Assembly (NCBI RefSeq): GCF_036227265.1
Contig: NZ_CP109446.1
Location: forward strand, 3,729,001-3,793,000
Origin: Streptomyces sp. NBC_01476
GTDB lineage: Bacteria > Actinomycetota > Actinomycetes > Streptomycetales > Streptomycetaceae
Reading direction: 5' to 3'
Length of the DNA: 64,000 nt
Under the pieces are notes generated by a model. The model did not search any database. It had not been told where the DNA came from and saw only the letters and a program-made list of their open reading frames with translations. Made by a program: the position numbers and the translations under genes. Positions 1-64,000 of the stretch are shown piece after piece. How positions within the stretch are numbered: position 1 is the stretch's first letter; every line of letters starts with the position of its first letter.

Positions 1-127
1 CACCGTGCGCGTCGACCAGGTGATCCCGGGCGCCCAGGGCTCTGTCTCCATGGACTGGGGGCCAGCCGGGCAGCCGGCGTTCGACACGAACACGTCGAAC
101 GACACGGCGGCGCTCACCGTCAACTGA
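1..127 (+). CDS. C-terminal end of a secreted or surface protein (partial)
   Basis: Only the last 41 codons are inside the window, ending with TGA at 125-127. The readable tail is rich in Thr, Asn, Gly and Asp and ends in AALTVN, a pattern seen in beta-sheet-rich extracellular domains. No family can be named from so little. A strong hairpin follows 18 bases after the stop, supporting a real gene end. Confidence 0.6.
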   Translation, partial: TVRVDQVIPGAQGSVSMDWGPAGQPAFDTNTSNDTAALTVN

Positions 128-145
128 CCCTGCCCGTCCCCGCAC

Positions 146-184
146 CCGGAGGGCCGGTTCCCGCTACGGGAACCGGCCCTCCGG
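146..184 (+). terminator. Perfect 18-bp hairpin terminator
   Basis: The left arm at 146-163 (CCGGAGGGCCGGTTCCCG) pairs perfectly with 167-184 across a CTA loop. It follows the partial gene and faces the convergent ABC exporter gene, so it may work in both directions. There is no U-tract, which is common in Streptomyces terminators. Confidence 0.85.
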
Positions 185-518
185 CCTTGACGGGGTTGGC
201 GGCGTGCCGTCCCGGTAACCGCCCCTGCCCGAGGGCGGTTGTCCGGTGGACGTAAGCGTGGACCTCGCGGGCGTGGAACTTCGCCCCTGGGTCCTGCTTG
301 AGGTACCAAGTTCGCTCCCGGTTGCCTGCGGTGGTCCGCCAGACCTGGAAGTTGGCGCGCGGCCGGGAGCAGTCCTCGGCACTGCGGATCCGGCCGACGT
401 TCCGCTCGGCGAAGGTGGGCAAGCTCCGGCGGCAGCACGGTGGCGTGTGCATCGGCCTCGTGCCTCGTGGTGTTCACCGTGCTCCCGCTCTCCAGAGCTG
501 CGTGAAGGGAGCCTACGT
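185..518. other. Intergenic, no gene seen
   Basis: This stretch lies between the terminator and the end of the convergent ABC gene. The open frames here show no recognisable protein pattern and look like high-G+C noise. Confidence 0.5.
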
Positions 519-2531
519 TCAGAAGAGGACGGCGTCCTGGTGGTGCGGGGGACGGGTGGACTGCGTGGGGATCGTGGTGGGTTCGCGGTCGTTCTGCAGG
601 ACCCACAGATCGTGGAAGAGGCCGGGTTCGTCGCGGAGTTGGGTGAAGGTGCCGTACTGGACGAGGCGGCCCTTGTCGAGGACGGCGATCTTGTCGGCGA
701 CGGTGACGTTGGTCAGGCGGTGGGTGACGAGCACGACGGCCCGGTCGGCGGCGAGTTCGCGCAGGCCGGTGAAGATGCGGTGTTCGGCGCGGGGGTCGAG
801 GGCCGCCGTGGGTTCGTCCAGGACGAGCAGGCCGGCGTCGCGGTGGAAGGCGCGGGCCAGGGCGACGCGCTGCCACTGGCCGCCGGAGAGTTCCTGGCCG
901 CCCCACCATTCACGGGCCAGCAGGGTGTCCAGACCGGAGCGCAGCGCGGTGATCACCTCGTCGGCGCCGGAGGAGTAGGCCGCCGCACGGACCGCGTCGT
1001 CGGCGTCGGCGGCAGCACCGTCGTCGGCGTCGGTGCCTCGTTTACGGGGCTGGCCCAGGGTGATGTTCTCGCGGGCGGTCAGCGGCCACTTCGCGTACTC
1101 CTGCGGTACGACGGCGACGCGGGACCAGGCAGCCTGTGCGTCCAGCGTACGGATGTCGGTACCGTCCCAGGTGATGCTGCCGCCGGTGGGGAGGTAGAGG
1201 GCGGACAGGAGCTTGCTGAGGGTGGTCTTGCCCGAGCCGTTCTCCCCTACCAGGGCGAGGACTTCGCCCCGCCGTACCTCCAAGGTGACGCCCTCCAGCG
1301 CCGGTTGGTCGGCGTGGGGATAGCGGTAGGTGAGGCGGTCGGCGCGCACGACCGCAGGGCCGGTGGGGATGACGTCGCCCCGGTCGATACGGTGGCCGCC
1401 GGCCTCGTCGAGGAAGTCGGACCAGTCGTCGAGATACATCCCCGTGCGGAAGATGATCGCCCCGTAGCCGATGATGCCGTGCAGCCCCATCGCGACCGAA
1501 CGCAGCGCGAACGTCGCGGTTCCGGCCGAGGCGACCGAGATGCGGCCGGTACTGATCAGGAAGAGCAGCGCCCCCCAGACCGCCCCCGCGGCCAGGCCGC
1601 CGGCCAGGCTCCCCAGCAGCGACATCTTCGCCGAGGCCCACGTCGCACGGTCCGTAGTGGCGTCGACCCGGGCTCCCGCGGCCCGGTACTTGCCCAGCAG
1701 GAAACCGGCCATGGTTCCGGAGCGGATCTGGTCGGCGTTCTGCTTGTCGACCAGATACCAGCGCAGGTTGCCGAGCAGCCTCCGGTCCTTCATGGTCTCC
1801 AGCGACGCCAGATACGTCAGCCGCGCGCCGCGCACTCCCGCGATCGCCTGCGGCAGCGCCGCGAGCACCAGTAGCGGCAGGAGCACCGGGTGGACGGCGG
1901 TGAGTACGGCCGCCGCGGCGATGAGAGAGGCGGCTGCCGCCAGGATGTTCTGCGACTGGTTGAGCATGTCCTGGGAGACCTCGACACCCCGGTCCGCGGC
2001 GTCCCAGCGGTCGTTGAAGCCCGGGTGGTCGTAGGCGGTCAGCTCCGCGTGGGTCGCCGCGTCGAGCAGCCGCAGCTCCGCCTCGCGGGAGATCCGCGGG
2101 GCCAGGCGCGTGGAAAGTCCGCCGATCGCGATGCCGAGCACCGCCCGCACGCCGGCCGCCGACGCGAGGAGCAACAGCGACGGCGCGGCTTGGTGGAGGC
2201 GTTCGGTGATGTGGCCGGACGCGATGATCGCGGTGATCGTGCCGGTCACCGCCAGCAGCCCCAGCGCCTCCAGGACTCCCGACACGACCTGGCAGAGCAG
2301 CAGGGCGATGACGGAGTTGCGGTCGACCTGCCAGGCCATGCCCATCGCCCGGCTGATCAGCTGGGGCAGGCGGCGGGCCATCGTACGTAAGGTGATGGCG
2401 TGGCCGGCGTCCGGTCGGCGGTCGCCCGGGATTTCCCAGCGGAGTTCCTCGGTTACGGGTTGCTTGTCTTTGCCCATTGCGCCCGCGGGGGTGGTGCCTT
2501 GCGCCTCGGGTGCGGCTGCGTGTTCGGTCAT
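519..2531 (-). CDS. ABC transporter, fused permease and ATPase
   Basis: A 670-residue half-transporter of the exporter type. An N-terminal membrane domain of about 350 residues is followed by a nucleotide-binding domain with Walker A (GENGSGKTT, about residue 427), the signature LSGGQ (about 543) and Walker B followed by DEPTAALD (about 567). Such proteins usually dimerise in the membrane and export a peptide or small molecule; the substrate is not evident. The start ATG at 2531 was chosen because MTEHAAAP begins the natural N-terminus and a GAGG lies just upstream. The frame stays open farther upstream, but that part reads as non-coding. No partner gene is adjacent on the same strand. A 16-bp tandem duplication lies just upstream of the start. 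Confidence 0.9.
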   Translation of the reverse strand: MTEHAAAPEAQGTTPAGAMGKDKQPVTEELRWEIPGDRRPDAGHAITLRTMARRLPQLISRAMGMAWQVDRNSVIALLLCQVVSGVLEALGLLAVTGTITAIIASGHITERLHQAAPSLLLLASAAGVRAVLGIAIGGLSTRLAPRISREAELRLLDAATHAELTAYDHPGFNDRWDAADRGVEVSQDMLNQSQNILAAAASLIAAAAVLTAVHPVLLPLLVLAALPQAIAGVRGARLTYLASLETMKDRRLLGNLRWYLVDKQNADQIRSGTMAGFLLGKYRAAGARVDATTDRATWASAKMSLLGSLAGGLAAGAVWGALLFLISTGRISVASAGTATFALRSVAMGLHGIIGYGAIIFRTGMYLDDWSDFLDEAGGHRIDRGDVIPTGPAVVRADRLTYRYPHADQPALEGVTLEVRRGEVLALVGENGSGKTTLSKLLSALYLPTGGSITWDGTDIRTLDAQAAWSRVAVVPQEYAKWPLTARENITLGQPRKRGTDADDGAAADADDAVRAAAYSSGADEVITALRSGLDTLLAREWWGGQELSGGQWQRVALARAFHRDAGLLVLDEPTAALDPRAEHRIFTGLRELAADRAVVLVTHRLTNVTVADKIAVLDKGRLVQYGTFTQLRDEPGLFHDLWVLQNDREPTTIPTQSTRPPHHQDAVLF

Positions 2532-2549
2532 GGGGCCTCTGCCTTCGGT

Positions 2550-2581
2550 GACGTGGCGGTCATGAGACGTGGCGGTCATGA
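2550..2581. repeat. Exact 16-bp tandem duplication upstream of the ABC gene
   Basis: GACGTGGCGGTCATGA occurs twice with no gap (2550-2565 and 2566-2581), 18 bases before the ABC start. Each copy carries an ATG on the minus strand, so the duplication offers alternative starts. Function unknown. Confidence 0.8.
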
Positions 2582-3341
2582 GCCGGGGGAACCGGTGCTC
2601 GATGTGGTCCCCTGGTGAGGGCGGCCTACGGCGTGGCGCTTGTCTTCCCTCCTCGCCGCTCGTCGGCACCGGCCCGCCGACGATCGAACGGTGGACCCGG
2701 AGCCCCCGGTTGCCGGTTCCTTCGCTTCTGCGCTGTCCATCCGGCGTACCCCTCCAGCACAAAGGAGCACCAGGAGTAACGAATCGGGCTGCTTCCCCGC
2801 CTTCACAGAGCGCCGGTGACCAGCCGTGGAGCCCGAGACTGCCGTACCTCTCCCCGTCGGGAGAAGGGCGCGTTTGCGGCGCCTTGGAGCGATGTCCTAC
2901 GTCGAAGAACCCCTCAGTCCCCTTCGAGGTCGGTGACCCGCCTGGCCGCGGCATCGCACTCGATCCGCCCGGCGGTGGGGCGTAGCGGCCGACCGGGTCC
3001 TTCCCGAAGAGCCTGGCGGCGCCAGCGCTCCCCCGACGGGGGTCAGGGCCGCATCGCGCGGGGCCGACAGACAAGCGGCGCGTCGGTGGCCTGGTACGCG
3101 CTGCCCATCACGGCTGCGGGCGGCCGGAGTTCGTGCTGGATGCCGTGGCGGCAGCCGGGGAGTACGACCGCGGTGGCCATGTCGCCCGAAAGCCAAGCAC
3201 TCGGACCACAAGGAAATCGTGATCGTCACAGGCGGGCGTATGCCTGGGGGCAAGGAGAGTGGTCCACAGGGGCGCCAGGGCTTGGCGGGACGGGCGTTGT
3301 TACTCTGGATGTCCGGGTGCTCACCGGACGCAGGGGGGATC
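2582..3341. other. Intergenic region between divergent ABC and toxin cassette
   Basis: No convincing gene is seen. It separates the leftward ABC gene from the rightward toxin operon and probably holds both promoters. I could not assign clear -35/-10 pairs. The open minus frame across it lacks conserved features. Confidence 0.4.
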
Positions 3342-3662
3342 TTGAGCGATCTGACGGCGGACACCAAGCGCATTCGCGACTGCTCTCGCGAACTGCAGGG
3401 GATCTACGACGAGTTCACCGGCCACGCCAACCCGGCCAACGGCTACTCGCTTGAGGAGCTGGGAGATTCCCGAATAGCCGGCGCCTTCCACTCCTTCGGC
3501 AGCAACTGGAAGATTCACCGGGAGCACCTGGCCGATCGGATCAGGACGCTCGGGGTCGCCACGGAGGACGCGGCGGACACGTACGACGGAGTGGACAAGG
3601 CCCTGGCCGATGCGCTGCGCCGGCAGGACGCCGCGGCGAAGCGGCAGGGACCACCGGAGTGA
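3342..3662 (+). CDS. WXG100-like small helical protein of a T7SS toxin cassette
   Basis: A 106-residue, mostly helical, charged protein with a central W (FGSNWKIHREHL) in a helix-turn-helix-like layout reminiscent of WXG100/ESX partners. The start is TTG at 3342, preceded by AGGGGG at good distance; the upstream part of the open frame is not protein-like. Its TGA overlaps the GTG of the next gene (GTGA), so the two are translationally coupled. In such cassettes the small protein usually helps present the large toxin for type VII secretion; that role is inferred from context. It has no detectable enzyme motif. Confidence 0.7.
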   Translation: MSDLTADTKRIRDCSRELQGIYDEFTGHANPANGYSLEELGDSRIAGAFHSFGSNWKIHREHLADRIRTLGVATEDAADTYDGVDKALADALRRQDAAAKRQGPPE

Positions 3663-5086
3663 GGCGGCCGCCCGCCCATGAGTGGGCGGTGCTCGACGAG
3701 GACGGCGACCCGGTGCCTGGCGACCCGGATGCCGTCGCCCTGCTCGGGACGGCGCTCCGGGAGACCGCTGAACGCATCTGGCGTCAGGCAGGTGAGATCA
3801 AGGCCCTGGCTTCGGTGGAATCGTGGAAGTCCGAAGCCGCCGACCGCTTCCGGGACGCGGCGGGGGACGCCGCGGACACGCTGCGCAAGGCGTACCACCG
3901 CTATCACGCAGCCGCCCAAGCCATGGGCTGTCAGGTCCGCGAGGGGAACGAGACGGACTGGGCGAGCGCTCTCGAGCAGGCCCAGAAGATGGCGGACAAG
4001 GCGCTCAAGGACGCACAGACCGCCGACGCGGATCACAAGACCGCGGTGGCGAAGATCGCCGCGCTGCCGAAGGACACCGACCCGTCGGATCCGACCTTGA
4101 CCGGTCTCCAGAAACAGCAGCAGTCCGCCTCAACCGCACTCGGGGCCGCGAAGTCCGCGCTGCGGGCCGCGAAGGACGTACGGGACAACGCCGCCGACTC
4201 CGCCGCGCAGCACATCCATCGGGCCATCACCCACGACGGTCTGCACGACAGCCGGTGGGACAAAGTGCGCCACTCCGTGGGAGACGCCCTCTCCGACGTG
4301 GGTCACACGCTGGAGGATGCCGACGAGACCGCCCTGACGGACCTCGCCTCGATCGGCAACGCGATGGCCCACGACGCGGGCGCCGTGATGGAGATTCTCG
4401 GGGGCATCGGGCTGGCCACGCTCGGTGCCGGCGGTGAGGCCGGCGGGATCGTTCTCGATGCCACGGGCATCGGCGCGCTTCTCGGTGTACCGACAGCTGC
4501 GGTGTCGGCGACGGCCATTGCGGGCGGGCTGAGCCTGGCGGGCCTCGGCGCAAGCACGATCGCCCACGATGCGGCGGGCCCTGACCGCGTGAACATGTCC
4601 TCCGACGGCGGTTCCGGCGGAGGCGGCGACTGGGATCCCTCCGCGGTCGCATCGCGCACCGGCCCTTCGAACGAGCCCGACCCCAGTGCCACGCCACGCG
4701 GCCGTCGCACGCCGATCAACGACAGCGACGCCCCGGAGAACAAGCTGGCGCTGCAGCGCGAGAACGAAACGGCCGATACCCTGTCCAAATCGGGGTACGA
4801 CGTCGAGCAGAACCCCAGCATTCCCGGGAACAAGAATCCCGACTATCGTGTCGAGGGCCAGGTTTTCGACAACGTCGCACCCTCCACAGGAAATCCCCGC
4901 AACATCGCCGGCAGAATCTCCCAGAAGGTGGAGGACGGCCAGACCGACCGCGTTGTGGTGAATCTCGCCGACAGCTCAGCGGCCGTCGGAAAGCTGCGCT
5001 CCCAGCTGCACGACTGGCCGATCGAAGGACTGAAAGAGGTCATCGTCATCGACAAGCAGGGCAACGTACTTCACCTGTACCCGTAG
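3659..5086 (+). CDS. Polymorphic toxin: T7SS-signal N-terminus with CdiA-type tRNase C-terminus
   Basis: A 475-residue protein in three parts. Residues 1-90 resemble the putative T7SS secretion-signal domain (GDPDAVALLGTALRETAE, then W and helical repeats). Residues about 90-300 hold a long helical stretch and an Ala/Gly-rich hydrophobic segment. The last 120 residues resemble the CdiA C-terminal tRNase family: NPDYRVEG, VFD, a Lys in the ISQKVEDGQTDRVVVNL region, and the ending LKEVIVID. A flexible Gly/Ser/Pro-rich linker precedes the toxin tip. This is the usual layout of a secreted toxin whose tip can be swapped. The next gene encodes the likely immunity protein. tRNA cleavage is inferred from family resemblance only. 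Confidence 0.8.
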   Translation: MRRPPAHEWAVLDEDGDPVPGDPDAVALLGTALRETAERIWRQAGEIKALASVESWKSEAADRFRDAAGDAADTLRKAYHRYHAAAQAMGCQVREGNETDWASALEQAQKMADKALKDAQTADADHKTAVAKIAALPKDTDPSDPTLTGLQKQQQSASTALGAAKSALRAAKDVRDNAADSAAQHIHRAITHDGLHDSRWDKVRHSVGDALSDVGHTLEDADETALTDLASIGNAMAHDAGAVMEILGGIGLATLGAGGEAGGIVLDATGIGALLGVPTAAVSATAIAGGLSLAGLGASTIAHDAAGPDRVNMSSDGGSGGGGDWDPSAVASRTGPSNEPDPSATPRGRRTPINDSDAPENKLALQRENETADTLSKSGYDVEQNPSIPGNKNPDYRVEGQVFDNVAPSTGNPRNIAGRISQKVEDGQTDRVVVNLADSSAAVGKLRSQLHDWPIEGLKEVIVIDKQGNVLHLYP

Positions 5087-5109
5087 AACCATCGAGACGG
5101 ACACCTGAC

Positions 5110-5592
5110 ATGGCTATTTCCCACAGCTTCAGTATCGCCACAGCAATGCCGCCGGGAGACGTCGCGCACGCGCTGAAGACCATCGGCGGCGACGCCGGCC
5201 TCTTCACGGCGGCGGTCACGCCCGAGTCGCTGCTCGACCCGGGGGCGGTCTCGGAGCGCGGCACGTGGATCAGGGTCGTCGCCACCCGCCCCCAGCCGTG
5301 GAGTCCGGTGGTCACGGACCTCGGGATCATGCCGAGCGTGCGGGTCGCGTTCGTCTTCGACAAGGAAGCGGACCTGTCCGGCCAGGAGGATGACGTCATC
5401 ACGGTGGTGGCCGGTTTGCTGCGGCAAGTCCCCGGGGACGCCGTACTGCTGTTCCACGACGAGACCATCTGGCTGCTGCGGCGCGGTGACGACCTGAGTC
5501 TGAACGAAAGAAACGACCTCTGGCCTCCGCGGCGCCTGGCTGTCGTAAGTCAGCCCTACCGCCGCGCCACACATGCTTTTTCCGAGGAGTGA
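5110..5592 (+). CDS. SitI3-type immunity protein
   Basis: A 160-residue protein starting at ATG 5110, 23 bases after the toxin stop. It resembles the SitI3 immunity family: MAISHSF start, the segment DDVITVVAGLLRQVPGDAVL, and RNDLWPPRRLAVV near the end. Its position directly after the toxin tip is where the cognate immunity gene sits in polymorphic toxin loci. It would bind and neutralise the CdiA-type tRNase in the producer and its kin. Specific pairing with this toxin is inferred from adjacency. Confidence 0.7.
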   Translation: MAISHSFSIATAMPPGDVAHALKTIGGDAGLFTAAVTPESLLDPGAVSERGTWIRVVATRPQPWSPVVTDLGIMPSVRVAFVFDKEADLSGQEDDVITVVAGLLRQVPGDAVLLFHDETIWLLRRGDDLSLNERNDLWPPRRLAVVSQPYRRATHAFSEE

Positions 5593-5614
5593 GGGTGGAG
5601 GAGGCTTCGGATCA

Positions 5615-6100
5615 ATGAGCGCCGACGGCATATCCGTATCTGGCAGGTCTTCCGCGCCGCGCCCCGGCACGACATCCTATGTGCGGTTCAGAACCGGCTC
5701 CTCGCATTACGCCGCCGGTGCCGGTGCCGGTGCCGGTGCCAGTGCCGGTGTCGCTGTCACTGTCGGGCTGTGGCGGCCCGACGGCCGTGTCGCCGGCCTG
5801 TTCCTCGGCCATGCGGAATTGTTCGCCGATCTGCTCGGCGTTCCTTCGGGAATCGGCGATGTCATCAATGACGAGTGCAGCGTGGACGATTCCGTTCTCG
5901 AAGCGTTCTGTGCGGCTTCCCTCGCCGAATACGGTGCGACGGATCAGGGGATCCAGCGCACGCTGACCGTGGGGTTCATCGCCACGGCCCTGGTACTCCT
6001 CGACCGTGCGGGACGCCCCGTGCCTACGACTGTGGCGACCGAACAACGGGCCGCCTGGGCCGCTCTGCGCGACCAGCACGCGGCTGTCATGCCGCGCTGA
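5615..6100 (+). CDS. DUF6086 family protein in the toxin cassette
   Basis: A 161-residue protein. The core (LFLGHAELFADLLGVPSGIG, then NDEC and GFIATALVLLDRAG) matches the Streptomyces DUF6086 pattern. ATG 5615 was chosen because GGAGG lies upstream. The N-terminus holds a run of Gly-Ala repeats encoded by about six hexamers of the type GGTGCC, prone to slippage, so length may vary among strains. Position after the immunity gene suggests a second immunity or accessory protein; no biochemical role is known to me. Confidence 0.65.
   Translation: MSADGISVSGRSSAPRPGTTSYVRFRTGSSHYAAGAGAGAGASAGVAVTVGLWRPDGRVAGLFLGHAELFADLLGVPSGIGDVINDECSVDDSVLEAFCAASLAEYGATDQGIQRTLTVGFIATALVLLDRAGRPVPTTVATEQRAAWAALRDQHAAVMPR
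5714..5750. repeat. GGTGCC hexanucleotide repeat inside the DUF6086 gene
   Basis: Five to six near-perfect copies of GGTGCC encode an Ala-Gly tract. Because the unit is six bases, expansion or loss would keep the frame and only change tract length. Confidence 0.85.
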
Positions 6101-6389
6101 GCGACCGGGAAGAGCGGCACCGCGACGCCCGGGCGACCGAACTCCCGGCCCGGAGAGGGGGATCCGGGGTCCTGGCGCGTTGGGGCCGTGGTGTTCGCGG
6201 TGGGTGCTGTTCGGCAACACCGCCTCTGACCGGGGCGGATGAGCCGGGTCCTCACGCTGACGCACTCGCTCGACGCCCCGTTCGAAAGCGGCGGGAAACG
6301 GTCTGGTCGTACAACCACCGCCTGCTCTCATGCATCTCACATCCTGTGCGACCGCCCGCGGGGCAGCCAGGTGTTCAAAAGGGGACTCA

Positions 6390-8201
6390 GTGAGCAGTGC
6401 CGGAAGATCCCGTCCGGCTGCCGCGGCCGCGGTCGTGGTCACGCTGGCGGGCGGTCTCGTCGCGGGCGTCACCTCGGGGGCGTCGGCGGCCTCGGCGGCC
6501 TCGGCGGCAGCGTCGTCGTGCGCGACGAACACCTACACCCGGCAGTTCTTCGCCAACGCCACGTTCACCGGCACCCCGAAGCGCACCGACTGCGACACCG
6601 CGATCGGCGAGAACTGGGGCAACAACTCCCCCGGCGTGCCCGGCGTCGGCAAGGACAGCTTCGCGGTGCGCTGGAGCGTGAACCGCGACTTCGGCTCCGG
6701 CGGCCCCTTCACCTTCACCGCCTCAGGACAGGACGGCATCCGCGTCTACCTCGACGGCGTACGCACGATCGACCTGTGGAAGAACGTGGCCACCACCGTC
6801 TCCAAAACGGTCAACGTCACCGTCCCCCAAGGCACACACACCCTCCGCGTCGACTACGTCAACTGGAACGGCGCCGCCGCCGTCACCTTCACCTACACGC
6901 CGGGCACGTCCGGCACGTCGGGCCGGGACAACGTCGCCCCGCTCGCGCCCACCGGCGTGAAGGCGGTGTACGACGAGCACGCCGGCTCTGCCACCCTCAC
7001 ATGGGCGCCCAACAAGGAGATGGATCTGGCCTCCTACCCCTACCAGGTGTACCGGCAGATCTATGCCGGCGGCTGGATTCCCATGGGGTCGCTCAACAAG
7101 ACCACGTGGACCGATCCCGACGTGCCGCAGGACGGCAGGCCGCGCCAGTACACCGTCCAGGCCACCGACCGGGTCGGGAACGTCTCCGTGGGAGCCCCCG
7201 TGCTGACGGTCACCCCGCCCGACACCACCACGCCGACGGCGCCCGTCCTCGCCGTCTATCACCGGGTGGGCACCGCCAACTTCCTTGACATCAGCTGGGA
7301 CCAGCCCTCCAACCGCACCCAGTCGGAGCTGCGCGCCGGCGGCACCCTCGCCCTCTACCGCTCCACCGGCGGCACCCTCGGCGGCAGCCCCGAACGCATC
7401 GCCACGGTGACGGCGGCCTCACCTTCGGTCGACGACTACATGGACGAACTCCCGTTCGACGGCACCAGCTACACCTACGCCGCCGTGGTCACCGACGCAG
7501 CGGGCAACGTGTCCCCGATGTCGAAGCCGGTCACGGCGACCCCGGACAGCGTTCCCCCGCCCGCACTCACCGGCCTGACCGCGACACCGCGCGCGGACGG
7601 CGTCGTACTGAGCTGGGACCTCCCCGCCGAGAGCGGCCTGAGCTACGTCGCCGCCCGTGTCGTACGGCGCCCCGACGGCAGCATCTCCTACAACGGCACC
7701 GGCTGCCAGGACGCCGGGACCACCTTTCCCGAAAGGGATGTGCCGAACGCGCTGCTGTGCGCGCGACCTTCGGACGGCGAAACTGTGACCTTCTTCGTCG
7801 CGGCGATCGACCCGTGGGGCAACCACATCGCCTGGAGCGACGCCCCCACCGTCACCGTCACCGAACCCGACAACAGGCCCGACGACGCCCGCGGTGAGCA
7901 AACCGGCCCGCTCACCGTCGTCAAACGGGAAAGCACGGGCAACCTCGGCTACGTGCGATGGACGTGCGACGACGAGGCCCTCTGCGCCGGCGTCGCCGAG
8001 TACGACGTGGACACCTGGAATCCGACCACTCACACCTACACACGGCTCAAAACCGTTGCGGGCTCCAAAGGCCCCCAGTACGAGACGTTCCTGCCGGCGG
8101 CCCTCGGCGACACGACGTACTTCCGGATCACGGCAGTCCTCGCCGACGGCACGATCGCGGCGGTGGTCCACAGCGCGGCGACGCGCGGCTACTCCCTATG
8201 A
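6390..8201 (+). CDS. Secreted PA14 and fibronectin-type-III domain protein
   Basis: 603 residues from GTG 6390, preceded by AAAAGGGG. Residues 1-37 form a signal peptide (basic start, Ala/Val-rich core, ASAAS region). Residues about 48-175 are a PA14-like beta barrel (YTRQFFAN, DGIRVYLDGVRTIDLW, HTLRVDYVNWNG). Three or four FN3-like modules follow, each beginning with a D-x-x-P-P/T-A-P phrase and ending in TP. PA14 domains usually bind carbohydrates and FN3 repeats act as spacers in extracellular enzymes, but no catalytic domain is seen. It probably binds a cell wall or plant polymer. It appears to be transcribed alone. Confidence 0.85.
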   Translation: MSSAGRSRPAAAAAVVVTLAGGLVAGVTSGASAASAASAAASSCATNTYTRQFFANATFTGTPKRTDCDTAIGENWGNNSPGVPGVGKDSFAVRWSVNRDFGSGGPFTFTASGQDGIRVYLDGVRTIDLWKNVATTVSKTVNVTVPQGTHTLRVDYVNWNGAAAVTFTYTPGTSGTSGRDNVAPLAPTGVKAVYDEHAGSATLTWAPNKEMDLASYPYQVYRQIYAGGWIPMGSLNKTTWTDPDVPQDGRPRQYTVQATDRVGNVSVGAPVLTVTPPDTTTPTAPVLAVYHRVGTANFLDISWDQPSNRTQSELRAGGTLALYRSTGGTLGGSPERIATVTAASPSVDDYMDELPFDGTSYTYAAVVTDAAGNVSPMSKPVTATPDSVPPPALTGLTATPRADGVVLSWDLPAESGLSYVAARVVRRPDGSISYNGTGCQDAGTTFPERDVPNALLCARPSDGETVTFFVAAIDPWGNHIAWSDAPTVTVTEPDNRPDDARGEQTGPLTVVKRESTGNLGYVRWTCDDEALCAGVAEYDVDTWNPTTHTYTRLKTVAGSKGPQYETFLPAALGDTTYFRITAVLADGTIAAVVHSAATRGYSL

Positions 8202-8404
8202 GGGCGGGGGCCGTTGCCGGCCCTGAGCGCCGCGGATGGCCGCGCCGATCACACGTGATCCCGCACCGGTCCCGTACCGATCACGCGCCGGACGGAGCAG
8301 ATGACCTGCCTGCCGTCCGCGGCGGGCGCCGCGGAGGTCTTCACCCGTGCGCGGTCCCGCTCCTCTCGGGTCGCGCGCCGGCAGGCGGTCCGGCTCTCCC
8401 CCCG

Positions 8405-9982
8405 TCACTCCGCGGCCGTCCTCAACGCCAGGGCGGCGTCCCGGACATCGGGGTGAGGGTGGCGGCGAAGGGCGCGCAACTGGGCGCGCCAGTCCTGCGG
8501 CCAACGGGTGCGCGAACCCAGCGCGTGCGTGAGGGCGACGGCGAGTATCCCGCCTGCGTGGTCGGCGTTCGCGATGAGCCGCTGCACCGCGATCAGCAGC
8601 ACGAGCGGATCGCCGGGACGGCGGGCGGTGTTGAGCCGGCTGCGGAGGGTCTCCGCGGTACGGGCGGCCAGCGCGGGGCGGTCGGTGTGGAGGGCCGCCA
8701 AACGGTCCAGTGAGGCGAGCACCACCGCCGGCTTCTCGTCGAGACCGAGGGCCGTGACGGCCAGATGAGTTCCCTGTGGCACGAAGTCCGTCGTCGCGCA
8801 GAGGAGTTCGGACGCGCGCACAGCCGCCGTCCGGGATGCCTCGACCTGACGCATCGTCACAGCGGTCGACAATCGTCCGACCAAGTGATCGATACGCTGC
8901 CGGGCCGGTCGGTCCCGCTCGCTCTCTGCGTCCAAGTGGAGTGCGGGGGCCTCCGCTTCCGCGGCTACGAGCTGCGCCAGTGCCTCCAGCAGCGGCTCCG
9001 AGCCGCCGGCCGAGGCGGTCAGCTCCACCAGCCCGTCCGCAGCCGCCCTCCAGGACGAGCGGTTGTCCAGGTCGACGGTGCGGGCCAGCAGGAGTGGTAC
9101 GGCTTCGGGGTACCACGGCGACCAGCTCGCGAGCAGACCCGTCGCGGCAGCCGCGGTCTCCACGTCGCCGCTGCCCGCCACCCGGCCCACCAGCCGCGCG
9201 TAACGCGACAGGTCAGCGGCCCGGAGTTCGTACGGCCTGACACGCAGCAGCGCGGACTGGATGACCGGGGGGCCGTCGGCGGCGCGTTCGAGAAGTCTCC
9301 AGGCCGGCGGTGCGGGCAGCAGCTCGGCGGCGACGGGCACGCAGGCTGCCTGCACGTCGGGGTGTTGGCCGGGAATGCCGAAGGCCCGGCGAGCCGGCGC
9401 GCGGCCTCGTCGAGCACGAGGCCGGGGTGGCGGCGGGCGAGCGGGCGCCAGCGCGCCACCGCCGGGAAGAGCTCTGGAAGCAGCCGCTCCACGGCCTCGG
9501 CTCCGCACCCCGGAAGCAGCCGCGCGGCTTCCGCGTCCCCCCACCGGTCACGCACGGTGGAGACCAGCCGTTCCGCCAGATCGGTGCGCCCGCCGGAGAC
9601 GACCACGGTGGCGATCTGCCGGCGTACGGCCACCGGGGCATCGTCCATCGCCCGCTCCAGGGCGGCGTCGCCGATCGGCAGGTGGAGCGTGGCCTTGAGC
9701 GCGTGGGCGCGGACGGTGGCATCGGAATCCGCAAGCCGGGCCTCCAGGAAACCGACGGTCCCCAGCGACGGTCGCGGCGACGACGGCAAGGCCGCGTCCG
9801 TAGTGCCCGCGCGCCGCCAACTCGTCCAGCAGCGGCCGGATTTCCTCTTGCCCGTGACTGCTCCGGACCTGGTCCCGCGTCCAGGTGGCGAGCGCGCGCA
9901 TGCGGGCCGGGTACACGAGCGGGTCGAGGGTCGCGAAGAGGTCTTCGACGGCGACGCGGGGATCGTGAGGCTCCATGGACAT
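8405..9982 (-). pseudogene. HEAT-repeat-like protein broken by two frameshifts
   Basis: Three consecutive minus-strand frames join into one helical-repeat protein of about 520 residues. Frame 1 runs from about 9982 (MSMEPHDPRVAVEDLFATL) to GLAVVAATVAG near 9765. Frame 2 continues with TVGFLEARLADSDATVRAHA to about 9390. Frame 3 resumes with FGIPGQHPDVQAA and ends at 8405 (VRDAALALRTAAE). The DATVRAHALKA and HPDVRDAALAL phrases are HEAT-like. Each break shifts the frame by one base. The original protein was probably a cytoplasmic repeat scaffold. The breaks could be true decay or assembly errors; no stop codons interrupt the joined reading, so errors are possible. Confidence 0.7.
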
Positions 9983-10269
9983 GCGCGCCATTCTGTTGGC
10001 GCCGGGCCCTTCGTTCACAAGGGTTTTCGTGCGGTCGGCGCCGGTGCGGGTGCCGGCGACGGCGACGGCGACGGCGACGGCACGGTGGCCGCGCCGACCG
10101 ACGGCCCTACCGAATCGGCGATCCGGGTCATGACCGGGGGTACGGGCCGCCTCGCGGACTTACCCCCGGGCAGGTCCGCGCCGCTGTTCGGACTGCCTCG
10201 GGATCTGCCCCCGGTCGGCGCCTCCGAGGTCGGAAAGGCTCTCCCGGGGTCTGGCCGACCGCCGCCGAG
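9983..10269. other. Intergenic, low-complexity GGCGAC/GGTGCC tract
   Basis: Contains a short hexamer-type repeat near 10043-10082 (GGCGAC units after GGTGCGGGTGCC). No gene is supported on either strand. Confidence 0.5.
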
Positions 10270-10564
10270 GCGGAAGAAGGCGTGGCGGGCATCGAGCCGG
10301 AGTACCTGCTGCACGGCGGCCTGTTCGGGTGGGGTTACGACCCCGACGGCGACACCGCCTTCTGGAGCACCGCCGGTGAGCCGGCGGAGTGGCCGGTCGT
10401 CATCTTCCGCAGGCGGTCCCGGTCCCGGTGAGCCCGCGTGGAGCCGTTACCACTGCGGCATCGCGGAGTTCCTGGTGCGCACCTTCCAAGGGCGCCTTCG
10501 GCGCGACCCGTTCAGCGGCGACGACCTGTGGCGGAACGGGTCCCCGGGCTTCCGTTGGGACTGA
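10270..10564 (+). pseudogene. Remnant of a SUKH (SMI1/KNR4)-like protein, frameshifted
   Basis: The first frame reads LLHGGLFGWGYDPDGDTAFW, then EPAEWPVVIFRR. After a frame change near 10410-10430 it continues as WSRYHCGIAEFLVRTFQGR and ends with DPFSGDDLW and a TGA at 10564. The phrases match the C-terminal half of a Streptomyces SMI1/KNR4-like family often found with toxin systems. The N-terminal half is absent upstream, so this is a 5'-truncated and frameshifted relic. Confidence 0.55.
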
Positions 10565-10773
10565 GCCGGGGAGTTGCCCCGGCCCGAACAGGCCGACGAG
10601 CGAAAGCCGGGGGACGAGGACGCGCCGGCCCGCTCGGCGTTGCTGGCCCGGCTCCCGCAGGACCGACCGGGTTCCGCACGGCAGTGGGCTGGAGTCCCAC
10701 CGAGGGGCCCTTCGACGTGAAGGTCCGGCCCGGGCACCGGCCGTTGTCAGTGCGTGCGGATACCGTGGCGGAC

Positions 10774-11253
10774 ATGGGGACAGGGATCGCGTACGTACGC
10801 GGGGACGCGACGACACCGCTGGGCAAGGGTCCGAAGGTGATCGCCCACGTCTGCAACGACATGGGCGGCTGGGGCAAGGGCTTCGTGCTGGCCATCTCCA
10901 AGCGCTGGCCCGAACCGGAGGCCGCCTATCGGCGATGGCACCGGGAGCGCGCGAAGAACGACTTCAGGCTGGGCGCTGTGCAGGTCGTCCAGGTGGACCG
11001 ACTGCTGTGGGTGGCCAACATGATCGGCCAGCACGGCACGCGCACCGGCAGCAAGGGCGTGCCCGTGCGCTACGACGCGATCGACACGGCCCTCGGGGCT
11101 GTCGCGGCCCGGGCCGCGGAGTTGAATGCCTCGGTCCATATGCCGCGGATCGGCTGTGGCCTGGCAGGCGGCAAGTGGGAGCGCGTCGAACCATCGATCA
11201 CCGCACGTCTCGTCACCGCCGGCGTACCGGTCACCGTCTACGACCACGGCTGA
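10774..11253 (+). CDS. Macro-domain (ADP-ribose-binding) protein
   Basis: 159 residues forming a single macro domain: IAYVRGDAT at the start, IAHVCNDMGGWGKGFVLAIS as the ligand-binding loop, VANMIGQ, and VHMPRIGCGLAGG as the second phosphate loop. Such proteins bind ADP-ribose or remove it from proteins, nucleic acids or O-acetyl-ADP-ribose. ATG 10774 was chosen because the domain begins there; the open frame upstream is not conserved. No ADP-ribosyltransferase gene is seen nearby, so this is not obviously a DarTG pair. Expressed alone in the cytoplasm. Confidence 0.85.
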   Translation: MGTGIAYVRGDATTPLGKGPKVIAHVCNDMGGWGKGFVLAISKRWPEPEAAYRRWHRERAKNDFRLGAVQVVQVDRLLWVANMIGQHGTRTGSKGVPVRYDAIDTALGAVAARAAELNASVHMPRIGCGLAGGKWERVEPSITARLVTAGVPVTVYDHG

Positions 11254-11923
11254 CCAGCACGTCACAAGCGTGCCGTCGATGTCGAGGGACCGGCCTGGCA
11301 GGTCGCGCCCCCGGCGCGGGCCACGGAGATGCCGGTCCTCGCTCAGTCCCCTTCCGGGCGCGGGCCTCAGCCGGCGCCACCAGCAGAATCACCTCCCCGT
11401 GGCGCGCCCCCTCCCGCACCTGCGCCGCCAACGGAACCGGCCCGACGCCCTGACGTGCCGGTCGGGGCCGTCACCGCGCGGCGCGCAGGGTTCACGCATG
11501 CAGAAGCCGCACTCCGGACCCGGGGGCCCTCGATCGAACCGGGACGCCAGGGCGCTGCCGGAACCGATCCGAAGGACGCCGAGTACGTCGGCGATGACCT
11601 TCTCCGGCTCTCGATGTGCTGTGGCACCGGTTCTGCGGGGACTCCCGTCGGCGCCGTTCCCTCCCTCGGCTCGACGGTGCCGACGCTGTCGGGCTGGTCT
11701 GACATTGATCCGCCGACGCCAGGCCGGCTCCCTCACCCGCCACGGCGATCTGGGCGGGCCGCCAGAGGACGGTAGTGGATCACCGCGAGAGCGCGCGGGT
11801 ACGTGCCGGCTGGGGCTGCCGGACCCATCGAGCTGGAGCGCCGACGGTACATGCCGGCGTGGAGGTTCACCGCGCGACGGTCAGGTGGGGTGCCGGCACG
11901 TCATCGCCCGGCTGAGGAGGCGT
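11254..11923. other. 670-bp region without a supported gene
   Basis: Several open frames exist but none shows a conserved pattern, good start signal or typical protein composition. It may hold the remains of a lost gene. Nothing more can be said from the sequence. Confidence 0.4.
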
Positions 11924-12280
11924 TCAGGCGGGCTGCCAGAGTTCGATCCGGTTGCCTTCGGGGTCGGTGACCCAGGCGAATCGGCCGACGCCCTCCATGT
12001 CCTGGGTCGCCTCGTCCACGTCCGCTCCCGCGGCGCGCAGTTGCGCGAGCATCGCATCCAGGTCGCGGACGCGGAAGTTGAGCATGCTGCTCTGCTGGGC
12101 GCGGGGGCCGAAGTAGTCGGTCCCGGACTCGAACGTCGCGAACACCGTCGGTCCGGCCTCCTGCCGCCACAGGCCGTTCTCGTCGGCATCCAGGCCGAGG
12201 CAGTCGCGGTACCAGGCGCCCAAGGCCGCCGGGTCCGCAGCACGCATGAAGTAACCGCCGATACCAAGCACACGTTCCAT
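11924..12280 (-). CDS. VOC-family (glyoxalase/bleomycin-resistance-like) protein
   Basis: 118 residues with the VOC beta-alpha-beta-beta-beta pattern: GIGGYFMRAADPAALGAWY at the start, DYFGPRAQQSSMLNFRVRDLDAM in the middle, and FAWVTDPEGNRIELWQPA at the end. The closing Glu in NRIELW is a typical metal ligand. Members include glyoxalase I, antibiotic-binding proteins and dioxygenases; the ligand is unknown. ATG 12280 is where the domain begins; the longer open frame upstream is unlikely. Monocistronic. Confidence 0.85.
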   Translation of the reverse strand: MERVLGIGGYFMRAADPAALGAWYRDCLGLDADENGLWRQEAGPTVFATFESGTDYFGPRAQQSSMLNFRVRDLDAMLAQLRAAGADVDEATQDMEGVGRFAWVTDPEGNRIELWQPA

Positions 12281-12645
12281 GCCGCCATCCTGCCGGATGC
12301 CGGTCGGACCCGTCGGCCACACCACCGCCCGCTGCGTCGCGTGCCAGTGACGCGGGCGGTGCGTTCGGCAACCACGTCGTGGGGGCCAGCTGCCGGGCGA
12401 TGCGTTGGCGCACCCGCACCCGGCTGACCTGCTCCCGCGCACCGAGGGGCGTTCGGCGACATCGGGCAGAGGCGGGCACGCCTCCTGCTCCGCCGACCCA
12501 GCCGTGCGGGGGCCAGCACAGCGCAGCGGATGGTCCGGCAGCCGCGCGCGTCGCACGCCGTCGCGGCCCAGGCGGAGTTGGGCATCCCGGGCGCTCGACG
12601 GCCCAGCGGTCGCGCCACGAGCGCAGCTTCGGCAGCGGACGGAGG
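12281..12645. other. Intergenic, no gene seen
   Basis: This 365-bp stretch between two leftward genes presumably includes the promoter of the VOC gene. Nothing else is recognised. Confidence 0.4.
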
Positions 12646-13326
12646 TCAGGACGCGGTGACCGGGCCGACGTACGTGCCGGGGTGGGTGGCGCCGTCCTGG
12701 CGCAGGACGCTGCCGCCGGGCCAGTTGAGGGTGACGGAGGTGGTCTCGTTGGGCGGGGTGATGACGACGCTCGCCGCCTTGAACTCCTCGCCGGAACCCA
12801 CCTCGAAGGGAAGGAAAGTGATGACGAAGCTCGCGGTGGCGCCCGGCTTGAGGGTGACGGTGGAGGCGGTCTTGGCGGCGCGGGTGAGGGACCAGGTGTC
12901 CGCGGCCTTGAGGTCCACGCCCGGGAAGCCCTTCACCGTGCAGGTCGATCCGCCGCTGTTCGTCATCAGGACCTGGAGATGCTGCTGGTCGTCGGAACTG
13001 CTGTAGGTGCCGTCCCCGTTGCCGAAGGAGAACTTCAGCCCGGCGGTGTGGCAGCGGCCGATGGTGGCAGCGGCGGGCCGGTCAGCGGAGGACGGCGCCC
13101 CCGTGTTCGCCGGGTCGGGCTTCGCGCCGGCCGTCTCCGCAGCGCCCGGTCCGCCCGTGGTGGGCGCGGACCCGGGGGTGGCCGCGTCCCCCGGCGTGGA
13201 CGCCTTCGCCGACGCCTTCGCCGAGCCGTCCGCCGACGTGGACGTCCCCGCGTCACAGGCGGAGAGCCCGAGAGCCACGACTACGGCAGTGGCGGCGACG
13301 GCGGCGGTGCGCAGGGCACGAGACAC
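12646..13326 (-). CDS. DUF4232 lipoprotein
   Basis: 226 residues. A lipoprotein signal peptide (MSRALRTAAVAATAVVVALG) ends in the lipobox LSAC. A linker of Ser, Thr, Ala, Gly and Pro follows, then a DUF4232 domain beginning CHTAGLKFSFG and containing GSTCTVKGFPGVDL and a final TLNWPGG. DUF4232 proteins are common exported Streptomyces proteins of unknown function with an immunoglobulin-like fold. The two domain cysteines probably form a disulfide outside the cell. Confidence 0.88.
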   Translation of the reverse strand: MSRALRTAAVAATAVVVALGLSACDAGTSTSADGSAKASAKASTPGDAATPGSAPTTGGPGAAETAGAKPDPANTGAPSSADRPAAATIGRCHTAGLKFSFGNGDGTYSSSDDQQHLQVLMTNSGGSTCTVKGFPGVDLKAADTWSLTRAAKTASTVTLKPGATASFVITFLPFEVGSGEEFKAASVVITPPNETTSVTLNWPGGSVLRQDGATHPGTYVGPVTAS

Positions 13327-14087
<761 letters not shown>

Positions 14088-14994
14088 ATGGAGACGGCCC
14101 AGTCAGGACTGGTCGGCCGTGACAAGGAGATCGACGAGATCGAGGCGATGCCGGCCGGAGCCGCGGAAGGCGCCGGCCGCGTGGTGGTGGTCAGCGGCGG
14201 TGTGGGGTCAGGGAAGACGGCCCTGCTCGGCGCCGCGCTCGACCGGGCCCGCCGCGAGGGAGCACCGTGCTCACGGCACGTGGCATCTCGTCCGAACGCG
14301 ATCTGCCCCTCGGGCTGGTGACGAGGCTCTTCGAGCCCGTCGTGGCGGAACTCGGGGAAGCGGGGGCCGTCTGTGTGCCCGGGGCGGCCGAGTCCCCGTC
14401 CTCCGGACCGGCAGGCGCGGCGTCGTCGGCCGAACTGCGCGCTCTGCACGAGGCGTTGGCGCGGCTGGCAGCCGGGGCGCCCGTACTCGTCGCGGTGGAC
14501 GACCTCCCCTGTATCGATCGGCAGTCGCTGCGCTGGCTGAGCGCCCTGCCGCAGCGCGTCGAGCATGCGCGTATCGCGGTGCTGGTCACCGCCTGTCTGG
14601 GTGAGCCGTGCTCCGACCCCGCGCTCCTGGACGAACTCCTGGCGATGAGCGCGGCCGAACTCCGTCCGTCGGAGCTGGATCCGCCGGCCACCGCGGCGCT
14701 GATCGAACGCGCTCTCACCACCGCACCCGAGGCGCCGTTCGTCGCCGCGGTGATGCGGGAGGCAGGCGGGAATCCGCTGCTGGTGACGGAGTTGGCGGCG
14801 GCGCTCAGGGACCGGGAGGTCACACCCACGTCCGGCGCGGCGGCCGGGCTCGGCGAAGTCCCCGTACCCGGGCTCGCGTCCCGGATACGGGCCCGGCTGC
14901 GCCGGATATCGCCGCACGCCCTCGGCGTCGCCGGCGCCGTCGCCGTCCTTGGTGCCGAGGCGGATCCCGCCCGGATCGCGGGCCTCTGCGGTAG
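14088..14994 (+). pseudogene. Truncated LuxR-type (LAL-like) regulator ATPase domain
   Basis: The start reads METAQSGLVGRDKEIDEIEA, then VVVVSGGVGSGKTALLGAAL (Walker A), the usual opening of large Streptomyces LuxR regulators. Near 14262-14270 the frame breaks; the next frame continues with VLTARGISSERDLPLGLVTR and runs to about 14990 (LASRIRARLRRISPHALGVA). A normal member is about 900 residues with a C-terminal HTH; here only about 300 remain and the DNA-binding part is gone. The following bases belong to a different gene, so a deletion fused the two remnants. Confidence 0.7.
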
Positions 14995-17294
14995 CGAGCC
15001 GCCGGTATCAAGGCCGGTGAGGAGATCCGCGCGCGGGCCGACCAGGCCCTGCTGGCCTCCATCGGCAGCCGCGGGCCGGGGAAGGCGGCGCCCGGTCCCG
15101 GCGGGGCGGCGGGCGACGACCAGCCAACCGGCCCCGGCGCGACGGCCGGTGACGACGGCACGCTCGCCGCCTGCCGGCTCGTCGCCCGCGCGGCCGGGGT
15201 CACCGTCTCCGCGCCCGCGCGGGGCGCGACGGCGGACGACCGGATGAGTCCGGTCGAGCGGGTCGCGGTGCACTCGCGGCTGCGTACCCGCGTGGTCCGG
15301 CTCACCGGACACTGGTGGCGCGAGAACGCCGGCCCCCTGGTCGGCCACCGGGCCGCGAGCGGGGCCCCGGTCGCCCTGCTGTGGCGCCGCGGCGGATACG
15401 AGGCGGTGACTCCCGCCACCGGCCGGCGGTCACGGATCAGCCGGGCGAACGCCGGCGAATTCGCCCCCCCCGCGCGGTCATGTTCTACCGCCCGCTGCCC
15501 GAAGAGCCGTTGTCCGCACGGCGGTTGCTCCGCTTCAGCATGCACGGCACCGGCGCCGACCTGCGCGGGCTGCTGCTGGGCGGGCTGGTGGCGGTCGGGC
15601 TCGGGACGCTGGTGCCGATCGCCACCGGGCGCGTCCTCGGCGTCTACGTACCCAACGCCGAGAACAGCCTCATCGTCCGGACGACCCTGGCGATCGTGGC
15701 CACCACCGTCATCTCCACCGCTTTCATGCTGATGCAGAACACCGCGATCCTGCGCATCGAGGGGCGGGTGGAGGCCACCTTGCAACCCGCGGTCTGGGAC
15801 CGGCTGCTGCGGCTGCCGACGGCGTTCTTCGCCGAGCGCTCGACCGGGGAACTGGCCGGTGCGGCGATGGGCATCAGCGCGATACGGCGGGTGCTCTCCG
15901 GCATCAGCACGGTCGTCGTACAGGCCGGCGCGGTCGGCACGGTGAATCTCGTCCTGCTGCTCTGGTACAGCGTTCCGCTGGCGCTGACCGCGGTCGCCAT
16001 GCTGGCCGTCGCCGCCGCGGTGGTCGCCGCTCTCGGCCTGGCGCAGCTGCGGTGGCAGCGCGAGCTGACCGTACTCACCAACAAGCTGAACAACCGGGCC
16101 TTCCAGACGCTCCGCGGCCTGCCCAAGCTCCGTGTCGCCGCCGCGGAGGACTTCGCCTACGCGGCCTGGGCGGGTGAGTTCGCCCGCAGCCGCGAACTGC
16201 GCCAGCGGGTCGGCCGGATGCAGAACCTCACCACCGTCTTCAACGCGGCCTGCCTGCCCGTCTGCAGCCTCACCATGTTCGTGCTGCTGGCCGGTCCGGC
16301 GCGGGGGGCGTTGTCGGCGGGCGGCTTCCTCACCTTCAACACCGCCGTGACGATGATGCTCACCCCGGCGACCCAGCTCACCGGCGCCCTCATCTCGGCG
16401 GCCTCCGTCCTGCCGCTCTTCGAGCAGGTCAGGCCGATCCTCGACGAGGCCCCCGAGGTACGCGGCGGGAGCATGCCGCCCGGCGTCCTGTCCGGTGCCA
16501 TCGAGGTACGGAACCTGTCCTTCCGGTACGCCGACGACGGACCGCTGGTGCTCGACGACGTGTCGTTCCGCGTACAGCCGGGCGAGTTCACCGCGATCGT
16601 GGGTGCAAGCGGCTGCGGCAAGTCGACCCTGCTGCGGCTGCTCATCGGCTTCGACCGGCCGGCCTCGGGCAGCGTGCTCTACGACGGCAAGGACCTGTCG
16701 GCCCTCGACCAGGCGGCCCTGCGCCGCCAGTGCGGTGTCGTGCTGCAGAACGCACAGCCCTTCACCGGCTCGATCCTCGACTGCATCCGCGGCACCGGGA
16801 GCTTCTCCCTCGAAGAGGTGTGGGAGGCCGCCGAGCTGGCGGGCCTGGCCGCGGACGTCAAACGGATGCCGATGGGCATGCACACCGTGCTCTCCGACGG
16901 CGGCGGCGCCATCTCCGGAGGCCAGCGGCAGCGCCTCATGATCGCGCAGGCGCTGATCCGCCGCCCGCGCATCCTGTTCTTCGACGAAGCCACCAGTGCG
17001 CTCGACAACGAGACCCAGCGCGTCGTGATCGACAGCACCCGTGAACTGCGGGCCACCCGCGTGGTGATCGCCCACCGGCTCTCCACGGTCATGGACGCCC
17101 ATCGGGTGGTCGTCCTGTCCGAGGGCCGCGTCGTCCAGCAGGGCCCGCCGGCCGCTCTGCTCGCCGACACGGCCGGGCTCTTCCATGAACTCGTCCGCCG
17201 CCAGCTCTCCCAGGAGCCCGGCACGGCTCCCGGTCCCCGGGAAGCCGGTGATCCCGGGGTGCCCCGGGAGCGCCCGAGTCCCACCCTGGGGTGA
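14995..17294 (+). pseudogene. NHLP-type bacteriocin exporter ABC transporter, 5'-truncated with a C-run frameshift
   Basis: The readable protein starts abruptly at about 14995 (IKAGEEIRARADQALLASIG), continues through CRLVARAAGV, LTGHWWRENAGPLVG and ISRANAGEFAPP, then shifts frame at a run of eight C (15464-15471). It resumes with AVMFYRPLPEEPLSARRLL and runs intact to 17294. The last 600 residues contain the membrane domain, Walker A (GASGCGKST), signature ISGGQRQR and FFDEATSALD. This matches the second ABC subunit of NHLP/NHLM peptide-export systems. The N-terminal third is missing, removed with the end of the LuxR gene. One extra C would restore the frame at the C-run. ATG 15480 could still express a truncated exporter. 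Confidence 0.7.
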
Positions 17295-17417
17295 ACCGGG
17301 ACCCGGGAACCCGGGAACCCGAGGGCGCCTCGAAGCGGTAACCGTCCGCCCCGTCGTCACTGACGGGTGGTCGCGGCTACCGCCCGAGGCGCCCGGGGCG
17401 CACAGGGCTCACCAGTT

Positions 17418-17486
17418 TCAGAGCAGCGCGCCGATCACCGTGGTGAGGAACTCCGTCACGGAAGCAAGCAGCGAGGACAGCAGCAT
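17418..17486 (-). CDS. Possible 22-residue hydrophobic peptide
   Basis: ATG 17486 opens a 22-codon frame that begins MLLSSLLASV and ends TVIGALL before TGA. AGAAGGA lies about 11 bases upstream. The product is an amphipathic or membrane-active helix by appearance, with one Glu and no Lys or Arg. It lies between the NHLP exporter remnant and an unusually A/T-rich 50-bp stretch that could hold its promoter. It resembles small membrane peptides (type I toxin or PSM-like) in size only. No homolog can be claimed. Confidence 0.35.
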   Translation of the reverse strand: MLLSSLLASVTEFLTTVIGALL

Positions 17487-17565
17487 GGGACATCACATCC
17501 TTCTTCTCTGGTGGGCTACGGGCCCTGGTGGAGGCCCAGGTCCCCATCAGTCTCGCCCGCCACAG

Positions 17566-17622
17566 AGATCAACTATCCGATAGCGTACTTATTCACCCGA
17601 TTAGCCCAGAAAAAGGGTGCGT
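17566..17622 (-). promoter_or_regulatory. A/T-rich island with inverted repeat, possible promoter of the small peptide
   Basis: A local A/T-rich segment contrasts sharply with the surrounding DNA. CTATCCGATAG (CTATC, one base, GATAG) is an imperfect operator-like inverted repeat. On the minus strand it would lie upstream of the 22-codon frame. The exact promoter is not assigned. Confidence 0.3.
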
Positions 17623-17665
17623 TCGGGTGATACTCGGGGGGTACGGCGCGCAGCGCCGGGCCGGG

Positions 17666-18328
17666 TCCCCGCGGGGCCGATTCGCGGGGCCCGGCCCCGC
17701 GGGGCGGATTCGCGGAGCGGGTCCGCGCGGCCGGTCCGTAAGGCCGGACCGCAGAGCGGGTCCGCAGGCCAGGTCCGCAGGGCCAGCCCGCGAAGCGGAT
17801 ACGCGAGGCCGTTTCACGCGGCCAGCGCGCGGGCCGGGTTCGCAGGACCGGTCCGGGCGGCGGATTCGCGCGGCCGGACCGCAGAACGGGTTCGAAGGGC
17901 GGATACGCGGGGGCGGTCCGCAGAACGGGTCCGCGCGGCCGGACCGCAGAGCGGGTCCGCGCGGCCAGCGCGCGAGCCGGGTTCGCAGGGGCGTCCGGGC
18001 GGCGGATCCGCAAGGCCGGTCCGCAGAACGGATTCGCAGGGCGGATACGCGGGGCCGGTCCGCGAGGCCAGCCCGCGAGGCCGACCCGCAGAACGAGTCC
18101 GCGAGGCCAGCGCGCGGGCCGGGTTCGCGGGGGCGGTCGGCGCGGCGGTCAGCTCGGTAGTCCGCAGGGCCGGTCCGGGCGGCCGGTCCGTAAGGCCGGA
18201 CCGCAGGGCGGGTCCGCGCGGCCGGTCCGCAGGGCGGGCCCGCGCGGCGGGTTCGCGGGCCAGGTCCGCAGGGTCAGCCCGCGCGGCGGTCCGCAGGGCT
18301 GGTCCGGGAGGCCGACCCGGGCCTGGCC
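17666..18328. repeat. Degenerate 13-bp tandem repeat array with 143-bp higher-order period
   Basis: About 51 units of 13 bases, consensus near TCCGCGNGGCCGG, run without interruption; a few units have 12 or 14-15 bases. The marker GCCAGCGCGCG recurs at 17821, 17964 and 18106, that is 143 and 142 bases apart, equal to 11 units, and the units between match their partners 11 positions away better than their neighbours. Because 13 is not a multiple of 3, every frame stays open on both strands, producing long meaningless ORFs. The array lies between the small-peptide region and a lipoprotein gene. Many neighbouring units can pair (GGTCCG with CGGACC), so it could form cruciform or hairpin structures. 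Function unknown. Confidence 0.9.
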
Positions 18329-18574
18329 TGGGCGTGGGTGCTAGGGCGGATCGGCCCGGCGGCCAGCAGCGCGGGCGGCCTGCGCCGGCGCCAGGCGGGT
18401 CCGCAGGGCCTGGGGCTTGGTCGGTGGTTCGGCCCGGCGGCGCCCGGGCTCTCGCGGGGGTTACGCCCCAGGCACACGGGAATCGGACGTTCCGTCCACA
18501 GGGGGAGGGCGCGTGCGGCGTAGGTCGATTCGTTTCGGCACACCGGCGCACGGCCCGGGAATACCGTGCGCGGC

Positions 18575-19090
18575 ATGAATCCCCATCGCATAGCTGCCGC
18601 AGTTGTCGCCGGATTTGCCGCCTTCACACTCGTTGCCTGCGGGGCCGCGGGAGCACAGGGCCCGCAGGACGGTACGCCGACGACCAGCACCCTCACGACG
18701 GCCGCCGCGGCCACCACGTCTCCCACCGCCACCCCGACACCAACGCCCATGAGCGCGTCGCCGAGTGCGCCACCGTCCACCAGCCCAGCCGCGCCGAGCA
18801 CCACGGCCACCCACCACACCACCGCGCCCGCCACCCGCCGGGCGCCCAAGCCGGCGCCCACCCACAAACACACGACCGCACCCGCGGTGCACCACACCAC
18901 CGCGCCCGCGGTCCACCACACCACCGCCCCGCCGGCGAGCGGCACATGCAGCATCCGCTCCAACGCCGGAAACTGCTACCACGCAGGCCAGATCTGCAGA
19001 AAAGCGGATCTCGGAAAGTCGACCACCGACGCGGACGGCCGCTCCATCACCTGCGTCATGCAGTCCGGAAACTCGCACTGGCACTACTGA
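18575..19090 (+). CDS. Thr/Pro/His-rich lipoprotein with C-terminal Cys-rich domain
   Basis: 171 residues from ATG 18575. A lipoprotein signal ends in LVAC at about residue 22. A long low-complexity linker contains TPTPT and three HHTTAP repeats, suited to span the cell wall. The C-terminal 48 residues form a small domain with four Cys (CSIR, GNCYHAGQIC, ITCVMQSGNSHWHY), probably two disulfides, like small extracellular domains common in actinomycetes. The ligand is unknown. GTG 18566 is an alternative start. Confidence 0.8.
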   Translation: MNPHRIAAAVVAGFAAFTLVACGAAGAQGPQDGTPTTSTLTTAAAATTSPTATPTPTPMSASPSAPPSTSPAAPSTTATHHTTAPATRRAPKPAPTHKHTTAPAVHHTTAPAVHHTTAPPASGTCSIRSNAGNCYHAGQICRKADLGKSTTDADGRSITCVMQSGNSHWHY

Positions 19091-19239
19091 AACAGCCCTG
19101 CAAATAGGCGCGTTGAGGCTCCGCCCGAGCCGGCGGGCTCACCGCCGTACGCGGCCGGCCGCCCCCGCCCCTCCCGGCAGTCGGTCCCGTCGCGCACTAC
19201 GCAGGCACGGAAAGCCCCCAGCCGTACGAGAGGTACGCC

Positions 19240-20100
19240 GTGATGACCGGTGACACCCCGGCGTCGGTCGAGGCTGCCTTCGGCGGGCGCCTGACACCCC
19301 TGGTCCATGACCGCCCGCACCGCAACACGCACTACCGCGGCGTCACCGCCGACGGGACCAGGGTGTTCGTCAAGGTGATCGACGGCAATCCCGCGTACTA
19401 CACCGCCGAGGTCCGTGCGCAGCGGCATCTCCTGGACGGCGGCGTCCCGGTGCCCCGCCTCCTCGACCACGGGGCCGTCGGCGAGCGGCGGTGGTGGCTG
19501 GCGTACGAGTGGCGGGACTTCGACGCCTTCGTCCCGGTGCGGGATCTGGTCGAGCGCGCCGGACACCTGCTGGGCCGGCTGCACGCCGCGACGAACGGCA
19601 TCCAGGACGACGCGCTGCGCCGGTACGCCGATGTGCACCGGCTCATCGCCGAGAAGACCGCCCGCATCGCGGAGTTCGACGCGCCCCTGGCTCGGCGCGT
19701 CCAGCGGCTCCACGAACGGATCGCCGCCCGCGGCGGGAACAGGGAAGGGAACGGCGGCAGCGTATGCCTGCTCCATGGCGACATGGGCTGGCGCAACCTC
19801 CACACCGACCCCGCCGGCCGGCTGTGGCTGCTCGACTTCGAGCACGCGGCGATCGGTCATCCGCTGCTGGACTTCGCCAAGTTGTGGGACCGCGAACTCG
19901 ACGCCCCGGCGGACCGGGAAGTCTTCCTCCGCGGTTACCAACGGAGTTGGCCGGCGGCCGAACCCGTCCGGCTCGACGCGATCGACACCGTCCGCCTGTG
20001 GGCCGCCGCCGGCATCTTCCCGTACGCCCGCCCGCGCGAGGACCACGACTTCGAACGCCACGCGTCCTCCGTCCTCGACCGCCTGGAAGCCGGTCGCTGA
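19240..20100 (+). CDS. Aminoglycoside phosphotransferase-like kinase
   Basis: 286 residues of the APH/choline-kinase superfamily. FVKVIDGN holds the ATP-binding Lys (about residue 45). LLHGDMGWRNL (about 178-188) has the catalytic HGD and a metal-binding Asn. LLDFEHA (about 197-203) carries the second metal-binding acidic pair. Members phosphorylate aminoglycosides, homoserine, choline or other small alcohols; the substrate here is not predictable. GAGAGG lies upstream of both GTG 19240 and ATG 19243, and either could be the start. It converges on the DUF5996 gene. Confidence 0.85.
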   Translation: MMTGDTPASVEAAFGGRLTPLVHDRPHRNTHYRGVTADGTRVFVKVIDGNPAYYTAEVRAQRHLLDGGVPVPRLLDHGAVGERRWWLAYEWRDFDAFVPVRDLVERAGHLLGRLHAATNGIQDDALRRYADVHRLIAEKTARIAEFDAPLARRVQRLHERIAARGGNREGNGGSVCLLHGDMGWRNLHTDPAGRLWLLDFEHAAIGHPLLDFAKLWDRELDAPADREVFLRGYQRSWPAAEPVRLDAIDTVRLWAAAGIFPYARPREDHDFERHASSVLDRLEAGR

Positions 20101-20137
20101 CCATCCCGAGTGGTCGGCGGGCGCCGCGCGGCTCCCG

Positions 20138-21070
20138 TCAGGCGCGGAGGAGTTGGTCGGTGACGCCGCCGGGGCATTCGCGGCGGGGTTCCCAGCCGGC
20201 GAGGTCGGCGCCCGCGCGGTAGGCGGTGTTGAGGAAGGTGAGGGCCGTCGTCCAGGGGTCGGCGGCGGTCCGGACGTCGTCGTACATGAGGGTGGCGAGG
20301 TGGGAGCCGCGGGCGGGGGACCATTGGGCCGCGTCGGGGCGCAGCGGGCGGGTGGTCAGGTCCGCCGGCTCGGGGGCGGTGTAGGAGTAGAACGCGGGCG
20401 CCGGGACGGTGTCGTCGCCGAACCAGAATCCCGCGCTGATCACCTCCCGCGAGTACGCCTCCCGGGTGACCGGGTCGGCGCCCGGCGACGGCTCCACCTC
20501 GCGGTCGGAGAAGCGGGTGACGGCGATGTCGAAGGTGTGCCAGAAGTGGTGGACCGGGCTGGTCTTCCCGGAGAAGCCGGCCGCGTACTCCTCCAGCAGG
20601 AGGGCGACCTGGCTGAGGATCTGCCAGTAGCGGCTGACCGCGGCGGGGTCGTACGCACGGTGCTCGTGGTCCTCGGCGAAGGGGCGGTCCGCGTCCGGGA
20701 GGTCGAACGGGTACGGGTGCTGCGGCTCCACCTCGATCCCGAGCGCGACCAGCGCGGCCAGGGTGTCCCGGTAGAAGGCGGCGACCGAACGGCCGGCCAG
20801 CGGGAAGGACGTCTCACGGCCGGTCAGCGTCCGTACGACGAGGCGGTGCCCGACGAAGTCGAAGTCGACGCAGAAGGCGTCACCGTCGGCGAGCGGTCCC
20901 ATCGGCCGGGTCGTGATGCCCTGGCCGGTGAGGTGGAAGGGGACGTTCCACCAGTGGTTGCGGCGGAAGCTGCCGGCCAGCCGGATCTTGCCGACGACCT
21001 GCAGAAAGCGGTGCAGGGTCTCCTTCGTGTCCCGCCAGGACTCCAGCGGCAGGGGCGGGAAGAGTTCCAT
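20138..21070 (-). CDS. DUF5996 family protein
   Basis: 310 residues. It begins MELFPPLPLESWRDTKETLH, followed by GKIRLA and NHWWNVPFHLTGQGITTRPM, the hallmark of DUF5996, and later TSPVHHFWHTFDIAVTRFS. These proteins are widespread in actinobacteria and their function is unknown to me. ATG 21070 has GGAG six bases upstream; the same frame stays open upstream but only as a shadow of the MFS gene. It may be cotranscribed with that MFS gene (105-bp gap, same strand). Confidence 0.85.
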   Translation of the reverse strand: MELFPPLPLESWRDTKETLHRFLQVVGKIRLAGSFRRNHWWNVPFHLTGQGITTRPMGPLADGDAFCVDFDFVGHRLVVRTLTGRETSFPLAGRSVAAFYRDTLAALVALGIEVEPQHPYPFDLPDADRPFAEDHEHRAYDPAAVSRYWQILSQVALLLEEYAAGFSGKTSPVHHFWHTFDIAVTRFSDREVEPSPGADPVTREAYSREVISAGFWFGDDTVPAPAFYSYTAPEPADLTTRPLRPDAAQWSPARGSHLATLMYDDVRTAADPWTTALTFLNTAYRAGADLAGWEPRRECPGGVTDQLLRA

Positions 21071-21174
21071 CGGGCGCTCCAGGGTTCCGGGGTCGGCGGG
21101 ACCGGGCCGGGCGCGTACCGCCGTCCGGTCCCCCGCCCATCCTGGGCGACCCCGGCCGCCCCCGCCAGCGCTGA

Positions 21175-22803
21175 TCAGCCCGCCGGCGGCACCAGATGCC
21201 GTACCACCGGCTCCCGCCCCGCCTTGCTCCACGCCCGGTCCAGCAGCTCGACGTCGTAGGCGGTGAGCCGCCCTTCGTGCTGCCGCAGGTGCTCCTCCCA
21301 GGAGGGGACCTCGAAGACCTCGACCCAGGTGTCGTCGTGCTCGGCGTCCTGGTAGAGCGACCAGTGGACCGCGCCGGTACGCCGCCGGGAGACCGCCAGC
21401 GCGGCCATCGCCTCGCGGAAGGGGCCCACCTGCTCGGCCGTCACCTCGTACGTCACCTCGACGAGAACGGGGCCGTCGTCGGGTGCCACATCCGTGGTCA
21501 GCATGGGTTCCGGCCAGGGGGCCACGATGTCCCGGTCGAGGGTGCCGGTGAGCGTCAGCATCGGCCAGCGGGCCAGGGACGCGGAGGTGACCAGCAGCAG
21601 ACCGGTGGCGATGAGGAGCGTCGTGGGGGTGCCGGCCGCGTCGGCCAGCAGGCCCCACAGCAGGGTGCCGATGCCCTGGCCGCCCATGAACACCATCAGG
21701 TAGAGGGCCAGGCCCCGGGCCCTCACCCACGCGGGGAGCGCCAGCTGCAAGGTGGTGTTGAGCGTGGACAGGGCGTACAGCCAGCCGACGCCGGTGACGA
21801 TCAGGACCACCGCGACCACCGCCGGCTGGGTGACGACGGCCGCGACCGCGCTGCCGGCCGCGAAGGCCACGCCGCTCGCCCCGAGCAGCACATTGCGGCC
21901 GAACACCTTGCGGACGTTCTTGATGGTCACCGCGCCGATGATCGCGCCGAGACCGAGCGCGCCGAGCAGCAGACCGTAACCGCCCGCGCCGAGACCGAGC
22001 CGGGAGGAGGAGACCACCGGCAGCAGTCCCCACAGCGCGGACGCGGGCACGACGAACAGCCCGGAACGCAGCAGCACCCGCCGGACGCCGGGCGCGTTGT
22101 GCACGTAGCGGGTGCCGGCGGAGAGCGCGGAACGCATCCGTTCGGGCGCGGCGCCGGACCGGGCGGTGGCGCGGTGCCAGAGCAGCAGCGCGCCGACCAC
22201 GCCGATGAAGGACACGGCGTTGATGCCGAAGACCACGTCGGGCCCGGTCAGTGCGACGATCACACCGGCCAGCGCGGGGCCCACGGCGCGGGCGAGGTTC
22301 ACATTGAGGCTGCCGAGGGCCGCGGCGGCCGGGATCTGCTCGCGCGGTACGAGTTCGGGCTGGATCGCCTGCCAGCCGGGGCCGGTCAGCGCGCTGCCGC
22401 AGCCGATCAGGAAGACCAGGGCGATCAGCACGGTGGGGGTGGTGAGACCGGCGGCGGTGAGCAGGGCGAGGACCGCGCTCAGGCAGGTCATCGCCACCGA
22501 GAGGCCGATCAGCAGGCGCCTGCGGTCCATGACGTCGGCCAGCACCCCGGCCGGCAGCGACAGGAAGAGCACCGGCAGGAGGGAGGCCGCTTGGACCATC
22601 GAGGTGAGGGTGGCGGCGTTCGGCTGGTGGACGAGCATCCACTGCGCGCCGACGGTCTGCATCCAGGTGCCGACGTTGGAGCCGAGCTGTGCCAGCCACA
22701 GCGACCGGAACGTGCGGATGCGCAGCGGCGCCCACGCGGAAGGAGCGGGACCCGGCGGCTGCGGTGCGGCCGGCCCGCCCGGCGGCGACGTGACTGCGGA
22801 CAT
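21175..22803 (-). CDS. MFS exporter with C-terminal ABM-like domain
   Basis: 542 residues. The first 410 form a 12-helix major facilitator of the MFS_3/enterobactin-exporter type (FRSLWLAQLGSNVGTWMQTV, then GVLADVMDRRRLLI). The last 100 residues, from PVLVEVTYEVTAEQVGPF to the end, resemble an antibiotic-biosynthesis-monooxygenase-like (dimeric alpha-beta barrel) domain with RTGAVHWSLYQDAEHDDTW. Fusions of this type occur in actinobacterial MFS_3 proteins. The export substrate is unknown. AGAAGGAG lies five bases before ATG 22803. Confidence 0.9.
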   Translation of the reverse strand: MSAVTSPPGGPAAPQPPGPAPSAWAPLRIRTFRSLWLAQLGSNVGTWMQTVGAQWMLVHQPNAATLTSMVQAASLLPVLFLSLPAGVLADVMDRRRLLIGLSVAMTCLSAVLALLTAAGLTTPTVLIALVFLIGCGSALTGPGWQAIQPELVPREQIPAAAALGSLNVNLARAVGPALAGVIVALTGPDVVFGINAVSFIGVVGALLLWHRATARSGAAPERMRSALSAGTRYVHNAPGVRRVLLRSGLFVVPASALWGLLPVVSSSRLGLGAGGYGLLLGALGLGAIIGAVTIKNVRKVFGRNVLLGASGVAFAAGSAVAAVVTQPAVVAVVLIVTGVGWLYALSTLNTTLQLALPAWVRARGLALYLMVFMGGQGIGTLLWGLLADAAGTPTTLLIATGLLLVTSASLARWPMLTLTGTLDRDIVAPWPEPMLTTDVAPDDGPVLVEVTYEVTAEQVGPFREAMAALAVSRRRTGAVHWSLYQDAEHDDTWVEVFEVPSWEEHLRQHEGRLTAYDVELLDRAWSKAGREPVVRHLVPPAG

Positions 22804-22974
22804 CTCGACTCCTTCTGAGCTCCGGAACGACGGAGCAACCGTACGGTGCCTTACGGGGGGCCGGGACGCGGGTTGAGGCGGCCGGGGGGTGGCGGCGGTC
22901 CGGCCGCCCCCCACACGGCGCTCGGGCTCGCCGGCCAGGTTCTCCGGCCGGCACCCGGAAGCCGGGCTCCACGC
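22804..22974. other. Upstream region of the MFS gene
   Basis: G+C-rich DNA between the MFS start and a repeat block. It presumably contains the MFS promoter, but no clear motif is seen. Confidence 0.35.
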
Positions 22975-23385
22975 CGAGCCGCACAGCGTCAGGCACCGCT
23001 GGTCAGCAGCCCCGGTCGGCCGGCCGCACGGCGTAAGCCACTCCCACAAGCCGCCGGCACGGCATCAGGCACCGACGGCCAGGGTCCTCGGTGAGCCGCC
23101 CGCACGACGTCAACCACCCCGGTAACGCGGCACGGCGTCAGGCACGCCACGACCAGCGGCCCCGGTCAGCCGGCCGCACGGCGTCAGCCAACCCCGGTAA
23201 GCCGCCGGCACGGCGTCACGCACCGCCGGCCAGGGTCCTCGGTGAGCCGCCCGCACGCCATCAGCCACCCGCGGTCAGCCGCCGGCACGGCGTCAGGCAC
23301 GCCACGGCCAGCGGCCCCGGTCAGCCGCCGCACGGCGTCAGCCAACCCCGGTAAGCCGCCGGCACGGCGTCACGCACCGACGACG
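22975..23385. repeat. Irregular tandem repeats of about 31 and 46 bp
   Basis: Units built on GCCGGCACGGCGTCAG followed by CACCCCGGTAAGCC alternate with longer units that add a CCAGCGGCCCCGGTCAGCC or CCAGGGTCCTCGGTGAGCC insert. Long-unit copies recur about 151-155 bp apart (AGGGTCCTCGGTGAGCC at 23081 and 23232; GCCACGRCCAGCGGCCCC at 23146 and 23301). The last unit runs into the 3' end of the DinB gene. Probably non-coding; mechanism of spread unknown. Confidence 0.8.
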
Positions 23386-23888
23386 CCGTCGATCCCCTCG
23401 CGGAGGAAGTCCGCGTGGCCGTTGTGCCGCGCGTACTCCAGGAGGACGTGGATCATCACCATCCGCAGTGAGACCTCCTCCTCCCAGCGGGGCTGGTAGC
23501 CGGCCTGGTCGAGGGATTCCGCCTCGCGTTCGACCCGGCGCGAGTTCTCGACCTCGGCCTCCCACGCGGCGAACGCCTCGGCACGCGAGGACCCGCTCGC
23601 GTCGTAGGCGGCCTGGAAGTCGACGGTCCCGGACCACAGCATCGGCGCGTCGTTGTCAACGAACACCCTCTGGAACCAGGTGCGTTCGACCTCGGCGAGG
23701 TGGCGGACCAGGCCGAGCAGGGTGAGCGTGGAGGGCGGGCTGGACTGCCGGCGCAGTTCGTCGTCGGTGAGTCCTTCGCACTTCAGGGCGAGGGTCGCGC
23801 GATGGTAGTCGAGGAAGGCGCGGAGCATGTCGCGCTCGGTGGCGAAGTTGGGCGGGCCGATGCGGGGATCCACGGGGGTGGCGGTCAT
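23370..23888 (-). CDS. DinB-like (DUF664) four-helix metalloprotein
   Basis: 172 residues of the DinB superfamily. FLDYHRATLALKCEGL in helix 1, LTLLGLVRHLAEVERTWF in helix 2 (with His) and MVMIHVLLEYARHNGHADFLRE in helix 4 supply the usual three His of the metal site. Relatives include mycothiol-dependent enzymes, so thiol transfer is possible. GAAGGAG precedes ATG 23888. The last codons overlap the adjacent repeat block, suggesting the repeats have intruded on or grown from the 3' end. Confidence 0.88.
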   Translation of the reverse strand: MTATPVDPRIGPPNFATERDMLRAFLDYHRATLALKCEGLTDDELRRQSSPPSTLTLLGLVRHLAEVERTWFQRVFVDNDAPMLWSGTVDFQAAYDASGSSRAEAFAAWEAEVENSRRVEREAESLDQAGYQPRWEEEVSLRMVMIHVLLEYARHNGHADFLREGIDGVVGA

Positions 23889-23999
23889 GAGGGGGACTCC
23901 TTCGGGGGTCGTGCGGGCGGGATTCCCACGTCCGCGGCTGGTCGGAAGGCCGAACCTGGCCGGTGGAGCGCGTCCGGCGCCGCCCACCCCGGGAGCGGT

Positions 24000-24770
24000 G
24001 TGAACGTCCACGGGGTGCGCGGCAGCGGCGGCGGGGCCGGCGCCGAAGGCTGGGACGCCGGGCGCCACGGCGACGAGGGACACGGCGACGAAGGACGCGA
24101 CGCCGAAGCGCACCGGGCCCGGGCCGGCAGGCCGCCCACCTCCCCCGCCGAACACATCTGGTACGCCTCGTACGGCGCCAACATGCACAGCGCGCGCCTG
24201 CGTTCGTACCTCGTCGGCGGCCGGCCGCCCGGCGCCGCCCGCACGTATCCCGGCTGCCGCGACCCGCGGACCCCGCGCCGCTCGCTGGCCCTCGAACTCC
24301 CCGGCACCGTGTACTTCGCCACCCAGTCCCCGGTCTGGGGCGGCGGGCGGGCCTTCTACGATCCGGGCGCGCCGGGCCGCGCCCGTATGCGGGCCCATCT
24401 GGTGACCGCGGAGCAGTTCGCCGACATCGCCGCCCAGGAGATGTACGGTCCGCCCGGCCGGGACCTCGACCTCACGCCGGTCCTCACCGAGGGCCGGGCC
24501 CGCCTGGGTCCCGGGCGCTACGAAACGCTCGTCCACGCGGGTGACGTGGACGGTCTGCCGGTGCTGACCTTCACCGCGCCGTGGCGGGCCGCCGACGTTC
24601 AACTGACCCCGCCGTCGGCCGCCTACCTGCGGCACCTCGGCGCGGGCCTGCTGGAGGCGGGCACCTGGGACACGGAGTCGGTCGCGGCCTATCTGGCCGG
24701 GCTGCCCGGGGCCGCCGGTCAATGGGAGCCGGCGGAAGTGGAGTTGCTGCTGACGGAGAACGGGGAGTGA
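24000..24770 (+). CDS. Gamma-glutamylcyclotransferase-like fold protein
   Basis: About 256 residues from GTG 24000; the start is uncertain because the first 50 residues are Gly/Asp-rich linker. The domain starts at HIWYASYGANMHSARLRSYL, which matches the GGCT-like substrate loop (Y-x-x-Y-G-x-N-M). RSLALELPGTVYFAT follows, and later EQFADIAAQEMY. In Streptomyces genomes this family is sometimes labelled histone deacetylase, which the motifs do not support. It may act on gamma-glutamyl amines. Divergent from the DinB gene. Confidence 0.7.
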   Translation: MNVHGVRGSGGGAGAEGWDAGRHGDEGHGDEGRDAEAHRARAGRPPTSPAEHIWYASYGANMHSARLRSYLVGGRPPGAARTYPGCRDPRTPRRSLALELPGTVYFATQSPVWGGGRAFYDPGAPGRARMRAHLVTAEQFADIAAQEMYGPPGRDLDLTPVLTEGRARLGPGRYETLVHAGDVDGLPVLTFTAPWRAADVQLTPPSAAYLRHLGAGLLEAGTWDTESVAAYLAGLPGAAGQWEPAEVELLLTENGE

Positions 24771-24782
24771 CCTCACGGCGCC

Positions 24783-25151
24783 TTACGACGCTCCGGCCCG
24801 GACCGGATCCGCCGCATCCGTCAGATCCGCCGGCCACGACTCCACCGCACGTACCGCCGTGACCGGCAACGGCCCGTAGATGTGCGGGAATTCGGGGGCG
24901 CCGGGAGCCGGCGACTCGTAACGCACCGGCGACGGCACGAGCGTGTCGTCGATCACGAGGACGACCAGGTCGTCCCTGTCCGGCGGGTCGCCGTACAACA
25001 ACGCGGCCACACCGGCGAGTTGGTGGCGCAAGGAGCAGTGGATGAAGCCCTCCTGCTCAAGGGTGCGGCCGCGGGTGGACCCGGTGTAGGCGCCGACGGC
25101 GCGGGCCGCTTCCCACAGGGAGCGTTCGGTGATGTGGAGGAGTTCCGCCAT
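24783..25151 (-). CDS. DUF952 family protein
   Basis: 122 residues: MAELLHITERSLWEAA at the start, EGFIHCSLRHQL, VLVIDDTLVPSPVRYE, and FPHIYGPLPVTAV at the end, all hallmarks of DUF952. The conserved FIHCS and HIYG segments suggest a small enzyme related in fold to ADP-ribose or nucleotide-binding proteins, but the function is not established. It converges on the GGCT-like gene 13 bp away. Confidence 0.88.
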   Translation of the reverse strand: MAELLHITERSLWEAARAVGAYTGSTRGRTLEQEGFIHCSLRHQLAGVAALLYGDPPDRDDLVVLVIDDTLVPSPVRYESPAPGAPEFPHIYGPLPVTAVRAVESWPADLTDAADPVRAGAS

Positions 25152-25207
25152 GGCCCCCACGCTGGCAGATTCCGTGGACCATGGCGAGGCGATTACCGCC
25201 GGGCGGG

Positions 25208-25795
25208 TCAGCCCCGGGGCTCGCGCCACATCGGGTACATCGCCGGGCCGCCGGGGAGGTCGATCGTGCGGCCCATGAAGGTGAAGCCGAGGCGTTCGTA
25301 GAGGGCGCGGCTGCGCAGGCTGCTCGCTTCGAGATACGCCGGCCGCCCCTCCCGGTCGCAACGGCCCAGCACGGACGCGATGAGGTCGCCGCCGATGCCC
25401 TTGCCGTGCAGCTCCGGCTCGACGCCGATGACCATCAGGTGGTCGTGGGCGCGGCCCTTGGGGTGGGCCTCGGCGGTGAGCCGGGAGATCTCCTCGATGC
25501 GCTGGTTGGCGGGGTCGATCGAGGCGCGGAAGCCCGCCGGGTCGTCGTCCCCGTGATCACCGGCCGGAACGGACTGCCAGAGCGCGACCGCCGACCCGTC
25601 CTCGACCAGGTCGATCCAGCCTCCTTCGAGGGCCATGTCGAAGAAGGCGCCCATCAACCTGCCGTGATTCCGCTCCAGTTGGCCGGGATCCGGGAACACC
25701 CACAGACTCACCGCATCCTTCGAGAACGCCCTGTGCAACAGGTCGACCACCGCGGTCCTGTCGTCCGCCCCGGCCCTGCGCGTCGGCACGCCCAT
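25208..25795 (-). CDS. GNAT family N-acetyltransferase
   Basis: 195 residues. The acetyl-CoA motif is LMVIGVEPELHGKGIGGDLI, followed by YLEASSLRSRALYERLGFT and a final FMGRTIDLPGGPAMYPMWRE. This matches a GNAT subfamily common in Streptomyces that acetylates small amines or proteins; the substrate is unknown. ATG 25795 starts the protein. It probably forms a loose operon with the DUF952 gene (56-bp gap, same strand). Confidence 0.88.
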   Translation of the reverse strand: MGVPTRRAGADDRTAVVDLLHRAFSKDAVSLWVFPDPGQLERNHGRLMGAFFDMALEGGWIDLVEDGSAVALWQSVPAGDHGDDDPAGFRASIDPANQRIEEISRLTAEAHPKGRAHDHLMVIGVEPELHGKGIGGDLIASVLGRCDREGRPAYLEASSLRSRALYERLGFTFMGRTIDLPGGPAMYPMWREPRG

Positions 25796-25872
25796 CGTCC
25801 CGCCCCCTCGGTAATGTCAATTCATCCTGCACGTACGGCAGTTGCAGCGTGGGGGGTGAGGGGCGGGCCGGG

Positions 25873-26796
25873 TCAGTGCGGGGCGCGGACGTGGTCAGCG
25901 CGGGGCGCACCTGCCCGGTCGGTCCGGGCCTCGATGGCGTGCAGGACGGCGATCATGTCCCCGTCCGCGTGGCCGAGGGCGACCGTCTCGGCGAAGAGGG
26001 CGTGGCACGCGTCCAGCAGAGGAGACGCGAGCGCGGACTTCCTGGCGGCCTCGGCGATCAGCTCGTTGTTCTTCAGTACGTCCAACGCCGCGGCCTGGAC
26101 GGCGAAGTCGCGGTCCCGCAGCTTGGGCGACTTCATCCGGGAGACGCCGCTGGCCATCGGTCCCGCGTCCAGCACGTCGAGGAACTGCCCCTTGTCCAGG
26201 CCGTGCCGGTCGGCGAAGTGGAACGCCTCGGTGAGACCGGTGACCAGCGTGATCAGGAAGAGGTTGACGGAGAGCTTCATCAGCAGGGCATTCGGCGCGG
26301 GGCCGCAGACGAACGTCTCGTGGCACATGGGCGCGAGCAGCGGCCGTACCCTCTCGACCGCCGCCTCCGCACCGGCCAGCATCGCGACCAACCGCCCCTG
26401 CTCAGCGGGGACCCGTGACCCGGAGACCGGCGCCTCGACATAACTCCCGCCTGCCGCCAGCACATCCGCTTCGAGCGCCCGCGAGTAGTCGGGGGACGTC
26501 GTCCCCATGTGCACGATCGTCCGGCCTGCCACGTACGCGGCGAACTCCGGCATGCCCCGGCGCAGAGTCGCGTCGACGGCGACCTCGTCGGCGAGCATCA
26601 GGAAGACGACCCCGGCCCGCCGGAAGACCTCGCCGGGGGTGGTGGCAACGGTCGCGCCTGCCTCCCGCAGGGGCTCGCACCCGGCGGGCGTGCGGTTCCA
26701 GACCGTAAGAGCCGTACCGGCCCGGGCCAGATTGAGGGCCATGGGCCGGCCCATGACGCCCAAGCCGAGGAAACCTACGGGGACCGTTTCGGGCAT
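25873..26796 (-). CDS. NAD(P)-binding dehydrogenase, 3-hydroxyisobutyrate dehydrogenase family
   Basis: 307 residues. The N-terminal Rossmann motif is [20 protein letters not shown] (about residues 8-27). [15 protein letters not shown] is the substrate loop, and Lys174 in [12 protein letters not shown] is the catalytic lysine position. The C-terminal helical domain follows. Members oxidise beta-hydroxyacids or reduce imines. The gene is divergent from a GNAT gene, and the 62-bp space between them holds one complete palindromic operator and part of a second, so the two are likely coregulated. Confidence 0.88.
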
Positions 26797-26823
26797 CGCG
26801 TACCGCCGTGTTCGTGGAAGGGG

Positions 26824-26851
26824 TTGCCGCCTATGACAGTCGTCATAATAC
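26824..26851 (+). promoter_or_regulatory. Promoter of the rightward GNAT gene, probably leaderless
   Basis: TTGCCG (26824-26829) and TAATAC (26846-26851), 16 bases apart, form a plausible sigma-70-type promoter. Transcription would start at about 26858, almost at the ATG at 26859, giving a leaderless mRNA. No ribosome site precedes the ATG, which fits. Confidence 0.5.
26832..26847. promoter_or_regulatory. Operator palindrome 1
   Basis: TATGAC-AGTC-GTCATA is a perfect inverted repeat with a four-base centre, lying in the promoter between the divergent dehydrogenase and GNAT genes. This is the form of a TetR- or MarR-type operator. Its partner at 26858 has the same half-sites. Confidence 0.75.
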
Positions 26852-26857
26852 TGAGAC

Positions 26858-26875
26858 TATGACGACCGTCATAGA
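26858..26875. promoter_or_regulatory. Operator palindrome 2, overlapping the GNAT start codon
   Basis: CTATGAC-GACC-GTCATAG is a second perfect palindrome with the same half-site, about 27 bp from the first centre to centre (between two and three helical turns). It includes the ATG at 26859. A repressor bound to both sites would block both divergent genes. Confidence 0.75.
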
Positions 26876-27545
26876 CGAGGAATCCAGCCTGGCGCCCGAC
26901 GGGGCTGCGGGAGCCAGCGGGCCAGCGACGTCGGGCGGCCCCGCGGCGGCGGGAGCGGACGGGCCCGCGGTTGCCCGGGCGGCCGGATCCGGTCGGCCGC
27001 CGGCGCCTGGCGTTCCCGTCGGCCCGGGAGCGGGCGCGGTACGGGCCCGATCCTGCGTGCTGTGGCAGGTGGGCCCCGCGCACGCCGGGGACCGCCCTGC
27101 CCTGGCGGCCCTCTTCACCGCCTGCTCGCCCGAGACGGTCCGCCTCCGCTTCTTCGGGCGGCTCAAGCAGTGGCCACGTGAATACCTGGACGCCGCACTG
27201 GCCGGGCGACCCGCGGAGCACGACGCGGTGGTCGCCTACCGCCCCGGCCGGACCGATCTCCTCGGGCTGGCCAGCCTCGCCACCCCGTCCGACGCCGGCC
27301 CGGGCATCGGCGAGCTGGGCGTACTCGTCGCCGACGACTGGCAGCGGCAGGGCGTGGGCACCGCGATGATCGACCTGCTGCTCTCCCGGGCGCGGGACCG
27401 CGGGCTCGAACGGGTCGCGGCCACCGTGCTGCCCAGCCGCTCCAAACTGCTGGCCGCCCTCACCCGCCGGCTGGAACGGGACGGCCCCGGTCTCCGCTCC
27501 CGCGACGGACTCACCGGCGTCTATAAGCTGGCGCCCCGGGCGTAA
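26859..27545 (+). CDS. GNAT acetyltransferase with long flexible N-terminus
   Basis: 228 residues from ATG 26859. The first 65 residues are Ala/Gly/Pro-rich and disordered. The GNAT domain begins at about VLWQVGPAHAGDRPALAALF, includes ETVRLRFFGRLKQWPREYL, and carries the acetyl-CoA loop VLVADDWQRQGVGTAMIDLL. It resembles actinobacterial GNATs sometimes fused to cyclic-nucleotide or acyl-CoA synthetase domains, here standing alone. Protein-lysine acetylation is possible. Probably leaderless and controlled by the twin operators. Confidence 0.8.
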   Translation: MTTVIDEESSLAPDGAAGASGPATSGGPAAAGADGPAVARAAGSGRPPAPGVPVGPGAGAVRARSCVLWQVGPAHAGDRPALAALFTACSPETVRLRFFGRLKQWPREYLDAALAGRPAEHDAVVAYRPGRTDLLGLASLATPSDAGPGIGELGVLVADDWQRQGVGTAMIDLLLSRARDRGLERVAATVLPSRSKLLAALTRRLERDGPGLRSRDGLTGVYKLAPRA

Positions 27546-27712
27546 GCCGGCCGGCTGCGGGGACGGTCCGCTCCCGCAGTGGGGTCGGGGTCGCCCTGCG
27601 AACCCGTTCAGGGCACAAGGCACCGCGCAGAGCACCGCACAGGGCACGGACCAGGTGCGGGCCGGGCAGGAATCGAGCACGGACACGGAATCGGAGAGGT
27701 GGGCGGTCGGCG

Positions 27713-28345
27713 ATGGCGGTTCCGGAAGAGCGGCCCCCAGGGGACGCCCAGAAGAAGACCCACGGCCCGCGCGAGCGCATGGTCTTCAGTGCCGCCCAGC
27801 TCATCCGCCGCGACGGAGTGAGCGCGACCGGGATGCGCGAGGTCGCCGCTCACGCCCAGGCACCCCGTGGCTCCATCCAGCACTACTTCCCCGGTGGCAA
27901 GGAGCAGTTGGTCAACGAGGCGGTCGCCTGGGCGGGCCGCTACGCGGGCAAGCGGGTCGGCCGCTTCCTCGCCGCCATGTCGCAGGAGCCCACGCCGAGC
28001 CTGCTCTTCTCGGCGATGGTGCGGCAGTGGACGGACGAGTTCCAGAGGTCCGGCTTCACCCCCGGGTGCCCGGTGGCCGCGGCGACGGTGGACTGCGCGG
28101 AGTCGACCGACTCCACCCGGGCGGCTGCCGCGGCGGCCTTCGCCACCTGGAACGCCCCCGTCGCCGCCGCCCTCACCGACATGGGCGTGCCCGCCGGCCA
28201 GGCGCCCGCGCTGGCCATCTTGATGATCAGCACCCTGGAGGGGGCACTGCTCATTGCCCGCTCCGAGCAGGACATCCGTCCGCTGACCACCGTCGCCCAG
28301 CAGTTGGGACCACTGCTGGACAGCTGCGTCGTGGCGCGTCCGTAA
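27713..28345 (+). CDS. TetR-family regulator
   Basis: 210 residues. The N-terminal HTH runs from PRERMVFSAAQLIRRDGVSATGM through VAAHAQAPRGSIQHYFPGGK, the classic TetR pattern with the Y-F end. The C-terminal domain (CPVAAATVDCAES) resembles LmrA/YxaF-type TetR proteins, which sense small hydrophobic molecules. It is 170 bp downstream of the GNAT gene and is a candidate repressor of the palindromes at 26832 and 26858; no matching palindrome was seen before its own start. Confidence 0.85.
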   Translation: MAVPEERPPGDAQKKTHGPRERMVFSAAQLIRRDGVSATGMREVAAHAQAPRGSIQHYFPGGKEQLVNEAVAWAGRYAGKRVGRFLAAMSQEPTPSLLFSAMVRQWTDEFQRSGFTPGCPVAAATVDCAESTDSTRAAAAAAFATWNAPVAAALTDMGVPAGQAPALAILMISTLEGALLIARSEQDIRPLTTVAQQLGPLLDSCVVARP

Positions 28346-28701
28346 GGCACCGGAACCTGCGGCCCGCCTCGACCACCACCGGCCGTCCGTTCCGCTCTCC
28401 ACCGTGTTTGCGGCGTTGCACGCGTGGGAGGAGCGAAGAGGATCGACGACCGGCCGTACAGCTCGCGCGGGGCGGCGGAACCGTGAGCGGGGATGAGCGG
28501 TCGCGGTTCCTGCGCGGCTTGTTGAAGTGATCCCCTCCACATTTCAGCGGTAAACAGCGGATTCTGAGTTTTTTCTCTTCTCCGAGTTATGCGGGTTATA
28601 CGGCTTACATGCAATTCGATTGGCGTTTGCCGTACGAGGGCCGGGGGCATCCGATGCGTGTATGCAGCCGCGTACGCATGCGCGAATGTGAGGAGACGGC
28701 C
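28346..28701. other. Intergenic, includes the A/T-rich promoter region of the UspA gene
   Basis: No gene is supported. From 28530 the DNA becomes A/T-rich, and GGTTATACG near 28594 could be a -10 for the universal stress gene. The -35 is unclear, so an alternative sigma factor is possible. Confidence 0.4.
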
Positions 28702-29274
28702 ATGGTCGAGCCGATAGCCGATCCGGAGGGCGATCCCGTGGAGCTTCCGGCGGGCGGGCCGACAGGCGCGCAGGGCCCGGAACAGCTGGGTGAAGCCGCC
28801 ACCGCGCCGACGAGCGAATCCGCTCTGGCGCCCGGCCGGATCGTTGTCGGCGTGGACGGCTCGGAGCCGTCCTTGCAGGCCCTGCGCTGGGCCGCCCGCC
28901 AGGCCGCGCTGACCGATGCCTCTCTCGAAGCGGTCATGGCCTGGGAACTGCCCGGGGCGGTCGGCTGGGCGGGTCTGCCGGAGCTGCCCGACGACATCGA
29001 CCTGGAAGAACCGGCCCGCGGGTCCCTGGCGAAAGCGGTGGCCACCGCACTGCCCGGCGAGCAGGCGGTGCCGGTCACCCAGATCGTGGTGCTGGGCAAC
29101 GCCGCGCAGGCCATTCTCGACCGGGGGGAAGGCGCGGAGCTGATCGTGGTCGGTGTCCGCGGCCACGGAACGTTCCGCGCGACACTGCTCGGCTCCGTCA
29201 GTCATACGGTCACCATGCACGCGACATGTCCGGTCGTGGTGGTGCGTGGCACCGCGGCGCAGGCCGGCGCGTAG
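28702..29274 (+). CDS. Universal stress protein (UspA family), single domain
   Basis: 190 residues from ATG 28702, preceded by GAGGAGA. After a 48-residue acidic, Pro/Gly-rich extension comes a Usp domain: RIVVGVDGSEPSLQALRWAA at the start and ELIVVGVRGHGTFRATLLGS, with the G-x-x-G...G-S ATP-binding pattern, near the end, then HATCPVVVVR. It likely binds ATP and acts in stress or dormancy. Streptomyces has many such genes. The longer upstream open frame lacks a ribosome site. Confidence 0.88.
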   Translation: MVEPIADPEGDPVELPAGGPTGAQGPEQLGEAATAPTSESALAPGRIVVGVDGSEPSLQALRWAARQAALTDASLEAVMAWELPGAVGWAGLPELPDDIDLEEPARGSLAKAVATALPGEQAVPVTQIVVLGNAAQAILDRGEGAELIVVGVRGHGTFRATLLGSVSHTVTMHATCPVVVVRGTAAQAGA

Positions 29275-29319
29275 GGAAGAAGCGGAACGTACCCGCCAGG
29301 ATTCGAGCCCGGCCGGAAG

Positions 29320-29328
29320 TTATCCACA
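29320..29328 (+). promoter_or_regulatory. Consensus DnaA box upstream of the S9 peptidase
   Basis: TTATCCACA is the exact DnaA-box consensus. A single box in the 5' region of a gene may be a regulatory site or chance; in this G+C-rich DNA chance is lower than usual but cannot be excluded. Confidence 0.35.
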
Positions 29329-29380
29329 GGCTGCGAAGGCCATCTCACCGAATGTGCGTGCGGCAGAGCATGATGGTGAC

Positions 29381-31222
29381 ATGAACGAGATCACCGGACC
29401 CGCGAGCGGGTCCATGCCCGATTGGGAGAAGCGGTTCCGCGCGCCGCGCGTCGGCCTGCCGGAATGGGCCGAGGACGCCCCGGAACGCAGCCTGTTCGTG
29501 TCGAACGTGACGGGTACGTATGAGCTGTACGCGTGGGACCGCGGCACAGGCGGCCGGCGGCAGGTGACCGACCGCCCGAACGGAACGACGGACGGCGCCC
29601 TCAGCCGGGACGGCGAATGGGTGTGGTGGTTCTCGGACACCGACGGGGACGAGTTCGGTGTCTGGATGAAGCAGCCGTTCGGCGGTGGCGAGGACATACC
29701 GGCCGCACCCGGCCTCGCCCCCTCCTACCCGGCCGGGCTGGCGCTGGGCGTCGACGGGATCGCCGTCATCGGCCGCTCCACGGACGACGAGGGCACGTCC
29801 GTACACGTGGTGCGCCCCGGCGGCACCGCGCCCTACGAGATCTACCGGCACGAGGAATCCGCGGGTGTCGGGGATCTGTCGGAGGACGGCTCCCTGGTCG
29901 TCATCGAGCACACCGAGCACGGCGACGCCATGCACAGCGCCCTGCGGGTGGTCCAGGTCACCGACGGCACGACGGTCGCGGAGTTGGACGACACCGCGGG
30001 TGGCACCCGTGAACTCGGCCTGGACTGCCTCGGTTTCGCCCCGGTTCCGGGCGACACCCGGCTGCTCGTCGGCCACCAACGGTCCGACCGCTGGCTGCCG
30101 ATGATCTGGGACGTGGCAAGCGGCGAGGAGACCGCGCTTGCCATAGACCTGCCGGGTGACGTGCACGCCGAATGGTATCCGGACGGCTCCGCGCTGCTGG
30201 TGGTGCACGACTTCCACGCCCGCAGCGAGATGTTCCGGTACGACCTGGCGGCCGGGAAGATGACCCCGCTGGACACCCCGGCGGGTTCGGTGGGCGGAGC
30301 GACGGCCCGGCCCGACGGCACGGTGGAGTATCTGTGGTCGTCGGCCGCGCAGCCGCCGGCGGTACGGTCCACGACCGGCGTCACGGTGCTCGAAGCACCG
30401 GGGCTGCGGGCCCCGGACTCGGTACCGGTGGAGGACGTGTGGGTGGACGGGCCGGGCGGTCCCATCCACGCACTGGTGCAGCGCCCGGCCGGAAGCGGCG
30501 CGGATTCCGAGGACGGGAAGGGGCCCGCGGCGGGGCCGTTCCCGACCGTCTTCGAGATCCACGGCGGCCCGACCTGGCACGACTCCGACGCCTTCGCCGC
30601 CGGGCCGGCCGCCTGGCTCGACCACGGTTTCGCGGTGGTCCGGGTCAACTACCGCGGGTCGACCGGCTACGGCCGGGAGTGGACGGACGCCCTCAAGCAC
30701 CGGGTGGGCCTGATCGAACTGGAGGACATCGCGGCGGTCCGCGAGTGGGCGGTCTCCTCCGGCCTGGCGGACCCGTCCCGGCTGGTGCTCACCGGCGGCT
30801 CCTGGGGCGGTTACCTGACGCTGCTGGGTCTGGGCACCCAGCCGGACGCGTGGACGGTGGGCATAGCCGCGGTCCCGGTGGCGGACTATCCGACCGCCTA
30901 CGCCGACGAGATGGAGGCCCTCAAATCCCTGGACCGCACCTTCTTCGGCGGCTCCCCCGAGGAGGTCCCGGAGCGTTATGAGGCGTCCTCACCGCTCACC
31001 TACATCGACAAGGTGGCCGCGCCCGTCTACATCAGTGCGGGGATGAACGACCCGCGCTGCCCGATACGCCAGATCGACAACTACGTCGAGCGGCTGCGGG
31101 AGCTGGACAAGCCGCACGAGGTGTACCGGTACGACGCGGGACACGGTTCGCTCGTGGTGGAGGAGCGGATCAAGCAGGTCCGCCTGGAGCTGGCCTTCGC
31201 CCTGCGGCACGTGGGCGGCTGA
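29381..31222 (+). CDS. S9-family prolyl oligopeptidase-like serine peptidase
   Basis: 613 residues. An N-terminal beta-propeller of about 350 residues (LFVSNVTGTYELYAWDRGTG, then repeated D-G and W blocks) leads into an alpha/beta hydrolase: TVFEIHGGPTW as oxyanion region, nucleophile Ser474 in GGSWGGYL, Asp557 in GMNDPRCP and His588 in AGHGS. It would cleave short peptides, perhaps after Pro or acylated residues. No signal peptide is seen, so it is cytoplasmic. ATG 29381 begins the conserved protein. Monocistronic. Confidence 0.92.
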   Translation: MNEITGPASGSMPDWEKRFRAPRVGLPEWAEDAPERSLFVSNVTGTYELYAWDRGTGGRRQVTDRPNGTTDGALSRDGEWVWWFSDTDGDEFGVWMKQPFGGGEDIPAAPGLAPSYPAGLALGVDGIAVIGRSTDDEGTSVHVVRPGGTAPYEIYRHEESAGVGDLSEDGSLVVIEHTEHGDAMHSALRVVQVTDGTTVAELDDTAGGTRELGLDCLGFAPVPGDTRLLVGHQRSDRWLPMIWDVASGEETALAIDLPGDVHAEWYPDGSALLVVHDFHARSEMFRYDLAAGKMTPLDTPAGSVGGATARPDGTVEYLWSSAAQPPAVRSTTGVTVLEAPGLRAPDSVPVEDVWVDGPGGPIHALVQRPAGSGADSEDGKGPAAGPFPTVFEIHGGPTWHDSDAFAAGPAAWLDHGFAVVRVNYRGSTGYGREWTDALKHRVGLIELEDIAAVREWAVSSGLADPSRLVLTGGSWGGYLTLLGLGTQPDAWTVGIAAVPVADYPTAYADEMEALKSLDRTFFGGSPEEVPERYEASSPLTYIDKVAAPVYISAGMNDPRCPIRQIDNYVERLRELDKPHEVYRYDAGHGSLVVEERIKQVRLELAFALRHVGG

Positions 31223-31309
31223 CCGCACGGCCGATCCGGACGGCCGACGGGGAGCCGGGGTTGCGGAACCGGCTGGGGCGGCAGGCGCCGGGGCGGCGTC
31301 CCTGCCGGG

Positions 31310-32185
31310 TCAGCCGGCCGGAGCCGGGGAGACCTTCTCCGGCTCCGCCCCCTCCGAGGCTGCGGCCGCGGCCTCGGAGGAGCCGCCCGGCTCCCCCTCC
31401 GGGAGCAGCCCCAGCGCGGCGTCCGCCCGGGTCTCGGCCTCCCGCCGGACGAGTCGGAACCACATGAAGACGACGAAGCCCGCGAAGACGAACCACTGCC
31501 CGGTGTAGCCGAGGTTCTGGAACGCCTTCAGATCAAGACCGCTGTTGGGAGGAGTGGCAGGCGGCACCGCCTTGAGCGGCGCCGGGGGATGCGAGGTGGT
31601 GACCCAGCCGCCGTACACCGGATAAGGGAGGACGTTGACGAGCGAAGCCGAACTGATCATGCCGAGCTGGCCGGTGGGCAGCACCCCGGTCGCGACTCCG
31701 CTGGTGTCGGTGGTCTCGGGGTACTGCACCGCCCCGACCACGGTGACCTGACCGGCCGGTGCGGGCGGCACCGTACCGGAGCGTTCGGCGGCGGACGCGT
31801 CGCCGGGGAGCCAGCCGCGGACCACGGGCAGGGCCGCGCCACTGCCGAGCCGCAGCGGGGTGAGGACGTAGAAGCCGTTGTGACCGTCGAGGGTGCGGTC
31901 GGGGACGAGGAGTTGGTGCCCGGGGTCGTACCGCCCGGTGGTGCTGACGATCCGCCCGGCGTCGTCACCGGACAGGGCGGTGCGGGTGTCCGGCAGTACC
32001 GTCCGGAGGGGGACCGCCGGCGCGGTGGCCGTCTGCTTCTCGTCGTTCTGGGTGCTCTTGTGCTGGTCGACCCGCACCTCGAACCGGCTCAGCTGCCAGC
32101 TCCCCATGAACACGCAGAACGGCACGGCGAGCAGAGCGAGGACGCTGACCGCCAGCCAGCCGCGGGTGAGCAGGAACCGGTACAC
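31310..32185 (-). CDS. SURF1 family membrane protein
   Basis: 291 residues from GTG 32185. The N-terminal helix (LLTRGWLAVSVLALLAVPFC) and MGSWQLSRFEVR match SURF1, followed by the periplasmic domain (GRYDPGHQLLVPDRTLDGHNGFYVLTPL in pieces, VVRGWLPG) and a C-terminal helix (WFVFAGFVVFMWFRLVRRE). SURF1 helps insert haem into cytochrome oxidase. The Ala/Glu-rich tail is cytoplasmic. It stands near the sigma-factor operon on the same strand. Confidence 0.9.
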   Translation of the reverse strand: MYRFLLTRGWLAVSVLALLAVPFCVFMGSWQLSRFEVRVDQHKSTQNDEKQTATAPAVPLRTVLPDTRTALSGDDAGRIVSTTGRYDPGHQLLVPDRTLDGHNGFYVLTPLRLGSGAALPVVRGWLPGDASAAERSGTVPPAPAGQVTVVGAVQYPETTDTSGVATGVLPTGQLGMISSASLVNVLPYPVYGGWVTTSHPPAPLKAVPPATPPNSGLDLKAFQNLGYTGQWFVFAGFVVFMWFRLVRREAETRADAALGLLPEGEPGGSSEAAAAASEGAEPEKVSPAPAG

Positions 32186-32289
32186 GCTTCCCACGGTACG
32201 GGGGCCCGCCGGTTCGCCCGCAACCGGCCCCGGGTAGCCGGGTGGCCCGCCGCCGGCCGTGACCCGGGGTCCGGCCCGCCCCTTGGCGG

Positions 32290-33492
32290 TCAGGGTGCCG
32301 GGGTCGCCGGGGCCTCCGGGATCGCGGAGGTCGTGTAGATGGTGCCGGCGCAGGCGTCCGGGATGACCGGACCGTCTATCACCGGGGAGCCCGTGGCCGG
32401 GGTGTGGTTGAGGGTGACGCTGCCCGGGGGCGGTGAGGCGGGGGCGTCCTCGCCGAGTTGCGGGGAGGCCGCGTTGCCGACGGTGCCCGGGTCGGTGCCG
32501 CCCGGGTCCGCCCCGGTGGTGTCGGTCGGGGTGGCCGTCGGGGTCGGCGTGGTGGGGGGGGTGGTCGGCGTCGTGGGAGGCGTGGTCGGGGTAGTGGGAC
32601 ACCCGCCGGGTCCGTCGCCGTCCGGCACCCACGCGAAGGCGACCTCGTACCGCTGGCCCGGGCCGAGGACGACCGGTCCGGTGCTCGGGTCGCTGGGCAG
32701 CCCGGCAGCGGCGTCGCCCTGGGTGTGGCCCACGACCTGGATCCGGGCCGGGTCGGCCGCGCCCTGCGCCACCACCTTGACGATGCCGCCGCTGGGCACC
32801 GTACAAGGGCTGTCGGAGACATTGGCGAGGCGGAACCAGCCGTAGACCCGGCCGCCGGAGTCGGGGGCGTCGGCCTTGCTGGTGCCGTTGCCGAGCTGGG
32901 AGGGGGAGCACTCGGGCACGGACGGAGTCGGTGCCGTGGCGTTGGAGGGCCCGTTGGTGCCGCCGGCGGTGGACGGTTGCTGCTTCGTGCCGTCGCCCGG
33001 TCCCGGGGAGACGGTGCCCGCGGTGCCGCCGGAGTCGCCCCAGGCGCTGGTGTGCCCGTCCTCGCCGGGCGAGCCGGTGTGGGAGGCGGAGACACCGGCC
33101 GCGGTGGTGCTCGCGTTGTGTTCGCTGCCGGTGGCCCGGAGCAGTGCGGGCACCGCCATGCCGACCAGCAGCACGGCGGCTGCGGCACCGACCAGGGCCT
33201 GGCGGCGGCGCTGGCGGCGCAGCGGGATGGCCTTGCGGAGGTGATCGAGGGCGTCGGGTGAGCCATGGAGGCCGGAGACGGCTTCCAGCATCAGAGTGCG
33301 CAGGGCCTCTTCGTCGGCTGAATCGTCGAAGGGCCCGCCGCCGAAGAGGGTGCCGCCGTCGCCCAGCGGCCGGTCGTCGTGGCCGGCTGTTGTGGCGGGG
33401 TCCGGATCGGGCGCCGGGGCGGGGGACTTCGGGAAGTTCTGCGAATCCATGGCGAGAGAGTCGTCGGGGGTGGGTGAGTCGGGGGTGCTCAT
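32290..33492 (-). CDS. Membrane protein coupled to the sigma factor (possible anti-sigma)
   Basis: 400 residues. An acidic N-terminal cytoplasmic part of about 95 residues leads to a basic stretch and one membrane helix (ALVGAAAAVLLVGMAVPALL). An outer part rich in Ser, Thr, Gly and Pro follows, with Cys pairs and TTP repeats. Its ATG overlaps the sigma-factor stop (ATGA), so the two are translationally coupled. This is the usual place for an anti-sigma factor, but no zinc-binding anti-sigma motif is visible. Function is inferred from context. Confidence 0.8.
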   Translation of the reverse strand: MSTPDSPTPDDSLAMDSQNFPKSPAPAPDPDPATTAGHDDRPLGDGGTLFGGGPFDDSADEEALRTLMLEAVSGLHGSPDALDHLRKAIPLRRQRRRQALVGAAAAVLLVGMAVPALLRATGSEHNASTTAAGVSASHTGSPGEDGHTSAWGDSGGTAGTVSPGPGDGTKQQPSTAGGTNGPSNATAPTPSVPECSPSQLGNGTSKADAPDSGGRVYGWFRLANVSDSPCTVPSGGIVKVVAQGAADPARIQVVGHTQGDAAAGLPSDPSTGPVVLGPGQRYEVAFAWVPDGDGPGGCPTTPTTPPTTPTTPPTTPTPTATPTDTTGADPGGTDPGTVGNAASPQLGEDAPASPPPGSVTLNHTPATGSPVIDGPVIPDACAGTIYTTSAIPEAPATPAP

Positions 33493-34142
33493 GCCGGTGC
33501 CTCCATCGCGACGCGGAGCGCCGCGAGGCCTCGCGAGCCGTAGGCCTTGACGGAGCCCAGGGAGATCCCCAGGGTCTCGGCGACCTGCGCCTCGGTCATG
33601 TCGGCGAAGTAACGCAGTACGAGCACTTCGCGCTGGCGGCGCTGCAGTTTGCGCATCGCGGCCTTGAGCTGATCACGCTCCAGGATCTCGTACGCCCCCT
33701 CCTCCGCGCTGGCCATGTCGGGCATGGGCTTGGAGAGGAGTTTGAGGCCGAGTATGCGGCGGCGCAACGCCGAGCGGGAGAGGTTGACCACCGTCTGCCG
33801 GAGGTAGGCGAGGGTCTTCTCGGGGTCGCGCACCCGGCTGCGTGCCGAGTGCACCCGGATGAAGGCTTCCTGGACCACGTCCTCGCAGGAGGCGATGTCG
33901 TCCAGCAGCAGTGCGGCCAGTCCCAGCAGTGAGCGGTAGTGCGCACGATAGGTCTCGGTGAGATGGTCGACCGTGGTGCCGACAGCCATTGCGGTGTCAG
34001 TATCCCCACTGTCTGCGGTCGTCGTACCGGCCACCTTGACCGGCCAGGGCGCGATCACCGGCAGACCACCGCTCCGCGGCGGCGCGAGCACACTGCCACG
34101 CCGTCCGAATACCGCTGTCTCGATACCCAAAGCCTCCGCCAC
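33489..34142 (-). CDS. SigE-family (ECF-like) RNA polymerase sigma factor
   Basis: 217 residues from GTG 34142; an inner ATG gives about 166. Region 2 is YRAHYRSLLGLAALLLDDIASCEDVVQEAFIRVH in pieces (the DVVQEAF core). Region 4 is REVLVLRYFADMTEAQVAETLG followed by LGSVKAYGSRGL. It belongs to the SigE-like group of Streptomyces extracytoplasmic sigma factors. The N-terminal 50 residues are poorly conserved and the start is uncertain. The coupled membrane gene is the likely signal partner. Confidence 0.85.
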   Translation of the reverse strand: MAEALGIETAVFGRRGSVLAPPRSGGLPVIAPWPVKVAGTTTADSGDTDTAMAVGTTVDHLTETYRAHYRSLLGLAALLLDDIASCEDVVQEAFIRVHSARSRVRDPEKTLAYLRQTVVNLSRSALRRRILGLKLLSKPMPDMASAEEGAYEILERDQLKAAMRKLQRRQREVLVLRYFADMTEAQVAETLGISLGSVKAYGSRGLAALRVAMEAPA

Positions 34143-34398
34143 GCCAGTTGGACACGCATCCCCCCCTCAGGGTTGTACGCGCAAGACAGGTCACCCCACC
34201 GGGCGCCAGTTATCCCCATGCGTACCAGCTCTTCCTCAATGCCTTGATTGCACCGACGTTTCCCCGGATCACGCTCGGTGCGCAGCGCCATAGGCACGAT
34301 GCGCTGACACAAAGACGCTCCCCCGCAGCAGTCGGTTGCAGCCGAGGGAGAGCAAATTGTCCAACGGGTGGGTGGGATGGTTCAAGTGGTCCAGACCT

Positions 34399-34452
34399 GC
34401 GGTTTTGACCAAAACCGCTGCGGGGCGCAACGATTTCACCGTCACGCCCCGC
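34399..34452 (-). terminator. Two hairpins downstream of ask
   Basis: GCGGTTTT-GACC-AAAACCGC (34399-34418) is followed by GCGGGGCG and CGCCCCGC (34420-34427 and 34445-34452). They lie 46-99 bases after the ask stop, in the order expected for a terminator. The rest of 34143-34497 holds no gene. Confidence 0.6.
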
Positions 34453-34497
34453 ACCGTCCATCTATGAGCGCCGTATCAACGGCGTGTCAACGGCGCG

Positions 34498-35853
34498 TCA
34501 GCGCCCTGTGCCGCCGTAGACGACCGCCTCGTCGCTGTCGCTGTCCAGTCCGAACGCCGAGTGCACCGCCTGCACGGCCGGCTTCACATCGTCGACCCGG
34601 GTCACCACCGAGATACGGATCTCGGAGGTCGAGATGAGTTCGATGTTGACGCCGGCGTTGGAGAGCGCCTCGAAGAAGGTCGCGGTGACCCCGGGGTTGG
34701 TCTTCATCCCTGCGCCGACCAGCGAGATCTTGCCGATCTGGTCGTCGTAGCGCAGCGAGTCGAAGGCAATCACCGTCTGCGCCTTGGTCAGCGCCTCCAT
34801 CGCCTTGTGCCCCTCGGACTTCGGCAGCGTGAAGGAGATGTCGGTGAGCCCGGTGGCGGCGGCCGACACGTTCTGCACCACCATGTCGATGTTGATCTCG
34901 GCGTCCGCGATGGCCCGGAAGATCGTCGCCGCCTCGCCCGGCTTGTCCGGCACCCCGACGACCGTGATCTTCGCCTCGGACGTGTCGTGCGAGACACCCG
35001 AGATGATCGCCTGCTCCATCGCCTTGTCCCCTTGCCCAGATTGCCCAGATTGTGCTGCTCGCGCTGACCCTTGCGGCCCTTGAAGAGTCCGCGCTTGGAA
35101 TGACCGGTAGCCCGCCGGGGGCTCGCTGCTGACCCAGGTGCCCGGAAGACCGGAGAACGAGGACCGTACGTGGATCGGGATGTTGTAGCGCCGCGCGTAC
35201 TCGACACAGCGGTGGAGCAGCACCTTCGAACCGGAACTGGCCAGCTCCAGCATGTCCTCGAAGGCGATCCACTCCATCTTGCGGGCCTTCTTCACCACCC
35301 GCGGGTCGGCGGTGAAGACCCCGTCGACGTCGGTGTAGATCTCGCACACCTCGGCGTCCAGCGCCGCGGCCAGCGCCACCGCGGTGGTGTCGGAACCGCC
35401 CCGCCCCAGCGTGGTGATGTCCTTCTTGTCCTGGGAGACACCCTGGAACCCGGCGACGATCGCGATGTTGCCCTCGTCGAGCGCGGTACGGATCCGGCCC
35501 GGGGTGACATCGATGATCCGCGCCTTGTTGTGCACCGAGTCGGTGATCACACCGGCCTGGCTGCCCGTGAAGGACTGCGCCTCATGGCCGAGGTTCTTGA
35601 TCGCCATCGCCAGCAGCGCCATGGAGATCCGCTCTCCGGCGGTCAGCAGCATGTCGAACTCGCGGCCGGCCGGAATCGGCGAGACCTGCTCGGCGAGATC
35701 GATCAGCTCGTCCGTCGTGTCGCCCATCGCGGAGACCACGACGACGACCTGGTGGCCGGCCTTCTTGGTGTCCACGATCCGTCGGGCGACCCGCTTGATG
35801 CCTTCGGCATCGGCGACAGAGGAGCCGCCGTACTTCTGCACGACAAGGCCCAC
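34498..35853 (-). CDS. ask: Aspartate kinase
   Basis: 451 residues from GTG 35853, preceded by [25 protein letters not shown] at the start binds ATP and aspartate, [20 protein letters not shown] is the kinase core, and two ACT domains follow, from [20 protein letters not shown] on. It phosphorylates aspartate, the first step to lysine, threonine, methionine and diaminopimelate, and is usually feedback-inhibited by lysine plus threonine. A linker of about 20 residues, rich in Gln and Gly ([14 protein letters not shown]), lies before the ACT part. The asd gene, which commonly follows ask in Streptomyces, is not next to it here. Confidence 0.95.
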
Positions 35854-36082
35854 GTGCGCTCCTCGCTCAGGGGTGAATGCGGTCAGCCCAGTTTAACGAG
35901 CACGGCGGGTACGCCCCGGACGTATTGCATGGTGAGACAGGGCGTTCAGTACGTGATCACCTCGGCGGATCCCCGCGACGCCGGCGCCCCCGCAACTTCC
36001 CCCGGCCGTACGGCTTCCCGAGGCCCGGCGGCCTCCCCGCCCCCGGCCCCGGTCCCGCCCTCGACCCCGCCCCGCCGCCCCC

Positions 36083-36928
36083 TTACTTCTTCTTGTCCCG
36101 CCCCATCTTCCCGAGTTCCGCCTCCATCACCTTCCCGGCCTCCTGCGCCAGCCGCTCCTCGTCGTCCCCGTCGCTCCCGGTGTCGAGACCGTCGAGTTCG
36201 TCCAGCGGGCTGTCCAGCCGTACGTGCGCCACCAGCGACTGCAGCGCCCGCAGCGACGCGCTCGCCGTGGACCCCCAGTTGGAGAGGTACGAGAACTGCC
36301 ACCACCACAGCGCCTCGGAGATCCGCCCGGCCCTGAAGTGCGCGAGGCCGTGCGTGAGGTCGGCCACCACATCGGCCATGTCGTCCGAGACCCGGCAGGC
36401 CACCGGCGTGGACCGGGGTACGTACGGGTCGAACACCTCGGAGTAGACGTCGATCGGTTCCAGCAGGGCGGCCAGCCGCTGCCGCAGATCGTCCTCGTCC
36501 GGCTCGGGGCCGACGTCCGGCTCGTACCGCTCGTCCGGCACGAAGTCCTCGTGCGCGCCGAGGCGGCCGCCGGCCAGCAGCAGCTGCGAGACCTCCAGCA
36601 GCAGGTACGGCACGGCGCTGTCCGGGTCGTCGCCCTTGGCGACCTCACGGACCGAGAGGATGAAGCTCTCGATCTGGTCGGAGATCTGGACCGCGAACTC
36701 GTCCGGCTCCTCCGCGCCCTCGGAGACGCGGGCCGGCCTGTCCTTTGTCGCGCTCTTCATCGTCGTCACGTTCTTGTCAACGTCCGCACTCGCGTTCTCG
36801 TTCACCGTGCTCTTGCTCTTTGCGCCTTTTTGAGCCACGCCCTTCTGAGCTGCGCTCTTGCGGGCCGTACTCTTCTGGGCCGCGCTCTTGGCCGCCGTAC
36901 TCTTCTTGTTCGTCACGGTGTCAGACAT
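36083..36928 (-). CDS. DUF5063 protein with a Lys/Ala-rich N-terminal tail
   Basis: 281 residues. The first 60 are a basic repeat tail (KSAAQK, KSTARK, KGVAQK and similar) like histone H1 C-terminal tails, then [21 protein letters not shown] and an acidic, mostly helical DUF5063 domain ending in the [10 protein letters not shown] tail. The gene overlaps recR by 8 bp and lies in the conserved ybaB-recR block, suggesting a link to nucleic-acid upkeep. The function is unknown; the tail could bind DNA or RNA. Confidence 0.88.
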
Positions 36929-37520
36929 CCAGCAACCGCCTTCCTTCGAAGGCCCGCCCGAGCGTGACCTCGTCCGCGTACTCCAAGTCGCCCCCCACAG
37001 GGAGCCCGCTGGCCAGCCGCGTCACCCGCAGCCCCATGGGTTTCACCATGCGGGCCAGATACGTGGCTGTCGCCTCCCCCTCCAGATTGGGGTCCGTCGC
37101 CAGGATCAGCTCGGTGACGGTGCCGTCCGCGAGGCGGGCGAGCAGTTCCCTTATCCGCAGGTCATCAGGGCCGACGCCCTCGATGGGGCTGATCGCCCCG
37201 CCCAGTACGTGGTACGTCCCGCGGAACTCGCGGGTCCGCTCGACCGCCACCACGTCCTTGGGCTCCTCGACCACGCAGATCACCGCCGGATCGCGGCGCG
37301 GATCGCTGCACACCCGGCACAGCTTCTCCTGCGCGACATTCCCGCACACCGCGCAGAACCGTACCTTCGCCTTGACCTCCGACAGCACATGCGCGAGACG
37401 CCGCACATCGGCCGGATCGGCCTGCAGGATGTGGAAGGCGATGCGCTGCGCGCTCTTGGGACCCACGCCGGGCAGCCTGCCCAGTTCGTCGATCAGGTCC
37501 TGAACCACGCCTTCGTACAC
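36921..37520 (-). CDS. recR: Recombination mediator RecR
   Basis: 199 residues of normal length. [20 protein letters not shown] (HhH), four-Cys zinc motif [16 protein letters not shown], and a Toprim domain ([31 protein letters not shown]) are all present. RecR works with RecO and RecF to load RecA at gaps. The start is GTG at 37520. Just upstream lies ybaB, the usual partner. Confidence 0.97.
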
Positions 37521-37622
37521 GCCGACGCGCCTTCCTTGGCTTCATTGGGTCTGTCGTTGCAGGTCATGGGGTGGGTGGAACCCGAGTCGCCACCGGATTG
37601 CCGGACTGCCGGGGCCCGCTCG

Positions 37623-37955
37623 TCAGAACGGCAGGCCCGGCATGCCGGAGAGCCCCTCGGTGAGGGGGCCGAGCTTGGTCTGCTGCAGCTTCTGCGCGGC
37701 CTCGTTCGCATTGTGGACCGCGGCCACCACCAGGTCGGCGAGCGTCTCGGTGTCCTCCGGGTCGACCGCCTTGGGGTCGATCACCAGGGAACGCAGCTCG
37801 CCGGCGCCGGTCACCGTCGCCTTGACCAGTCCACTGCCCGCCGAGCCCTCGACCTCGGCCTCGGCCAGCTCCTGCTGGGCGGCGGCGAGGTCCTGCTGCA
37901 TCTTCTGGGCCTGCTGGAGCAGCGCCTGCATGTTCGGCTGACCACCAGGGATCAC
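37623..37955 (-). CDS. ybaB: YbaB/EbfC family nucleoid-associated protein
   Basis: 110 residues from GTG 37955 with AGGAGCG eight bases upstream. [20 protein letters not shown], then [20 protein letters not shown] and [17 protein letters not shown] are the family hallmarks. It dimerises and binds DNA without strong sequence preference; it is conserved beside recR and dnaX. Three 9-bp copies of CCTGACRTT lie at 37965-37988, right at the ribosome site, so the leader has a small repeat. Confidence 0.93.
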
Positions 37956-38243
37956 GGTTTCGCTCCTGACATTCCTGACGTTCCTGACGTACGGCTGCGC
38001 TTCGGCTGCACTGACCAGCCGGCGCCCTTGCCGCTGCGCACTGACGGCCGCACCGAGCACCGCGGCGGGGCCGCCTGGCCACGCGCGCGACTCGGTGACA
38101 GGGCGAGCCTACGTGCTCGTACGGCCCAGCGCCCTACGCCGTACGGAGGATCGGCGCGGCGCGGCGTACACCTGCGGGACGGCAGCTGTACGTCATCGCG
38201 TCCGACTCGGCGAACCCGCAGGTCAGCGCGGTACGGCGGGCGG

Positions 38244-40775
38244 TCAGTCGTGGTTGATCTCCTCGATCACAGTGGCGCCCAGTTCGCTGATGAACAGGTC
38301 ATGGCCACTGACCGACGACTCGACCAGGTCGAGGTCGTCGTCCTGCGGGATGTCGTCCTCGATCGGGGCGTAGTCCGGGTGGTCGTCGGGCGGCGGCGGG
38401 GGCTCCGCGGGGTCGGTGGCGGCGGGGTAGGAGCGGGGCGCGGGCGGGGCCGGCCGTTCGGCGGTCAGGGCGACGGCACCGGCCGGGCTGCCGCCTTGGC
38501 CCCGGCTCTGTCCTTGTTCCTGACCGGGGCCCTGGCCAGGACCCTGACCCTGGCTGTACGCGGCCGGGGCCGGGCCGCCGCCGTACCCCGAGGAGCCGGC
38601 GGGCCCGGCGGGCGGCTGGGTCTGCGGGGGCGCGGGGGGGCGGGGGGCGCCGCCGCCGAAGCCGCTGGGGCCGGCGGGGCCGCCTGAGCCGGAGCCGGAG
38701 GCGCCTGAGCCGCCGAAGCCGCTGGGACCGCCCGGGCCCGTACCGCCGTATCCGCCACCGCCGTTCGCGGTGCCGTTGCCGCCCGAGGGGTCGACGATCG
38801 CCTCGATCCGCCAGGCCACGCCGAGCGCGTCACTGATCGCGGCCCGGAGTACGTCCTCGCTGCCGCTGTTGGTGAAGCTGTTACGGGCGCCGGGGTTGTC
38901 GAACCCGATCTGCAGGGTCTCCCCGTCGAACCCGGCGACCTGGGCGTTGTTGAAGAGCAGCATCCACGTCAGGCGGCGGCGGTTCTTCACCGCCTCCAGG
39001 ATGTTCGGCCACATCTGCCGGACCCGGGTCGGGTCGCCGACGATCCGCGCGGCGTTCCCTCCCGGGGAGTTGGGCGCGGACTGCGGTGCGGCCGGGGCCG
39101 GCTGCGCGGCGGGCTGCGGTACGGATGCGGGGGCGGGGGCCGGGGTTTGGGCGGACGCGGGGGCGGGGGCTTGGGCGCCGGGGCCGGCGGTGGTGGGCCA
39201 TGCGCCGGGGCGGGGCGGCGGCGGGGGGGTCTGCGCGCCACCGGTGCTCGTACCGCCGGGGTTCGTACCGCCGCTCTGGGCCACCGGCCAGGCGCCCGGG
39301 CGGGGGGCGGCGGCCGGGGGTTCGTCGGCGGACGGTGCGGGCGATGCGGGCGGCGCGGCCGAAGGCTGGGCTGGCGGCTGCGGGGGTGCGGCCTGAGCGG
39401 GGGCCGGGGGCTGGGGCTGCACGGGCGCGGGGGCCTGGGCTGGGGCTTGGGCCTGGGCGGCGGGAGGCTGAGCAGGTGCCTGACCCGTATCCGGAGCCGT
39501 ACGGCCGAGGGCCGCGCGGGCAGCCGCGGCACCGCCGGGACCCGCGGGGATTCCGCCACCGCCGGGGGACGGCGCCGCGTCGGGCGCTCCAGGGCCGCCG
39601 AACCCGATCGCCCCGGAGGCGACGCCCCGCTCCAGCCGCTCCAGCCGCGCCTGCATCGAGCGTTCGTCGTCGTACGCCGCCGGGAGCAGCACGCGGGCGC
39701 AGATCAGTTCCAGTTGGAGGCGCGGTGAGGTGGCGCCACGCATCTCCGTCAGGCCGGTGTTGACGAGGTCGGCGGCCCGGCTCAGCTCGGCGGCGCCGAA
39801 GACGGACGCCTGGACCGCCATCCGTTCGACCACTTCCCGCGGGGCGTCGATCAGCCCCTTCTCCACCGCGTCGGGCACGGCGGCGATGATGACCAGGTCC
39901 CGCAGCCGTTCCAGCAGGTCGGCGACGAACCGGCGCGGGTCGTGCCCGCCCTCGATCACCCGGTCCACCATCTCGAAGACCGCGGCACCGTCACCGGCCG
40001 CGAACCCGTCCACCACGTCGTCGAGCAGGGCCGCGTCCGTATAACCGAGGAGCGCGGTGGCCATGGCGTACGTCACACCGTCCGCGCCCGCGCCGGCCAG
40101 CAGCTGGTCCATGACCGACATCGAGTCACGTACCGAACCGGCGCCGGCCCGTACCACCAGCGGATACACGCCGTCCTCGACCCGGATCCCCTCGTGCTCG
40201 CACACCGCGACGAGGTGATCGCGCAAGGTGCCGGGCGGGACGAGGCGGAAGGGGTAGTGGTGGGTGCGCGACCGGATGGTGCCGATGACCTTCTCGGGCT
40301 CGGTGGTCGCGAAGATGAACTTGAGGTGCTCCGGGGGCTCCTCGACCACCTTCAGCAGGGCGTTGAAGCCCGCCGAGGTGACCATGTGCGCCTCGTCGAT
40401 GATGTAGATCTTGTAGCGGCTGCCGGCCGGCCCGAAGAACGCCTTCTCCCGCAGATCACGGGCGTCGTCCACGCCGCCGTGGGAGGCCGCGTCGATCTCG
40501 ATCACGTCGATCGACCCGGGGCCGTTCCTGGCCAGGTCCCGACAGGACTGGCACTCCCCGCAGGGGGTCGGCGTGGGGCCCTTCTCGCAGTTCAGGCAGC
40601 GGGCCAGGATCCGCGCGCTGGTCGTCTTCCCGCACCCGCGCGGCCCGCTGAACAGGTACGCGTGATTGACCCGGTTGTTCCGCAGCGCCTGCTGCAACGG
40701 GTCCGTGACGTGCTCCTGCCCGATGACCTCGGCGAAGGTCTCGGGACGGTAGCGGCGATACAGAGCGAGGGACAC
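38244..40775 (-). CDS. dnaX: DNA polymerase III subunits gamma and tau
   Basis: About 843 residues. LALYRRYRPETFAEVIGQEH starts the protein, with Walker A GPRGCGKTT (about residues 44-52), the four-Cys zinc motif from CLNCEKG to CQSC, IIDEAH and sensor-1 (FIFATTEP). The C-terminal half is a long Pro/Ala/Gln/Gly-rich linker (about 39480-38500) with a folded tau-like segment (AARIVGDPTRVRQMWPNILE) in it. It is the clamp-loader motor that couples polymerase and helicase. GTG 40775 begins the usual conserved N-terminus; ATG 40787 is an alternative. No frameshift signal for gamma is evident. Confidence 0.93.
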   Translation of the reverse strand: MSLALYRRYRPETFAEVIGQEHVTDPLQQALRNNRVNHAYLFSGPRGCGKTTSARILARCLNCEKGPTPTPCGECQSCRDLARNGPGSIDVIEIDAASHGGVDDARDLREKAFFGPAGSRYKIYIIDEAHMVTSAGFNALLKVVEEPPEHLKFIFATTEPEKVIGTIRSRTHHYPFRLVPPGTLRDHLVAVCEHEGIRVEDGVYPLVVRAGAGSVRDSMSVMDQLLAGAGADGVTYAMATALLGYTDAALLDDVVDGFAAGDGAAVFEMVDRVIEGGHDPRRFVADLLERLRDLVIIAAVPDAVEKGLIDAPREVVERMAVQASVFGAAELSRAADLVNTGLTEMRGATSPRLQLELICARVLLPAAYDDERSMQARLERLERGVASGAIGFGGPGAPDAAPSPGGGGIPAGPGGAAAARAALGRTAPDTGQAPAQPPAAQAQAPAQAPAPVQPQPPAPAQAAPPQPPAQPSAAPPASPAPSADEPPAAAPRPGAWPVAQSGGTNPGGTSTGGAQTPPPPPRPGAWPTTAGPGAQAPAPASAQTPAPAPASVPQPAAQPAPAAPQSAPNSPGGNAARIVGDPTRVRQMWPNILEAVKNRRRLTWMLLFNNAQVAGFDGETLQIGFDNPGARNSFTNSGSEDVLRAAISDALGVAWRIEAIVDPSGGNGTANGGGGYGGTGPGGPSGFGGSGASGSGSGGPAGPSGFGGGAPRPPAPPQTQPPAGPAGSSGYGGGPAPAAYSQGQGPGQGPGQEQGQSRGQGGSPAGAVALTAERPAPPAPRSYPAATDPAEPPPPPDDHPDYAPIEDDIPQDDDLDLVESSVSGHDLFISELGATVIEEINHD

Positions 40776-40936
40776 GCCTACGACCATATCCGGGCCCACC
40801 GACATCCGGCCCCGCGTCGGCCGCACGCCGCCCCCGCGTCAGCCTCTCCCGCCCTGGCATCCCCGTGCCCCGGCCGGTCATCCCCCGTGTCCCGGCCCGG
40901 CGTCCCCGCGCGCCCACTCTCCCGGGCATACGAAGA

Positions 40937-41020
40937 CCCCTCACGCACCCGCCAGAGCCCACCTACCCTTGCTGCCTTCCGGCCCTGGGGGAGTTCAGCG
41001 AGATAGCGCCACGTGAGGGG
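40937..41020 (-). ncRNA. ffs: Signal recognition particle RNA (small bacterial type)
   Basis: The minus strand reads CCCCTCACG...CGTGAGGGG, an outer pairing of 9 bases that closes an 84-nt RNA. Inside it lies CAGGGCCGGAAGGCAGCA, the conserved SRP RNA apical loop that binds Ffh. The gene sits beside dnaX, as in many bacteria. Ends are set by the outer helix and may extend a few bases. Confidence 0.92.
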
Positions 41021-41097
41021 CTGCCGCCACCTTACCCGATCCCCTCCCCCCACATCGAGTTCGCACCCACCCCCTCCCTTCTTGTACTGTTCCCCAC

Positions 41098-41182
41098 GGA
41101 GGATTCGCCTAGAGGCCTAGGGCGCACGCTTGGAAAGCGTGTTGGGGGCAACCCCTCACGAGTTCGAATCTCGTATCCTCCG
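41098..41182 (+). tRNA. tRNA-Ser (GGA anticodon)
   Basis: GGAGGAT at 41098 pairs with ATCCTCC at 41175-41181. The anticodon stem-loop is CACGC-TTGGAAA-GCGTG, giving anticodon GGA for serine. The variable arm TTGGGGGCAACCCCT is long, as expected for class II tRNA-Ser, and the T arm is ACGAG-TTCGAAT-CTCGT. CCA is not encoded. It flanks a mobile element. Confidence 0.97.
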
Positions 41183-41202
41183 CACCCGCCCACCAGGGCA
41201 GA

Positions 41203-41237
41203 TGTAGGGCCCGACCGCATCGCGGTCGGGCCCTACA
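41203..41237 (+). terminator. Perfect 16-bp hairpin after tRNA-Ser
   Basis: TGTAGGGCCCGACCGC pairs perfectly with GCGGTCGGGCCCTACA across an ATC loop, 20 bases after the tRNA. It marks the end of the tRNA transcript. The first bases of the mobile element lie at or after this point. Confidence 0.85.
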
Positions 41238-41254
41238 CCGTTGTGTGGTCTCAG

Positions 41255-41616
41255 TTGTGGTCTCATTCGGCGTCCCGTGCACGTGCGTGAACGATGTCGT
41301 ACCACACTCGCCCCAGCTCGTCCCACTCACCTTTGTGATCGGACAAGAGCGACGCCAAGGGCTCTGGCGAGGTGCTCCCTCAAGTGCTGTCTCGGCTCGG
41401 GTTTCCGACAGAGGGAGCCCCGAGTGCTACGGGTACGTGGCCGTACCGATAGGCGCAGGCAGACTCGCGGCCCCGACCACCTCAGCCGTCAACGGCATGG
41501 GACAGGGCTGGCGGCTCGTCCCACGCTCTCTAGCCGTCAAGAGCACAGGAGAGTGGCCGTCTGAGACTAAAGTTGACACGCCGTCCGGTCGGCATGGTCA
41601 AGGTCATGGGAGCAGC
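41255..41616. other. Leader DNA before the caspase-primase operon
   Basis: No gene is supported; the open frame here lacks a start signal. TTGACA at 41573 could be a -35 for the small gene at 41617, with a poor -10. Nothing else is recognised. Confidence 0.35.
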
Positions 41617-41955
41617 ATGGTTGAGAACGAGGTAGGCGCAGACAGCACCAGCCTTCCCTTCTGGGTTGCCGTCTCCGACGACGACACGGAGCCAGGCGAA
41701 ACGATGGGAATCTTCGGTCGCAGCGGCGAAGCTGCACTTCGGGCTGTGCCGCTGGGGCCTCTGCGCAAGAACCTCACCGAGACAGTAGACGCGCTGCAGG
41801 AGCTCTTCGCCGATGTCGCCGCACGTGAGGGCATCCTCCCACTGGCGGAGGCCCAGCTCACGTTTCAGGTGACGGCTAGCGGTGGAGTTCAGCTCATCGG
41901 GACAGGGCAGATACAGAGCGGACGGGGCCTCGTCCTCACGTTCAAACGTCAGTAG
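41617..41955 (+). CDS. Small Pepco-like partner of a caspase effector
   Basis: 112 residues from ATG 41617 (GGGAGCAGC upstream). The pattern LPFWVAVSDDD at the start, LTETVDALQELFADVA in the middle and LTFQVTASGGVQLIGTGQIQ ending in GLVLTFKR resembles the Pepco (peptidase co-occurring) domain described beside bacterial caspases and trypsins in conflict systems. It is encoded 6 bp ahead of the caspase fusion and probably in one transcript. It may sense an infection cue or hold the protease in check; this is inferred from the family's neighbours. DNA here is less G+C-rich than the flanks. Confidence 0.6.
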   Translation: MVENEVGADSTSLPFWVAVSDDDTEPGETMGIFGRSGEAALRAVPLGPLRKNLTETVDALQELFADVAAREGILPLAEAQLTFQVTASGGVQLIGTGQIQSGRGLVLTFKRQ

Positions 41956-41961
41956 CAGAAA

Positions 41962-44727
41962 ATGCCTCGATACAAGGCGCTGTTGATCGGAGCTCACGAT
42001 TACCACGAGTCCGAGACATTCTCTCCGCTCCCTTTCATCCCGAATGACATGCAACAGCTAGCTGCCGCATTGAAGACGAGAGGGTTCTATTCGGCTGAGA
42101 TCGCCGAAGCACGGCGTCAGGTAGTGAGCAGAAACTTCGTAGTGGGTAAGGTAGCCACTTTTCTTCAACATGCCAGTCGTGGCGATAGACTACTTATTGT
42201 GCTCAGCGGCCATGGCCTGCACTCCCAAGGGGCCGACTATCTGATTCCCGAGGATGCCCCGACGAGCATCAACTTGATTGAAAGTGGCATCAAGATCGAC
42301 TGGGCAGGGGAAATTGAGGACTCGGCAGCGGAACAGGTTCTTTTCCTTATTGACGCCTGCCGCGAAGGCGTCGATTATGGAGCAAAATCCGCCGTCGGTA
42401 TTCACGCTTGGAGCAGAAGAAAGATAGACGCGGCGGCTCTGCGTAAAGTCGCCTACATGTACGCGTGCGCCGACGGAGCCTTAGCTCTATTCATACATGA
42501 CAAAGAATCCGTTCAGTCCGGTTATGAGATTGACACGAAGCCCGGTGAGTCTTTCAGTCTCTTCTCGCGAGCATTGTGCGATGTAATCAAGGACAACCCC
42601 TATGCTATGAGCTTGACCGATCTCGAAGAAGCGGTACAGCAGCGTATCGAAGAGATCCATCGAGCTTATGGAAAGAAGCGGAAACTCCAACGTGTCCGCG
42701 TCGTTCCTCACGGCAACCCGGAATATTTCCTTGCGCTGCCTGGACCGGACGCCAAAATTCCCCCTTCTAGCCGCCATGCCCCGAGTGCTGCTTTCAGGTC
42801 GTCTGAGAAACCGGCTACAGGGGACGTTATGTCGGCTTCATCGCAGTCCGCGCCGGCAAGATCTTTCGTGGCTGCAGGGTTAGAGGTAAGCACACCTCAG
42901 TCATTGGCTATTCGTAGAGATGATTTGTCCGCGCTAAGAAATGCAGCGCCAATCGAAGCCGTCATCTCCACCTACACCCGACTGCGCAAAGCCGGAAACG
43001 AACTGCGGGGTCCTTGCCCTCTCCATGAAGGGGGAGAGCAAGGGATCAGCGTCAACACCGCTAAGGGCGTCTTCTACTGCCATGACTGCATGCAGGGCGG
43101 GCACGTCCTCGACTTCGTAATGAAAATGGAGTGCCTGTCTCGCGACGAGGCCATCGAATGGATCGCAGCCAGGTCGGGGATCACCGTACAAGAGGGGAAG
43201 CACACACCGATCCGGCCGGAGGATCACACCCGGATCATCGCGGCAAATAGGATCGCCGCACAGTTCTATGCGGAACACCTAGGCAGCGCCGAAGCGAAGA
43301 TCGCACGGGAATTCCTGGCCACACGGGGCTTCGACCAAGCGACTGCGCAGCGGTTCTCAGTGGGGTACGCGCCGGCCGCGTGGGACCAACTGGTCAGGTT
43401 CTTGGGCGAGAAGGGCTTCACGGACAAGGAATTGATTCTGTGCGGGCTGGCGTCCGAGAGCCGCCGCGGCGGGACCATCGACCGGTTCCGGGGCCGACTG
43501 ATCTGGCCGATTCGGGACATCAAAGGTGAAGTCATCGGGTTCGGCGCGCGCAAGCTGCGCGACGAGGACCACGGGCCGAAATACATCAGCACGCCCGAGA
43601 CGCCCCTGTACAAGAAGTCCCAGATCCTGTACGGCATCGAGCATGCCAAGCGGGAGATTGTCCGCACCGGGCGGGCAGTGGTGGTCGAGGGTTACACCGA
43701 TGTGATGGCCTGTCACCTCGCGGGGGTGACTACCGCAATCGCCACCTGCGGCTCCGCCTTCGGCGGAGGGCACATCAACATCCTGCAGCGACTACTGACG
43801 GACAACTCCTTCGGCGAGGTCGTATTCATCTTCAACGGCGACGACACAGGGCAGAAGGCAGCGCTGCGAATCTTCGAAGACGACCAAAAGTTCGCCAAGA
43901 CGATCTCAATCGCAATCACCCCGGATGGCATGGACCCCTGCCAACTACGACTGGCCGAGGGGGATGCAGCGGTGCAGCGGCTGATCGATGATCGCACCCC
44001 GCTCTTCGCGTTCGTACTACGCTCTATCGTTTCACACTACGACCTAGACACCGGAGAGGGCCGCGTGGCTGCGGTCGGCGCGGCCATTCCCGTGGTGGCG
44101 GCAATAAGAGACTATGCGCTACGTGACCATTATGCCCTCAAACTGGCCAACATGACTGGCATGACCAGCCCGATCGAACAACAGTCAACGATTCGCCGAG
44201 CGCGAGCACTGGCCCGAACGAAGGAAAACAGCGCCACATCAAGCTGGGCGCCTGCACTCGACCTGCGCAGCCCCGCCCATCGAGTCGAGCGTGAGTTGAT
44301 CAAACTAGCTCTTCAATTTCCGAAGTTGGTTTCTCCTGCTTTCGATGAATATAATCAGTCCGAATTTACGGCAGCCCCCTATTCTGCGGTATTCCGCGCT
44401 ATCGCAAGCGCTGGGGGAACGTCTGCTGCGGGGGACTCCTACCTCGCGCGAATCCGCGAGGCAGCTGATGACCAGCCCACACGTCTCCTCATCAACGAAC
44501 TGGCCGCAGAACCGATAACGCACAAGACGCCCGAGATCTACGCAGGCGAAGTGCTAGTTAGGGTACGCCTAAGCGCCGTCGAACGTAGAGCCACGGAGCT
44601 GCACACCGCCCTCGCCCATGTAGCACCTTCCTCCAATCAAAAGGAGATCAATTCGCTCCAGAGCGAGCTATGGGCGGTACAGCAGTACGGGCACCGCCTG
44701 CGCTCACTAGGCGTCGCCGCCCTGTGA
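41962..44727 (+). CDS. Caspase-like protease fused to a DnaG-type primase
   Basis: 921 residues. Residues 1-262 are a caspase-like (C14/metacaspase) domain: YKALLIGAHDY, His84 in LSGHGLH and Cys133 in LIDACREG, the catalytic dyad, with ISDs near 165-175. A Ser/Ala/Pro-rich linker (265-315) follows. Residues 316-921 match actinobacterial DnaG over nearly its full length: CHC2 zinc finger (Cys352, His355, Cys373, Cys376), RNA-polymerase core (RFRGRLIWPI), Toprim Glu576 in VVVEGYTDV, then FNGDDTGQ, DPCQLRLAEGD and a helical C-terminal helicase-binding part. The usual FDGD of Toprim reads FNGD (Asn625), so metal binding is altered. Likely a defence effector: protease activation upon primase or replication sensing is a guess. 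DNA of the caspase half is more A/T-rich than the primase half, so the gene looks mosaic. Confidence 0.9.
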   Translation: MPRYKALLIGAHDYHESETFSPLPFIPNDMQQLAAALKTRGFYSAEIAEARRQVVSRNFVVGKVATFLQHASRGDRLLIVLSGHGLHSQGADYLIPEDAPTSINLIESGIKIDWAGEIEDSAAEQVLFLIDACREGVDYGAKSAVGIHAWSRRKIDAAALRKVAYMYACADGALALFIHDKESVQSGYEIDTKPGESFSLFSRALCDVIKDNPYAMSLTDLEEAVQQRIEEIHRAYGKKRKLQRVRVVPHGNPEYFLALPGPDAKIPPSSRHAPSAAFRSSEKPATGDVMSASSQSAPARSFVAAGLEVSTPQSLAIRRDDLSALRNAAPIEAVISTYTRLRKAGNELRGPCPLHEGGEQGISVNTAKGVFYCHDCMQGGHVLDFVMKMECLSRDEAIEWIAARSGITVQEGKHTPIRPEDHTRIIAANRIAAQFYAEHLGSAEAKIAREFLATRGFDQATAQRFSVGYAPAAWDQLVRFLGEKGFTDKELILCGLASESRRGGTIDRFRGRLIWPIRDIKGEVIGFGARKLRDEDHGPKYISTPETPLYKKSQILYGIEHAKREIVRTGRAVVVEGYTDVMACHLAGVTTAIATCGSAFGGGHINILQRLLTDNSFGEVVFIFNGDDTGQKAALRIFEDDQKFAKTISIAITPDGMDPCQLRLAEGDAAVQRLIDDRTPLFAFVLRSIVSHYDLDTGEGRVAAVGAAIPVVAAIRDYALRDHYALKLANMTGMTSPIEQQSTIRRARALARTKENSATSSWAPALDLRSPAHRVERELIKLALQFPKLVSPAFDEYNQSEFTAAPYSAVFRAIASAGGTSAAGDSYLARIREAADDQPTRLLINELAAEPITHKTPEIYAGEVLVRVRLSAVERRATELHTALAHVAPSSNQKEINSLQSELWAVQQYGHRLRSLGVAAL

Positions 44728-44957
44728 CGTGCCATGGGACTAGTGATGAGGTATGGGCTTCTGCAGTACGGGCGTTCTGAGAATCACCAACCTCGCAGGC
44801 GGGATGATCGCCCTGCCACTGCCATGCCAATTCCAGAGGCCACTCACATCCGTCTCGGTGCGCTTGAGTGCCGATGAGTGCCAGCAGTGCTTGTCGCGCG
44901 TTGATACCGATTAACCTGCTCGGCAGCCAAGGCTGATGGTCAGGCGCTACCGACTGG

Positions 44958-45832
44958 CTAAGCGTTGTCCCGTAAGTGCTGGTCGTAGGTGAGATGATCT
45001 TGCCGTGGCTGGTGTGATCGCGGCGTCGGAGCCCTCGTGGATAGCCCCGTTCAGCGGGTTGAGCCCTCGGCAGTTCGGCAAGCTCGTCACGGCCCTGCGG
45101 CGGGAGGGTGCTGATCCGGTGGGCAAGGGTCGTCCGTGGTCGTTGCCCCTGGAGGACCGGGTCCTGCTGGTGGCGGCCTATTGGCGGACGAACCTGACCC
45201 TGCGCCAGCTCGCCCCGCTGTTCGGCGTCTCGAAGTCGGCCGCCGGCCGCATCGTCGACCACCTCGGCCCGATGCTCGCGCTGGAGCCCCGCAAGCGGTT
45301 CCGCAAGGACACGGTGCTGATCGTCGACGGCACCTTGGTGCCCACCCGCGACCACAGCGTCGCCGCGCAGTCGAAGAACTACCGGTACTCCACCAACCAC
45401 CAGGTCATCATCGACGCCGACACCCGGCTCGTCGTCGCCGTCGGCAAGCCCCTGCCCGGCAACCGCAACGACTGCACAGCATGGGAGGAATCCGGCGCCA
45501 GGGCCGCCGTCGGCCGCACCACGGTCATCGCGGACGGCGGCTACCGGGGAACCGGCCTCATCATCCCGCACCGCAAGAAACCCGGCCAGGCCGAACTCCC
45601 CGCCTGGAAAGAGGAACACAACGCCTCCCACCGCAAGGTCCGCGCCCGCGTCGAGCACGCCTTCGCCCGCATGAAGACCTGGAAGATCCTCCGCGACTGC
45701 CGCCTCAAAGGCGACGGCGTGCACCACGCCATGCTCGGCATAGCCCGCCTCCACAACCTCACCCTGACCGGCTGACGAAGAAGCAGGCAGGCCAACCAGC
45801 ACGCCGTAGATCATTTACGGGACAACGCTTAG
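44958..45832. mobile_element. IS5-family insertion sequence
   Basis: Perfect 18-bp terminal inverted repeats CTAAGCGTTGTCCCGTAA at 44958-44975 and its complement at 45815-45832 flank one transposase. The outer bases allow a TA target duplication. The element is intact and sits between the caspase-primase gene and the integrase, so it entered the mobile element after assembly of that cargo. Confidence 0.9.
45005..45775 (+). CDS. IS5-family DDE transposase
   Basis: 256 residues from GTG 45005. A helix-turn-helix (LTLRQLAPLFGVSKSAAGRI) is followed by a DDE catalytic domain with Asp108 in LIVDGTLVP, Asp177 in VIADGGYRG and Glu217 in RARVEHAFARMK. It is the complete transposase of the IS; the long antisense frame over it is a shadow. 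Confidence 0.95.
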   Translation: MAGVIAASEPSWIAPFSGLSPRQFGKLVTALRREGADPVGKGRPWSLPLEDRVLLVAAYWRTNLTLRQLAPLFGVSKSAAGRIVDHLGPMLALEPRKRFRKDTVLIVDGTLVPTRDHSVAAQSKNYRYSTNHQVIIDADTRLVVAVGKPLPGNRNDCTAWEESGARAAVGRTTVIADGGYRGTGLIIPHRKKPGQAELPAWKEEHNASHRKVRARVEHAFARMKTWKILRDCRLKGDGVHHAMLGIARLHNLTLTG

Positions 45833-45856
45833 GGGCTTGTCGGCAGGCGCCGACTC

Positions 45857-45915
45857 GCGCTATCGCACCCCACATTGCGTCCCGTTTCCAGAGCAACTGT
45901 GGGGTGCGATAGCGC
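45857..45915 (-). terminator. 18-bp inverted repeat after the integrase
   Basis: GCGCTATCGCACCCCACA (45857-45874) and TGTGGGGTGCGATAGCGC (45898-45915) form a perfect stem with a 23-base loop. It lies 51 bp beyond the integrase stop on the minus strand, fitting a terminator. The long loop also allows an alternative reading as a recombination or regulatory site. Confidence 0.55.
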
Positions 45916-45966
45916 ACAGTTCGGGTATGGCGCCGGCTTAAGATTCGGCCGGATCGCTCTCCCGTG

Positions 45967-47202
45967 TCAGCGGCGCTGCTTCTCCTCTTCGCATCCCTGT
46001 GATTTCCACAGCAGGCCGTCAACCTTCACTGCCGTCTCCCGAAGCAGTGGATCAGTCACGTGCTGGTACCGCTTCGCCATCGATGCCGACGACCAGCCCA
46101 TGATCGCCATCACGATTCGCTCGGGTACACCGAGGAGCAGGAGAACTGTCGAGGCGGTGTGGCGGGCGTCGTGGAGGCGCGCGTCGCGGACGCCAGCTTC
46201 CTGGAGCAGCTCCTTCCAGTGGTGGTAGTCGGTGTTGGGGATCAGGGGTTCGCCGGTGGGTGAGGTGAAGACATAGCCCTTCTCCGTCCAGAGTTGCCGG
46301 GCCGCTGCGCGCTCCTGCGCCTGGACTTCCCGGTGCTGGCGCAGCAGTTTGGTCAGCTCGTCGGGGAGGCCGATCGCACGCTTGCCCGCGCGGGACTTGG
46401 TGTCCTTGGTCTCCCGGCGGATCTGGGTGCGCTGGCGGCGGTAGCCGGGTTTCCGGCCGCACTCCCCGCCGCAGCCGTGGGCGTACTTCGGTCGCAGGCG
46501 TCCTCGGCGGACGCGGATCACGCCGCCGTACAGGTCGACGTCCGACCACTGGAGGCCGAGCACCTCCCCCTGCCGGAGGCCGAGGGCTAGGGCGATGACC
46601 CAGCGTGCTGCATTGCGCCGCTTGCCAGCCGCCAGCAGGATGCGCTGCACCTCCTCCACCGAGTACGGCTCGATCTCCTCCTCTTCGAGGCGCGGCGCCT
46701 TGGCGATCTTGGCGACGTTCACCGTGAGGTGCCCCCGCCGTACAGCCTCGCCCAGGGCGACCCGTAGCGTGCGGTGCGCCTGGTGAGCAGTGGCCGGCTT
46801 GCTGCCGCTGTCCTGCATCTTCTTGTAGAAGCGCTCCAGGTGCTCCGGCTCCAGCTTGATGAGCCGGTGGGCGCCCAGCCCCGGTATGAGGTGGACGCGG
46901 ACTGCGACTTCGTAGCCGGCGATGGTGTTCTCGGAGACGCTGATCGGCGCGATGTTCTCGATCCAGTGCGTGAGCCACGCCTTGACCGTCCATGCCTGGC
47001 CAGGCTTGCGGACGGTGCCGGCGTCGCGCTGCTTCTCCAGCTCGCGGACGAGCTTGGTGACTTCGGCCCGGGTCTTGCGGGAAACGTGACGTCGGTCCGA
47101 GGTGCCGTCGTCCTTGATGCCGACGGTCACGCGGCCGTGCCACCGGCCGTCGTTCCCCTGATAGATGGACGACGCGCCGTTGGGCTGGCGGGAGTTGGCC
47201 AT
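45967..47202 (-). CDS. int: Tyrosine integrase
   Basis: 411 residues. N-terminal arm-binding and core-binding parts (SIYQGNDGRWHGRVTVG, WLTHWIENIAPISVSENTIA) lead into the catalytic domain: Arg210 in LALGLRQGE, His344 and Arg347 in HDARH, Trp370 in the usual second-His place (MGWSS), and Tyr379 in KRYQHV. A Cys/His-rich insert (HGCGGECGRK) may bind zinc. It catalyses site-specific insertion and, with the excisionase 10 bp upstream, excision. Same operon as xis. Confidence 0.95.
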   Translation of the reverse strand: MANSRQPNGASSIYQGNDGRWHGRVTVGIKDDGTSDRRHVSRKTRAEVTKLVRELEKQRDAGTVRKPGQAWTVKAWLTHWIENIAPISVSENTIAGYEVAVRVHLIPGLGAHRLIKLEPEHLERFYKKMQDSGSKPATAHQAHRTLRVALGEAVRRGHLTVNVAKIAKAPRLEEEEIEPYSVEEVQRILLAAGKRRNAARWVIALALGLRQGEVLGLQWSDVDLYGGVIRVRRGRLRPKYAHGCGGECGRKPGYRRQRTQIRRETKDTKSRAGKRAIGLPDELTKLLRQHREVQAQERAAARQLWTEKGYVFTSPTGEPLIPNTDYHHWKELLQEAGVRDARLHDARHTASTVLLLLGVPERIVMAIMGWSSASMAKRYQHVTDPLLRETAVKVDGLLWKSQGCEEEKQRR

Positions 47203-47212
47203 GTCGTCTCCC

Positions 47213-47515
47213 TCAGGCCGCGGTGGTGAAGCCGGAGGCGTAGCCGCCCTGCCGGGCGACGAAGGCAGCCAACGCTCCGGCCGGTATGCGGCGGAGGCTG
47301 CCGATCTTCACGGACGGGATCTGGCCTGAGGAGACGTACTCGTACATCTTGGTGCGGCTGATGCCGATACGGCGGGCGGCTTCGGCGACGGTGAGGGCGA
47401 CGAGGGTGGGATCGCCGTCCGATCCGCCCCGGGCGGCGATGAGCGCCCGGAGGTCTTCTTCCGCAACGCCGAGGAGGCGGGCGATCTGCGCGACCGGAAG
47501 GTCGTTGGAGTGCAA
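47213..47515 (-). CDS. xis: Excisionase, MerR-like helix-turn-helix
   Basis: 100 residues from TTG 47515 with GAGAGG eight bases upstream. A first small domain (NDLPVAQIARLLGVAEEDL) is followed by LTVAEAARRIGISRTKMYEYV and GQIPSVKIGSLRRIPAGAL, the winged-helix excisionase pattern. It bends DNA at the attachment site and directs the integrase to excision. It ends 10 bp before the integrase start. The leader upstream holds a hairpin and a tiny ORF. Confidence 0.88.
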   Translation of the reverse strand: MHSNDLPVAQIARLLGVAEEDLRALIAARGGSDGDPTLVALTVAEAARRIGISRTKMYEYVSSGQIPSVKIGSLRRIPAGALAAFVARQGGYASGFTTAA

Positions 47516-47547
47516 GGCGGAAACCTCTCTTGGCGAGGCTTGGGGGC

Positions 47548-47650
47548 GGCAACCCCGGCCTCGCCGGTCTTGTTCATTCGTGGGTACGGGCGGTTGTGCT
47601 GTTGGGGCGGGAGGACATAGCTGTTCCGCCGGTGTTCGTAGCACCGGCGG
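47548..47650 (-). promoter_or_regulatory. xis/int leader: hairpin plus conserved 50-base element
   Basis: On the minus strand, hairpin CCGCCGGTG-CTACGAA-CACCGGCGG (47626-47650) is followed by a segment (47548-47597) nearly identical to one before the replication gene (48414-48464). Order and spacing are the same in both. The pair looks like a shared leader RNA or protein-binding module controlling both operons. Confidence 0.65.
47574..47618 (-). CDS. Possible 14-residue leader peptide
   Basis: ATG 47618 opens MSSRPNSTTARTHE followed by TGA, inside the conserved leader. The same STTARTHE stretch is read in frame in the leader of the replication gene. It could couple translation to attenuation; no ribosome site is obvious apart from weak purines. 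Confidence 0.3.
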   Translation of the reverse strand: MSSRPNSTTARTHE

Positions 47651-47665
47651 AGGCGGGGGTCTGGA

Positions 47666-48205
47666 CTACGACGCGGTGCCCTGGTCCGGGGTGCGGAGCC
47701 AGCTCTGCATCTTGGGACGGGCACCGAGGTGGTGGCGGAACTCACCGTTGGATGCGACGGCCAGCTCGTGGGTGAGGAGAGCCTTCACGAGGTCGTCCTG
47801 ATCGGGGTGGGCCTCGGTGTACTCGCGGAGTTCGGCCTGGATGGCGTCCATGGCCTTGCCCAGGGCTCGCCACTGCTTCCACTGCTCGACGTACTCGCCG
47901 ACGAGTCTGCGGACCTTCGGGTTGGCGATGTGGCCGGGCGCGGCGGTGAGGTCGTCGAGGGTGATGTCGAAGACCTTGCAGAAGCCGAGCGCCTCGTCGA
48001 GGTTGACCCGGCGGCGGGGCTTGCCGCTCTCGATGCGCCAGATCGCGGACTGGTTGATCGGGTGGCCGGCCGCGGTCATGCGCTCGGCCAGGGTGACTGT
48101 GCTCCAGCCCCGGACCTCGCGTTCCAGCTTGACGCGCTGCGCGATGTAGTCCTCCGCGAGGGGTCGTTCGGGTCCAGCAGCTCGGGCTGCTCCTTCCTCG
48201 GCCAT
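47666..48205 (-). CDS. XRE-family repressor of the mobile element
   Basis: 179 residues from ATG 48205, with AGAGG eight bases upstream. The HTH is LAERMTAAGHPINQSAIWRIE with SGKPRRRVNLDEAL, then a helical C-terminal half (VEQWKQWRALGKAMDAIQAE). It lies between the xis/int and replication operons, the place of the master repressor in such elements. Palindromic sites just before its start region (48272-48309) are candidate operators. Confidence 0.85.
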   Translation of the reverse strand: MAEEGAARAAGPERPLAEDYIAQRVKLEREVRGWSTVTLAERMTAAGHPINQSAIWRIESGKPRRRVNLDEALGFCKVFDITLDDLTAAPGHIANPKVRRLVGEYVEQWKQWRALGKAMDAIQAELREYTEAHPDQDDLVKALLTHELAVASNGEFRHHLGARPKMQSWLRTPDQGTAS

Positions 48206-48271
48206 CGCGTCCACCTCTTTCGTCTCGGGCCGTCGGGCGACGGCGCGGGCGGGGCCTCAAGTAGTAAAGCT

Positions 48272-48309
48272 CATTCGGGAGCAGAATGCAAGCTAGTCAT
48301 TCCGCAATG
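48272..48309. promoter_or_regulatory. Candidate XRE operators between repressor and replication gene
   Basis: CATTC-GGGAGCA-GAATG (48272-48288) and CATT-CCGC-AATG (48298-48309) share the same half-site, and TACACT at 48317 could be a rightward -10. The site lies in the divergent promoter region, fitting control by the repressor. Confidence 0.4.
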
Positions 48310-48498
48310 CTCCTGGTACACTTGTGCGGGACCCCCTGGACAGCGACGAACACGAAGGAGAGAACGAAGAAGCCCCCGGCGCTACGAACGCCGGGGGCTG
48401 AAGCAGAAACCTCAACAACCGCCCGTACCCACGAACGATCAAGACCGGCAGGGCTGGGATTGCCGTCCCGCTGCCCGCCAGGTGAGGAGTTTCCGTGA
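48286..48498 (+). CDS. Possible leader ORF coupled to the replication gene
   Basis: A 70-codon frame from ATG 48286 reads through the hairpin and conserved leader and its TGA overlaps the GTG of the replication gene (GTGA). It contains STTARTHE as in the xis leader. No ribosome site precedes it, and its composition is unlike a folded protein. It might only serve translational coupling. Confidence 0.25.
   Translation: MQASHSAMLLVHLCGTPWTATNTKERTKKPPALRTPGAEAETSTTARTHERSRPAGLGLPSRCPPGEEFP
48371..48464 (+). promoter_or_regulatory. Replication-gene leader: hairpin plus conserved 50-base element
   Basis: Hairpin AGCCCCCGGCG-CTACGAA-CGCCGGGGGCT (48371-48399) is followed by the segment 48414-48464 that matches the xis leader in inverted orientation. 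The hairpin arms differ between copies but the CTACGAA loop is kept, showing that pairing and loop are what matter. It resembles a terminator, so attenuation is plausible. Confidence 0.65.
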
Positions 48499-50015
48499 AC
48501 CAGCGTACGGCCCCGGGGCCGGATACGCCATCGCGCCCGCCGACAGCGGCCCCGGCTGCCGACGAGCCGCCCAACGACCTGGTCGCCGAGCAAGCGGTCC
48601 TCGGCGCGTGCATGTTCCAGCACCAGGCCGTGGACGAGGTACGGGCACTGCTGGTGCCGGAGGACTTCTACCGCCCGGCGCACGAGACCGTCTGGCGGGC
48701 CATCCTCGCCCTGCGCGCCGAGGACGCGCCCACCGACCCGATCGTGCTGGGCGACTTCCTACTCGGCCGGGGCGACCTCAACCGGATCGGCGGCACCACC
48801 TACCTCCACGTGCTGGCCGGCGCCCCGCCGACAGTCGCCAACGCCGCGTACTACGCCGAGATCGTCCGCCGCAAAGCCGACCTGCGCCGCCTGCGGGAGA
48901 ACGGCCTCCGCACCCTCCAGCGGGCCGCCGAGCCAGGCGCCGACCCCGACGCGATACGCAGCGCCGCCGAGGCCGAGCTGCGCGCCGAACGCGACCGCGC
49001 CCTCGCCACCGGCGGCGGCAGGCTGTCCCGCTACCTGGTCGACGGCTGGCGCTTCGTCACCGAGACCGGCGCGGACACCGACCCGCTGTGGGGCACCCGC
49101 GAGCAGACCGCCTGGTCCTCGGGCGAGAGCCTGATGATCGTCGGCCCGCCCGGCGTCGGCAAGACCACCCTGGCCCACCAGGTGATCCTCGCCCGCCTCG
49201 GCCTCCAGGACACCGTCCTGAACATGCCCGTCTCCCCCAGCGAGCGAGTCCTGTACCTGGCCATGGACCGGCCCAAGCAGATCGCCCATGCCATGGCCCG
49301 CCGCGTCGCGCCCGAGCACGAGCCGGTCCTGCGCGACCGGCTCGCCGTCTGGCAGGGCCCGCTGCCCGCCACCCTCGACAAGGAGCCCGACCTCCTCGCC
49401 GACCTCGCCGCCGCCCACCAGGCCGACACCATCGTGATCGACAGCCTCAAGGACGCGGTCAGCACCCTCGTCGACGACGCGCTCGCCGTCGCCTTCCACA
49501 ACGCCCGCATGCGCGCCCTGCGCAACGGCGTCGAGGTCATGGAACTCCACCACCAGCGCAAGGCCACCGCCGACGCCCCACGCGGCCAACGCCCCACCCT
49601 CGACCGGGTCTACGGCTCCACCTGGATCACCTCCGGCGCGGGCAGCGTGCTGTTCATCGCCGGAGAGGCGGGCGACCCCGCCGTCACCGTCCACCACCTC
49701 AAGACCCCGACCGGCGAGATCGGCCCCCTCCAGGTCATCCACGACCACGAGCGCGGCACCACCACGATCGAGCCCACCTTCGACCCGGTCGCCATCCTGC
49801 GCGCCAACCCCGGCGGACTCAGCACCCGCGACCTCGCCGCGATCCTCGGCGGCCAGGCCAACCCGGACCGGTCGGACGTGGAGAAGGCCAGGCGGCACCT
49901 GGAACGCCTCGTCAAGACCGGCCTCGCCCGGAAGACCGAGGGCACGGCAGGCGGCAACGGAGGCGGTCAGCAGGCCCGCTACCACGTCTCCAACCTGCAC
50001 ATCGCCGTCGGCTGA
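48495..50015 (+). CDS. Replication helicase with DnaB N-domain and RepA-like ATPase
   Basis: 506 residues from GTG 48495 (GTGAGGAG upstream). Residues about 25-125 are a DnaB-type N-terminal domain (DLVAEQAVLGACMFQHQAVD, FYRPAHETVWRAI). Residues about 190-410 are a RecA-like ATPase: GPPGVGKTTLAHQV (about 217), TIVIDSLKD (Walker B) and HHQRK. The last 80 residues are a winged helix (LSTRDLAAILGG). It likely unwinds and replicates the element after excision. The leader upstream duplicates that of xis. Confidence 0.88.
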   Translation: MNQRTAPGPDTPSRPPTAAPAADEPPNDLVAEQAVLGACMFQHQAVDEVRALLVPEDFYRPAHETVWRAILALRAEDAPTDPIVLGDFLLGRGDLNRIGGTTYLHVLAGAPPTVANAAYYAEIVRRKADLRRLRENGLRTLQRAAEPGADPDAIRSAAEAELRAERDRALATGGGRLSRYLVDGWRFVTETGADTDPLWGTREQTAWSSGESLMIVGPPGVGKTTLAHQVILARLGLQDTVLNMPVSPSERVLYLAMDRPKQIAHAMARRVAPEHEPVLRDRLAVWQGPLPATLDKEPDLLADLAAAHQADTIVIDSLKDAVSTLVDDALAVAFHNARMRALRNGVEVMELHHQRKATADAPRGQRPTLDRVYGSTWITSGAGSVLFIAGEAGDPAVTVHHLKTPTGEIGPLQVIHDHERGTTTIEPTFDPVAILRANPGGLSTRDLAAILGGQANPDRSDVEKARRHLERLVKTGLARKTEGTAGGNGGGQQARYHVSNLHIAVG

Positions 50016-50038
50016 CCGCACCCTCGCCGCCGGGCCCG

Positions 50039-50214
50039 GACCGTACACGGGGGCGTACACGCGGCCCTGTCCGGACCAGGCCGCACGAAGCGTGCCCACG
50101 CGTCCACGGCCGCAACGAACCCGCAGGTCAGACGATCACGCGACCGTACACGGCGCACACGCGGCCAGGCGTACACGCGCGGACCCCCCTTTAGAAGGGG
50201 GTTCGCGTGTACGC
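50039..50214. repeat. GTACACG iterons and large palindrome, candidate origin or oriT
   Basis: GACCGTACACGG occurs at about 50039 and 50152, each followed by GCGTACACGCGGCC or a close variant. At 50168-50214 a long palindrome has outer arms GGCGTACACGCG and CGCGTGTACGCC and an inner stem CCCCCTTTAGAAGGGGG. It sits between the replication helicase and the mobilization genes, where an origin or transfer origin is expected. No nick site can be assigned. Confidence 0.55.
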
Positions 50215-50268
50215 CCCCTCGGCGGAGCCCGTGATCGCTCCCCCACAACCACCCCTGGAGAACCCCGC

Positions 50269-51003
50269 ATGACCAAGCACACGGCCGAGCGATACGCGCT
50301 CGCCGCCGCCGGAACCGTCATCGTCGTCCTGACCGCCGGCGGATTCTGGCTCTCGTACGCGCACCTCGCCGAGGTCGCCGGACAACACGGGCTGAGGAAC
50401 TACCCGGCCCGCCAATGGACATGGCCCGCGACCCTGGACGCCTTCATCGTCGCCGGCGAACTGCTGATGCTCCGCGCGGGTCTGCGCAACGTTGCGGACT
50501 GGTGGGCCATCGGCCTGACCGCGACCGGATCGGTCGGATCCATTGCGCTCAACGTGGCCGGAGTGAGCGGAACGGGCAACGCCTCCGCCGTGCCTCTCCT
50601 CGACTACGTGGTCGCCGCGGTCCCACCGACCGCCGCGCTGCTCGCCTTCGGCGTGCTGATGCGGCAGATCCACCAGCTCGTCACCGTGCCCGACAGCGCC
50701 GCGGAGCCGGTATCCGCACAGCCGGCGAAACGGCCGCCCGCCCTTACGCAGGGCGCAGAGGGCGCCGCCGATCCGCAGACCGCCGCCCCGCAGACGGTGC
50801 CGCGTACTGGCCGCCCCGCAGACGCCACGCTCGACGAACTCGTCGAGATCGGACGGGCAGCGGCCAGCGAACACGGACGGGCCACCCGCGCCGTCGTCCA
50901 ACAGGCCATACGCGACAAGGGCCTCAAGGTCGGCGGCCAACGCCTCACCCAGGCCATGAGCGTCCTGCGAGCGGAACTCGGCACCGAACGCAGCGATGAG
51001 TGA
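50269..51003 (+). CDS. DUF2637 (SpdB-like) membrane protein
   Basis: 244 residues from ATG 50269. Four membrane helices (ALAAAGTVIVVLTAGGFWLS, LDAFIVAGELLMLRAGL, WWAIGLTATGSVGSIAL, LDYVVAAVPPTAALLAFGVL) are followed by a cytoplasmic tail with a helix-turn-helix-like end (DELVEIGRAAASEHGRATRAV). DUF2637 proteins recur in Streptomyces conjugative elements beside spread genes. It may recruit DNA to the membrane. Its TGA overlaps the next GTG. Confidence 0.88.
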   Translation: MTKHTAERYALAAAGTVIVVLTAGGFWLSYAHLAEVAGQHGLRNYPARQWTWPATLDAFIVAGELLMLRAGLRNVADWWAIGLTATGSVGSIALNVAGVSGTGNASAVPLLDYVVAAVPPTAALLAFGVLMRQIHQLVTVPDSAAEPVSAQPAKRPPALTQGAEGAADPQTAAPQTVPRTGRPADATLDELVEIGRAAASEHGRATRAVVQQAIRDKGLKVGGQRLTQAMSVLRAELGTERSDE

Positions 51004-51908
51004 GCGCAAGGGCGACCGGAACGGAGCCGGGGTGGTCGGAACAGTTCCGACCACCCCGTCCCCGCCGCCGCGCTTCCCACCCCATCGGCTCGGCCCCGAC
51101 ACCCGAAGAGACGGCCCGGCCCCTCTCCTCGCCGAACCGTCGCCAGCGATCCGACCGCATCCCCACCGCCCCCTCCGGAGTACCAGCCGTGACCCAGACC
51201 CCACACCACCTCGAAGCCCCACACGACGAGCCGTCGACTGCCACGAAGTCCCATAAGCTGAGGGACCGTTGGCAGAGGGCGTTCGGAAAGACGGCCCCTG
51301 GCGGAGCCAGTAGTACCCCGAGTCCGACTCGCGGCCGGATCGAGGGGATCTCCGCCCCAGGGGTGGCGGAGAGGGCCCGGCGCGAGGGCGCGCCGAGCCA
51401 GGAGATCGGGGCCGGCTCCGATCCGGACACGCTCCGCACCGCCCAGCGAGCCGTCCTCGACAGCGCGTCCGCTGAATCCGCCCCGCCGAGCGTGCAAGGC
51501 GTTCAGCCCGCGATCCGCCGCTTCACCGGCGACAAACGCACCGCCCGCGTCGGCCCCCTGCGCTTCACCCCCGAAGAGCACACCAGCCTCCGCGAAGCCG
51601 CCGTGGAGCACGGCTACAAGGGCGAATCCGGCTTCGCCGCCGACATCGTCCTCGCCTTCGTCGCGGGTCGGTTCACCGCCAACCTTCCGCTCAGCGAGGA
51701 CCGCCGCCGCATCCACGTGTTCCGCGCCCAGGTCCTGCGTGCGCTCAACCGCATTGGCGCCAACATCAACCAGATCGCGCGCGCCCTGAACAGCGACTAC
51801 ACGCCGCCCGACATCCGCGAACGCCTCGACGAACTGCACCGCCTGCTGACCACGATCGCGGAAGCCCTGCGCGGCCCCGCCGACCCGACGGGGGTCCGGC
51901 ACCCGTGA
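51000..51908 (+). CDS. MobC-like relaxosome accessory protein
   Basis: 302 residues. The first 180 are Pro/Ser/Arg-rich and likely disordered. The C-terminal 120 hold a ribbon-helix-helix-like segment (LRFTPEEHTSLREAAVEHGY) and the MobC core (VFRAQVLRALNRIGANINQIARALN). MobC proteins bind oriT and help relaxase nicking. GTG 51000 overlaps the preceding stop and its own stop overlaps the relaxase start, so translation of the three is coupled; an internal start is possible. Confidence 0.8.
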   Translation: MSARATGTEPGWSEQFRPPRPRRRASHPIGSAPTPEETARPLSSPNRRQRSDRIPTAPSGVPAVTQTPHHLEAPHDEPSTATKSHKLRDRWQRAFGKTAPGGASSTPSPTRGRIEGISAPGVAERARREGAPSQEIGAGSDPDTLRTAQRAVLDSASAESAPPSVQGVQPAIRRFTGDKRTARVGPLRFTPEEHTSLREAAVEHGYKGESGFAADIVLAFVAGRFTANLPLSEDRRRIHVFRAQVLRALNRIGANINQIARALNSDYTPPDIRERLDELHRLLTTIAEALRGPADPTGVRHP

Positions 51909-53626
51909 TCGCCGCGATCAAGCCCTCCGGCGCCAACACCCGTGGACTGCTCGCCTACCTCTACGGACCCGGCCGCCACGACGAACACCTCGACCCGCAC
52001 ATCGTGGCCGGCTTCGCCATGCTCGGCATGCCCGACCCCGGCCGCGACCAAGACGCCACCCTGACCGAACTCGGCCACTACCTCGACGCCCCCGTAGCCC
52101 TGCGCAACAACGAGTTCGGCAAGCACGTCACAGACCACGTCTGGCACTGCCCCGTTCGCGCCGCACCCGAAGACAGGTTCCTGTCCGACACCGAGTGGGG
52201 CGAGATCGCCGAGCGCATCGTCCACGCTGCGGGCATCGCTCCGGAAGGCGACGACCTCGCCTGCCGATGGATCGCCATCCGTCACGCCGACGACCACATC
52301 CACATCCTCGCCACCACCGTCCGCGAAGACGGTCGTCGTCCCAAACTCCACGACAGCGGCATCCGCGTCGGCACCGCATGCCGCGACATCGAGAAGGACT
52401 ACGGCCTGCGCCGCCTCAACAAGGGCGACCGCACCGCCACCCGCGCCCCCACCCAGGCCGAGATGCACAAGGCGGCCCGCCTCGGCTGGGAACAGACCAG
52501 CCGCGCCTGGCTCCAGGACCGCATCCGCGCCGCCATCCCCCACGCCGCCACTGCCGAGGAACTCCTCGCCTACCTCGAAGCCGGCGACGTCATGGTCAAG
52601 CCACGGCGCGGCCCGTCCGGCGACCTCCTCGGCTACTCCGTCGGCCGCCCCGGCGACGTCAACAAGGACGGCGAGCAGATCTTCCACCCCGGCGGGAAGA
52701 TCGCCCCCGACCTCACCCTCGCCAAGCTGAAAGCACGCCTGGAAGCCAGCGCACCCGAGGAGTACCCCACCGCCCGCCGCAACCGGCCCGGCACCCCATG
52801 GCAGCACGCAACCGAGGCCCTCGACGCCTTCAGTTACGAGATCAGCCGTACGGGCGACAGCGCTGACAGTCGCGGCCAGGCCCAGCTCGCCGCCCTCGGC
52901 GAGCTGATCGAAGCCACCGCCCAGGCCGCCCCCCCGGAACTCCGCACCGAACTCCGGATGGCAGCGCGAGCCTTCGCCCACGCCCAGCGCTCCCAGATCC
53001 GCGCCGAACACGGCGCCGCCACCGGACTGCGAACTGCCGCACGGGACCTCGTCAACGCGGGCACGGGCAACGATGGCGGCCCCCTTGCCGTCCTGCTCTC
53101 AGCCCTCATCTGGTCCGCCATCCTCACCGAACGTTGGCACACCGCCCGGAACCTCGCCCAGCAGGCCGCCGCCGCCCACCAGACCGTCCAGCACCTCCAA
53201 GCCGCCTACGACCAGGCCGCCGCACCCCAACTCGCAGCCCTCGCCCAACGCCAGCCCAACTCGGACACCCGCGCCACCCTCGCCAACGACGTACGAGCCG
53301 CCGTCCCCGACCACGCCGCCCGCATCCTCGCCGACCCCGACTGGCCCGCCCTCGCCACCGTCCTCGCCGACGCCGAAGCCGGCGGCCACAAACCAGCCCG
53401 CCTCCTAAAAGAGGCCGCCAAACAACGCGAACTCCACACCGCCCGTATGCCAGCCCGTGTCCTGCTCGCCCGTATCCAGCACACTGCACGCAATCCGGCC
53501 CCGAACCCGCGAGCGGAAGCGGCCCTCCTGCGATCTACACTTCGCTCGACCACGCGCCAGCACATCAATGAACCAACGCCGCCTCGCCCCATTCCGCCGA
53601 ACGATCACCAGCGTCGCTACCGGTAG
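51905..53626 (+). CDS. Relaxase (mobilization protein)
   Basis: 573 residues from GTG 51905. The N-terminal relaxase domain starts MIAAIKPSGANTRGLLAYLY and includes the metal-binding three-His motif in AIRHADDHIHILATT (about residues 125-135). Further parts (LHDSGIRVGTACRDIEKDYG) match actinobacterial MobA/VirD2-like relaxases. The last 250 residues are Ala-rich helices. It would nick oriT and lead the strand into a recipient. It is the last gene of the element. Confidence 0.9.
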   Translation: MIAAIKPSGANTRGLLAYLYGPGRHDEHLDPHIVAGFAMLGMPDPGRDQDATLTELGHYLDAPVALRNNEFGKHVTDHVWHCPVRAAPEDRFLSDTEWGEIAERIVHAAGIAPEGDDLACRWIAIRHADDHIHILATTVREDGRRPKLHDSGIRVGTACRDIEKDYGLRRLNKGDRTATRAPTQAEMHKAARLGWEQTSRAWLQDRIRAAIPHAATAEELLAYLEAGDVMVKPRRGPSGDLLGYSVGRPGDVNKDGEQIFHPGGKIAPDLTLAKLKARLEASAPEEYPTARRNRPGTPWQHATEALDAFSYEISRTGDSADSRGQAQLAALGELIEATAQAAPPELRTELRMAARAFAHAQRSQIRAEHGAATGLRTAARDLVNAGTGNDGGPLAVLLSALIWSAILTERWHTARNLAQQAAAAHQTVQHLQAAYDQAAAPQLAALAQRQPNSDTRATLANDVRAAVPDHAARILADPDWPALATVLADAEAGGHKPARLLKEAAKQRELHTARMPARVLLARIQHTARNPAPNPRAEAALLRSTLRSTTRQHINEPTPPRPIPPNDHQRRYR

Positions 53627-53997
53627 CGAGCGAAGGACGCAGAGACGCTGGAAGCTTGGGAATCACCCTGGCCTGCGCACCGTGCCCAACCCAACCGAGC
53701 TCAGAAAGTACGACAGACTGCCGTACAGCTCTTGCACCCCTGCTGTGCAGCCCAAGCCAACGTGGTGCCTGCCCGGCCTGGGATTTACAGCCGTACAGCC
53801 CCGCACCCGCTCGACGTAGGTCCCCCGGTGACTTGCGGATTTGCGATCGCACCAGACCCGAGAGATAAGCTGGTACCGGCCGCACGAGAGTGTTTTCGGT
53901 CACACGTAAAGTGCCTTCGTGCGGCCACTTCTTCTGTCCCGCCGCGCCCACGCCATGCGTGGATACTCAGGCGGGTCGGGGGTGTGGGAGCCATAGA
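53627..53997. other. Intergenic between relaxase and valS
   Basis: No gene is seen. It should hold the right end of the mobile element and the valS promoter. Two CCGTACAGC copies (53721 and 53790) and the inverted repeat at 53878 are the only structures noted. I found no copy of the tRNA-Ser 3' end. Confidence 0.45.
53871..53926 (+). promoter_or_regulatory. TGGTACC followed by long-loop inverted repeat before valS
   Basis: TGGTACC (53871-53877) directly precedes GGCCGCACGA, which pairs with TCGTGCGGCC at 53917-53926 across 29 bases. The TGGTACC core recalls the T-box sequence that contacts an uncharged tRNA end, and valS is next, but the flanking consensus and specifier loop are not evident. 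It may simply be a terminator of the element. Confidence 0.3.
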
Positions 53998-56640
53998 ATG
54001 GGCGTTGTGACTGACGACACCCAGCGCCCAGAGCCCGGGCTGAACAACAGCGCCCCCGAACTGCCGACTCAGTATGCACCGGCCGAAGTAGAGGGATCAC
54101 TGTACGAGCGCTGGGTAGAGCGCGGCTACTTCGAGGCGGACGCCAAGAGTGCCAAGCCCGCGTACACCATCGTCATTCCCCCTCCCAACGTCACCGGCTC
54201 CCTCCACCTGGGTCATGCCTTCGAGCACACGCTGATTGACGCCCTCACCCGCCGCAAGCGCATGCAGGGCTACGAGACGTTGTGGCAGCCAGGGATGGAC
54301 CACGCGGGCATCGCCACGCAGAACGTCGTCGAACGGGAGCTCGCCAAGGAAGGCAAGTCCCGTCACGATCTGGGCCGTGAGGCGTTCGTCGAGCGGGTCT
54401 GGCAGTGGAAGGCCGAGTCCGGTGGTCAGATCGCGGGCCAGATGCGACGTCTGGGTGACGGCGTGGCCTGGAGCCGTGACCGCTTCACCATGGACGAGGG
54501 TCTGTCCCGGGCGGTCCAGACCGTCTTCAAGAGGATGTACGACGACGGCCTGATCTATCGCGCCGAGCGGATCATCAACTGGTGCCCACGCTGCCTGACT
54601 GCCATCTCGGATATCGAAGTCGACTACCAGGACGACGACGGTGAGCTTGTCTCTCTGAAGTATGGCGAGGGCGAGTACAGCGTCGTTGTGGCGACCACCC
54701 GCGCCGAGACGATGCTCGGCGACACCGCGGTCGCCGTTCATCCGGACGACGAGCGGTACGCGCACCTGGTCGGCAAGCAGATCAAGCTTCCCCTGACCGG
54801 GCGCACGATTCCCGTTGTTGCCGACACGCACGTCGACCCGGAGTTCGGTACCGGTGCTGTCAAGGTCACGCCCGCCCATGACCCGAACGACTTCGCTATC
54901 GGACAGCGCCACAATCTTGAGTCGATCGCCGTCCTGGACGAGCGCGGAGTCATCACCGCCCACGGTCCCTTCGAGGGGCTCGATCGTTTCGAGGCTCGTT
55001 CCGCGATCGTCGCCGCCCTGCGCGCCGAGGGCCGGATCGTCGCCGAGAAGCGGCCGTACGTCCACTCGGTCGGTCACTGCTCGCGGTGCAAGACGACGCT
55101 GGAGCCGCGGCTGTCCCTGCAGTGGTGGGTGAAGGTCGAGACACTCGCCAAGGCCGCGGGAGACGCGGTCCGCGACGGGCGGGTGAACATCCATCCCGCC
55201 GACCTGTCCCAGCGCTACTTCGACTGGGTCGACAACCTCAACGACTGGTGCATCTCACGGCAGTTGTGGTGGGGCCACCGGATTCCCGTCTGGCACGGCC
55301 CGAACGGCGAGACCGTGTGCGTCGGCCCCGACGAGCAACCGCCCAGTGGCGAGGGCTGGGAGCAGGACACCGACGTCCTCGACACCTGGTTCTCCTCCGG
55401 CCTGTGGCCCTTCTCCACGATGGGCTGGCCGGAGCAGACTGAGGACCTGGCCAAGTTCTATCCGAACTCGGCCATGGTCACCGGGTACGACCTGATGTTC
55501 TTCTGGGTTGCCCGCATGATGATGTTCGGCCTGTACGCGATGGACGGGGAAGTCCCGTTCCGCACGATCGCCTTCCACGGCATGGTCCGTGACGAGCACG
55601 GCAAGAAGATGTCGAAGTCGTTCGGCAACACCGTCAATCCGCTGGACTGGATGGACAAGTACGGCTCCGACGCGCTGCGGTTCACCCTCGCGCGGGGCGC
55701 CAACCCGGGCACCGATGTGCCGATCGGCGAGGACTGGGTCCAGGCGTCGAGGAACTTCGCCAACAAGATCTGGAATGCGACGCGGTTCGCACTGATGAAC
55801 GGCGCCACGATCGAGGGCGAGCTGCCTCCGGCCGAGCAGCTCTCGGCCACCGACCGATGGATCCTGTCCCGACTCAACACGGTTGTGGCCGAGGCGGACG
55901 CGTACTACGACGACTACCAGTTCGCGAAGCTCGCCGACGCCCTCTACCACTTCGCCTGGGACGAGGTCTTCGACTGGTACGTCGAGCTGTCCAAGACGAC
56001 GTTCATGGCCGGTGGCGACGCGGCCAAGGCCTCGGCACGCGTCCTGGGCGAGGTCCTGGACGTAACACTGCGCCTGTTGCACCCCATCGTCCCGTTCGTG
56101 ACCGAGACCCTGTGGACCACCCTCACCGGCCGCGAATCCGTCGTCATCGCCGACTGGCCGGCGGACAGCGGCTTCCGTGACGCCGCTGCTGAGGCCGAGA
56201 TCGGAAACCTCCAGCAGGTCATCACCGAGGTGCGCCGCTTCCGCGCCGACCAGGGCCTCCAGCCCGGCCAGAAGGTCCCGGCCCGCCTGGATCTGTCCGG
56301 CACGTCCCTTGCCGCGCACGAGTCCGCCATCCGCCAGCTGCTGCGCCTCCAGCCGGAGGCTGACGGGTTCAACGCCACGGCGACCCTCCCTGTCGCCGGC
56401 GCCACGGTCGCCCTCGACCTGTCCGGCACCATCGACGTCGCGGCCGAGCGCAAGCGGCTGGCCAAGGACCTCGCTGCTGCCGAGAAGGAGAGGTCCCAGA
56501 CGCAGGCCAAGCTCGGCAACGAGGCGTTCATGGCGAAGGCGCCGGAGAACGTGGTCGAGAAGATTCGTACCCGCCTGGCGAAGGCGGAAGCGGACATCAT
56601 CCGCCTGGAGAACCAGATCAGCGGTCTGCCGCCCGCGTAG
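53998..56640 (+). CDS. valS: Valyl-tRNA synthetase
   Basis: 880 residues, full length. [20 protein letters not shown] holds the HIGH-type motif (HLGH, about 70-73). The editing domain includes [21 protein letters not shown] and [28 protein letters not shown] (about 537) is the KMSKS loop, followed by the anticodon-binding domain and a C-terminal coiled coil ([20 protein letters not shown]). ATG 53998 has GGGAG at good distance; GTG 54007 is possible. Neither clpX nor folC is adjacent, unlike the usual Streptomyces valS. It may be a second copy. Confidence 0.95.
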
Positions 56641-56653
56641 TAGCCGGATCAGC

Positions 56654-56690
56654 GAAGGAGGCCCCGGACCCTGCGTCCGGGGCCTCCTTC
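56654..56690. terminator. Perfect 16-bp bidirectional terminator
   Basis: GAAGGAGGCCCCGGAC pairs perfectly with GTCCGGGGCCTCCTTC across CCTGC, between the convergent valS and glycosyltransferase genes. It ends 14 bp before the glycosyltransferase stop and 50 bp after the valS stop. Confidence 0.88.
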
Positions 56691-56704
56691 ATGGGCGGCC
56701 GCTT

Positions 56705-57628
56705 CTAGGGAATCCCCAGGCCCTCGAAGGGGCTTGACAAGGAGAACTCCCGCTGGCTCGCGACCGTCAGGGCCTGTTCGACATCGAACTCGGCCATCCG
56801 GATCAGATCAATGAGCCGAGACGGCTTGGAGGCGAGAACCTCGCGCGCCATGTCCTCCGCGGAGTCGTCGCGGTTGAGGCGGGCCCGGAACAGGTCGATG
56901 TTCTTCTCGACCACCAGCAGCGTCATGTCGAACTCGGACACGTCAGCATCGGAGACCCGTCGTGTGCGGGAGTGGACCCGGTACTCATGCATGGGGGCCG
57001 GGATACACACGATGTTGTTGGCGGCACCTCGGCGGAAACGCCCCGCGATGAGGTTCACAGCGAACGCCCAGTCCCCCCACTTGCGTACACGGGGATCATA
57101 AAGACCACCGCGGATGGCGTCATCGCGGCGATAGACGATCGAGGTGGGCACGTGATGCTTGCGTAAGATCAGCTCCTCGCGGCAGGGATACGAGGAGATG
57201 GTGAGCCCCTCGAAGTCGCCGATCATCCGCGACATCGTGTGGACGAAGGCCAGCTGCTGGTGCGTCTTGAGGAGCGTGACGGCTCGGTCCGGGTAACTGC
57301 CGGCCGCCAGAAGTTCAGGCGCGGTGGCGAGTCGGTCGTCGGCGTCGAGTTGCATGACGTACGCGTAGCGTGCGGCGTCGATGCCGGCGTTCCTGGCGGC
57401 ATGGTGTCCGCTGTGCTCTTGGCGGACGATACGGACTTCGGCCCGCCCGGCGCACAGTGAAAGGGCACGAAGTGTGGGCTGGTCGTCGGAGCCGTCGTCC
57501 ACCACCACGACCTCGTACGGGAAGGCGTGGGGCTGCTGCAAAAGGGACTCCACGGCTGCCTCCAGGTAGTTCCCGGAGTTGAAGCAGGGGACGACGAAGC
57601 TGATCCCCTCGGGCGTGTTCGGTTCCAA
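56705..57628 (-). CDS. Family 2 glycosyltransferase
   Basis: 307 residues from TTG 57628 (GAGGA seven bases upstream). ISFVVPCFNSGNYLEAAVES begins the GT-A fold, VVVVDDGSDD binds the nucleotide, HHAARNAGI and VMQLDADDR (DxD metal motif) follow. It would transfer a sugar from a nucleotide donor; the acceptor is unknown. It ends a three-gene operon with a methyltransferase and a Gfo/Idh-type protein, so a modified sugar or glycoconjugate is likely. Confidence 0.88.
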   Translation of the reverse strand: MEPNTPEGISFVVPCFNSGNYLEAAVESLLQQPHAFPYEVVVVDDGSDDQPTLRALSLCAGRAEVRIVRQEHSGHHAARNAGIDAARYAYVMQLDADDRLATAPELLAAGSYPDRAVTLLKTHQQLAFVHTMSRMIGDFEGLTISSYPCREELILRKHHVPTSIVYRRDDAIRGGLYDPRVRKWGDWAFAVNLIAGRFRRGAANNIVCIPAPMHEYRVHSRTRRVSDADVSEFDMTLLVVEKNIDLFRARLNRDDSAEDMAREVLASKPSRLIDLIRMAEFDVEQALTVASQREFSLSSPFEGLGIP

Positions 57629-57648
57629 GGCACATTCCTCGTCTCTTA

Positions 57649-58323
57649 TCAGGCTGCCCGATTGGCCGCAATGACAGTGGCACGGGTCGCCTGGAAGCAG
57701 TTGCGCCCGGTCCGGATGTCCTGTTCCGAATGCTCGGACCAGAGCAGTGTGATATCCCAGCCGTCGTAGATGCGCTCGATCGCACGTCGGAAGTTTCCCG
57801 GGGAGTAGTCGGCCTCTCCTTCAACGCGCAGCGGCCGACCGTCGGTTGACGTGCGCGTGATTCCCGTGAAGACTTCGAGGTAGTGGTGGTTCGCCCCACG
57901 CGCATAGGTCACCGCACTCGTAAGGAAAGATTCAACGTCGCGTCTTGCGAGGTAATGAAGTACGTCCTTGGCGACGATGACACCGAAGTCCTCGTCGATG
58001 ACCAGTTCCTCGACGAGGCATTCTCGCGGTTCGATGCGGTCGGCCAATACTCCTGCACCGCCGATTCGACGGAGAAGCGCGTCGCAGGGAATCTGATCCA
58101 CGGCTAACACGCGAAATCCGGCGCGTGCTAAAGCAATTGCGTAGGCGCCAGCACCGTACCCCAGATCCAGTGCCGTTCGAGGGGCCCCCTCCCTTACGGA
58201 TTCCAGGAATGCGTTGAACCGCTCCGACGTGGAGGCCTGGAGATTCTCTGCGGTGTCCCTGCCGCTCCGGATCGCCTCCGTGTAGAAGGCGTGCACGGAC
58301 GCCTTCGAAACAAGCTGATTCAT
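57649..58323 (-). CDS. SAM-dependent methyltransferase, class I
   Basis: 224 residues. ALDLGYGAGAYAIALARAGF (motif I at about residues 51-60), then VLAVDQIPCDALL and FGVIVAKDVLHYL give the class I layout, as in TehB/UbiE-like enzymes that methylate small molecules. The substrate is unknown, but the operon context suggests a sugar or glycosylated product. Its start is 42 bp after the Gfo/Idh-type stop. Confidence 0.85.
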   Translation of the reverse strand: MNQLVSKASVHAFYTEAIRSGRDTAENLQASTSERFNAFLESVREGAPRTALDLGYGAGAYAIALARAGFRVLAVDQIPCDALLRRIGGAGVLADRIEPRECLVEELVIDEDFGVIVAKDVLHYLARRDVESFLTSAVTYARGANHHYLEVFTGITRTSTDGRPLRVEGEADYSPGNFRRAIERIYDGWDITLLWSEHSEQDIRTGRNCFQATRATVIAANRAA

Positions 58324-58365
58324 GATTGACTCCTTTACGGCCCGGACGTCTTGAACAATCGGCGA

Positions 58366-59727
58366 TTAGAAAGGAACCGCGACCAGACATCCAGGAGTAA
58401 GCACCGACGAGGCGAGTGCTTCAGTGACCTGCATGGGTCGGAGGTGGCTTGCAAGTGAGCTGCGGTGCTCGGAGCCGTGAAGCCATTGCTCCATGAGCTG
58501 GCGGTTGCTGTCGCTGTGGAACAGCCCGCCGAACGACTCCTCGGACACGTAATGCTCTTCGGGTAGAAGGGCGGCGTTGGCGCGTGTGGTCACGCGGGCG
58601 AACGCGTCGATCCCGTCCGCACTGACGCCGCGGGGTATGTCGTAGCAGTGGACATGAGTGGAGAACAGCGTCGACAACTGGGCCTCCAGGTCCACGCTCG
58701 ACGTGCGGCCATTGACGTTGTAGAGGCCGTCCGGGAGTTCGGACCAGTCGCGGATGGAAGGCGTGGTCTGCTCGAAGGACAAGGTCCCGAGCGAGATGGT
58801 CCTCCCCGTGGCTGCGTCTAAGAGGCGGAACGCGGAGGCCACATCCGTCTCGCCGAATCGCAAGCTCTCGTCCGACTCCGCCGGCCACCGTGCGCCGCTG
58901 TCCCGGAACCTGACGGCGATGCGCTGCGAGACACGCTGGTGCTGGTCGATGGGGAAGGCCCCAAAGGAGCTGACCTCCAGCCGGAGTTGCCGCTCAGGGA
59001 ACAGGTCCGCGTTGAGCGACAGAATCTGGGTCGCCAGGTCGACGTAGTGGTACGCGCCGTGCATCATCATCCCGTAGCCGTACTTGTATGGGTGGTCGTC
59101 GCGGCTCTCGAACTCCCGCTGAAGGTTCCACACCCCGCCGGCGGCCCGGAGATGGAACGAAGTCAAGGGTGCTTCCCACCGCTCCATCCTCTGCTTGAGC
59201 GAAGCGATGACCACCCGGTTGTAGATCTGGTGGTACCGGCTCAGCGTCATCACCGAATGCTCTGCGGGGGAGCCGGAAGCAATACCGATCAGTTCCTCCA
59301 TCGTCTTTGTGATGTACGACGGCTCGAACCGGCCGTCGATGACAGGAGCCAATACCGGCTTCTCGACCAGCGAGGCGATGTGGTTCTGTATGCAGAATCG
59401 CAGGTATGCCTCATGAGCCCGTACCTCGGTGGCGATGTACATCATCGTCGGCACCCCGGGGACTCGCAGTCGCTGGACTGCCGCTGCTATGAGTTCTTGC
59501 GGTGTTTCTCGTACTCGGCCGCCGAAATCTGGCAGGTAGACGACACTTCGAGGCTTCGTACTCGTCGCCTCTATGCGCCTGTCGATTTCCTTCTGCTGTG
59601 ACTCCAGGTCGATGATGGAGTAGGAGTCGATGTGGCCCGACCTGATGGCATCGCGAATGCACGACAGGTACTTGTTGACGACTATTTCATCGAATCCGAC
59701 CACGATGAGGTGATGAGCTGATGCCAC
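58366..59727 (-). CDS. Gfo/Idh/MocA-like oxidoreductase
   Basis: 453 residues from GTG 59727, chosen for AAAGGTGA just upstream; ATG 59760 lacks a ribosome site. The N-terminal part has a Rossmann-like start (HLIVVGFDEIVVNKYLS), though the usual G-x-G-x-x-G is not clear. EKP in SLVEKPVLAPV (about residue 121) is the catalytic Lys motif of the family. The C-terminal part has GGVWNLQREF and HGAYHYVDLATQIL. It probably oxidises or reduces a sugar in an NAD-dependent way. First gene of the operon with methyltransferase and glycosyltransferase. Confidence 0.7.
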   Translation of the reverse strand: MASAHHLIVVGFDEIVVNKYLSCIRDAIRSGHIDSYSIIDLESQQKEIDRRIEATSTKPRSVVYLPDFGGRVRETPQELIAAAVQRLRVPGVPTMMYIATEVRAHEAYLRFCIQNHIASLVEKPVLAPVIDGRFEPSYITKTMEELIGIASGSPAEHSVMTLSRYHQIYNRVVIASLKQRMERWEAPLTSFHLRAAGGVWNLQREFESRDDHPYKYGYGMMMHGAYHYVDLATQILSLNADLFPERQLRLEVSSFGAFPIDQHQRVSQRIAVRFRDSGARWPAESDESLRFGETDVASAFRLLDAATGRTISLGTLSFEQTTPSIRDWSELPDGLYNVNGRTSSVDLEAQLSTLFSTHVHCYDIPRGVSADGIDAFARVTTRANAALLPEEHYVSEESFGGLFHSDSNRQLMEQWLHGSEHRSSLASHLRPMQVTEALASSVLTPGCLVAVPF

Positions 59728-60097
59728 GGGATCACCTTTCCAGGGAGCAAAAAAATGCATGGTTGTAACGGCTTCTTGGCACTGCCACAGGCCTTTCTGG
59801 CCATGGATATAAGTTCTCTGCGCGTCGCTTGAAAGAGCTGAGATGCGGGCATAACTGTGTCCGCCGGCCGATAAAAATGGCGGCTTCAATGTTATGGCGC
59901 GGGGTTGCCTCGTCGATGCAGGCAGCGACATCGCAACCGAAAAAGCAAACGGCGACCGCGTCTACTGCACTCGGAGCTGCGAGCGCGGCACTCGTGGCAC
60001 GTCCTGGACTGCTTGACGAGGTGAGGGCATCAGAGCAGCAGGCTGATGCACCTCACCCGACTGATCCTCCACCAGGCGACCGTCCAGCCACCAGTCT
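59728..60097. other. Intergenic, promoter of the sugar operon
   Basis: No gene is supported. CCGCCGGCCGATAAAAATGGCGG-like symmetry near 59861-59885 and A/T-rich spots near 59800 may hold the promoter of the leftward operon. No -35/-10 pair is assigned. Confidence 0.4.
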
Positions 60098-61450
60098 TTA
60101 TGCAGCTGCCGCGAACTCCCGAGCCCGGTCGTTGAAGTCCGCGACCAGCCGGTGTTTGCCGAACGGCTGCATCCGGCGCTGGAGATCCTGTATTGCCTCC
60201 ACGCACCGTGAACTCTTCACTTGCCGGGAGAGAAACAGGGTTCGCAGCCCCACAGCGTGCGCAGCTTCGAGGTCTCCGCGTTGCAGATGAGTGGCGGCGA
60301 GAGCAGCCTGGGACATGGCGCCTCGGCGTGCGCGGCGTTGAGCGCGGGCATGGTCAATGGACTGGCGAGCGTGCTGTTCGGCTGCATCCGCGTCATCAAG
60401 GTCGCGGAAGGTATTGGCGTGTTCGCCGTGGAGGTAGGCGGGGTCGATGAAGGCAGCCCATTCCTGTTCGTGGTCGAGATGGACGCGGCTGAAGGCTGCC
60501 TCGGACTGCACGACGGCATGGGCGGCGCTGGTCTTGTCGCCAAGCTTCGCGAGTGCCCGGGCTTCCAGGGCCCACAGGTCAGCCAGGCACGCGGGCGAGG
60601 TGCCCTTGGCGAGCCCGGCGCGGCCGGCCTGGGCCAAGCGCCGTCCTTCCTCGGGGTTGCCAAGAAGGGTGGCCTGGTCAGCCATGCCTGCCAGGACGTG
60701 GGCGCCGAGGGCGGCGTTGTGGGATTCCTCGGAAAGGCGCAGGGACTGGACGAGATAGCGCTGGGCTATGCCGTGTTCGCCGTTGTCGTAGGCCATCCAG
60801 CCCAGCAGGTAAGTCTGCTCGGCCGCCGCTTCGCACAGCGCCCGCCGTACCTCGTCCGTGTAGGTGCGGCGCAGCAGGGGGAAGACGTGCTGGTTCATGT
60901 ACTCGGCGAGGATGAGCCGGCCGGTTCCTCCGCCTTGGAGGACGTCCATGCGCTGGAACTCGCCGAACATGTTCCTTACGGCGACGACGTCTTCGAGCCG
61001 TACTCGGGGGCCGGGATCCGGCTGCTGGTCGAGGGTGTTGAGCAGCCAGTCGCGGGACGGCCCGACAGCCGCGACGGCGGCGAAGGGTGCTGCTGCAAGG
61101 AAGCTTCGACGGTCCACGTCCGCTCTCCCCAAGTCGGCGACGGCTTCCACCGTAACGGCGAACGAGGCGTTGTACTCGAGTGAGAGCTTCGCCGTACCGC
61201 TCTCGCCCAGCCCGAGATCGTAGGTGGTGACTTTGTATCCGAAGGATGCGGAGAAGACGTCGGCGAGGATTTCCGGTACCGGCGGGCGCGGCCGATCGCC
61301 GCCCAGCCAGCGCCGCACCGTCGTTGCATCCGGGGTCACGTGCGGCTGACCCCATACCTGAGCTGCGGCTTTGACCCGGCGGGCCAGTTCCGTATGACTC
61401 ATGCCTGAGCGGTCGAGCCATCTGACGAGGTCGGTGTTCGGCAACTTCAT
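60098..61450 (-). CDS. XRE-family regulator with TPR-like C-terminal domain
   Basis: 450 residues. The HTH spans LVRWLDRSGMSHTELARRVK and TPDATTVRRWLGG. A connecting part is followed by a helical repeat domain of about 300 residues (LGWMAYDNGEHGIAQRYLVQ, ALGAHVLAGMADQATLLGNP, DLWALEARALAKLGDKTSAA), like tetratricopeptide repeats. Such regulators in Streptomyces commonly pair with a HATPase protein and sense a small ligand or partner. The divergent gene at 61738 is that partner type. Confidence 0.88.
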   Translation of the reverse strand: MKLPNTDLVRWLDRSGMSHTELARRVKAAAQVWGQPHVTPDATTVRRWLGGDRPRPPVPEILADVFSASFGYKVTTYDLGLGESGTAKLSLEYNASFAVTVEAVADLGRADVDRRSFLAAAPFAAVAAVGPSRDWLLNTLDQQPDPGPRVRLEDVVAVRNMFGEFQRMDVLQGGGTGRLILAEYMNQHVFPLLRRTYTDEVRRALCEAAAEQTYLLGWMAYDNGEHGIAQRYLVQSLRLSEESHNAALGAHVLAGMADQATLLGNPEEGRRLAQAGRAGLAKGTSPACLADLWALEARALAKLGDKTSAAHAVVQSEAAFSRVHLDHEQEWAAFIDPAYLHGEHANTFRDLDDADAAEQHARQSIDHARAQRRARRGAMSQAALAATHLQRGDLEAAHAVGLRTLFLSRQVKSSRCVEAIQDLQRRMQPFGKHRLVADFNDRAREFAAAA

Positions 61451-61499
61451 GGTGAACCTTTACCCCTCAGATCGACACGGCCACGAGCGGTAGCGGAAG

Positions 61500-61538
61500 T
61501 GACACCCTTTGACACCCCTCACGACGGTACCCGCTAAC
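61500..61538 (+). promoter_or_regulatory. Promoter with TGACACCC direct repeats
   Basis: TGACACCC occurs at 61500 and 61510, ten bases apart, one helical turn. TTGACA (61509-61514) is a perfect -35 and GCTAAC (61533-61538) a weak -10 with 18-base spacing. The repeats overlap the -35 of the rightward HATPase operon and could be the binding site of the XRE regulator next door. Confidence 0.5.
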
Positions 61539-61600
61539 GGACTGCGGCGGTTGGCTTGGCGAACAGACCACAAGTCATCACACAAAGGGGAGTTGGCATC

Positions 61601-61753
61601 GTGGCAGAAACCATGGGCCGCCGTCCGTTATCCAGCGTCCGTGCCAACCTGCCCGCAACGCGGATCTCGGTCAAGGCCACGAGGCGGCGACGCGCCACGG
61701 CCGAGCGGTATGGAAGCAGGCGGGCGAGTGGTCGACGATGCCGCAGCCTGTGA
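61601..61753 (+). CDS. Possible 50-codon basic peptide
   Basis: GTG 61601 with GGGGAG upstream opens a 50-codon Arg-rich frame that overlaps the next gene start by 16 bases. No homolog is recognised; composition is close to noise. It could couple translation to the HATPase gene or be spurious. Confidence 0.25.
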   Translation: MAETMGRRPLSSVRANLPATRISVKATRRRRATAERYGSRRASGRRCRSL

Positions 61754-62151
61754 CACGGGAGTTCCCCAGGGAGGCCGTCGCTGTCCCCCAAGCCCGCTCC
61801 TTCGTACGCGAAGTCCTGGACACATGGGGCGTCACCGAACGATTCGACGACATGCTCACCTGCGTCTCGGAACTGGCCGCCAACGTGGTCCGCCATGACG
61901 AGACACATGGCCACAGCTTCCACGTCGCGTTGTCGGGCCGGGACGGTCTGCTGCGGATCGAGGTGCTTGACGCAAGCCGACGGCACCCGGTGGTCAAGTC
62001 GCCTAGCGCCGACAGTACGACCGGCCGCGGACTGTTGCTGGTCAACGAACTCGCCGACGGATGGGGGGTCGAACCGCGGGACCCGCGGGGCAAAGTCGTG
62101 TGGACCGAGTTCAAGATCGCGGCACGGCAGGGTGTGACGAGCCCATGGTGA
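61738..62151 (+). CDS. HATPase domain protein (anti-sigma/SpoIIAB-like)
   Basis: 137 residues. CVSELAANVVRHDETHG carries the N-box and TTGRGLLLVNELADGWGVE the G-box of a GHKL ATPase, as in SpoIIAB/RsbW-like and AbaA-type Streptomyces proteins. It binds ATP and probably a sigma factor, antagonist or regulator. Its TGA lies inside the next ATG (ATGGTGA), so three genes are coupled. Confidence 0.88.
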   Translation: MPQPVTREFPREAVAVPQARSFVREVLDTWGVTERFDDMLTCVSELAANVVRHDETHGHSFHVALSGRDGLLRIEVLDASRRHPVVKSPSADSTTGRGLLLVNELADGWGVEPRDPRGKVVWTEFKIAARQGVTSPW

Positions 62152-62666
62152 GCACACCAAATCGTCTGGATCAGGCGCCCACCGAAGACCTCATCGCCTC
62201 GTTAGCCGTCTGGCACTGGATCGCCGGCACCGCCGCAGGGCCGGTGGCTTTCCTGCTGCTCGCCCGTCCACTATCCGGCCGCCTCGGCGCGCCGAATGAA
62301 GCTGAGATGCGCATGCGCAGACTGGCCTCCTCGCTCCGGCTCGCCGAATGCAGCAGACGGCTCCCAGACATCGGATCCCGGCTCTACATCGACGACTTGG
62401 ACGCGTTCCTACGACTCGACCGCTGCGAACACCTGCTGCACGCCCCAATCGGCGACGCATGGAGGGACTTCGTCCGCGGCGGCGGAACCGTAGCGGTTGC
62501 CGTCGGACTGGACCCGCTGCGACCACGGGCCTCCAAGGAAGTGGTTCAGGCGTACATGACCGTCGCGGCCCGAACGGGCCGACTGTTCATGGGCAAGACC
62601 CGCATCAGGGCCGCGAAGGGGGCGGACTGGTCGACGCTCGCCACCCAGGCGGAGGAGCTGCGATGA
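62145..62666 (+). CDS. Hypothetical protein
   Basis: 173 residues from ATG 62145, overlapping the HATPase stop. One hydrophobic stretch (IAGTAAGPVAFLLLARPLSG) might be a membrane or core helix. A charged, helical middle is followed by a Val/Ala-rich segment (GGGTVAVAVGL). No family recognised. Its stop overlaps the next ATG, so it belongs to this operon. Confidence 0.7.
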   Translation: MVSTPNRLDQAPTEDLIASLAVWHWIAGTAAGPVAFLLLARPLSGRLGAPNEAEMRMRRLASSLRLAECSRRLPDIGSRLYIDDLDAFLRLDRCEHLLHAPIGDAWRDFVRGGGTVAVAVGLDPLRPRASKEVVQAYMTVAARTGRLFMGKTRIRAAKGADWSTLATQAEELR

Positions 62667-63019
62667 GTAGTGACCTGCGGCCCTGGCTCGGGACGCTCGC
62701 TGCTCCTCGTATCGCGCGTCTTCCACCGTCCGCGGAGCCTGACGACGGCAATCGCTGGACGACAGGCCGTTGCTGGCTGTGGTGCGGCCGAGAACAGGCA
62801 AGAGTGCTGTGGATCGGCACGGGCACTGCCCCCGGCGGAGTCACAGCGCACCTGTTTGCTTGTGCTGCCTGTGCCCAGTGCCTCGGCGACGAGATCCTGG
62901 CCTCCCAGCTCTCCTCCGACATCGGCGGCAACGAACTGCACGGATACGCCCATGTCGGAAGACCCGAGACCGCCCGGCCGCTGGCCCCGCCCAACGGCCG
63001 GCACCGACGCCGCTCATAG
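62663..63019 (+). CDS. Hypothetical Cys-containing protein
   Basis: 118 residues from ATG 62663 (ATGA overlap with the previous gene). CWLWCGREQARVLWIGTGT and HLFACAACAQCLGDEI place five Cys in two clusters, suggesting a zinc site. A basic tail ends the protein. No family recognised. It is the last gene of the XRE/HATPase-associated operon. Confidence 0.7.
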   Translation: MSSDLRPWLGTLAAPRIARLPPSAEPDDGNRWTTGRCWLWCGREQARVLWIGTGTAPGGVTAHLFACAACAQCLGDEILASQLSSDIGGNELHGYAHVGRPETARPLAPPNGRHRRRS

Positions 63020-63020
63020 G

Positions 63021-63572
63021 CTAGCCCTCGGCGTAGCGCAGGAACTGCCAGCCCAGCACAGCTAGGGTGAGCATCTGCACGATGGAAACGATCAAGAGCA
63101 AGGGTTGGACGGCACGGGAGCACCAGAATGCGATCACGCAGGTCGTAGGCAATGCCAGGTACGTGAACAGATCGACGGCGGTTTGCAGGCGCTTGCGCGT
63201 GGCACGGCTTGTGTCACTGCGATGGTATTCCTCCCAGCCGAATACGGCGCCACGGGCACCACTGAGTTCGGCCAGCCGCGGCCCCAGCCGGTCGTGGATG
63301 TACCGGCCGACGGCTGAGATCTTCTCGTCGTTGACCAGGTAGGTCCAGCCCAGGATCAGGCAGATTACGGGGACGGCAAGCAATAGTTGAGCCTGCCTGG
63401 TCTGCGCGGCGACCGCCAGGACCGCGGTGGCCGCGGCGAGGGTGAAGTAGAGCAGGTTGTCACGGAATCCGATCCGGGTTTTCTGCTCCTCCTTGATGCT
63501 GTCGTACTCGGCGAGCAGCAATCTGCCCTCGGTGACGTCCTCGGTGGCGGCCACGGCATCCCCAAAACTCAC
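63021..63572 (-). CDS. Four-helix membrane protein
   Basis: 183 residues from GTG 63572; the frame is open farther upstream but without conserved pattern. After EYDSIKEEQKTRIGFRDNLL come two membrane helices (YFTLAAATAVLAVAAQ and LLLAVPVICLILGWTYLV), a cytoplasmic part (AVGRYIHDRLGPRLAEL, FGWEEYHRSD), then two more helices near the end. It recurs in Streptomyces next to a gene like the one at the window edge. Function unknown; the layout resembles 2TM/4TM effectors in conflict systems, but this is only a likeness. Confidence 0.65.
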   Translation of the reverse strand: MSFGDAVAATEDVTEGRLLLAEYDSIKEEQKTRIGFRDNLLYFTLAAATAVLAVAAQTRQAQLLLAVPVICLILGWTYLVNDEKISAVGRYIHDRLGPRLAELSGARGAVFGWEEYHRSDTSRATRKRLQTAVDLFTYLALPTTCVIAFWCSRAVQPLLLIVSIVQMLTLAVLGWQFLRYAEG

Positions 63573-63690
63573 GTTGCGGCTGGACTGAGGAGTGGACGGA
63601 CAGGGTTCCGGCAAGGTTGTGCGATGCCCAAGCGTCCACCGGAGCGACCGCACCTCTGCCGGGACCCTCGCCCGATTCAGGATCGAGAGA

Positions 63691-64000
63691 TCAGTCAGCA
63701 GGGAGGAAGGGTGGCGGGCTGTTGGGGTTATTTCGTTCGAGCCAGCCCTTTCCGTCCGCGGCAATTCCTTCCAGGAGGCGGAAGGTATGGGTGAAACCAG
63801 CCGCGCTGAGGTTTATTTCGGATATTTCCTGGGCATTTTCTTCCGGGGTGAGCTGGTATGTGTCGGCGTCTTTGATGCAGATGTTCCTGGCTGGTCCATT
63901 GGTAAGAACGAGTTCCAGGTCGTAGCCGGCATTGGCGCGCTCCGTGACGTGCACGGAGGACAGCGCGTCGAACCGGTAGTTGCTTCGCTGCCCGCTCGTG
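63691..64000 (-). CDS. Partial conserved hypothetical, C-terminal part
   Basis: The 3' end of a gene that continues past the right border. The readable part includes NYRFDALSSVHVTERANAGY, then LELVLTNGPARNICIKD and INLSAAGFTHTFRLLEGIAAD. It is like a Streptomyces protein of unknown function often encoded beside the four-helix membrane protein. Function unknown; the start lies outside. Confidence 0.65.
   Translation of the reverse strand, partial: TSGQRSNYRFDALSSVHVTERANAGYDLELVLTNGPARNICIKDADTYQLTPEENAQEISEINLSAAGFTHTFRLLEGIAADGKGWLERNNPNSPPPFLPAD

What the first reader, a model, noticed from the sequence alone, without database searches (positions are those of the whole stretch)
47548..48464. 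Duplicated leader module before both operons of the mobile element
Before xis (minus) and before the replication gene (plus) the same order occurs: a strong hairpin with loop CTACGAA, then a spacer, then about 50 bases of near identity containing CGCCCGTACCCACGAA, and then the ribosome site. The hairpin arms differ but stay paired while the loop is identical. This argues for a selected RNA (attenuator, terminator/antiterminator or protein-bound leader) that lets one signal control excision and replication together.
Basis: seen in the sequence. Interest (0 to 1): 0.68.

Follow-up and report, generated by a model that had tools for sequence, protein, structure and literature searches.

The report
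Antisense RNA controlling replication and excision
The "duplicated leader" in this Streptomyces-family mobile element is best read as the gene for a small antisense RNA lying opposite the start of the replication gene, plus a second copy of its target in front of the excision gene, so that one RNA could hold replication and excision down together; it is widespread in this bacterial family and I found no earlier description.

Summary
A module (hairpin 1, conserved box, hairpin 2, Shine-Dalgarno) precedes both the replication gene (plus) and xis (minus), 87% alike over 55 nt. It recurs in about a third of 298 Streptomycetaceae genomes, mostly as the same divergent pair.

The interpretation changes. 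Four signatures show that the rep-side copy is read on the OPPOSITE strand. (1) A promoter, -35 nTG, 18 nt, -10 TANNNT, is conserved inside rep codons 3-12, even at wobble positions where the amino acid varies (31/40 nonredundant rep copies, 0/20 xis copies). (2) Hairpin 1 is an intrinsic terminator on that strand, with a T-rich tail; its non-Watson-Crick pairs are 46 G.U and 0 A.C antisense. (3) The box folds only on the antisense strand. (4) Consensus folding gives three helices antisense, two sense.

The xis copy lacks promoter, T-tract and strand bias, but its box and loops co-vary with the rep copy of the same element.

Best explanation: a ~130-nt countertranscript (as in plasmid copy control) starts at the rep start codon, ends at hairpin 1, and masks the rep ribosome site in cis and the xis ribosome site in trans. 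No transcript has been seen; all of this is comparative sequence evidence.

The parts
48526..48531 (-). -35 element (ATGGCG) of the predicted antisense promoter, inside rep codons 11-13
   Evidence: Sense CA at nt 35-36 of rep (antisense nTG) in 34/40 nonredundant rep copies, 0/20 xis copies; 14/14 in DnaB-type relatives from named genomes; coordinates checked
48502..48507 (-). -10 element (TACGCT, TANNNT) of the predicted antisense promoter, inside rep codons 3-5; 18-nt spacer
   Evidence: 34/40 rep copies, 0/20 xis copies; TANNNT and NTGACC are the S. coelicolor -10/-35 consensus (PMC4895711)
48360..48496 (-). Predicted antisense RNA (~130 nt), 5' end near the rep start codon, 3' end after the hairpin-1 terminator
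   Evidence: Three-helix consensus structure on the antisense strand; covariance model R2 match 48366-48496 minus, 108.9 bits (the window copy is one of the model's own sequences)
48371..48399 (-). Hairpin 1 of the rep copy = antisense terminator, tail TCTTCGTTCT
   Evidence: Terminator scan; 46 A.C versus 0 G.U pairs read in sense over 57 distinct hairpins
48418..48439 (-). Conserved box = middle hairpin of the antisense RNA (AUCGUUCGU-GGGU-ACGGGCGGU, three U.G pairs); predicted unpaired in the rep mRNA
   Evidence: Mean fold antisense -8.2 versus sense -1.1 kcal/mol; UG/CG/UA exchanges in the helix
48444..48479 (.). Hairpin 2 region of the rep copy, inner loop TTGCCG (48460-48465)
   Evidence: 25 of 93 distinct sequences show both-side changes at each of two inner pairs
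48484..48489 (+). Shine-Dalgarno of the replication gene, inside the antisense RNA
   Evidence: Sequence; GAGGAG 5 nt before GTG
48495..50015 (+). DnaB-like replication gene
   Evidence: Pfam DnaB N-terminal domain 2.8e-28, AAA_25
47516..47656 (-). Second copy of the module, before xis: predicted trans target of the antisense RNA
   Evidence: R1 match 47538-47653 minus; no antisense promoter, no T-tract, no strand bias in this class; box and loops follow the rep copy of the same element
47574..47594 (-). Box of the xis copy
47213..47518 (-). xis-like gene (HTH_17), TTG start
   Evidence: Pfam HTH_17 5.2e-16
47666..48214 (-). Putative helix-turn-helix regulator, 182 aa, between the divergent promoter region and the xis leader
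   Evidence: Sub-threshold Pfam HTH_31 / HTH_26; homologues at the same place in many related elements
45967..47202 (-). Tyrosine integrase
   Evidence: Pfam Phage_integrase 4.9e-23

Best explanation
The rep-side module is the gene of a cis-encoded antisense RNA (countertranscript). Its promoter lies in rep codons 3-13 on the opposite strand. The RNA starts about at the rep start codon, covers the Shine-Dalgarno and leader, folds into three stem-loops (hairpin 2, the U.G-rich box hairpin, hairpin 1) and ends at hairpin 1. The xis-side module is a duplicated target without a promoter. The RNA pairs fully with the rep leader and, through the box and loops, with the xis leader, covering or closing both ribosome sites, so the element stays integrated and unreplicated (or copy-controlled after excision) by one dose-sensing RNA. 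Shown by comparative sequence evidence: antisense promoter pattern, terminator, antisense-only folding, co-variation of the xis copy. Inferred: that the RNA is made, that it blocks translation, and that it acts on xis in trans.
For: Antisense promoter in 31/40 nonredundant rep copies (both elements exact) and 0/20 xis copies; codon 4 encodes ten different amino acids yet its wobble base is T in 34/40 (background 6.5%), and codon 12 ends in A in 34/40 (background 6.9%). The two elements lie 18 nt apart and match the S. coelicolor consensus TANNNT / NTGACC. Hairpin 1 in rep copies: 588 Watson-Crick, 46 A.C, 0 G.U read in sense, that is 46 G.U and 0 A.C antisense; xis copies 18 against 15. T-rich tail on the antisense side of rep copies only: 5.8 versus 2.0 of 14 nt, p = 2e-11 (terminator scan). 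Box: antisense -8.2, sense -1.1 kcal/mol, and weaker in xis copies, p = 4e-5. RNAalifold on the same 31 copies: antisense 23 pairs, -37.5 kcal/mol; sense 14 pairs, -23.4. Partner module 344-1181 nt away on the opposite strand for 48 of 61 rep copies at score >= 38 (shuffled controls at most 34). A rep leader resembles the partner of its own element more than those of other elements: 16 divergent clusters, 67 versus 36, 0 of 20000 permutations. Box and loop variants change in both copies, for example TTGCAG in L088, TAGCC in L071/L072/L078/L081, CTGCCA in L110, CTACCAA in L085/L087.
Against: No transcript data. About a fifth of rep copies (13 of 61) have no partner at score >= 38, so dual control is not universal. 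One clade (AGTATG at codons 3-4) has CATACT instead of TANNNT. The window -35 (ATGGCG) is weak and the generic sigma-70 scan reports no promoter. Which contacts matter in the xis copy is unknown, since some partners lack hairpin 1. Copies are related by descent, so counts overstate the number of independent events. A rep leader's own partner is the best-scoring one in only 7 of 16 clusters.
Confidence: 0.77

Rival explanations
1. The antisense RNA exists and controls rep only; the xis copy is a relic of duplication or answers to something else.
For: Only the rep copy has promoter, terminator and intact box hairpin; 13 of 61 rep copies have no clear partner; xis-side hairpin 1 is often lost.
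Against: A relic would drift, yet partners keep the box and hairpin-2 loop and change in step with the rep copy of the same element while the stems differ, which argues against plain gene conversion.
Confidence: 0.13
2. One reading: a sense-strand leader RNA (attenuator, antiterminator or protein-bound) before both operons.
For: Hairpins 1 and 2 also form in sense RNA and co-vary; they stand directly before the ribosome sites.
Against: Hairpin 1 of rep copies shows no G.U in sense but 46 A.C mismatches; no T-tract after it in sense; the box does not fold in sense; it does not explain the conserved antisense promoter inside rep.
Confidence: 0.06
3. A DNA element (replication origin, nick site or protein-binding repeats) rather than an RNA.
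For: It sits by replication genes; DUF3631/RepAM proteins are predicted rolling-circle initiators (PMC3218068).
Against: Position fixed relative to Shine-Dalgarno and start codon; promoter and terminator flank it; structure shows wobble-pair strand asymmetry; same module before unrelated initiators (DnaB-like, DUF3631, MARIRTIKPE type).
Confidence: 0.03

Closest known systems
Plasmid R1 CopA/CopT and tap-repA (antisense RNA over a Rep leader)
   Same: Antisense RNA overlapping the leader of an initiator gene; in 15 loci the start after the module opens a short reading frame (20-25 aa, mostly 24) whose stop lies just before the next gene's start, like tap-repA (PMC5717011).
   Different: Unrelated sequence; three hairpins including a U.G-rich middle one; in the window rep is translated directly; a second, promoterless copy of the target lies before xis.
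I-complex plasmid RNAI / stem-loop I (IncI, IncK, IncB)
   Same: Loop bases decide specificity and incompatibility (PMC10724649); here box and loop variants look like specificity groups.
   Different: Other fold, hosts and genes; specificity here is inferred only.
pSAM2 and other actinomycete integrative elements (AICEs)
   Same: Integrase, xis and rep under joint control; DUF3631/RepAM initiators are shared with AICEs (PMC3218068).
   Different: pSAM2 places repSA, xis and int in one operon activated by Pra; here rep is divergent from xis-int and the coupling is proposed to be an RNA. The window element has MobC and a MobA/VirD2-type relaxase; no FtsK-type Tra was identified among the genes scanned.
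Start-associated sequences (SAS/ESAS) of cluster K mycobacteriophages
   Same: Repeated modules with inverted repeats just before start codons of actinobacterial mobile DNA (PMC3203893).
   Different: 13-bp SAS on many genes, no antisense promoter or terminator described in the passages read; sequence unrelated.

Membership tests
Plasmid countertranscript RNA (ctRNA) controlling a Rep gene | Promoter opposite the rep leader or start | tested here: met
   Conserved antisense -35/-10 in 31/40 nonredundant rep copies; by sequence only
Plasmid countertranscript RNA (ctRNA) controlling a Rep gene | Intrinsic terminator ending the RNA within the leader | tested here: met
   Hairpin 1 plus T-rich tail on the antisense strand
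Plasmid countertranscript RNA (ctRNA) controlling a Rep gene | Stem-loops with loops complementary to the target, structure conserved on the antisense strand | tested here: met
Plasmid countertranscript RNA (ctRNA) controlling a Rep gene | Overlap with the ribosome site of the initiator gene | tested here: met
   GAGGAG 48484-48489 lies inside the predicted RNA
Plasmid countertranscript RNA (ctRNA) controlling a Rep gene | RNA is made and lowers Rep and copy number | not testable with these tools
   No transcript or bench data
Any Rfam family (including its ctRNA, CopA and RNAI families) | Match to a covariance model | tested here: not met
   No match in the module at E <= 5 (window) or E <= 0.5 (four related loci)
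Sense-strand attenuator or riboswitch-like leader | Structure conserved on the sense strand | tested here: not met
   Rep-copy wobble pattern and box folding are antisense; hairpins 1 and 2 can still form in sense
pSAM2-type AICE | rep-xis-int in one operon | tested here: not met
   rep divergent from xis-int in the window and in the related loci with an integrase hit

The most novel reading that the evidence does not exclude
A single antisense RNA, encoded opposite the initiator gene, is the shared switch for two steps of an integrative element's life cycle, excision and replication, through two separately encoded targets kept complementary by co-evolving loops; it may also act as an element-specific exclusion or zygotic-induction signal, because an entering copy arrives without the RNA.
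Probability: 0.6. Interest if true: 0.82.

Novelty: new variant of a known kind. Interest (0 to 1): 0.72.

Why it matters
How actinomycete integrative elements keep replication and excision in step is known mainly for pSAM2 (an operon activated by Pra, repression by KorSA). This would be a different, RNA-based solution, present in about a third of sampled Streptomycetaceae genomes and shared by elements with unrelated initiators. It gives precise single-base predictions, an antisense RNA with a defined start and end, a possible basis for compatibility groups among co-resident elements, and a handle on copy number and excision in Streptomyces vectors. It also shows that the strand of a structured RNA gene can be read from G.U/A.C asymmetry plus a promoter hidden in coding wobble positions.

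Tried and rejected
Rfam: nothing. Exact pattern in viral contigs and blastn in plasmids and phages: nothing. Idea that hairpin 1 is a sense attenuator: rejected by wobble asymmetry and missing T-tract. Idea that AACCTC in the leader sequesters the rep Shine-Dalgarno in sense RNA: the pairing is predicted in the window and some relatives but not consistently across clades; left open as a secondary feature. Loop-loop pseudoknots with the downstream UAC motif: dropped once that motif proved to be the antisense -10. Rolling-circle nick site (TCTTGAT-like string in the window box): not conserved in relatives. Direct repeats marking attachment sites: none convincing. Weak R2 hits outside the family (L212-L214) look like ordinary terminator-like hairpins by eye. 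Hairpin-2 wobble asymmetry: uninformative (6 A.C versus 4 G.U in rep copies).

Full report
WHAT IS THERE. The window lies in a single-contig 8.4-Mb genome. Close relatives of the element are in Actinacidiphila rubida and several Streptomyces species, so the host is a member of the Streptomycetaceae. The element has integrase (45967-47202, minus), a HTH_17 xis-like gene (47213-47518, minus), a 182-aa putative HTH regulator (47666-48214, minus) and, divergently, a DnaB-like replication gene (48495-50015, plus), then DUF2637, MobC and relaxase genes. Each has hairpin 1, a linker, the box CCGCCCGTACCCACGAA, a second hairpin with loop TTGCCG, the Shine-Dalgarno and the start codon.

HOW WIDESPREAD. 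blastn with the rep module found matches in 103 of 298 family genomes. A covariance model (R1) found 96 of 298 and 13 of 17 genera, but only 8 of 395 genomes of the class, seven of them in this family. No Rfam family matches, and nothing was found in phage or plasmid collections. I fetched 60 regions and aligned 94 copies. The genes after rep-type copies are DnaB-like, DUF3631 (RepAM, the initiator of AICE pMEA300 according to PMC3218068), DUF2637, or a 'MARIRTIKPE' protein. In the last group the start codon after the module opens a short reading frame, 20-25 aa and mostly 24, that stops just before the main gene (15 loci). Of 61 rep-type copies 48 have a partner module at local score >= 38 on the opposite strand 344-1181 nt upstream (shuffled controls at most 34), in front of xis-type genes where these could be identified; in most loci an integrase of the window type lies about 2-3 kb upstream on the opposite strand.

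WHICH STRAND. Structure shared by both copies does not tell the strand, so I tested it in four ways.

(1) Promoter. In rep-type copies codon 4 ends in T and codon 5 starts with A, with A at codon 3 position 2, although codon 4 encodes ten different amino acids; codon 12 ends in CA. On the antisense strand this is TANNNT, 18 nt, nTG, the S. coelicolor promoter consensus (TANNNT, NTGACC; PMC4895711). Both elements are exact in 31 of 40 nonredundant rep copies and in none of 20 xis copies; background wobble T and A are 6.5% and 6.9%. DnaB-type relatives from named genomes (some of them the same genomes as in the first set) keep the CA element in 14 of 14; a clade with AGTATG keeps CATACT instead of TANNNT. 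In the window: -35 48531-48526, -10 48507-48502.

(2) Terminator. Read antisense, hairpin 1 of rep copies is followed by a T-rich tail (5.8 T in 14 nt versus 2.0 in xis copies, p = 2e-11), and a generic scan calls it a terminator on the minus strand at 48399-48371.

(3) Wobble asymmetry. With G.U and A.C penalised equally, rep hairpins 1 hold 588 Watson-Crick pairs, 46 A.C and 0 G.U in sense; antisense this is 46 G.U and 0 A.C. Xis hairpins show 18 and 15.

(4) The box. It has no stable fold in sense (-1.1 kcal/mol on average) but forms a U.G-rich hairpin antisense (-8.2), which is weaker in xis copies (-5.6, p = 4e-5). RNAalifold on the same 31 rep copies gives three helices, 23 pairs, -37.5 kcal/mol antisense and two helices, 14 pairs, -23.4 sense. 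In the middle helix UG, CG and UA replace each other. Covariation in hairpins 1 and 2 exceeds all shuffles and slid controls (that alignment was fitted to the model).

WHAT THE XIS COPY DOES. It has neither the antisense promoter nor the terminator tail, and often no hairpin 1, yet it keeps box and hairpin-2 loop, and its variants follow those of the rep copy of the same element: TTGCAG (L088), TAGCC (L071, L072, L078, L081), CTGCCA (L110), CTACCAA (L085, L087), CGCCCGTACCC (window). Similarity of a rep leader to its own partner exceeds that to other partners (96.6 versus 71.3; 16 divergent clusters: 67 versus 36; no permutation of 20000 reached it). Two copies of an old duplication should not track each other unless something holds them together. 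An RNA made from one copy that must pair with the other does exactly that.

MECHANISM. Shown by comparative sequence evidence: antisense promoter, terminator, antisense folding, co-variation of the second copy. Inferred: an RNA of about 130 nt starts at the rep start codon, pairs with the rep leader over its Shine-Dalgarno, and pairs through box and loops with the xis leader. The mRNA box is unpaired because its C.A positions cannot pair, while the antisense box is a weak U.G hairpin, which would favour unfolding into a long duplex. Result: low Rep and Xis while integrated; copy control after excision; derepression in a recipient that lacks the RNA.

COMPARED WITH KNOWN SYSTEMS. It works like plasmid countertranscripts (CopA of R1, RNAI of I-complex plasmids; PMC5717011, PMC10724649). 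Every sequence feature of that kind that I could test is met; activity is untested. It differs in sequence, hosts, the middle U.G hairpin, and above all in the second target before xis. I found no description of it in the papers searched, which cover only openly licensed full texts.

LIMITS. No transcript evidence; copies are related by descent; the window -35 is weak; 13 of 61 rep copies have no clear partner.

Noticed in passing
41962-44727 (+): One 921-aa reading frame joins a caspase domain (Peptidase_C14, residues 4-233) to a complete DnaG primase (319-898), close to a tRNA-Ser gene (41098-41183); an unusual fusion.
   Followed up: no
53890-56640 (+): A 916-aa valyl-tRNA synthetase lies directly after the relaxase gene of the element; whether it is the chromosomal gene or cargo was not checked.
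   Followed up: no
L128, L215, L216 (same genome, about 4.04 and 4.45 Mb): The same genome holds two more copies of the antisense-type module with other loops (TTGGAG, CTGCCA); those two share loops with each other but differ in the box.
   Followed up: partly
L088, L089, L090, L093, L094, L100, L101, L103-L107, L110-L112: The start codon after the module opens a 20-25-aa reading frame (mostly 24 aa, often ending KAG + one residue) that stops just before a 'MARIRTIKPE' gene: a leader peptide, probably translationally coupled.
   Followed up: partly
48264-48323: Sequence between the regulator and the rep leader holds two inverted repeats (CATTC...GAATG and CATTCCGCAATG), possible operators of the 182-aa regulator at divergent promoters.
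   Followed up: no
L076:929-3396 (+): Rfam matches to group II intron domains close to a related element, about 2.8 kb from its module.
   Followed up: no
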